Below, piece by piece: positions 1 through 28,378 of a stretch of 28,378 nt of DNA. The DNA comes from a virus. Position 1 is the stretch's first letter, and the number at the start of each line of letters is the position of its first letter. The stretch is taken from IMG/VR virus record IMGVR_UViG_3300030329_002890, positions 1 to 28,378 of that record; one strand, given 5' to 3'. The notes beneath the pieces were generated by a model that had not been told where the DNA came from, searched no databases, and saw nothing but the letters and a program-made list of their open reading frames with translations. The position numbers were made by a program, and so were the translations under genes.

Positions 1-213
1 GCGCACCAAATGTCTTACTACATAGGAGGGTCTCATGCTGAAACGAAAGAAGAAGTAGATCAAGTTGAAAAACAAGAACGTCAATGGTGTTCTTGGATGG
101 CAGAGTTGAGTGAAAAAGATGCAGAGTTTTGGTATGATAAAACCTACAAGAAAAACTTTTACTTGACTCCAGACGAATGTTTAGACTATGGAGTTATAGA
201 TGAAATCTTTTAA
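1..213 (+). CDS. ClpP-fold serine protease, C-terminal part (5' end outside the window)
   Basis: The reading frame is open from base 1, so the gene begins upstream. An ATG at position 10 lies inside the conserved core and is not a credible start. The first residues read A-H-Q-M, matching the ClpP block around the catalytic His (I-H-Q-P), so the His at bases 4-6 is probably the active-site residue. A charged helical stretch follows, then the typical ClpP ending: Y-L-T-P-D-E-C-L-D-Y-G-V-I-D-E-I-F, equivalent to the F-L-S-A-E-E-A-L-x-x-G-L-V-D-E-I of ClpP. The nucleophile Ser lies off the window. ClpP-fold enzymes in phages act as head maturation proteases or as free peptidases. With a second ClpP-like gene 264 bases on, this may be one half of a hetero-oligomeric pair. 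The family is fairly sure; the role is not. Confidence 0.75.
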   Translation, partial: AHQMSYYIGGSHAETKEEVDQVEKQERQWCSWMAELSEKDAEFWYDKTYKKNFYLTPDECLDYGVIDEIF

Positions 214-481
214 AAACCGCAGTCACGAAGTAGCTTATAATATGATGGAAATAAGTGTAGAGTTAATAGATGAAGTATTTAAAAAGGTAGACAAACTTGC
301 TGATGCTAACTCTCACAGAGAACGTAATGGTTTAAAACTTATTGACTCTGGACACTTTAGATGGGATATCAGGCAGCTCAAGATTAACACAAAAAACAAG
401 CTTGAGAAAATTATGAACTTACTAGAAGAGTATGGGGATGACGCAAAACTAGTCACTCACGAACCGGAGGAAAAAGAATGA
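200..481 (+). CDS. small helical protein between two ClpP-like genes, function unknown
   Basis: I do not recognise this 93-residue protein. The ATG overlaps the end of the preceding protease gene by 14 bases and has a GGAG ribosome site (190-193) six bases upstream. The last codons overlap the next protease start as ATGA, so the three genes look translationally coupled. The sequence is hydrophilic and probably all-helical: residues 10-35 and 55-78 look amphipathic, with alternating hydrophobic and Lys/Glu positions. The C-terminus is acidic (E-P-E-E-K-E). There is no membrane segment and no Cys. Its place between two proteases suggests a partner or adaptor, but that is only an inference from position. 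A small terminase subunit is another option for a small helical protein upstream of the large terminase, although no DNA-binding motif is evident. Confidence 0.7.
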   Translation: MKSFKNRSHEVAYNMMEISVELIDEVFKKVDKLADANSHRERNGLKLIDSGHFRWDIRQLKINTKNKLEKIMNLLEEYGDDAKLVTHEPEEKE

Positions 482-1125
482 AGAAACTATTGACCTTAGC
501 TATTTTGGGGGGTCTATTTTTAGGCACCTTTTTGTCAATTGAAAAAGAAGAAGTATTAGAGAACAAGTATGATGTTTCTATTGGAGCTATCGATGGCTAC
601 AGCATAGGACCTACACTAAAAGACTTTAAGAACGCAGCAAGAGCAAACGGAAAAGATAAAGTAATTGACATGGTTATAAACTCCGGTGGTGGGTCAGTTC
701 ATGTTGGGCTAGAGTTTATTGAAGAAATGAAATACTTTAAAAGCTTAGGTTACAAGTTCAACTGCTACGTTCGTAATGCATACTCTATGGGATTTATAAT
801 CTTACAATATTGTGACCATAGGATAGGGAGTTCTAATTCTACTTACATGCACCACCTAGTGCAGGTAGGATACGGCAGACCTGAAAGAACTGAAAATAAT
901 AAAAAGTTGTTTAAAGCACTTGACTTTTTCGATAATCTAGTGTTAGATGAAATCTCAAAAAGAATGGGCGTAAACCCTAAAGAGTTCTTTGAGATTTATA
1001 AAGATGACAAATGGTGGGATGCTAAAGAAGCTCTTAAGTCTAACATCATAGATGAGATAAAGCCATTTAGTTTAGTTGTAAAAAAAGTAAAATATAAATT
1101 CGTACCATTTTGGAGGAGATTTTAA
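478..1125 (+). CDS. ClpP/SppA-like serine protease with N-terminal membrane anchor
   Basis: This 215-residue protein has a ClpP/crotonase-type fold. Residues 66-77 (V-I-N-S-G-G-G-S-V-H-V-G) match the ClpP glycine-rich strand and loop that form the oxyanion hole. Ser103 in N-A-Y-S-M-G-F sits where ClpP has its nucleophile (A-S-M-A/G), and His125 in Y-M-H-H matches the M-I-H-Q catalytic His. The end (W-W-D-A-K-E-A-L, then I-I-D-E-I) matches the C-terminal ClpP block. The third catalytic residue is probably one of the two Asp in Y-K-D-D-K. Unlike cytosolic ClpP, the protein begins with two Lys and about 16 hydrophobic residues (4-19) with no clear A-x-A cleavage site, so it looks anchored, as in SppA-type peptidases. 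The start has a GGAGG site and overlaps the upstream stop as ATGA. Proteolysis is likely; the substrate (prohead, envelope or host protein) is unknown. Confidence 0.78.
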   Translation: MKKLLTLAILGGLFLGTFLSIEKEEVLENKYDVSIGAIDGYSIGPTLKDFKNAARANGKDKVIDMVINSGGGSVHVGLEFIEEMKYFKSLGYKFNCYVRNAYSMGFIILQYCDHRIGSSNSTYMHHLVQVGYGRPERTENNKKLFKALDFFDNLVLDEISKRMGVNPKEFFEIYKDDKWWDAKEALKSNIIDEIKPFSLVVKKVKYKFVPFWRRF

Positions 1126-1433
1126 TGAAGTATGAAATAGATGCAATCAGATGTTACCAATCAGTAATGTTTGAAAAAACTAACGAAACATTTTTTGCTT
1201 CTCGGCAGATTAATAATAGAAAACCATTAGAGTTAGAATTAATTCAAAATCTAAATGTGGTATCTGTCAGATCAGATAGAGATCATATTCTTATTCCTTT
1301 AACTAACATATCTTGTGTTTATCTAAAGTCTCCGATGAAAAAAGAGCAGGAAGAAAAAGACATAGCAGAGAGAGCTAAGATACCTACTCCGAATATAATT
1401 AAAAAACCAAAAGTAAAAAGATCAGCATACTAG
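1125..1433 (+). CDS. small conserved-looking phage protein, function unknown
   Basis: The ATG overlaps the protease stop as TAATG and has a GGAGGAG site at 1112-1118, seven bases upstream. An in-frame TTG at 1110 would lie at that ribosome site, so I reject it as the start. The 102-residue product falls in two parts. Residues 1-68 look like a small beta domain with alternating hydrophobics, including N-V-V-S-V-R-S-D and I-L-I-P-L-T-N-I. Residues 69-102 form a highly charged tail that ends basic and Pro-rich (K-K-P-K-V-K-R). The pattern resembles short hypothetical proteins found near packaging genes in marine phages, but I cannot name a family. It lies between the protease and the oxygenase in the same transcription unit. 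A nucleic-acid-binding or adaptor role would suit the basic tail, as an inference only. Confidence 0.75.
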   Translation: MKYEIDAIRCYQSVMFEKTNETFFASRQINNRKPLELELIQNLNVVSVRSDRDHILIPLTNISCVYLKSPMKKEQEEKDIAERAKIPTPNIIKKPKVKRSAY

Positions 1434-1443
1434 GAGCTATTTC

Positions 1444-2322
1444 ATGAGTGGTAAGAACGCAAAAAAAGCAAGAAAAGAAGCAAAAGAAAATGAGTCCGAA
1501 CAAGATAAACTAAAACGATTAGCTGAAGCTACAGACTTTAAATTAATGAAACCTTTTGGTCCATCGTTTGGTATGTTTGTTATGCCAGATGAAATGACGA
1601 AAGCTTTGCTAAAAAAGTCTGATGAAATACTAGAGGATAGAAACAGAGTAGACTGGGGTAAAAACCTTGTAGGTCAAATTGCAGAGGAGCCTTGGATTTC
1701 TAATGAAGACTTAGATGAGATTGGAGCACTAAAGTATTTAGAAGGTATGCTGTATAACTACGTATGGAATGCTCTAGCTTCCGATGGTCATCAAGTAGAA
1801 CTTTTAGAAGTTAGTCTAGATCATGCATGGATTGTCAGTCAGTATGAAGGAGAATACAACCCTGTTCACTTTCATACCTACTGTGATCTTTCTTCTGTAT
1901 TATACTTAAAAGTACCACCACTTGACGAAAGATCCAAGAACAAAGAGTTACCAGATTATAAATTTTCTAGAGATGGGATGATTGAGTTTATCTACAAAAC
2001 AGCTTGCCCTGGAGGTTTAGAGAAAGGTTCACTGTCTTTTACCCCTGAGCCAGGAAAATTAGTTATCTTTCCATCTAACCTTTTGCATACAGTTTATCCA
2101 TTTAAAGGAGAAGGTGAACGTAGGTCTATAGCTTTTAACTCTCATTGGAACGCAAGACTTAAAGGTGGAAAAGTATTTGACAAATCATTTAGAATGAAGT
2201 CAGATCAAAAAAACGAAGAGTATCAAAAGACATTAAAATCAAAAAACGAGGAATCTGGATTTGCAAAACGTAAACAGGGAAGCCCTGATAGCGGAGCTTC
2301 AGAAAAGGAAGACAAAGTCTGA
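1444..2322 (+). CDS. 2-oxoglutarate/Fe(II)-dependent oxygenase (2OG-FeII_Oxy_5-like)
   Basis: This 292-residue protein has the core of the 2OG-FeII_Oxy_5 type common in cyanophages and other marine phages. The iron-binding segment is P-V-H142-F-H144, followed by the strand L-S-S-V-L-Y-L-K-V-P, typically L-S-G-V-Y-Y-L-K-V-P in the family. The distal His is H215 in P-S-N-L-L-H-T-V-Y-P-F. The 2OG-binding Arg is R226 or R227 in G-E-R-R-S-I-A-F-N. All needed residues are present, so the enzyme should be active, using oxygen and 2-oxoglutarate to hydroxylate an unknown substrate. The core is flanked by a Lys/Glu-rich N-terminal tail (residues 1-30) and a charged C-terminal extension (about 240-292), unusual for the family. 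The start has an AGGAG site. The last 62 bases overlap the terminase gene in another frame, which may couple their translation. Confidence 0.85.
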   Translation: MSGKNAKKARKEAKENESEQDKLKRLAEATDFKLMKPFGPSFGMFVMPDEMTKALLKKSDEILEDRNRVDWGKNLVGQIAEEPWISNEDLDEIGALKYLEGMLYNYVWNALASDGHQVELLEVSLDHAWIVSQYEGEYNPVHFHTYCDLSSVLYLKVPPLDERSKNKELPDYKFSRDGMIEFIYKTACPGGLEKGSLSFTPEPGKLVIFPSNLLHTVYPFKGEGERRSIAFNSHWNARLKGGKVFDKSFRMKSDQKNEEYQKTLKSKNEESGFAKRKQGSPDSGASEKEDKV

Positions 2323-3742
2323 AAAACCTAAGTTTGTATTTGATGAATTTTGTTTTAACAAACAAGTTAATTTTCTTCGTGGTCCAGGCTCAAGGTTTAG
2401 AAATGCTGTATGTTCTCGTAGAGCAGGTAAGACAGTCGGTATAGCTGCTGATATGATTGACTCTGCATTGGGTAATGAAGAAGTTAATCTACTTTATATT
2501 ACTATAACTCAACAACAGGCTAGAGCAATCATATGGTCTGACCTAGTTAAGATTATAGAAGAGTTTGAGTTAGAATGTAAAACAGACAATGTTAGATTAA
2601 CAATAACTTTTCCTAACAAGTCTAAGATTTACATAGCAGGAGCAAAGGATAGAACAGAGATAGAAAAATTTAGAGGTTGGAAACTAATGAAGTGCTACAT
2701 AGATGAGTGCCAATCATTTAGATCCTATCTGAAAGAATTGATAAACGATATTATAATACCTGCCCTAAGGGACAAAAGAGGACAATTATTTCTTACAGGA
2801 ACTCCAGGTCCAGTCAAGGCAGGTATATTTTTTGAATATTCTCAATCTAAAAACTGGGAGGGACATCACTGGACTGCATTTGATAATCCACATATGCACT
2901 TACCACCTGCCCTAGACTTAGAAGAGATACTAAAAGAAGAAAGAATTATAAGAGGAATCGACGAATCCGATCCATCTTATATAAGAGAAACATATGGAAA
3001 ATGGGTAGAAGACAAAGATGCGCTCGTATTTAAGTTCAATAAAGCAAAAAACATCTATGATAAACTCCCTACTGAAGGCGAGTGGAACTATATCATTGGT
3101 ATTGATATTGGCTACAATGACAGTGATGCTATCGCTGTTATCGGTTATAATACGCACCACAAAAAAGTCTACTTGGTGGACGAACATGTCAAAAACAAAC
3201 AAAACATTAGTCAACTGGTTGCGGTTATAAATGAATATAAGGACTTATATAATCCTATTAGGATGGTCATGGACGCAGGAGCCTTAGGTAAAAAGATTCA
3301 AGAGGAGCTTCGAATGAGGCATGGTCTTAATATCGAGGCTGCTGACAAGACCCGAAAGGTAGAATTTATAGAGCTATTAAATGATGACTTACGAACTGAA
3401 AAATTTAAAGCCTTCAAGAGTTCTCTATTTGAAGAGGATTGCATGTTGGTACAGTGGGACAAGGATTCGAAAATTCGTAATCCAGAAAGACCAAAGATTT
3501 CAGACACTTATCACTCTGACATCTGTGACGCTGTACTGTATGCTTGGAGGGAATGCCGTCATTATCTATCTGAAAAGCCAAAAGACCAGCCAACAGAAGG
3601 ATCAGATGCCTACATGAAAGAGCTAGAAATGAAGGAAGCTAGAGAATGTGAAGAACGTAAGAAAGATCCATATGCCTTTGAATTAGAGAAGTTATATGAG
3701 CAGGATATGGAAGAATTAGATAATATAATGGATGAACAATAG
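2261..3742 (+). CDS. terL: large terminase subunit (ATPase and nuclease), TTG start
   Basis: This is the DNA-packaging motor, which cuts the genome and pumps it through the portal using ATP. The ATPase domain has Walker A S52-R-R-A-G-K-T58, Walker B K-C-Y-I-D148-E149 and the coupling motif T179-G-T-P. The RNase H-like nuclease domain supplies D282 (G-I-D-I-G-Y), D338 (V-M-D-A-G) and D420/D423 (S-D-I-C-D-A). At 493 residues it is a normal full length. The start cannot be ATG: the frame is closed by a TAA at 2234-2236 and the first in-frame ATG lies beyond Walker A. TTG at 2261 has GAGGAA at 2248-2253 seven bases upstream; CTG at 2255 or 2285 is less well placed. The gene begins inside the oxygenase gene and is followed by a small gene and the portal. 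The acidic tail (residues 455-493) is typical. No small subunit is recognisable nearby. Confidence 0.96.
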   Translation: MQNVNREALIAELQKRKTKSEKPKFVFDEFCFNKQVNFLRGPGSRFRNAVCSRRAGKTVGIAADMIDSALGNEEVNLLYITITQQQARAIIWSDLVKIIEEFELECKTDNVRLTITFPNKSKIYIAGAKDRTEIEKFRGWKLMKCYIDECQSFRSYLKELINDIIIPALRDKRGQLFLTGTPGPVKAGIFFEYSQSKNWEGHHWTAFDNPHMHLPPALDLEEILKEERIIRGIDESDPSYIRETYGKWVEDKDALVFKFNKAKNIYDKLPTEGEWNYIIGIDIGYNDSDAIAVIGYNTHHKKVYLVDEHVKNKQNISQLVAVINEYKDLYNPIRMVMDAGALGKKIQEELRMRHGLNIEAADKTRKVEFIELLNDDLRTEKFKAFKSSLFEEDCMLVQWDKDSKIRNPERPKISDTYHSDICDAVLYAWRECRHYLSEKPKDQPTEGSDAYMKELEMKEARECEERKKDPYAFELEKLYEQDMEELDNIMDEQ

Positions 3743-3750
3743 GAGAGGAC

Positions 3751-3981
3751 ATGTTAAATGAACTTGATGACGTTAAGTCCTTTATTATATGGTGTAAAAA
3801 TAATAAAGTAAAATCGTTTAGGTCAAAAGAGCTAGAGTTCGAACTTTCTGACATAGGATTAGTAGAGGGTTTAGCTAACGTAGAGGAACTACAAAAGCAC
3901 TTAGACGAATCTAAACATGAAAATGAACAAATACAAAAACAAGAAGACGATGAACTAATGTTTTGGTCTTCTAATACTTAG
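3751..3981 (+). CDS. small acidic protein between terminase and portal, function unknown
   Basis: This 76-residue protein follows the terminase stop by eight bases and has an AGGAGAGG site directly in front of its ATG. The portal gene begins nine bases after its stop. Residues 1-30 look like a compact helix-turn-helix-sized unit (D-D-V-K-S-F-I-I-W-C-K, then K-S-F-R-S-K-E-L-E-F). Residues 40-70 form a charged helix rich in Glu, Gln and Lys, probably a coiled coil. It is acidic overall. The position between terminase and portal and the tight spacing suggest a packaging or assembly accessory, but nothing in the sequence identifies a family. A small terminase subunit displaced downstream is a weak alternative. 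Confidence 0.75.
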   Translation: MLNELDDVKSFIIWCKNNKVKSFRSKELEFELSDIGLVEGLANVEELQKHLDESKHENEQIQKQEDDELMFWSSNT

Positions 3982-3989
3982 GATATTTC

Positions 3990-5897
3990 ATGGGTATTTA
4001 TTCAGAAATTAACGGAAGTAAATGGTGGTTAGCCAGTAATAATGACTTATATCAAGAACTATTCTCTTACGTTAATAATCTAGATAGTAAACAACAGTAT
4101 AGATCAGCTGATAATCTAAGGTATGCTAGGTTATACGGAAACTTTGATTACTTTGGTCTAAATGCTTTAAATTATTACAGAGTTGAAGCCTCCTACAATG
4201 TAACCAATCGGGTTACTCTTAACGTAGTGCAGTCTATGGTAGATACTGTAGTCTCAAAGATAACTAAAAATAAACCAAAAGCTACATTCCTCACCTCTGG
4301 TGGGGATTTTAGTTTACAGACTAAAGCTAAAAAACTTACAAAATTTGTAGAAGGTATTTACGCTCACACTGATTTTTATGAAAAAGCTACTATGGCATTT
4401 CAAGATGCTTGTATTTTTGGCACAGGCTGTCTTAAAATTTTTATAGAAGACGGTCAAATAAAAACAGAAAGAGTAATGATTGAAGAGATAAAGATAGATG
4501 ATGTAGAATCTTTTTATGCTAAACCAAGACAAATCCATCAAGTTAAGTATGTTCAAAAATCTGTTTTAAAAGAAACTTTTCCAGGTTTTGAAATAGAAAT
4601 AGATCAAGCCATGAACACAGACGATAACAGTTTTCAAGACTATCAATCGTCTACATATAAAGACATGGTAAAAGTTGTAGAGTCTTGGCACCTAAAGTCT
4701 GGACCAAAAGCAAAAGACGGTAAGCATACTATTTGTATCTCTAGTGCTACTCTCTTTGAAGAAGAGTATGATAAAGATTACTTCCCCTTTGTATTCTTTA
4801 GATGGGGTGACAGACCTGTTGGTTTCTTTGGTCAAGGTTTAGCTGAACAGCTACAAGGTATTCAACTAGAGATTAATAAAATACTAAGAACAATACAAGT
4901 ATCAATGCACCTTGTCAGTGTTCCTAAGTTACTAGTAGAAGCTAGTTCTAAAATCGTATCATCTCACCTTAACAACCGCATAGGTGGGATTATTAAGTAT
5001 GCAGGAACTCCTCCAGCTTATGCTCCTCTTGGTGGTATCCCAGGTGAACTATTCTCTCACCTAGATCGTCTATATCAAAGAGCTTATGAAATATCCGGTA
5101 TCTCTCAACTAGCAGCTCAATCCTTAAAACCTGCTGGTCTAGACTCAGGTAAAGCTCTAAGAGAGTTCAATGATCTAGAGACTGAAAGATTTATGTCAGT
5201 AGCTAAACGATATGAAAAAACTTTTATGGATGCTGCTGAGATTATGATAGACATGGCTAGAGATTTATACCTTGCAGAAGGTGAGTTTAAAGTAAAAGCT
5301 AAAGATGGTAAGTTTGTAGAAAGTATTAGTTGGAAAGATGTAGACATGGATAAAGATAAGTACATGATGCAAGTATTTCCTACCTCTGCCTTATCTAACA
5401 CTCCTGCTGCCAGACTAGCAGACGTTCAAGACCTATTGGCTGCTGGTTTCATAGATAAAGAAGATGCCTTAAGTTTACTAGACTTCCCAGACTTAGAATC
5501 TACAATGAACTTACTAAATGCTGATTCTAAAAACTTAGAAAGAATCATAGAAAAAATGATGGATGAAGGAGAATACTTTCCACCTGAACCATATCAGAAT
5601 CTTGAAAACTGCCTAAGAAAAACACAACAAGCTTATTTATTATACAAAGTCCAAGGTGCTCCAGACGATAGACTAGAGCTTCTAAGACAGTTTATGGAAG
5701 ACTGTCAGAATCTTTTAGAAAGGGCTAGAGCAGAGGTACCAGGACCACAAGAACTTACACAAGAATTAGCAGCACAAGGAGCAGCTACAGCAGCAGCAGA
5801 AGTAGCTGAAAATATTCCACAAGAGCAAGGTCTATTAGAATCTGGAGCCATAGACCTAAGTGAACAAGCAGTAGATGACCAGCAGGTTATAGAATAA
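3990..5897 (+). CDS. portal (head-tail connector) protein
   Basis: Twelve copies of the portal form the ring at the special vertex through which DNA enters and leaves. The 635-residue length lies between the T7 (about 535) and P22 (about 725) portals. Residues 50-110 hold the tyrosine-rich start and a N-V-V-Q-S-M-V-D-T helix with K-N-K-P-K, typical of the portal N-terminal region. The block A-C-I-F-G-T-G-C-L-K-I-F around residues 141-152 matches the portal wing motif G-T-G-x-x-K. The region about residues 270-400 (W-G-D-R-P-V-G-F-F-G-Q-G, then G-K-A-L-R-E-F-N-D) contains the long helix of the clip and stem. The C-terminus is acidic, Ala/Glu/Gln-rich and probably helical, as in portal barrels. 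It follows the terminase block and precedes scaffold and capsid, the canonical order. A weak GGAT site precedes the ATG. Confidence 0.93.
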   Translation: MGIYSEINGSKWWLASNNDLYQELFSYVNNLDSKQQYRSADNLRYARLYGNFDYFGLNALNYYRVEASYNVTNRVTLNVVQSMVDTVVSKITKNKPKATFLTSGGDFSLQTKAKKLTKFVEGIYAHTDFYEKATMAFQDACIFGTGCLKIFIEDGQIKTERVMIEEIKIDDVESFYAKPRQIHQVKYVQKSVLKETFPGFEIEIDQAMNTDDNSFQDYQSSTYKDMVKVVESWHLKSGPKAKDGKHTICISSATLFEEEYDKDYFPFVFFRWGDRPVGFFGQGLAEQLQGIQLEINKILRTIQVSMHLVSVPKLLVEASSKIVSSHLNNRIGGIIKYAGTPPAYAPLGGIPGELFSHLDRLYQRAYEISGISQLAAQSLKPAGLDSGKALREFNDLETERFMSVAKRYEKTFMDAAEIMIDMARDLYLAEGEFKVKAKDGKFVESISWKDVDMDKDKYMMQVFPTSALSNTPAARLADVQDLLAAGFIDKEDALSLLDFPDLESTMNLLNADSKNLERIIEKMMDEGEYFPPEPYQNLENCLRKTQQAYLLYKVQGAPDDRLELLRQFMEDCQNLLERARAEVPGPQELTQELAAQGAATAAAEVAENIPQEQGLLESGAIDLSEQAVDDQQVIE

Positions 5898-5932
5898 AAT
5901 ATAATAAGAATACAATAGTAGATCAGTAGATC
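5885..5932 (+). promoter_or_regulatory. candidate late promoter in front of scaffold and capsid genes
   Basis: The 66-base gap after the portal stop holds a TATAAT box (5900-5905) in an AT-rich run beginning at the stop codon. Bases 5899-5915 match 22485-22501, in front of the fibre module, at 15 of 17 positions; extended to 34 bases the match is 25 of 34 by hand. No good -35 box lies 17 bases upstream, so it may be a promoter for a phage polymerase or a weak host promoter. Two tandem AGTAGATC copies follow at 5917-5932. The positional conservation is seen; promoter activity is inferred. Confidence 0.35.
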
Positions 5933-5963
5933 GGGTACCACCCAAAAAGCTAAAGGAGCCAAA

Positions 5964-6836
5964 ATGGAGAACACACATGAGCATCTAAATGATGTTGTAA
6001 TGAACCAAGAATCTGACTTAGATGCGTCTGAGGAAGTTGAACAGTCATTAGAAGAAGCTAGAGAACCTGAAAAAAGCGATGATTTTTCACGTAAGTTTGC
6101 TGCTTTGAGCAGAAGAGAAAAAGAAATTAGAGCAAAAGAAGCAGAATATGACAAGCGCATAGCTGAGTTAGAAGAAAGATTAGGCTCTTTTGGTAAAAAA
6201 CCTGAACCGGAACCAGAGTTACCGATAGAATACAGGTTGAAAAAAGACCCACTTAGAGCCCTAGAGGATATAGGTCTTAGTTATGATAAATTAACTGAGC
6301 TAGCATTGAATGATGGAAAACTTACTCCAGAAATGCAAATGCGATTAATGCGTGAAGAATTAGAAGGTGGTTATAAAAAGAAGTTTGAAGAGTTAGAAAA
6401 CAGACTTTTAGAAAAAGAAAGAAGTGATGAACAAAGACGGTATGATGATATTCAAAGAGGTTTTCAAAACGAGATAGAAGACTTTGTTGAATCTAATCCA
6501 GATAGGTATGAACTAATACAAGCAAACGAAGCAAATGATATTATTTATGACGTTATTGAAGAGCATTACAACGACACTGGTAGAATCTTAGACATAGAAG
6601 AAGCTGCCGAAGCCGTTGAAAGTTATCTAGAAGAAGAAGCTGAAAAGCTACTAAGTCTAGGTAAACTTCGTTCTAAGTTTGGTATAGAGAACGATTTTGA
6701 GCAAGAGGAGTCCCCAAGACAGTCGCAAGTAACACTGTCAAACGCCATGTCTGCTCAGGCGAATGAAAGAGTAGCTAAAAAGTTATCGGATGAAGAAAGT
6801 AAGGCTCTTGCAGCCAAAATGTTAAAATGGGAATAA
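5964..6836 (+). CDS. capsid assembly scaffolding protein
   Basis: Scaffolding proteins guide capsid subunits to form the procapsid and then leave. I call this from position directly before the capsid gene and from composition: 290 residues, strongly acidic and Glu/Lys-rich, with no hydrophobic core and long predicted helices. Residues about 38-75 form a coiled coil (S-R-R-E-K-E-I-R-A-K-E-A, then R-I-A-E-L-E-E-R-L), and residues 120-160 form another. The C-terminus (S-D-E-E-S-K-A-L-A-A-K-M-L-K-W-E) is a short charged helix, as in scaffolds that contact the coat through their C-terminal end. The length is close to T7 gp9 (about 307). The start has an AAAGGAG site. The gene is probably transcribed with the capsid gene from the candidate promoter just upstream. 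Confidence is high for the role although sequence families here are very divergent. Confidence 0.88.
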   Translation: MENTHEHLNDVVMNQESDLDASEEVEQSLEEAREPEKSDDFSRKFAALSRREKEIRAKEAEYDKRIAELEERLGSFGKKPEPEPELPIEYRLKKDPLRALEDIGLSYDKLTELALNDGKLTPEMQMRLMREELEGGYKKKFEELENRLLEKERSDEQRRYDDIQRGFQNEIEDFVESNPDRYELIQANEANDIIYDVIEEHYNDTGRILDIEEAAEAVESYLEEEAEKLLSLGKLRSKFGIENDFEQEESPRQSQVTLSNAMSAQANERVAKKLSDEESKALAAKMLKWE

Positions 6837-6866
6837 TTAATTTACTAAACTTAAAGGAGTTTAAAA

Positions 6867-8060
6867 ATGGCACTTAATATGACTACTTTTGCTGCGGCTC
6901 TTAAGCAGCATTATACAAATGAAAGAGTCGAGAATATGGTTTACAAAGATAATCCATTTCTCGCTATGGTAGCTAAGTATGAAGACTTTGGTGGAGAAAA
7001 CCTGAAGCTTCCTATCAAGTATGGGATTCCTCAAGGTAGGTCTGCTACTTTTTCTGATGCTCAAGCTAACAAAACTAATACTCAACTTAAAGCATTTTTG
7101 CTTACCAGAGTTTCTGATTATTCTTTAGCTTCTATCGCTAACGAAACTATTGAAGCTTCCAAAGGAAATGCAAACGCATTTATGGAATCTGCTACTCTTG
7201 AAATTGATGGGGCTATCGAATCTGCTACTCGATCACTTGCTATCGCTCTTTATAGAGATGGTTCAGGTGCTATCGGACAGGTATTATCGACAACCTCTTC
7301 TGCTACTACCTTTACTCTAAAGCAGACTGATGATGTTACTAACTTTGAAGTTGGTATGCAACTAAAGCTTAACGCTACAAAAACTGGTTCTTCTGGAACT
7401 TTATCTACTGCTGTTACTGTTGATGGTGTTAACAGAGATACAGGTGTTATTACACTTTCTGCTTCTGCCTCTCTAACTGCTGATCACTTTATCTATCAAG
7501 AAGGTGACTACGATGCAAAAGTTAAAGGTCTAAACGCTTGGGTTCCTGAGTCTGCCCCTGGTTCTACTGATTCTTTCTTTGGTGTTAACAGAAGTTCAGA
7601 TGCTACTCGTTTAGGTGGTATCAGATTTGACGGTTCATCACTTCCTATCGAAGAAGCTCTTATTGGTGGTGCTTCACGAGTTGCTAGAGAAGGTGGAAAG
7701 CCTGATGTTTGTTTCATGAACTACTCAAACTTTGCTGACCTAGAAAAAGCTTTAGGTTCTAAAGTTTCTTATGTTGACGTTAAAGCAAGTCCTGAGATTG
7801 GTTTTAGAGGTATTTTAATTCACGGTCCTAGAGGTCCTATTAAAATAATACCTGATCAAAACTGTCCTAAAGATGTAGCTTTCATGCTTCAAATGGATGT
7901 TTGGAAACTTTACTCTCTTGGTAAAGCTCCTAAGATTCTTGATTCAGATGGTCTTAAGTTTTTAAGGGATTCTGCTGCTGACTCTGTTGAAGTTAGAGTT
8001 GGTTACTATGCTCAGCTAGGGTGTAGAGGTCCTGGGTATAACGTAAGAATTGCATTATAA
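6867..8060 (+). CDS. major capsid protein, HK97-like fold
   Basis: The 397-residue coat protein forms the icosahedral shell. It follows the scaffold gene, has a strong AAAGGAG site, and shows the beta-rich composition of podovirus coats. The N-terminal arm and helix (residues 1-35) are followed by K-L-P-I-K-Y-G-I-P-Q-G-R, the probable E-loop region around 50-75. Residues about 145-215 are Thr/Ser/Val-rich and look like an inserted beta domain. The C-terminal part (V-G-Y-Y-A-Q-L-G-C-R-G-P-G-Y) resembles the ending seen in marine podovirus coats. Codon choice shifts here: GCT, TCT, GGT, CTT and GTT are far more common than in the portal or tail genes, fitting very high expression. A strong intrinsic terminator starts nine bases after the stop. 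There is no sign of a frameshift-extended form like T7 gp10B. Confidence 0.93.
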   Translation: MALNMTTFAAALKQHYTNERVENMVYKDNPFLAMVAKYEDFGGENLKLPIKYGIPQGRSATFSDAQANKTNTQLKAFLLTRVSDYSLASIANETIEASKGNANAFMESATLEIDGAIESATRSLAIALYRDGSGAIGQVLSTTSSATTFTLKQTDDVTNFEVGMQLKLNATKTGSSGTLSTAVTVDGVNRDTGVITLSASASLTADHFIYQEGDYDAKVKGLNAWVPESAPGSTDSFFGVNRSSDATRLGGIRFDGSSLPIEEALIGGASRVAREGGKPDVCFMNYSNFADLEKALGSKVSYVDVKASPEIGFRGILIHGPRGPIKIIPDQNCPKDVAFMLQMDVWKLYSLGKAPKILDSDGLKFLRDSAADSVEVRVGYYAQLGCRGPGYNVRIAL

Positions 8061-8068
8061 TTAATATT

Positions 8069-8098
8069 AGGGAAGCCTTTCGGGGCTTCTCTTTTTTT
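8069..8098 (+). terminator. intrinsic terminator after the capsid gene
   Basis: AGGGAAGCC (8069-8077) pairs with GGCTTCTCT (8084-8092) through nine base pairs with one G-U pair, around a six-base loop, and runs into seven T (8092-8098). It lies just after the capsid stop, the position of the main T7 terminator behind gene 10, and would lower transcription of tail genes relative to the capsid. Confidence 0.9.
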
Positions 8099-8138
8099 GC
8101 TGCGTGTTGTATTACACTCAGACTAAAGGAGAAATAAA

Positions 8139-8567
8139 ATGGCTAACAGAAATTTTAATAGATTACAAGCTTTAGATAAAGAAATAAAAATAATTCATGG
8201 ACAGTTCGATGTAGGTTCTTCAGGTGCTCCTACTCTTTCTGTTGCAAAAAGTGTTGGTGTTAAAAGTATCGCTAGAAATAGTGCAGGGGATTACACATTA
8301 GTTCTTGGTGTCTCTGGTGGTGATACTGATAAATACAATCATTTTTTTGGCGCTTACTTTGATATCCAAAAATCAACTGCCATAGGTTCAACTGCTGGTG
8401 GCGCTTCTTTTCAGTTAAAAGGTGCTCCTACCGTTTCTACTAACGGTACAGTTAATTTTATAGCTCTCAACTCCTCAGGAGCTGCTGCTGAGATTGGATC
8501 AGGTGAAACAGTTCATTTTATGATAGTTGTTAAAAACTCTAACCAGCCAGGTGTTGGTGCTAGCTAA
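8139..8567 (+). CDS. probable head decoration or structural protein
   Basis: This 142-residue protein starts at an ATG with an AAAGGAG site and is the first gene after the capsid terminator. It is Gly, Ser, Ala and Val-rich with alternating hydrophobics, so it is probably an all-beta sandwich. The segment V-K-S-I-A-R-N-S-A-G-D-Y-T-L-V-L (about residues 41-56) is the kind of beta hairpin seen in small virion proteins next to capsid genes in marine phages. There is no signal peptide, Cys or catalytic motif. Position suggests a capsid decoration protein or head fibre that stabilises the shell. A minor tail component is the main alternative. The family is not one I can name. Confidence 0.72.
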   Translation: MANRNFNRLQALDKEIKIIHGQFDVGSSGAPTLSVAKSVGVKSIARNSAGDYTLVLGVSGGDTDKYNHFFGAYFDIQKSTAIGSTAGGASFQLKGAPTVSTNGTVNFIALNSSGAAAEIGSGETVHFMIVVKNSNQPGVGAS

Positions 8568-8578
8568 GGAGTCTAACA

Positions 8579-8869
8579 ATGATTATGATGGGTCCTAAAA
8601 AAGATAAGGGCGGTCTAATGGTCGCCATTATGGAAAAGTTAAAGAACGGTCATAGCTCATACGAAGAAGGTAAAGAACACAACGAACACATGATGGAAAA
8701 ACATCATGATGGTCATGGTCATTACGAAAAATACAAACATGAAGTAGATGGAATGATTAAAGCCATAAAAGACTGCGTCAAAGGCGAATCAGACGAAGAG
8801 GAATACAAGGAAGAATTTGCTAAATGTCTAAAGATGTTCATTAAAAAATGCGTTAAAGACGATTACTAA
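8579..8869 (+). CDS. small His-rich charged protein, function unknown
   Basis: The 96-residue protein begins at an ATG with an AAGGAG site seven bases upstream. The middle (residues about 24-60) carries eleven or so His, including E-H-N-E-H-M-M-E-K-H-H-D-G-H-G-H, mixed with Lys and Glu. The C-terminal third holds three Cys (D-C-V, K-C-L, K-C-V) spaced along a probable amphipathic helix. This composition could bind metal ions. The rest is helical and highly charged, unlike its beta-rich neighbours. It lies between a probable decoration protein and the head-tail adaptor, and the stop is followed at once by a GC-rich hairpin. It could be a virion component, a completion protein or a chaperone. 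No family is recognised. Confidence 0.72.
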   Translation: MIMMGPKKDKGGLMVAIMEKLKNGHSSYEEGKEHNEHMMEKHHDGHGHYEKYKHEVDGMIKAIKDCVKGESDEEEYKEEFAKCLKMFIKKCVKDDY

Positions 8870-8872
8870 TTA

Positions 8873-8897
8873 GGGGGGCTAACGCCCTCCTTCTTTT
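8873..8897 (+). terminator. GC-rich hairpin followed by a T-rich run, probable weak terminator
   Basis: GGGGGGC (8873-8879) pairs with GCCCTCC (8884-8890) with one G-U pair around a TAAC loop, and TTCTTTT (8891-8897) follows. This has the form of a Rho-independent terminator, with a T-run broken by one C. It sits between the His-rich gene and the adaptor, so it would attenuate transcription into the tail genes for a second time after the capsid terminator. Confidence 0.6.
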
Positions 8898-8902
8898 GGA
8901 GG
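8886..8902 (+). promoter_or_regulatory. alternative hairpin that would hide the adaptor ribosome site
   Basis: CCTCC (8886-8890) is the 3' arm of the terminator-like stem but is also complementary to GGAGG (8898-8902), the ribosome site of the adaptor gene, across a seven-base T-rich loop. The two pairings cannot form together. In mRNA the seven-pair upstream stem should win, which would leave the ribosome site open. The base pairing is seen; regulation is inferred. Confidence 0.4.
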
Positions 8903-8906
8903 TATG

Positions 8907-9623
8907 ATGGCTTCAATTACTGAAAGTTCTTTAGTAACCAGAGTTCGGCAAAGAGCCGACATGGAATCTAATAACTTTGTTTCTGATATAGAAGTGCAGA
9001 CTTACATAAATGGTTCCATAGCAGAGCTACATGACTTGCTAATTCAAGTTTATGGTCAAGACTACTATGTTAGTAGTAACACCTTTACAACAACAGCAGG
9101 TACAGACACCTACGCACTTTCTACAAGTGCAGGTGCAGATTTTTACAAACTAAGAGGGATGGATGCAAAGTTAAATGGATCAGAGTATTTTACTTTACAG
9201 CCATTTAATTTTAACGAAAGAAACATAAGACAGGAAGGTAGCCTATCTAACGTACTAGGTGTTGCCAACCTTAGGTATAGATTAGTAGGATCTAATATTA
9301 TTTTTACTCCTACTCCCGATGCAAACACTGAAGTTAGAGTTTGGTTTGTACCAACAGCACAACAATTTAGCAGTTCAACTCCAGCTACTTCTACTACTAC
9401 CTATGATGATTTTAATGGGTATGCTGAGTATGTAGTTATAGACGCAGCTATAAAGTGTTTGCAAAAAGAAGAAAGCGATGTAAGTGTTCTTCTAGGACAA
9501 AAAGCTGCTATGAAGAGAAGGATAGAGGAAGCTGCTAACAATAGAGATGCAGGGCAGCCTCTTACTGTATCTGATGTTTATTTAGAAAATAACGAGTTCT
9601 TCTTTGGCAGGAGCACACTGTAA
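8907..9623 (+). CDS. head-tail adaptor (T7 gp11-like position)
   Basis: The adaptor ring sits under the portal and links it to the tail nozzle. This 238-residue protein occupies the T7 gp11 position between the head genes and the nozzle gene. Its N-terminal helical part (S-L-V-T-R-V-R-Q-R-A-D, then D-I-E-V-Q-T-Y-I-N-G-S-I-A-E-L-H) has the look of podovirus adaptors, where a long helix pair begins the protein. A central beta region follows (T-T-A-G-T-D-T-Y-A-L, then F-N-F-N-E-R-N). The C-terminal helical part (E-Y-V-V-I-D-A-A-I-K-C-L, then A-A-M-K-R-R-I-E-E-A-A) is also typical. Two ATGs are adjacent at 8904 and 8907. I chose 8907 because GGAGG at 8898-8902 leaves four bases before it and only one before 8904. 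The stop overlaps the next ATG as TAATG. Confidence 0.8.
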   Translation: MASITESSLVTRVRQRADMESNNFVSDIEVQTYINGSIAELHDLLIQVYGQDYYVSSNTFTTTAGTDTYALSTSAGADFYKLRGMDAKLNGSEYFTLQPFNFNERNIRQEGSLSNVLGVANLRYRLVGSNIIFTPTPDANTEVRVWFVPTAQQFSSSTPATSTTTYDDFNGYAEYVVIDAAIKCLQKEESDVSVLLGQKAAMKRRIEEAANNRDAGQPLTVSDVYLENNEFFFGRSTL

Positions 9624-9955
9624 TGTCAGTAAGAAGATTTAATAAAGTTTTTAAACCACAGGATCAAGAGTTTAATAGACTTCAAGATAATATTGAACAA
9701 GTTTTAAACCCTGTTATAGATTCTAGGATAGTAGATGGAGTTTACATAAAAGAAGTAGACCTATCAACAGCAGATACTTTTGTTGAACACAAGCTAGGAA
9801 GAGAACCATTAGGTTTTATAGTTGTAAGAAAGTTTGCCGCAGGTGATGTCTTTGAATCTTTGACAGACTCAAGTGGTGACAATTATGATAGAAAAAAATT
9901 TATAAACATTAAAGCATCAACAAGTTTATCAAATGTTTACTTGTGGATATTTTAG
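9623..9955 (+). CDS. small fibre-like virion protein
   Basis: This 110-residue protein overlaps the adaptor stop as TAATG, so the two are probably co-translated. Residues 1-35 are a helical lead (N-R-L-Q-D-N-I-E-Q-V-L-N-P-V). From residue 38 the pattern becomes beta: V-Y-I-K-E-V-D-L, then V-E-H-K-L-G-R-E-P-L-G-F-I-V-V. The block H-x-L-G-R-x-P-x-G is common in small phage fibre and baseplate proteins, where it forms a beta strand pair. It ends in an aromatic strand (V-Y-L-W-I-F). A tail fibre anchor or tail accessory protein fits the position between adaptor and nozzle. The exact role is unknown. Confidence 0.7.
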   Translation: MSVRRFNKVFKPQDQEFNRLQDNIEQVLNPVIDSRIVDGVYIKEVDLSTADTFVEHKLGREPLGFIVVRKFAAGDVFESLTDSSGDNYDRKKFINIKASTSLSNVYLWIF

Positions 9956-9964
9956 GAAATAACT

Positions 9965-10669
9965 ATGGCTGAAACATCAACAACAACCTTTATGAATTTA
10001 GTCCTTCCGACCCCAGGTGAACGGTTAGGACCAACTTGGGCTACTGATATAAACACAGCCTTAACTAGAATAGATGAACATGATCACTCTGCTATAGGAA
10101 AAAGTTTAGGAGTAGCTGCCTTAACTATAGATGGAGATTTAGATTTCTCACCTGGAACAAGTGATTTTGCAACATTAAACAAAAAATACTCAGGTTTCAC
10201 GAACAACTCAACAACTCTTGCTGCTGCTAGTTTTCCTGCTAGTGTTTTTGTTCTTGAAGGAAATCTTTTTTATAACAACTCTACAGGTAGTCAAATACAA
10301 TTAACAGACGGTTCAGCTCTTAGTTCTACAGGAGTTTCTGCGATACAGTTTGCTAAGTTTGCAGATACTTTATCGTCAAGTAGTTCAACAGCTCCTGACG
10401 CTATAAATGCAAGTGATAACGCTTCTTACTATGTTTGTGACACAGGTACAGCAGCAGTTTTTGTTAGATTGCCAGCAGCTTCAACCGCTCCAGCAGGTAG
10501 ATTTTTTGTGATAAAAGACATAGGTGGAACAGCTTCTACTAATAATATAACTGTTCAAGTATCAGGAACAGATACAATAGATGGTGCTTCCACTCACGTA
10601 ATTGCTTCAAACTTTGGTTCAGCTACTTTTATTTCTAGAGGTAACTCTGTTGCTTATGATGTAATATAG
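9965..10669 (+). CDS. fibre or tail structural protein with C-terminal beta module
   Basis: The 234-residue protein starts with the common phage fibre lead: M-N-L-V-L-P-T-P-G-E-R-L-G-P-T-W, then I-N-T-A-L and I-D-E-H-D-H-S (about residues 10-42). This segment is seen at the N-terminus of many tail fibres. Residues 155-234 form a beta module with L-P-A-A-S, I-T-V-Q-V-S-G-T-D-T-I-D-G and S-N-F-G-S. It is clearly related to residues 46-118 of the small protein at 24220-24576, so this domain is used twice, 14 kb apart. The middle is Ser/Thr/Ala-rich. The weak site AGGAAAT precedes the ATG. It is probably a virion appendage on the head or tail. It is short for a receptor-binding fibre. Confidence 0.75.
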   Translation: MAETSTTTFMNLVLPTPGERLGPTWATDINTALTRIDEHDHSAIGKSLGVAALTIDGDLDFSPGTSDFATLNKKYSGFTNNSTTLAAASFPASVFVLEGNLFYNNSTGSQIQLTDGSALSSTGVSAIQFAKFADTLSSSSSTAPDAINASDNASYYVCDTGTAAVFVRLPAASTAPAGRFFVIKDIGGTASTNNITVQVSGTDTIDGASTHVIASNFGSATFISRGNSVAYDVI

Positions 10670-10677
10670 GAGATAAC

Positions 10678-13600
10678 ATGGCTCTTAATAAACAAGGATT
10701 ACATCTACAATTAGACCAAGGCATCAATACAAAGTTTGATGATAAAGACCTACCTCTTGGAGACTTTGATTTAGTTGAAAATGTTTCATTTGAAAAAAAT
10801 GGAGAGTTCAATAAAAGATACGGATATGATGAAATAAAAGGAGAACAGATAGGAGGAACTCAAGCTCAGTCTCCTATTGGTGTTACAAAGTATAAAGATC
10901 AGTTATTATGGGTATCTAGAGATCAAGTTTATAGCTACAGTGAAGGAGCTACTGTATTTCAAAATGAGGGTAGTTTTGATGCTATAGTTCCTAAGTCTAG
11001 CATAGTGGTTCAAAATGGAAAAGAACAATCTGAGCTTCAATGTGCCTATTTGCAAGGCTACAAAGTTTTTGTTTACATGGAAGGCTCAGTTCATAAAATA
11101 TCAGTAGTTGATGATGAGTCGGGTTCATATGTTCTTTATAATCAAACAGTACCAGGCTCTACTAGAACAGGCGGTCTTAGAATAGTTGTTAAAGATAATA
11201 AGATAATTTTATTTGGCACAGACGGTTCTAATGTTCTAAAGATTCAAAGATTTGATTTACTAGGTTATCTAAAAGATGGATTAGCTTTTGAGTCTTCAGC
11301 AGTAGGAGCCCTAGGTGCAGAAAATACTGTAGCCACTTTACACTCATCTAAGAAGTATGATGTAGCTGTAAGTGCCATATCAATGATAATTGCATACTAT
11401 GACAATAGTGCAAGTGAATTAAAGTTTGCAAGAGAACTTTCTAATAGTGAATCTTTTACGACTGATATAGACCCTTTTACTGTTGCAATAGCTCCTGCAA
11501 ACGCCATAGACTTAAGTGTTGATCTTTTTGGAAAATTTATATTAGTAACAGCAAACGGAAGTGGTGTAGTAAAATTAGCCATACTTGGAGCCGATGTTAC
11601 ACAAGTTAAAGCTCCTACTACAATAGAAGATGTAACTTCTGCTAACTTTGATTCTGCTGTAAACGTAACCGCACAGACTATAGATGGTTTTACTTACGAT
11701 GTTTTTTATCAAGTCTATGAGTCTTCTCCTTCTGTTTTTACTATAAGCACAGGAACTACAGCAGCTTCTACTACAGCAGCTTTAGACTACACATGGTCAA
11801 ATCATCATGTAAGAAAAAATACTTTTAGTTATAGTACTAGTACAGCAGGTACAGCCTCTACTATTATGAGAGGAGTTGGTCTAGCGACAAAAGCTTTTGT
11901 ACAAGATCAGAATGTTTATATAAATACAATACGAGAAGCAGAATTATATGCTACTTATTATGTAGCAAAATCAGACGGTTCTATACAATCAAAGATTAGT
12001 CAAAATACAGGAGGCAGTCTACTTAACTCTATAAGAAAAAGAAATGGAGTATCTACAGTTTTTTCTAATCACAGTGGTACAAACACTGATGCAGTTTACA
12101 CTGTACCAAGCCTTAGTAACGTCCCAACCATCAGTTCAGAAAAGTTTTTAGTAGTAACTAAAATACAAGGTGTTATAGAAAGTGGAACTGAGGGAACTAC
12201 AAACTATTATAGTTTATATGGAGTAAACAGTACAATACTAGATTTTAGTAATGAGATTGTAAACCAAACTGAAGAACTTGCAGAAAACTTACATTTCTCT
12301 GGAGGTCAGCTAAAAGCATATGATGGTAATGTTTTAGTAGAACAAAATTTTAACTACCCCCCTGCTAGGATGGACATAGCAAAAGGAACAGCAGGTGGTG
12401 ATAATACTTTTGCAAGACCTTCAACGGTTGATGATGTTTATCAGTACAGAGCAATATTCACTTTTACAGATGCTCAAGGCAATATTCATAGGTCAGGTCT
12501 TTCAAACTTAGAAACTTTTACATATGAAACTACTGCTACTGACTCTACCTTAGATAATATTTTAGTTCACGTACCCTCTCTACCTCTTACTCAGAAAGAA
12601 GATGTTTACATAGAACTATATAGAACTACGGCAAATGGGACAGTTTTTCATAAATTAAATGCTGATAGTAGTAACTCAACTTCTCAAACATTTACTCCAA
12701 TAAATAATCAACCTACTGCTGACTGGATACTATACAAAGATAAAACAAAAGATACTAGTCTAGTAAACAATGAAACTCTTTATACTACAGGTGGTATTTT
12801 AGAAAACACAAGTCCACCATCTTGTTCTATAGTTTCTAGTTTTAAAAACAGATTATTTGTGGCAGGGCTAGAAAACAAACTAGAGTTACGGTTTTCAAAA
12901 CTACTATCGTCAAAGGTAGGAGTTGAAATGAATGATACTCTTAGTATTCTAGTATCACAGGTTGGTGGAGACATTACAGCTTTGAAATCTATGGATGATA
13001 AGCTTATAATTTTTAAGAAAAATGCAATATTCTATCTAGCAGGTGATGGTCCTAATAATCTTGGAGAACAAGATACGTTTATTGAACCACAACTTATATC
13101 CTCTGATGTAGGGTGTGCTGTAAAAAATAGTGTAGTTCTAACACCGTTTGGCATTTTTTTTAAGACAGGAAAAGGTATTTACCTACTGACTAGAGCCTTA
13201 GAGCTAGAATATGTAGGAGCAGACGTAGAGGATTATTATAATCTAACAATAACAAAGGGTGACATTTACCCTAAAGACAATGAAGTTAGGTTTTTAACCT
13301 CTGAAGGACAAGCTTTAGTTTACAACTATTATAGAAAGTTTTGGGGACTATATGGGAACCACCGAGGAGATAGTTCAGTAGTTATAGGACAAGATTACTA
13401 CTATGTTCACAAAGATGGTAATGGTAGCAGGGTATTTAAACAAAATAGAGAGAAGTATGATGATGCAGGAGATCCAGTAGAGTTAGTATTAGAAACTGGT
13501 TGGATAAACCCTTTTATGAAACAGGGCGCAATGAGAGTCTATAGGATGTTAATATTAGGCGACTATTACTCACCACATAAACTTAAGGTTAGTATTTGTT

Positions 13601-13971
13601 ATGACTACAAAGACTACTACTCTCAGTCAAAGGTTATAGATGTTAATGATTATACTGAAGTCTATACTTATGGAGACCCTGATCAAGAGATAAAATCAAC
13701 TGGGGTATCAAAAGGTTTCTATGGTGACCCAGGTGGTACCACTGGTACCCATACTACAGCTATAGCATATGGTGGAAAAAATGTTATGCAGTATCAAGTA
13801 AGAGTTGACTTTGATCAGCAAAAATGCGAAGCTTTCAAGATAAAGATAGAATCAGAGCAGCAAGCAGGTGAGTTAGGCAGAGCCCTAGGTCTTAGTGATC
13901 TTACGTTTATAGTTGGTACAAAAGGAACAGAATATAAAATTAAACAAAGTAGAATCTTTGGAACAAGCTAG
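10678..13971 (+). CDS. tail nozzle protein (T7 gp12-like position)
   Basis: This 1097-residue, beta-rich protein lies between the adaptor region and the ejection proteins, the T7 gp12 position. Its N-terminus (Q-G-I-N-T-K-F-D-D-K-D-L-P-L-G, then V-E-N-V-S-F and K-R-Y-G-Y-D) matches the opening of podovirus nozzle proteins, where a short N-T-K stretch, a P-x-G turn and a K-R-x-G-x motif begin a beta-propeller. Repeated strands of the form L-L-W-V-S-R-D-Q-V-Y-S-Y and F-G-I-F-F-K-T-G-K-G-I-Y-L-L (about residues 824-836) fit propeller blades. It is longer than T7 gp12 (about 794), and the extra length seems to lie in the Ser/Thr-rich middle (about residues 330-500). It probably forms a hexameric tube through which DNA leaves and carries fibre contacts. 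A TAGGAG site precedes the ATG. Confidence 0.82.
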   Translation: MALNKQGLHLQLDQGINTKFDDKDLPLGDFDLVENVSFEKNGEFNKRYGYDEIKGEQIGGTQAQSPIGVTKYKDQLLWVSRDQVYSYSEGATVFQNEGSFDAIVPKSSIVVQNGKEQSELQCAYLQGYKVFVYMEGSVHKISVVDDESGSYVLYNQTVPGSTRTGGLRIVVKDNKIILFGTDGSNVLKIQRFDLLGYLKDGLAFESSAVGALGAENTVATLHSSKKYDVAVSAISMIIAYYDNSASELKFARELSNSESFTTDIDPFTVAIAPANAIDLSVDLFGKFILVTANGSGVVKLAILGADVTQVKAPTTIEDVTSANFDSAVNVTAQTIDGFTYDVFYQVYESSPSVFTISTGTTAASTTAALDYTWSNHHVRKNTFSYSTSTAGTASTIMRGVGLATKAFVQDQNVYINTIREAELYATYYVAKSDGSIQSKISQNTGGSLLNSIRKRNGVSTVFSNHSGTNTDAVYTVPSLSNVPTISSEKFLVVTKIQGVIESGTEGTTNYYSLYGVNSTILDFSNEIVNQTEELAENLHFSGGQLKAYDGNVLVEQNFNYPPARMDIAKGTAGGDNTFARPSTVDDVYQYRAIFTFTDAQGNIHRSGLSNLETFTYETTATDSTLDNILVHVPSLPLTQKEDVYIELYRTTANGTVFHKLNADSSNSTSQTFTPINNQPTADWILYKDKTKDTSLVNNETLYTTGGILENTSPPSCSIVSSFKNRLFVAGLENKLELRFSKLLSSKVGVEMNDTLSILVSQVGGDITALKSMDDKLIIFKKNAIFYLAGDGPNNLGEQDTFIEPQLISSDVGCAVKNSVVLTPFGIFFKTGKGIYLLTRALELEYVGADVEDYYNLTITKGDIYPKDNEVRFLTSEGQALVYNYYRKFWGLYGNHRGDSSVVIGQDYYYVHKDGNGSRVFKQNREKYDDAGDPVELVLETGWINPFMKQGAMRVYRMLILGDYYSPHKLKVSICYDYKDYYSQSKVIDVNDYTEVYTYGDPDQEIKSTGVSKGFYGDPGGTTGTHTTAIAYGGKNVMQYQVRVDFDQQKCEAFKIKIESEQQAGELGRALGLSDLTFIVGTKGTEYKIKQSRIFGTS

Positions 13972-13978
13972 AGGATTT

Positions 13979-14314
13979 ATGAGTAATTATGCAGACTACA
14001 GACTAGAGTGTTATGACATTCATAGTTTTGAAGACGAACATGGATTTTTTGCAGTAAAGAGCCATGATAATGATAAAAGATTACATATAGAAGACATGTG
14101 GGTAAAACCAGAATTTAGAGATAAAAAAATAGGACAACAATATCAGGATAAGATATTTACATACGCAAAAGATAAAAAATATGAAAAAGTTACATGTTCC
14201 GTTTATGTTTATAATAAACATGCAAACGAAACTCTAGCTAAATTTTTACACAACAAATGGAAACTAGCTTGGAACAATGGTGATTATATTGTGCTCAGTA
14301 AGGATGTAATATGA
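13979..14314 (+). CDS. GNAT acetyltransferase-like protein in the T7 gp13 position
   Basis: The ATG at 13979 is preceded by AGAGG just after the nozzle stop. An in-frame TTG at 13913 would overlap the nozzle gene and has no good ribosome site, so I prefer 111 residues. The core resembles a GNAT fold: L-H-I-E-D-M-W-V-K-P-E-F-R-D-K-K-I-G-Q-Q-Y matches GNAT motif A (V-x-P-x-x-R-x-x-G-I-G), which binds acetyl-CoA. A strand V-T-C-S-V-Y-V and a helix with N-K-H-A-N-E follow, as in GNAT motif B. One usual Gly of the R-x-x-G-x-G loop is Lys here, so activity is uncertain. In T7 the gene at this place encodes gp13, a small virion-assembly protein. The stop overlaps the next ATG as ATGA. A true enzyme or a structural relic are both possible. 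Confidence 0.7.
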   Translation: MSNYADYRLECYDIHSFEDEHGFFAVKSHDNDKRLHIEDMWVKPEFRDKKIGQQYQDKIFTYAKDKKYEKVTCSVYVYNKHANETLAKFLHNKWKLAWNNGDYIVLSKDVI

Positions 14315-17157
14315 AAATTATTAAACCTGTATTATTAGGACCAAAACTCATAGCAGTAGGACCTCTGAAATGCTTCAAAGGTGGAGACGGTGGCTCTGGT
14401 GGCGGAGGCGGCGGCGGTGGCGGCGGTGGCGGCAAAGGTGGCGGAGGCTCTAGTGGAACTCAAGGTGCTCAAGCTAGAGAATCAAGAGAACTAGCCAAAC
14501 AAATGAAGAAAGAGGAAGAAGACAGAGTTAAGAAAGAAACCAGCATGGGTGGTCAACTAGCAGGAATGGACTTTAGTGACATTAAGCGTGATCCTGTAAC
14601 TGGAAAACAAACAGGTCAAGTTAAGAAAAAAGACGATAGAACTGGTTTACAAAAAGTTGGAGGTTTTCTTAAAGGTTTAGCAGGTGGGACTTTTTCAACT
14701 GATAAAGACGAACAGGATGCGGCATTTAATAAAGCTGAAGCCGCAAATTTAAGTAAACGTGCAGGGCGAACTGTTTCTGTAGAAGAAATGAAAGAGTTTG
14801 AAGAACAAGGTGGTGGTACTTTTGGTGGACCTAGTGCAAAAGAATTTTTTGGACAAAAAGATAGAGCCGCAGCAGAAGGAGTTAAAGACTTTATATTTAC
14901 TGATCAAGCTGAAGTAGCTAGGTTAGAGGCAGAAGAAAAAGCTGCTGCTGACTTTCAAAAAGCTAGAGAGTTAGAAGCAGAGCAAAGTTCTTTTGGTAGA
15001 CAACTAAGGGACGAAGGTTTTGACTTTCAAAAAGCTATAGCAGATAGAGCAGAAGGCGAAAGACTTAGAACAGAAACTAGTGGCGCTCAACTAACAGATT
15101 TAGGTAGACAGGGAGCTTTACAAAAGGCAATTGAAGACCGACAAGACATGAGAGAAATGGGTTTTGATGAGAATATAATAGACTCAAGACTGTCATTTGA
15201 AGAAAAACTGGCTCGGCAATCGGATATAGATGATAAGAGAGAGGATGAAAAAACTTTACAAAGAGAACTTACTAGGAGAGCGTCTGATAGACGTTTAGAT
15301 GCGGAAGCTGATAGAGAGCTTGCAATACAAGATAGGAGAGCAAGAGCTATAGGTGAGGATTTAACACAAGCTAGACAGGCAGAGCAAGACTTTTTTGATA
15401 AAGAAAGAGACCAAAGAACTCTATCTAGAGAGCTTGCTAGGAGAAGGTCAGACAGAGCTTTAGCCAAAGAAGCTGATAGAGAGGCTTTAGAAAGAGAACA
15501 AAGTTCTTTTGGTAGACAATTAAGAGAAGAAGGCTTTGACTTTCAAAAAGCTATAGAAGATAGAGAGTTATCTGAAGATTTAAGAAGAGAAGACTTAAGA
15601 CGTAGAAAAAGAGCAGAAACAGAAAGACTAATAGAAGCTGATGCTCCAGACCAAGTTGGAATAAGAGAAGCTTTAGCTGATAGAGAGCTTCAAGAACAAA
15701 TAGCAGCAGACCCTAGATTTGGAAGTGAAGAAGAGTTTGAAGCTTTTAAAGATGCACAAGAAGAAAAAACGCCTGAAGAAATAGCAGAGGACCAACGAAG
15801 GGTTGAAGAATTATATGTTGCATCTCAAAATCGTAAAAGAGATAGAATGGCTTTGATGGATTATGAAAAGGGCTTAATAACTGCTCAAGAGTATGGAGCA
15901 TTAACAGGAAATGAAAAAATACCTAGAAAGTCTTTATTAACTAGAAGAAATTTTATAGAAGCCTTAGGTCTATACCCAAAGGGAGGCGCTGCTGTAAAAA
16001 ATATAGCAAAGTTTTTAAATAAAAAACTAGCTAAGCCTACCACAATGGAAGAAGCTGAAGAGGATATAGCTTCTGAGGCAGAAAAAAAAGAGGCTAAAAA
16101 AGAAACAGGTAAGAAAACAGATTCTAAGAAACCACTAAATGTTACCACAAGAAGTGGAGGTGACCGTTCTGAGCAAAAGCCTGCAACCCCTGTAGCTCCG
16201 GCTCCACCTGTTGCTGCTCCTGCTCCTGCTCCAACTCCAAAACCTGTTGAACAATTGACCGCAGATGAAGTTGGAGATTCTATAGTTAAAAAAGAAGCTC
16301 AATTGATTAGAGAACGAACCCTAGCTCAACAACTAGCTTCAATAAGAGGATTAAGAGGTGCAACTGCTGGTCAAAAAGCTAGATTATTACGAAGGTCACA
16401 AGAAAGATTTGATAGAGAATTTGCCCCACAAGTTCAACTAGCTGTATTAAAAGAACGTGAGACTAGAAGAAAAGAACAGCAAGGTCTTAGTGAAGCTGAA
16501 AAAGATAGACAAAATGCACTTGAAAGACAAAAGTTAGCATCTGGAAAACTAGTAAGTCTTCCTGGTTCTAGCAAACCATCTTGGCTTCAAGGTTTAGAAG
16601 CAGTATCCGATGCCCTTCCTGTAATAGAGGATGTTGCTACAGGACTTGGAGATTTTCTTACAGCATCAGAAGGTGGGTTTGTATCAGGTAAGGGGACAGA
16701 AACCTCAGACTCTATACCTGCTAGACTATCTGATGGAGAGTTTGTAATAAAAGCCTCTGCCGTACGTGGTATTGGTAAATCCATGGGTGCAAAAGGCAAA
16801 AAACAAGAAAGAAAAAAAGGTGTAGATTTTTTATATAAATTACAAGATAGAATGGGTAAAGTTGAGAAATTTTCTGAGGGTGGAGAAGCTTACTCAAGAC
16901 CAAAAAAAGCGTTTAGAGAAGCCATAGGCTATAAACCAGAGTCCAGATTTCACGACAAAGCCTTCAAAGATACAAAACATGGTGGAGCTAGACGTAAATT
17001 CAGACACTTCCAAATGGGTGGTGCTGTTGACATGAAGGGTCCAGGTATGGTAAAAGACCAATTTAAGGCACCTACTTCTGGCTATGGAGCAGTGGTCTCG
17101 GCTCAGGGTGACCTCATGAGACGGATTGAAGAACTAGAAAGAAAGGTAGGTAAGTAA
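14311..17157 (+). CDS. large internal virion (ejection) protein, coiled-coil
   Basis: This 948-residue protein lies first among three giant genes between nozzle and fibres, where T7 keeps its ejection proteins. It starts with a hydrophobic segment (residues 3-19) and an almost pure Gly run (24-49). Residues about 50-560 are highly charged, helical and coiled-coil, with internal repeats. A Pro/Ala linker follows (about 630-650), then another helical stretch. The C-terminal region from residue 787 carries G-F-V-S-G-K-G-T, S-D-S-I-P-A-R-L-S-D-G-E-F and I-K-A-S-A-V. Phage tape-measure and virion proteins often end with this motif. The very end is a coiled coil (R-R-I-E-E-L-E-R-K-V). A role in the internal core or in a trans-envelope channel is likely. 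No enzyme domain is visible. The start overlaps the upstream stop as ATGA. Confidence 0.75.
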   Translation: MKIIKPVLLGPKLIAVGPLKCFKGGDGGSGGGGGGGGGGGGKGGGGSSGTQGAQARESRELAKQMKKEEEDRVKKETSMGGQLAGMDFSDIKRDPVTGKQTGQVKKKDDRTGLQKVGGFLKGLAGGTFSTDKDEQDAAFNKAEAANLSKRAGRTVSVEEMKEFEEQGGGTFGGPSAKEFFGQKDRAAAEGVKDFIFTDQAEVARLEAEEKAAADFQKARELEAEQSSFGRQLRDEGFDFQKAIADRAEGERLRTETSGAQLTDLGRQGALQKAIEDRQDMREMGFDENIIDSRLSFEEKLARQSDIDDKREDEKTLQRELTRRASDRRLDAEADRELAIQDRRARAIGEDLTQARQAEQDFFDKERDQRTLSRELARRRSDRALAKEADREALEREQSSFGRQLREEGFDFQKAIEDRELSEDLRREDLRRRKRAETERLIEADAPDQVGIREALADRELQEQIAADPRFGSEEEFEAFKDAQEEKTPEEIAEDQRRVEELYVASQNRKRDRMALMDYEKGLITAQEYGALTGNEKIPRKSLLTRRNFIEALGLYPKGGAAVKNIAKFLNKKLAKPTTMEEAEEDIASEAEKKEAKKETGKKTDSKKPLNVTTRSGGDRSEQKPATPVAPAPPVAAPAPAPTPKPVEQLTADEVGDSIVKKEAQLIRERTLAQQLASIRGLRGATAGQKARLLRRSQERFDREFAPQVQLAVLKERETRRKEQQGLSEAEKDRQNALERQKLASGKLVSLPGSSKPSWLQGLEAVSDALPVIEDVATGLGDFLTASEGGFVSGKGTETSDSIPARLSDGEFVIKASAVRGIGKSMGAKGKKQERKKGVDFLYKLQDRMGKVEKFSEGGEAYSRPKKAFREAIGYKPESRFHDKAFKDTKHGGARRKFRHFQMGGAVDMKGPGMVKDQFKAPTSGYGAVVSAQGDLMRRIEELERKVGK
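14380..14457 (+). repeat. polyglycine tract coded by GGN triplets
   Basis: Residues 24-49 of the 948-residue ejection protein are almost only Gly, including an unbroken run of twelve (30-41). The DNA is a run of GGC, GGT and GGA codons and forms a sharp GC island in AT-rich surroundings. Such triplet runs can change length by slippage. It probably acts as a flexible tether between the hydrophobic N-terminus and the coiled coil. Confidence 0.9.
14980..15048 (+). repeat. internal repeat in ejection protein, copy 1
   Basis: This copy codes for residues 224-246, starting E-Q-S-S-F-G-R-Q-L-R and ending D-F-Q-K-A-I-A-D-R. It matches copy 2 at 15496-15564 in 63 of 69 bases and 21 of 23 residues. 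The two are 516 bases (172 codons) apart in frame. Confidence 0.9.
15496..15564 (+). repeat. internal repeat in ejection protein, copy 2
   Basis: This copy codes for residues 396-418 and is the partner of copy 1 at 14980-15048. A second pair of related heptad-like units, L-Q-R-E-L-T-R-R-A-S-D-R and L-S-R-E-L-A-R-R-R-S-D-R, lies between them near residues 311 and 367. The coiled coil therefore seems to have grown by duplication. Confidence 0.85.
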
Positions 17158-17163
17158 CATGAA

Positions 17164-17225
17164 CAGGAGAGTAATTAGTGTTAAGAGCGATTTTAATTTT
17201 TGTACTATTAGGGAGTACAGCAATG
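17164..17225 (+). promoter_or_regulatory. two ribosome sites and two starts that differ by a signal peptide
   Basis: AGGAG at 17164-17168 stands nine bases before GTG 17178, which gives a protein beginning with a signal-peptide-like segment. GGGAG at 17211-17215 stands seven bases before ATG 17223, which gives the same protein without that segment. Both sites are well placed, so either or both starts may be used. Confidence 0.5.
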
Positions 17226-20120
17226 GCTAAAGTTAATTTAGAACGGATGAAGAAACTTTCTAAACTTAGTAAAGTTCCTTTAGAAAGAATATTAAAGTTC
17301 CAACTTCAAGAATCTAAAGGAGGAACAATACTTACAGGTGATAGTGGTAAATCAGGTGGAGACTTACATCTACTAAAAAGTTCAGCTTTATTACTAACTA
17401 ACCCTAAAATACCTATAATTAAAAATAGAAAATTTACAGGAAGGTATAGAAAAGGTATTTTAGCTGATCAAAAACTTTATAATCTTATAAAAAAGTTAGA
17501 CACTAAACTAGAAAATGGTAGTTCAGAGTACAGTAGATGGTTAGTAGCTAACGAAGATTTACAAGATAAATTAGTAGTAGGTTTATTGAAAGATACCCAG
17601 TCAGGGGTAGAGAGATATGTAAAACAGACATTTAATAGAAAACCTACAGAAGAAGAGTATTATGCTTATTGGAATGCTTCTCCTAAAGCTGCTAGGGCAG
17701 CCATAAAAGATGGATTTAAATCAAAAGCTCCAGAAGCTCAAAGAGTACAAAGAAACATAAACATTTATAGAACAAATGTATTAAAAAAGAAATCAGAAGT
17801 TCCTGAAGCTCCTAAAGTACCAAAACTCCCTAAAGTATCAAAACCTCCTCAAGTCTCAAAACCTTCTAAAGACTCTAAACCATTTGCACAAGCTTTTAAA
17901 GAAGCTAGAGCAGAAGGTAAAAGAGAATTTACTTGGAGAGGTAAAAGGTATCTCACTTTAGAAAAAGGTGAGTCTATGGATGAGTTTGAAGAAAAATTTA
18001 AGTTTGTAGATGATCAGAAGTTTGACAACGTAGAAGAGTTTGAACGATCTAAAGATGAAGACATGGCTAAAGCACAACAAGAAATTATAGAAGAGGCAAA
18101 ACAGCCTAAACAAGAAATGAAACCAGAAGACATAAAATTAGAACAAACAATACCAATGGATCAATCAGTTCCATTTGGTGTTTTTGCTGAAGGACAACCA
18201 GAATTTGACAGGGCAGAAGAACAAGAAAAAGATAAACTAATGATGGCAGCTGAGGGTGGAGAAGTTAATCCACGTATTCCAAGAAAAAAAGGACAACCAG
18301 CTAAGTCTAAAAAACACTCTGATCTTTATACTGATGAAGACCCTGTAGGAACTATTCAAGGACTTGGTTTTAAAGATGTTGCTACCGCTAAGGCTTCTGT
18401 ATCAAAAATTCGTAAGTCTTCAAGGTCTCATGCTCACAAAGTTCAAGCAGCAGTAGCTATGGAACAAAGAGCAAGAGAAATGGGTAAAACTTCTGAGGCA
18501 GCAGTTTATAGAAAATTTATAGATCAAATGAAAGAGAAAACTAAAAAAATGGCAAAAGCTGAAGGTGGAGAGATTGGTTATCAAAATGGAGGAGAAGTTT
18601 TTGATGTTCCAGAATATCTTCGTAGACCAGAAGAAAATATTGAAGAAGAAGATTTTAGAATAGAAGACGTAACACAGATGGAGTTAGAAGATCCAGAAGT
18701 ACAAGATTTAGAAACAAGACCAGATCCTTTTCCAAAAAGAGAAAGGTCTCCAGATTTTCAAGGTGTTAGAGAGTTTCAACTATCTCAAATGGACACAGGA
18801 GAACTACTCGATAAGAAAGTTGCTGGACAACCAAGAGAACCTGCTGTTACCAGAGAATTATCTAGAAGAAAAAAAGAATTTGGTATTTCTCTAAAAGAAT
18901 TAGCTGGGTTAGAAGAAGAAAAAAAACAAAGAGAAGAAGATAAAAGAAAAAAAGACGAAGCTGAAAGACAAAGAAAAAAGTTTGAACAACTTAATAAAGT
19001 AAAAATACAAGATAGGACCCAAAAAGAATTAGATGAAGCTGAACTTAGGAAAGCACTAGATGAATCTATAGTTCAAGCTGAAAAAGCAGCACAAGGTGTA
19101 GACCCAAAAAGGTTCTTTAAAAATATGAGCACTTTTAATAAGATAGTAAGTCTTGTTGGTTTAGCAGCAGGTGCTTATGGTTCTTACAAGTATGGCACTC
19201 CAAACACTTTTGTACAAAGACTAGATAGAGAAGTAGAAAAAGATATAAAAGCTCAACAACTAGGACTAGAAAACGAAGGTAGAAAGCTTGCTGCTGCTAA
19301 ATTTAAGGTTGGTCAAATAGCTAAAAAACTAGCTATGTCTACTAAGAATGAAGAACAAAAAATTAGACTTTTACAAATTTTTCAAAGACAAAGAACAGCA
19401 GGAGTTAAAGAACTTAAAAAACTACAAGATGAGCAACAGTTAGTAAATGTTAATAAAATTGTAAACACTAGAGGAATAACAGACGACGAGTTGTCTAAGT
19501 TTGACTCTAAATACAGAAAATTAAAACTAAGAGATTCTATGATTAAAGGTAGGGATGGTCTAAACTACTTCGTAAGAGGCGGTCCTTCTAATATAAATAA
19601 AGTTAAGGCATACTTAGCAGACGCTCAAGACTCTATAGACGGTCTTACTGATTTATATAGTTATTTTGATAAAATTAGTATAATAGATCAAGCAGCTCCT
19701 ATTTTTTCTATTGATGCTGCTGCTGCTCAATCTCTTAGAGATAGACTAGTAGGTAAACTAAGAATTGAGTTTTTTGGTCCAGGTGTTATGACCGATCAAG
19801 AAAGAGCACAAGCTAAAAAGATTCTTGGAGACCCTAATGCTCTTTTAACAACAGATGCTAGAGAAAAGCCTAAAATTCTTAAACTTATCATGAAACTTAA
19901 TTATGGAGTTAGAGATAAACTGAGAAGAGACGGTGTAGCTATACAAAAAACTCCAAATGATCTAAGAATAGAACAAATGTTAAGTAGAAGAAACTTAGAA
20001 AACAATGCTAAAAACAGAAGATTTGTAATAGATGCCCTAATACAAGGAGAGATAGACGCTCAGAAAGCAGGAAAAGCTCCTGGTTCTTTATGGAATATGA
20101 ACGAGCCTCTACCAGTCTAG
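17178..20120 (+). CDS. large ejection protein with possible N-terminal transglycosylase domain
   Basis: This 980-residue protein is the second of three giant virion genes. From the GTG start it opens with a hydrophobic segment ending S-T-A-M-A (residues 3-17), like a cleavable signal peptide. From ATG 17223 it begins M-A-K-V-N-L. Residues 30-150 resemble a lysozyme-like transglycosylase: E45 in Q-L-Q-E-S-K-G-G, then G-D-S-G-K-S-G-G-D-L-H-L. T7 gp16 also carries such a domain, to breach the cell wall. This assignment is moderate, since the usual L-Q is L-H here. A Pro/Lys-rich linker follows (about 205-235), then a basic helical unit (386-460) with S-S-R-S-H-A-H-K-V-Q-A-A and A-M-E-Q-R-A that I cannot name, EGGE motifs at 359-362 and 462-465, and long charged helices to the end. 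It is probably released into the envelope with the DNA. Confidence 0.7.
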   Translation: MLRAILIFVLLGSTAMAKVNLERMKKLSKLSKVPLERILKFQLQESKGGTILTGDSGKSGGDLHLLKSSALLLTNPKIPIIKNRKFTGRYRKGILADQKLYNLIKKLDTKLENGSSEYSRWLVANEDLQDKLVVGLLKDTQSGVERYVKQTFNRKPTEEEYYAYWNASPKAARAAIKDGFKSKAPEAQRVQRNINIYRTNVLKKKSEVPEAPKVPKLPKVSKPPQVSKPSKDSKPFAQAFKEARAEGKREFTWRGKRYLTLEKGESMDEFEEKFKFVDDQKFDNVEEFERSKDEDMAKAQQEIIEEAKQPKQEMKPEDIKLEQTIPMDQSVPFGVFAEGQPEFDRAEEQEKDKLMMAAEGGEVNPRIPRKKGQPAKSKKHSDLYTDEDPVGTIQGLGFKDVATAKASVSKIRKSSRSHAHKVQAAVAMEQRAREMGKTSEAAVYRKFIDQMKEKTKKMAKAEGGEIGYQNGGEVFDVPEYLRRPEENIEEEDFRIEDVTQMELEDPEVQDLETRPDPFPKRERSPDFQGVREFQLSQMDTGELLDKKVAGQPREPAVTRELSRRKKEFGISLKELAGLEEEKKQREEDKRKKDEAERQRKKFEQLNKVKIQDRTQKELDEAELRKALDESIVQAEKAAQGVDPKRFFKNMSTFNKIVSLVGLAAGAYGSYKYGTPNTFVQRLDREVEKDIKAQQLGLENEGRKLAAAKFKVGQIAKKLAMSTKNEEQKIRLLQIFQRQRTAGVKELKKLQDEQQLVNVNKIVNTRGITDDELSKFDSKYRKLKLRDSMIKGRDGLNYFVRGGPSNINKVKAYLADAQDSIDGLTDLYSYFDKISIIDQAAPIFSIDAAAAQSLRDRLVGKLRIEFFGPGVMTDQERAQAKKILGDPNALLTTDAREKPKILKLIMKLNYGVRDKLRRDGVAIQKTPNDLRIEQMLSRRNLENNAKNRRFVIDALIQGEIDAQKAGKAPGSLWNMNEPLPV

Positions 20121-20127
20121 GTGACTT

Positions 20128-22485
20128 ATGATATCAGATAAAGAAAAAAAGTATCTAGAAAGTTTTAACAAAGTGAAAGGTCCTTTATCAGAAGGTGACA
20201 TGGATTTTGTTGAAGAAAACATAGAGATGCAAGAAAAATATGGAGATTCTAGTCTTAGAACATTCTTAGAATCTGCTGCCTCATCTGCTACTTTTGGACT
20301 TAGTGACCAAGCTTATGCTGCTCTAGGTGATGATTTCAAACAAGCGTTAAGAGAAAGACGTAAAAGAAATGAACTAGCTGCCTTTGGTGGAGAAGTGACA
20401 GGTATAGTAGGACCTGCTTTACTATCTGGAGGTAGTTCTTTAATAGCAAAAGGTGCAGGTGTAGCTGGAAAAGGTATGGCTACAGCAGCAAAAGCAGCTA
20501 AAACAGCAGAAAAACTAACTGCCTCTGGTATGAAAAGTCTTATAAAAGAAACCGGAAAGAAGAAGTTTGCTAGAGACGTTTTAAAGAAAAGTGTAGAAAA
20601 GGGTGCAGGTTCAGCAGTAGAAGGTACTTTTTATGGAGTTGGTGAACTAATAGAAGAAAACGCCTTAGGTAATGCAGAGTTTAATGCAGAAAACTTAGCA
20701 GCTTACGCAGGAAAAGGTGCCTTATTTGGTGGTCTTGTAGGTGGTGCTCTAGGAGGCATAGGACAGTCAGTTTCTATCGTTGTTCCTAAGATAAAAGGAA
20801 ACAAGATAGTAGGAATGGGTGTTGAAAAACTAGATAACTTCAAACAAAACATGACTAATCCTACATATAATGCTATGAAACTCGCAGGATTTGCAGACGA
20901 TAAAATAGAAAAATTAATATTAGAACAACCTGTCATGGCTAAAAATATGCCAGAAGTGATAGGTAAAGTCATGAGGTCTGAAGGTTTAGCTAAATCTCTA
21001 GCATCTAACACCTCTTTACTAGCAAACTCTAGAAAATACTTAGAAAAGATAGGAGATAAGATAGGAAAGACTGTTAAAGCAATGGATGATGACATAGCTG
21101 ATAAGTCAGTGTTTCCTACGTATTCCGGTATAGCTCAAAAACAAATAGACGGTCTTGAGGCTCTAAAGAAAAAATTTCAAAAACCAGATGGCTCTGCTTT
21201 GAATACAGAGGCAGCAGGTTACATACGTAAAGTAGATGATGAAATAAATTCTTTGTTTGAGACAAACTTACTAAACAAAAAACCTTACACTGCCTCTGAA
21301 CTACAGGATATGAAAATTAAGTTTCATAAACTAGGTAGATACGATAAAACTGGAATGCCTACAGTAAAAGATGATATAAATAGAGTCATGGGTAAGGCTG
21401 TAAGAGACGAGTTAGTAGATTTTGCTGGTAAGGTAAACTCTCCACTAGGTAAACAACTATCACAAGAGTTAACAGATTACAGTAGCTTAGTAACTTTTGT
21501 AAAAGAATTTAATAAAAAAATTGGTGGTCAAACTAACTTTCCTAGACTAAGAGACATATTCTTTGGTTTAGGTGCCTTTGGTGCTGGTATTGACCCTGTT
21601 AGTGCAGCAGGTGTAGGAGCCTTAACTTCTGCTTTTGCAAGGTCTGACTTAAAAAATAAACTTATGGTCTTAACTGATATTGAAAGAAGTAATATCAAAG
21701 TAGGACAAAAAATTAGTAGTTCTATAAACAAGTTTTTTAAAGGTAGAAAGTTTGACAAACTACCTGCTCTATCAGCTACCCTTTTGACTGGTAATCCACT
21801 AGCTAGAAAAACAGACGGTGATTTAGTTGTTGGTAGACCAAAAAATGAAAGAGAAGCCATAAAAAACATGGCAGACAATATAGATAGAATAAAAGACAAT
21901 CCACTTCTTATGAATAAATTATTAATGGATGCTAATTTACAGTCTAGTGCTCCTCAAACATATCAACAACTTAGACAGGTTGCTGGAAGGGCTTTTTTAT
22001 TTTTAGACTCTAAACTCCCTAGAAAAACACAAATGGTTAATCCTTTTATTAAAAAATCATATCCTACGTCTGATCAAGAGATTTATAAGTTTAAAAAATA
22101 CGTGCAAGCTGTACAAAACCCGATGTCTGTTTTAAAGGACTTAAATGGTGGAGTTTTAAGTAGAGAGGGTATTGAAGCTGTAAGGTATGTTTACCCAACC
22201 TTATATTCTGAAATGCAGTCTAAAGTCTATGAAGGTCTAGAAAAGGCTGGAGGTCAGACTACTTATAAACAAAGACTACAATTAGGCATACTTATGGATC
22301 TACCAACAGACTTATCATTAGAGCCACAGTCTATAGCAGGGCTACAATCATTCTATAGAGAGGCTCAAGTATCTCAAGGCGGAGGCACTATAACTGCTGC
22401 CGCAGCGAAGCAAATGGACCTAGCAGAATCCCAAGCTACTGAACTAGAAAAAGTGAGTAATCGTAAAGATTTAGGTAGATCATAA
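20128..22485 (+). CDS. large ejection protein with Gly/Ala-rich hydrophobic segments
   Basis: This 785-residue protein is the third giant gene, eight bases after the previous stop, with a weak GGTGA site. The first 80 residues are charged and helical. Residues about 84-125 (A-F-G-G-E-V-T-G-I-V-G-P-A-L, then A-K-G-A-G-V-A-G-K-G) and about 192-212 (A-L-F-G-G-L-V-G-G-A-L-G-G-I-G) are Gly/Ala-rich hydrophobic helices. Similar segments are common in large phage virion proteins thought to insert into the host membrane. Another such patch, G-L-G-A-F-G-A-G-I-D-P-V, lies near residue 480. The rest is mainly helical with no enzymatic motif. It fits the last T7-type ejection protein, which lines the channel across the inner membrane. 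The C-terminus is polar and Gln-rich. The fibre module begins after it with a probable promoter. Confidence 0.72.
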   Translation: MISDKEKKYLESFNKVKGPLSEGDMDFVEENIEMQEKYGDSSLRTFLESAASSATFGLSDQAYAALGDDFKQALRERRKRNELAAFGGEVTGIVGPALLSGGSSLIAKGAGVAGKGMATAAKAAKTAEKLTASGMKSLIKETGKKKFARDVLKKSVEKGAGSAVEGTFYGVGELIEENALGNAEFNAENLAAYAGKGALFGGLVGGALGGIGQSVSIVVPKIKGNKIVGMGVEKLDNFKQNMTNPTYNAMKLAGFADDKIEKLILEQPVMAKNMPEVIGKVMRSEGLAKSLASNTSLLANSRKYLEKIGDKIGKTVKAMDDDIADKSVFPTYSGIAQKQIDGLEALKKKFQKPDGSALNTEAAGYIRKVDDEINSLFETNLLNKKPYTASELQDMKIKFHKLGRYDKTGMPTVKDDINRVMGKAVRDELVDFAGKVNSPLGKQLSQELTDYSSLVTFVKEFNKKIGGQTNFPRLRDIFFGLGAFGAGIDPVSAAGVGALTSAFARSDLKNKLMVLTDIERSNIKVGQKISSSINKFFKGRKFDKLPALSATLLTGNPLARKTDGDLVVGRPKNEREAIKNMADNIDRIKDNPLLMNKLLMDANLQSSAPQTYQQLRQVAGRAFLFLDSKLPRKTQMVNPFIKKSYPTSDQEIYKFKKYVQAVQNPMSVLKDLNGGVLSREGIEAVRYVYPTLYSEMQSKVYEGLEKAGGQTTYKQRLQLGILMDLPTDLSLEPQSIAGLQSFYREAQVSQGGGTITAAAAKQMDLAESQATELEKVSNRKDLGRS

Positions 22486-22518
22486 TATAATATAAATACA
22501 AGGGTAGAAACTAGAGAC
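22485..22518 (+). promoter_or_regulatory. candidate late promoter in front of the fibre module
   Basis: Starting at the stop codon of the last ejection protein, ATATAATA and then AATACAA repeat the arrangement at 5899-5915 (15 of 17 bases), and a looser match (10 of 17) continues through GTAGA and TAGA. TATAAT lies at 22486-22491 without a clear -35 box. Its place in front of a separate gene module supports a promoter, but there is no direct proof. Confidence 0.35.
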
Positions 22519-22547
22519 TACAATCTCGTACTCATAAGGAGTTTTAG

Positions 22548-22931
22548 ATGGGAAGAAAAAATCTTATTTTAACCCATAATATGCTAAATGCTATTGACCT
22601 AGACACAAGTGCAAATAGTTCAGCTACATTTACAACTACAATAGATCAATTATCAATAAACATTGTTTGGTCAGGTTCTACAGGAACTAACACAGGTGCC
22701 ATAGTGGTACAAGGTACCAATAAAGATCCAGAAGCTGCGGATTTTGTAGCAGCAGATTACTTTGATTTAGAACTTTCAGGTGGGGCTATAAATCTTACAG
22801 GAGCCTCAGGTGAACATATAGTTATCTTTGATAAGACACCATTTAGAGCCATAAGGCTTGTTTATACTAACTCTACACATGCAGCAGGTACGGTTAGTGC
22901 CATAATGTCTGCTAAGACCCTAGGAGCCTAA
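22548..22931 (+). CDS. small beta-sandwich virion protein of the fibre module
   Basis: This 127-residue protein starts at an ATG with an AAGGAG site and opens the fibre module. It has alternating polar and hydrophobic residues throughout, with S-A-T-F-T-T-T-I-D, S-I-N-I-V-W-S-G-S, A-I-V-V-Q-G-T-N and F-R-A-I-R-L-V-Y-T-N. This is the pattern of an eight-stranded jelly roll, and the F-R-A-I-R-L-V-Y type strand is common in small phage adhesion and decoration proteins. There is no Cys, signal or enzymatic motif. It is followed after one base by the repeat protein, with GGAG overlapping its end, so the two are coupled. A role as a fibre base or small receptor-contact protein is likely but not shown. 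Confidence 0.7.
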   Translation: MGRKNLILTHNMLNAIDLDTSANSSATFTTTIDQLSINIVWSGSTGTNTGAIVVQGTNKDPEAADFVAADYFDLELSGGAINLTGASGEHIVIFDKTPFRAIRLVYTNSTHAAGTVSAIMSAKTLGA

Positions 22932-22932
22932 G

Positions 22933-24195
22933 ATGTCACAATTCGTATTTCCTCCTCTTACGGCTAACCTTAACTCTGAAGCTAGTAATGGTGGTTCTCT
23001 ACCAAGCTCGGTCTTAGTTGTAGCAGGTTATGATGGTGCTAATGTTAGAGCCATAAAGACAGATTCAACAGGTGAAATAGCCGTAGATGTTTCAAGTATT
23101 GGTACAGTTACGGTAACTGGTACAGTCGCAGTATCCGCTATAGCAGGAGCACTTCCGGCAGGTACCAATAATATTGGTGATGTGGATATAGCATCTGCCC
23201 TGCCAGCAGGTACTAATAATATCGGGGATGTAGACATTGCCTCTGCCCTTCCTGCTGGTACAAATTCAATTGGTACAGTTATACTAGGAGCTGGTACAGC
23301 TGCAATAGGTAAATTAGTAGCAAATGATGGCGTTGACATTGGAGACGTTGATGTAACTAGTATTGTTCCTGGTACAGGAGCTACCAACCTAGGTAAAGCC
23401 ATCCAAAGTGCTCAAGGAACTACAGATACAGGTGTTCCTGCTCTTGTAGTTAGAAATGATACCTTAGCAGACTTATCTGGAGCCGATGGAGATTATGCTC
23501 CACTACAGGTAAATGCTTCAGGTGCTCTTTATACTGAAGTAAAAACTTCTGCTCTACCTTCAGGTGCAGCTACGGAAGCTAAACAAGATGTTATAGAAAC
23601 TACTCTTAACTCAATAGAAGGGGATACAAGTTCACTAGCTGGAGCCGTAAGTGGTACAGAAGTACAAGTAGATGTTGTAGCTTCATTACCAGCAGGTACA
23701 AATAACATAGGTGATGTTGATATTGCTTCTGCACTTCCAGCAGGTACGAACTCTATTGGTACAGTCATACTTGGAGCAGGAACAGCCGCAATTGGTAAAC
23801 TAAGTGCAAACTCTGGAGTTGATATTGGTGATGTAGATGTTACGTCCCTACCAGCGTTACCAGCAGGTTCAAACACGATTGGTAAAGTAGATGTAAACGC
23901 CATAGCTCCTGTAGACTTTTTAGACTCAGGACTAGTAGATACAAGTACAGCTAACATTGCATCAACTGGAACTACAGTGGTTTCAAGTCTTGCAGCAGCT
24001 TGTACAGAAATAGAAATACAAGAAGACATAGGTGAGTTTATGTCTCTTAGAGTTGGTGGAACTGTCAAAGCCTTTTTACCCCTAGGTGGTGGTAGAGTTA
24101 AGGTCAGTTTAGCAGCTACAGACGCAGTACAATTATTTAGCGAAACTGGAACGGCAATATCAAGTGGTAAGATTGCCATAAATTTTCTAGGTTAA
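22933..24195 (+). CDS. fibre protein with repeated Gly-Asp-Val beta units
   Basis: This 420-residue protein is built from short units of the type A-L-P-A-G-T-N-N-I-G-D-V-D-I-A-S (16 residues). Three stand in tandem at residues 73-120, and the same region returns at about 251-320. The units contain a P-A-G turn and a short strand with G-D-V-D, which fits a beta-helix or spiral stalk. The N-terminus (residues 1-50) is a polar cap containing L-V-V-A-G-Y-D-G. The C-terminal part (about 330-420) is a beta domain with V-K-V-S-L-A-A-T-D-A-V-Q-L-F. The GGAG site lies inside the end of the preceding gene. Such stalk proteins may assemble as trimers; that is an inference. It could be a tail fibre shaft or a head fibre. 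Confidence 0.75.
   Translation: MSQFVFPPLTANLNSEASNGGSLPSSVLVVAGYDGANVRAIKTDSTGEIAVDVSSIGTVTVTGTVAVSAIAGALPAGTNNIGDVDIASALPAGTNNIGDVDIASALPAGTNSIGTVILGAGTAAIGKLVANDGVDIGDVDVTSIVPGTGATNLGKAIQSAQGTTDTGVPALVVRNDTLADLSGADGDYAPLQVNASGALYTEVKTSALPSGAATEAKQDVIETTLNSIEGDTSSLAGAVSGTEVQVDVVASLPAGTNNIGDVDIASALPAGTNSIGTVILGAGTAAIGKLSANSGVDIGDVDVTSLPALPAGSNTIGKVDVNAIAPVDFLDSGLVDTSTANIASTGTTVVSSLAAACTEIEIQEDIGEFMSLRVGGTVKAFLPLGGGRVKVSLAATDAVQLFSETGTAISSGKIAINFLG
23149..23361 (+). repeat. fibre repeat block A
   Basis: Three in-frame 48-base units at 23149, 23197 and 23245 code for L-P-A-G-T-N units. The last two continue into a longer 55-codon segment (23197-23361, residues 89-143) that returns as block B at 23683-23847 with 52 of 55 residues the same. 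Confidence 0.9.
23683..23847 (+). repeat. fibre repeat block B
   Basis: This is the second copy of the 55-codon segment (residues 251-305). Compared by hand with 23197-23361, 52 residues agree but 30 of those 52 use different codons, so the DNA has diverged while the protein has not. A further looser unit, L-P-A-G-S-N-T-I-G-K-V-D-V, follows directly. Confidence 0.9.
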
Positions 24196-24202
24196 TAACC
24201 TA
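24188..24202. repeat. short perfect inverted repeat across a stop codon
   Basis: TAGGTTA and TAACCTA flank a single A and include the stop codon of the repeat protein. As RNA it would give only a five-pair stem with a five-base loop and no T-run, so it is not a convincing terminator. It could be a dyad binding site or chance. Confidence 0.4.
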
Positions 24203-24219
24203 CTAGTCAGGAGACTACG

Positions 24220-24576
24220 ATGCCAGCAGCGATTTTTAACGGACAATTTGTAAAAGTCCTTAAAGATGAAATAAAGTCCAAGTCAGGTGGGCTTTTTGAT
24301 AAAGTTTTTACAAGTGCTAAATCTACAGACTTTACAGCAGAAGTAGGATTTACATACTTAATTAATACTGGAACAGCCGTAACTGTTACTTTACCTGCTG
24401 CCTCTGCTAACGCAGCTATAGTATTTAAAGACTCTACAGGTGGGGCAGGTTCAAATACAATAACTATAAACAGAGCAGGAACAGCTACAATAGATGGAGC
24501 CACAAGTCAGACCATAGTATCTAACTTTGGTTCATTAAAACTAATATGTGATGGAACAAACTGGTTTATAACATAA
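24220..24576 (+). CDS. small fibre module protein related to the C-terminal domain of the 9965-10669 product
   Basis: This 118-residue protein begins at an ATG with a CAGGAG site. Residues 1-45 are a polar lead (A-I-F-N-G-Q-F-V-K-V-L-K). Residues 46-118 form a beta module with N-T-G-T-A-V-T-V-T-L-P-A-A-S, S-N-T-I-T-I, T-I-D-G-A and S-N-F-G-S, ending C-D-G-T-N-W-F-I. The order of these blocks is the same as in residues 155-234 of the protein at 9965-10669. The motif set L-P-A-A, I-T-I, I-D-G, G-S, D-G-x-x-W is common in marine phage fibres. It is a stand-alone version of a domain usually fused to longer fibres. The likely role is a fibre tip or capping protein. Confidence 0.72.
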   Translation: MPAAIFNGQFVKVLKDEIKSKSGGLFDKVFTSAKSTDFTAEVGFTYLINTGTAVTVTLPAASANAAIVFKDSTGGAGSNTITINRAGTATIDGATSQTIVSNFGSLKLICDGTNWFIT

Positions 24577-24644
24577 TTACAATAATATAACCCCTACTTT
24601 ATTAGCTCCGGCTTTTAAACTTTATTTAGGGAGTGGAGAACAAA

Positions 24645-27446
24645 ATGTCTTACATAGGAAAAAACCCAGAGGTTGATAGCGTCAAACTCAAAGGCTCTGC
24701 TACTCAAGCCTCTGGCACGGAAGAAGGTCAGCTTTATTATAACACTGGTACAGGCTCTATATCAAAAGGGTTGAAAGTTTTTAAAAACTCTCAATTTGTT
24801 GCTATTGATAAGCAGTTAGGTGATGCAGATACTTTTCACTTACTAAAAGCTGCTGATATTTCAACTGCTGAGTGGGATGCTGCTAGAAACTCTACCAGTA
24901 CAAGTTTTCTAAATCAAAACGCTGTACCTTTTGAAACTACTACAGCCTCAGGAGTAGCAGGTACTTTTAGTAACTCCAGTACAGGTGATGCCCTTCTGAC
25001 AGACGAAAGTGCTGACCTTGTATTTGCTTACAAAAGTTCAGGTACAAGTGATGATGCTCAAGAATATTTTGGTATTCCACTTACAGTTCCAAAAGCCTTC
25101 AGAGGTGGAAACGTAGTTTTAACTTTTGAATATAGAACAGGGTTTGGAACTGGAACAACTGCTACAGTAAATGGAGACTTTGAAGTAGCTGTTCTGGATA
25201 AGTCTAGTGGAAATGGTGGTCAAACAACTTCTACTAACAGTACAACAGACATAACAGCAGGTTCAGCTATAACGGTAGCATCTAAAACAGGTCTAGCTGT
25301 AGGACAACGAATAAGACTAGAAGCTGGTAGTCAATCATCAATTGGACATCCCGATGCTACAGTAGTAGAAGCTTTTATTACTTCTGTGTCAAGTACAGCT
25401 AATGAAATTACAATATCCGAAGACTGGGACACTCCTCATGCCTCAGGAGCAGTAGTTGTTTCCGGTTGGTTAACCGACATAGTCCCAGGACAACTTCTTG
25501 CTGCTGATAGTCAGACTAATAAACAAGGTAAAAAATATAGCATTCAATTTAAAACAGAAGAAGATACTTCTGATATAGTTTTATTCTTTCAAAATAAAAA
25601 CACTTCTAGTACAATCAGTAGACATTTATTTGTAGATAACATATTACTTTCTGCGAATAAATTTTTACAAGCTAGTAGTAGGACTAAAAGTGCAGACTAC
25701 AACGTAGCACAGATAACAAGTGCTATGAGTGACATTCAAGGAGGAGTAGCTTTTAACCTTAGTACAGCTAGTATCTCAGAAGGTAGTGGTTTTAGTGACA
25801 TTATTCAAGTTTCAACTGGGGGAACTGGTACAGGTATTTATACAAAATTTGAAGCTTTGGTAGACTGTGTTGTAAATGCGTCTTGTACTTTAGTAGATAA
25901 TGCTTCAAGTTCAGCAGCAGCCATAGTTAAAGGTGCTGTAGGAAATCAACCTTTAGTAATGGGGTCTGGACCTGTAGATAACTCACATAAACTAGGAGCA
26001 TCGTGTGGTATTGTTTTAAAAAAGGGTGAAGAGTTTCACTTTGAAATGAGAACCTCTAATGAAGGATTAGACCCTGGAGACCCTGGGGCAATGTTTAGTG
26101 GAACCACTGCTTGTTATGCTCAAATTGTTGCAACTCCAGAAGTTGCAGACACAATAATTTTGGAAAGCCAGGACGAGATTTTTACCGATTATGTGGACTA
26201 TACTCCAACTATCACAGGACATGGAACAGTAACGAACCTCACTGCTCAATATAGAAGAGTTGGGACAAACATAGAATTTTTTGGTTCTTATACTACAGGA
26301 ACAGTCAGTACCGACCTTGTCTCAATAACCTTACCGCCTGGGCTTAATATTTCAACAAGTGTAGCAGCTATTTCGGCTGGTCCACAGCTTGGTCGTTTTA
26401 CTAGTAACGAAACAATACTTAACTCTAGGTATTTATATTTTCAACCTGGGGAGACAGATAAAGTTTATATTACTGAACAATCAGCAGCTAGAGCACCCAC
26501 TACTAGGCTGCAAGGTAGTCAAGCCTCTACTTCTACTACTATATGTGATTTTTGGGGTTCTATACCAATTCAAGGATATAACACAAATTTTAATCCATTG
26601 TTGTCTATGCCCTTGCAAGATTTTTCTAGTTTAGAAAACACTTTTAGTGCAAGACTTACTAACAATGGTTCTACCTCTACCATTACTAGTCAGTCCGGTA
26701 ATTTTATTGCAAGCGTTTCTAGGACGGGTTCTAATGGTGGAATAAGTGTAACATTTACTCCTGGTTTTTTTAGTGAAATACCTTCAGTTGTAGTTACTTG
26801 TGATGGTGCCACTGGAAATAAGTTTGCATCTGTTTCTGCTATTAGTACTTCAGGTTGTACTATAAATGCCGACGAAGATGGAGGCTCAAACCCTAATCAA
26901 AACATGAACCTAACGGTTACACGCCAAGGCGGTGACTTTAGACAAGCTCCTCAAGCTACCGCTGCGGTTATAAAACCAGCCGTCTGTGAATTTAGTATGC
27001 AGCTTTCCTCTAACACCTCTGGAGGAGATTCTACAGCAGGAGCTTGGAATCAATTAAAACCTAACACATTTAAGGGAGAGACTTGGTTTGTATCTGGATT
27101 TAATGGAACTACAGGAGTAGGTGGAACTAATACGGATTTTGATTTAGACCCTGGAACTTATAGCCTTGAGTGTACTAGTCAGGCTTATTCGGCTGGAACT
27201 GCCATGCTTAAGTTAATTTCTGGAACAACTGTATTTGCCTATGGACAAACTCAGTTTACTAACAGCACCACAGGTGATGCAGCAAATACAAGTTTATTTA
27301 CAACTTTTACAATAACGGCAAAGACTACGTTTACTATTAAAATGCACACCTCTGCTTCCCAAGCTCCTAATGGTCTAGGTCATGCTGCTGGGATATCAGG
27401 TGTACCTGAAACATACTTAGCTGGTTTTATTCATAAACTTAAATAG
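24645..27446 (+). CDS. large tail fibre, probable receptor-binding protein
   Basis: I place the start at ATG 24645, with GGAG at 24635-24638 upstream, not at the GTG at 24633, which overlaps that site. The 933-residue protein is Ser/Thr/Gly-rich and all-beta. It opens with M-S-Y-I-G-K-N-P-E-V-D and E-G-Q-L-Y-Y-N-T, a lead common in marine phage fibres. Residues about 130-350 form one or two beta sandwiches of carbohydrate-binding type (V-V-L-T-F-E-Y-R-T-G, then L-F-V-D-N-I-L-L-S). A later domain has Y-T-P-T-I-T-G-H-G-T and Y-R-R-V-G-T-N-I-E-F, another recurring fibre unit. The last 150 residues contain F-D-L-D-P-G-T-Y-S-L-E-C, like a C1q or TNF-type tip. The 68-base gap before it holds an ATAATATAA box that resembles the candidate promoters only weakly. 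It most likely decides host range. Confidence 0.8.
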   Translation: MSYIGKNPEVDSVKLKGSATQASGTEEGQLYYNTGTGSISKGLKVFKNSQFVAIDKQLGDADTFHLLKAADISTAEWDAARNSTSTSFLNQNAVPFETTTASGVAGTFSNSSTGDALLTDESADLVFAYKSSGTSDDAQEYFGIPLTVPKAFRGGNVVLTFEYRTGFGTGTTATVNGDFEVAVLDKSSGNGGQTTSTNSTTDITAGSAITVASKTGLAVGQRIRLEAGSQSSIGHPDATVVEAFITSVSSTANEITISEDWDTPHASGAVVVSGWLTDIVPGQLLAADSQTNKQGKKYSIQFKTEEDTSDIVLFFQNKNTSSTISRHLFVDNILLSANKFLQASSRTKSADYNVAQITSAMSDIQGGVAFNLSTASISEGSGFSDIIQVSTGGTGTGIYTKFEALVDCVVNASCTLVDNASSSAAAIVKGAVGNQPLVMGSGPVDNSHKLGASCGIVLKKGEEFHFEMRTSNEGLDPGDPGAMFSGTTACYAQIVATPEVADTIILESQDEIFTDYVDYTPTITGHGTVTNLTAQYRRVGTNIEFFGSYTTGTVSTDLVSITLPPGLNISTSVAAISAGPQLGRFTSNETILNSRYLYFQPGETDKVYITEQSAARAPTTRLQGSQASTSTTICDFWGSIPIQGYNTNFNPLLSMPLQDFSSLENTFSARLTNNGSTSTITSQSGNFIASVSRTGSNGGISVTFTPGFFSEIPSVVVTCDGATGNKFASVSAISTSGCTINADEDGGSNPNQNMNLTVTRQGGDFRQAPQATAAVIKPAVCEFSMQLSSNTSGGDSTAGAWNQLKPNTFKGETWFVSGFNGTTGVGGTNTDFDLDPGTYSLECTSQAYSAGTAMLKLISGTTVFAYGQTQFTNSTTGDAANTSLFTTFTITAKTTFTIKMHTSASQAPNGLGHAAGISGVPETYLAGFIHKLK

Positions 27447-27455
27447 GAGATTATA

Positions 27456-28370
27456 ATGAAAGATGAAGAATTAAAAGAGTCAAAGTTATTGCTTGAGGTA
27501 GAAATTAAAAATCTCCAAAAGTTTGTTGACCCTGCTAAAAAAATTATTGAAGAACTTGAACTCAAAGAGGAGTTAAGTGAAGAAGAGAAAAAGAAACTAG
27601 AGGATTCTAAGTCTGAAGTTCTATTACTTGAAAAAGAGATAAAAGAAAGAGAGGACAAAGTCAAGGACATAGATAAAGAACTAAAACATAGAGAAGAAAT
27701 CAGGCTACAAATAGATAATGCTCTAAAAGACTTCGTAATAGATGAGGATGTAAAAGAATCTCACATACTTCATGAGTTAAAGTTTTGTGACCACATTGAA
27801 ATTAAAGAAGAACTAGTAGTAGATGATGAAGTTCAGCTTGATGAAGAAGGTAAACCAATTGAGGTAGTAAAAAAAATAAAGCACATACCTTGGGAAAAAG
27901 ATGCTATTCTTAAAGATTTAAAACTTAAGTTAGACCTTGATAAGGCTAACGATCTAGTTCGTCGGGTTAAAGATTATAAGCATAATAAAAAGAAGGGTGA
28001 GTTAGAGTCAAGATTAAAACCTCTAGTTGAAAATAATGTTTATTTTAATGCAGCGTTTGGTGAAGAGATTGAGATAATTAATGGAGAAAAACATGTTGTT
28101 GGAGAAGTCAGACGTATAGCCAAGTGGGACAAAAATGACCTTATAGACTTTGAAGCCAAAGTATTAAAACTTGAAGAGGCTAAGGTCAAGATAGATGAAA
28201 AAGAGAAAAAAGAAAAACCCATTAGAGAAAGAAAACTAGAGTATTCAAAAATAGACGGACTATTACTAGAAGCTCTAGTTGAAAAACTTGAAGAAGGTAG
28301 ACCAGAAAAGATGGTCGAGTATTTAAAACTTAGAAAAGAAATAAAAGATAAACACCCATTGGAGGACTAA
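27456..28370 (+). CDS. coiled-coil protein downstream of the fibre, function unknown
   Basis: The ATG lies nine bases after the fibre stop with a TAGGAG site. The first 95 of 304 residues are a long coiled coil rich in Glu, Lys and Leu (E-I-K-N-L-Q, then E-E-L-E-L-K-E-E-L-S-E-E-E-K-K). The middle (95-230) is mixed and includes short strands such as I-E-I-I-N-G-E-K-H-V-V-G-E-V. The C-terminal 45 residues (E-Y-S-K-I-D-G-L-L-L-E-A-L-V-E-K, then L-R-K-E-I-K-D-K-H-P) resemble the last segment of some phage tail-associated proteins, in which a Y-x-x-I-D/Q-L helix is followed by a K-x-K-x-P ending. Its place after the fibre gene suggests a fibre chaperone or attachment protein. No catalytic motif is seen and the family is not recognised. 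Confidence 0.7.
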   Translation: MKDEELKESKLLLEVEIKNLQKFVDPAKKIIEELELKEELSEEEKKKLEDSKSEVLLLEKEIKEREDKVKDIDKELKHREEIRLQIDNALKDFVIDEDVKESHILHELKFCDHIEIKEELVVDDEVQLDEEGKPIEVVKKIKHIPWEKDAILKDLKLKLDLDKANDLVRRVKDYKHNKKKGELESRLKPLVENNVYFNAAFGEEIEIINGEKHVVGEVRRIAKWDKNDLIDFEAKVLKLEEAKVKIDEKEKKEKPIRERKLEYSKIDGLLLEALVEKLEEGRPEKMVEYLKLRKEIKDKHPLED

Positions 28371-28371
28371 A

Positions 28372-28378
28372 ATGCCAG
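28372..28378 (+). CDS. start of the next gene (cut by the window edge)
   Basis: An ATG one base after the preceding stop has a GGAGG site at 28361-28365, so another gene in the same unit begins here. Only two codons and one base are visible, and nothing can be said about the product. Confidence 0.6.

Follow-up and report, generated by a model that had tools for sequence, protein, structure and literature searches.

The window, by which we mean the whole analysed stretch, is a linear virus record of 28,378 bases, and its 5′ end truncates the first of two tandem genes, here called ClpP1 and ClpP2 (genes 1 and 2), which are separated by a small gene, X. The features to which we refer are the following, with positions in the window.

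1..213, + strand: C-terminal 70 residues of ClpP1 (A118-F187 of 187), assigned by PF00574, the full length from the relative L003 and AlphaFold/Foldseek
4..6, + strand: codon for the catalytic His119 of ClpP1, which lines up with His122 of E. coli ClpP and is invariant in the ClpP1 alignment
154..156, + strand: codon (AAC) for Asn169 of ClpP1, where ClpP has its catalytic Asp, as seen in alignments with E. coli ClpP (Asp171) and 3q7h
200..481, + strand: X, a predicted helical protein of 93 aa, between ClpP1 and ClpP2, with no Pfam match
466..470, + strand: GGAGG, Shine-Dalgarno-like motif seen in the sequence 7 nt before the ClpP2 start
478..1125, + strand: ClpP2, ClpP-fold serine protease of 215 aa, putatively membrane-anchored or exported, assigned by PF00574, AlphaFold and Foldseek
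481..534, + strand: hydrophobic helix at the start of ClpP2, residues 2-19, a predicted signal peptide or anchor, by hydropathy and the model
784..786, + strand: codon of Ser103, nucleophile of ClpP2, by alignments
853..855, + strand: codon for the catalytic His126 of ClpP2, invariant in the ClpP2 alignment and matching the catalytic His of ClpP
1006..1008, + strand: codon for the catalytic Asp177 of ClpP2, replaced by Glu in the relative L108, by alignments
1075..1101, + strand: C-terminal strand of ClpP2, residues 200-208, past the ClpP core, by AlphaFold secondary structure

Related sequences were collected by querying IMG/VR with gene 2, which gave 30 relatives, and by a terminase-based scan, which gave 78 loci. 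The closest relative (L003) matches gene 2 at 100% identity, and its 39.4-kb contig contains the complete gene 1 (positions 5173-5736, 187 aa). Joined by their overlap, this contig and the window gave a map of about 48.5 kb that closes into a circle; precisely, when the 39.4-kb relative (G001) was compared with window positions 12350-21464, both of its ends fell within the map of the window, as for a circularly permuted sequence of this size. Against 50,697 phage records ClpP2 had one weak match only. The capsid protein had no match among cultured phages, the terminase had only distant ones there (pelagiphage and Pectobacterium phage), and the patterns used for GTDB genomes brought up no relative of either ClpP2 or the terminase.

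The genes form a rightward late operon in the order 158 aa, 125 aa, 69 aa, GNAT-like, ClpP1, X, ClpP2, 107 aa, 2OG-Fe(II) oxygenase, terminase, portal, scaffold-like and capsid, so that the two proteases hold an early position in it, ahead of the terminase. The oxygenase gene (window 1444-2322; PF13759, E=2e-18; phrog_81) lies upstream of the terminase gene and overlaps it; it is present in most relatives and absent from L045, L107 and L108.

An earlier note on this DNA had proposed, ahead of the terminase, two tandem genes of ClpP fold, both of which PF00574 and Foldseek confirmed. The 70-aa piece of ClpP1 in the window matched PF00574 with E=2e-4, and the full-length protein did so with E=1.8e-25 (90.3 bits against a cut-off of 20.2). 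Its AlphaFold model had a pLDDT of 70, that is a moderate confidence, and its top Foldseek matches were ClpP (E=9e-12). The note had read the ClpP fold from the truncated gene and would have given it up if the upstream part lacked the fold or the nucleophile; the full form from L003 has the fold, the nucleophile Ser96 (in GHVMSAA) and His119. The third position, to which the note did not refer, is Asn169, so that the active site is Ser96-His119-Asn169 rather than a Ser-His-Asp triad. We aligned the gene products with the ClpPs of E. coli and of several phages, the row of phage Vasanti being left out, and the equivalent of Asn169 was Asn in all the examined members of this phage group, including L108 (56% identical), whereas E. 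coli ClpP and the other aligned phage ClpPs had Asp or Glu; the single ClpP of L060, which is another kind of phage, had Asp there. Ser-His-Asn is a rare known variant of ClpP (PMC12900304).

ClpP2 matched PF00574 with E=4e-11 (43.5 bits against the cut-off of 20.2), and its AlphaFold model (pLDDT 87.8) had a Foldseek match to ClpP with E=2e-13 at about 20% identity. Its alignment gave a complete triad, Ser103-His126-Asp177. Of the two residues which had been named before for this protein, Ser103 held and His125 did not: it is His126 that is invariant in 17 sequences and aligned to the catalytic His of E. coli ClpP, and His125 is replaced by Ala in L108. The ATG at 478 is supported as the start by the GGAGG motif and by the 4-nt overlap with X. 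Considering only pairs with unsaturated dS, dN/dS was 0.03-0.04 for ClpP1 and 0.03-0.21 for ClpP2, and these low values show both proteins to be under strong purifying selection.

The second feature beyond the earlier note is the hydrophobic helix at the N-terminus of ClpP2 (residues 2-19), which in the AlphaFold model forms a separate helix ahead of the ClpP core. The mean Kyte-Doolittle hydropathy over 15 residues was 2.18, third among the 56 genes of the phage, and values of 2.07-2.62 were kept, in spite of changing letters, by 17/17 homologues whose identity to the protein of the window was 27-93%. In the homologues of ClpP1 no hydrophobic segment was present in 12/12, the best 15-residue hydropathy being ≤0.6. 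The start of ClpP2 is a clear TM-like anchor in L042-L045 (MKGKFKFLLNILIVCIMWYIPFKIVKS) and signal-peptide-like in L108 (MSKLLLGLLLAATAITAATSA). The net charge was +1 to +3 before the segment and mostly 0 to -3 after it (+2 in L042), a pattern that mostly favours an N-in/C-out orientation. The calls of export and orientation rest on this hydropathy and charge. In the clade of the window the c-region is a poor signal peptidase I site, hence cleavage of a signal peptide is doubtful; by the hydropathy in 17/17 homologues and by the model helix, ClpP2 has the predicted N-terminal membrane anchor of an SppA-type protein. In another region of the window, that of the virion genes, a 980-aa protein (17178-20120) with no match in the Pfam search also has a signal-peptide-like N-terminus (MLRAILIFVLLGSTAMAKV).

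ClpP proper is a cytoplasmic protease fed by an unfoldase. In the alignment of ClpP1 with E. coli ClpP a hydrophobic cleft for the docking of ClpX/ClpA was not recognisable: Y62, I90, F112 and L114 of the E. coli protein correspond to Arg, Glu89, Arg109 and Ser111, and the cleft-equivalent positions are, all together, Ser, Glu, Thr, Arg, Ala, Glu, Tyr, Arg, Ser and Phe. This pattern of residues is largely conserved across the phage group. In ClpP2 parts of the cleft positions are gapped or charged. A search for AAA and AAA_2 domains that covered the window, the 39.4-kb relative, the 52.7-kb record of L108 and two further records gave no match, while its controls matched in 14/14 genomes. Judging from these sequences, the two proteases probably work without a Clp ATPase, one of the host being possible for ClpP1. 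The Ser-His-Asn site and the lack of a recognisable cleft together suggest that ClpP1 is probably independent of an unfoldase, with an activity that is low or regulated.

The three genes are joined by overlaps, as the earlier note had described for a small helical gene between the proteases: X overlaps ClpP1 by 14 nt and ClpP2 overlaps X by 4 nt. We counted the co-inheritance of the genes in 34 distinct haplotypes that reach from the GNAT gene as far as the gene following ClpP2. Both proteases were present in 33 haplotypes and neither in one (L107), and there was no haplotype with a single protease, the finding that would have spoken against the pair; ClpP1 and ClpP2 are retained or lost together. 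The order was ClpP1-X-ClpP2 in 28 haplotypes and ClpP1-FabF-ClpP2 in four (L042-L045), in which a FabF-like gene replaces X with both proteases retained; L108 has other small genes between the two, and L107 lacks both proteases. Hence the trio to be sought in relatives is kept as far as the proteases are concerned and is not kept as regards X, which is not needed to keep the pair since four haplotypes do so in its absence. A recent tandem duplication was considered as the origin of the pair and rejected, as ClpP1 and ClpP2 are 19% identical, a value no higher than that to E. coli ClpP.

The FabF-like gene encodes a beta-ketoacyl-ACP synthase (L042 1292-2542, L044 2544-3794; PF00109, E=1e-40), and upstream of the pair L044 also has a fatty acid desaturase (2-1018; PF00487, E=2e-22). 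In this divergent clade phage lipid-metabolism genes adjoin the putatively membrane-anchored protease.

The explanation towards which we lean, with a confidence only a little beyond even, is that ClpP1 and ClpP2 are serine proteases of ClpP fold which are inherited together and directed to different compartments, ClpP1 being cytoplasmic and ClpP2 tethered to the membrane on the periplasmic side. The altered active site of ClpP1 and the membrane-export signal of ClpP2 make it probable that the two lie on opposite sides of the host inner membrane. As to the actual export and orientation, the oligomeric state, the activity and the targets of the pair, we infer the following. ClpP1 would be a soluble, ClpP-shaped oligomer of the cytoplasm, with an attenuated Ser-His-Asn site, no unfoldase and a low or regulated activity. 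The N-terminal helix of ClpP2 would deliver the protein into or through the inner membrane, leaving the catalytic domain with its full triad on the periplasmic side, in an SppA-like layout in which a tethered oligomer would cut peptides or unfolded segments near the membrane with no need of ATP. The pair would most probably serve the takeover of the host late in infection, by clearing or remodelling cytoplasmic and envelope proteins, rather than the maturation of the capsid. The earlier note had suggested that the two enzymes split head maturation from host proteolysis; a division of labour does seem likely, by compartment, and its head-maturation half is weakened by L107.

Consistent with a role in the head, the best PHROG matches of both proteins are "head maturation protease" families (phrog_94 and phrog_2976), and the pair opens the late operon together with the packaging and head genes. 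One or both could hence be proteases of the scaffold or capsid that were displaced upstream of the terminase, which we consider unlikely. In the cultured phages sampled (HFM1 and Vasanti) the head-maturation proteases sit between portal and capsid, whereas the pair does not adjoin the portal, scaffold or capsid gene, and the predicted export signal of ClpP2 would be unexpected in an enzyme working on capsids. Moreover, L107 has no ClpP at the locus or elsewhere on its contig and yet retains homologues of TerL (69% identity), portal (61%), scaffold (38%) and capsid (71%); this weakens the head role and does no more, because L107 is a single case and a fragment of 11.8 kb, whose ClpPs could lie elsewhere. 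Our conclusion is that the automatic annotation of both genes as head maturation proteases is probably wrong here. In L107 the gap of the ClpP pair is occupied by an ORF of 139 aa (4137-4556) with a HELAH motif and no match in the Pfam search. It is perhaps a metallopeptidase, in which case a proteolytic function may be wanted at this locus in another form.

A second alternative, which we rate as improbable, is that ClpP1 enters a mixed ring with the ClpP of the host and so redirects the host ClpXP, with ClpP2 acting separately. Bacterial Ser-His-Asn subunits do act in hetero-complexes, and stand-alone phage ClpPs outside the head modules are known (Xanthomonas phage XaC1 and Bacillus phage vB_BcoS-136), but ClpP1 is without a recognisable docking cleft and is only about 25% identical to E. 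coli ClpP.

The mixed ring of ClpP1 and ClpP2 which the earlier note had put forward has its model in Listeria monocytogenes, whose ClpP1 carries the Asp-to-Asn change: its heptamers are inactive, and its activity requires ClpP2 (PMC5361862). In both organisms a Ser-His-Asn protein of ClpP fold occurs with a second, full-triad ClpP (PMC5361862), and a phage ClpP1 inactive alone would be activated by stacking on ClpP2. This shared substitution is the strongest point for the ring and deserves weight, and the genes are adjacent and strictly co-inherited. Nevertheless, we give the ring very little credence: in Listeria the two proteins form one complex, whereas in the phage a conserved signal or anchor is present in ClpP2 and absent from ClpP1, which predicts separate compartments; their mutual identity is as low as stated above; other genes lie between the proteases in four haplotypes and in L108, hence a tight coupling is not required; and the phage ClpP1 additionally has charged residues in the ClpX cleft. 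An obligatory complex of three proteins including the 93-aa product of X, also suggested in the note, is rejected, as X is replaced in L042-L045.

Returning to the two-compartment reading, its nearest counterpart in layout is SppA, a TM-anchored oligomeric protease of the ClpP class (PMC7568657). Like SppA of Bacillus subtilis (S49), ClpP2 has a ClpP-class domain and a predicted N-terminal TM anchor (PMC7568657), and both have a C-terminal extension past the core, which in SppA is self-cleaved (PMC7568657). ClpP2, however, aligns with S14 ClpP (Ser-His-Asp) and scored 12.6 bits against the S49 profile, below the cut-off of 24.9, so that it resembles SppA in layout and not in family. The nearest sequence families of both proteins are those of the S14 head-maturation proteases of phages (phrog_94 and phrog_2976), from the sampled members of which the pair differs by its position ahead of the terminase and by the predicted export signal of ClpP2.

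Phages with two ClpPs and anchored enzymes of the ClpP class are already known. In vB_BcoS-136 (clpP1 and clpP2) and in XaC1 there are likewise two ClpP-family genes per genome, but these lie about 9 kb and 255 kb apart, respectively, have canonical Ser-His-Asp sites and form no tandem pair. We found nothing relevant in the literature on an exported ClpP encoded by a phage, and neither there nor in the phage collection searched did we find a tandem pair in which one S14 member has a conserved export or anchor segment and the other a fixed Ser-His-Asn site. A bolder proposal, which we regard as possible but leave as tentative, is that a phage S14 ClpP has here become a membrane-tethered periplasmic ring for ATP-independent proteolysis of the envelope, with a cytoplasmic Ser-His-Asn ClpP as its obligatory partner. 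If true, the S14 fold would be active outside the cytoplasm with no ATPase, as the separate S49 family is, and the phages of this group would attack or remodel the host envelope by proteolysis ahead of lysis. Both the unbroken pairing and the invariant Ser-His-Asn site lend themselves to tests that are concrete and cheap.

We also observed that one of the genes between the two ClpPs in L108 (5441-5716) encodes a PQ-loop membrane protein, and that a PQ-loop gene lies directly before clpP1 in Bacillus phage vB_BcoS-136 too (L126 2638-2922), an odd recurrence.
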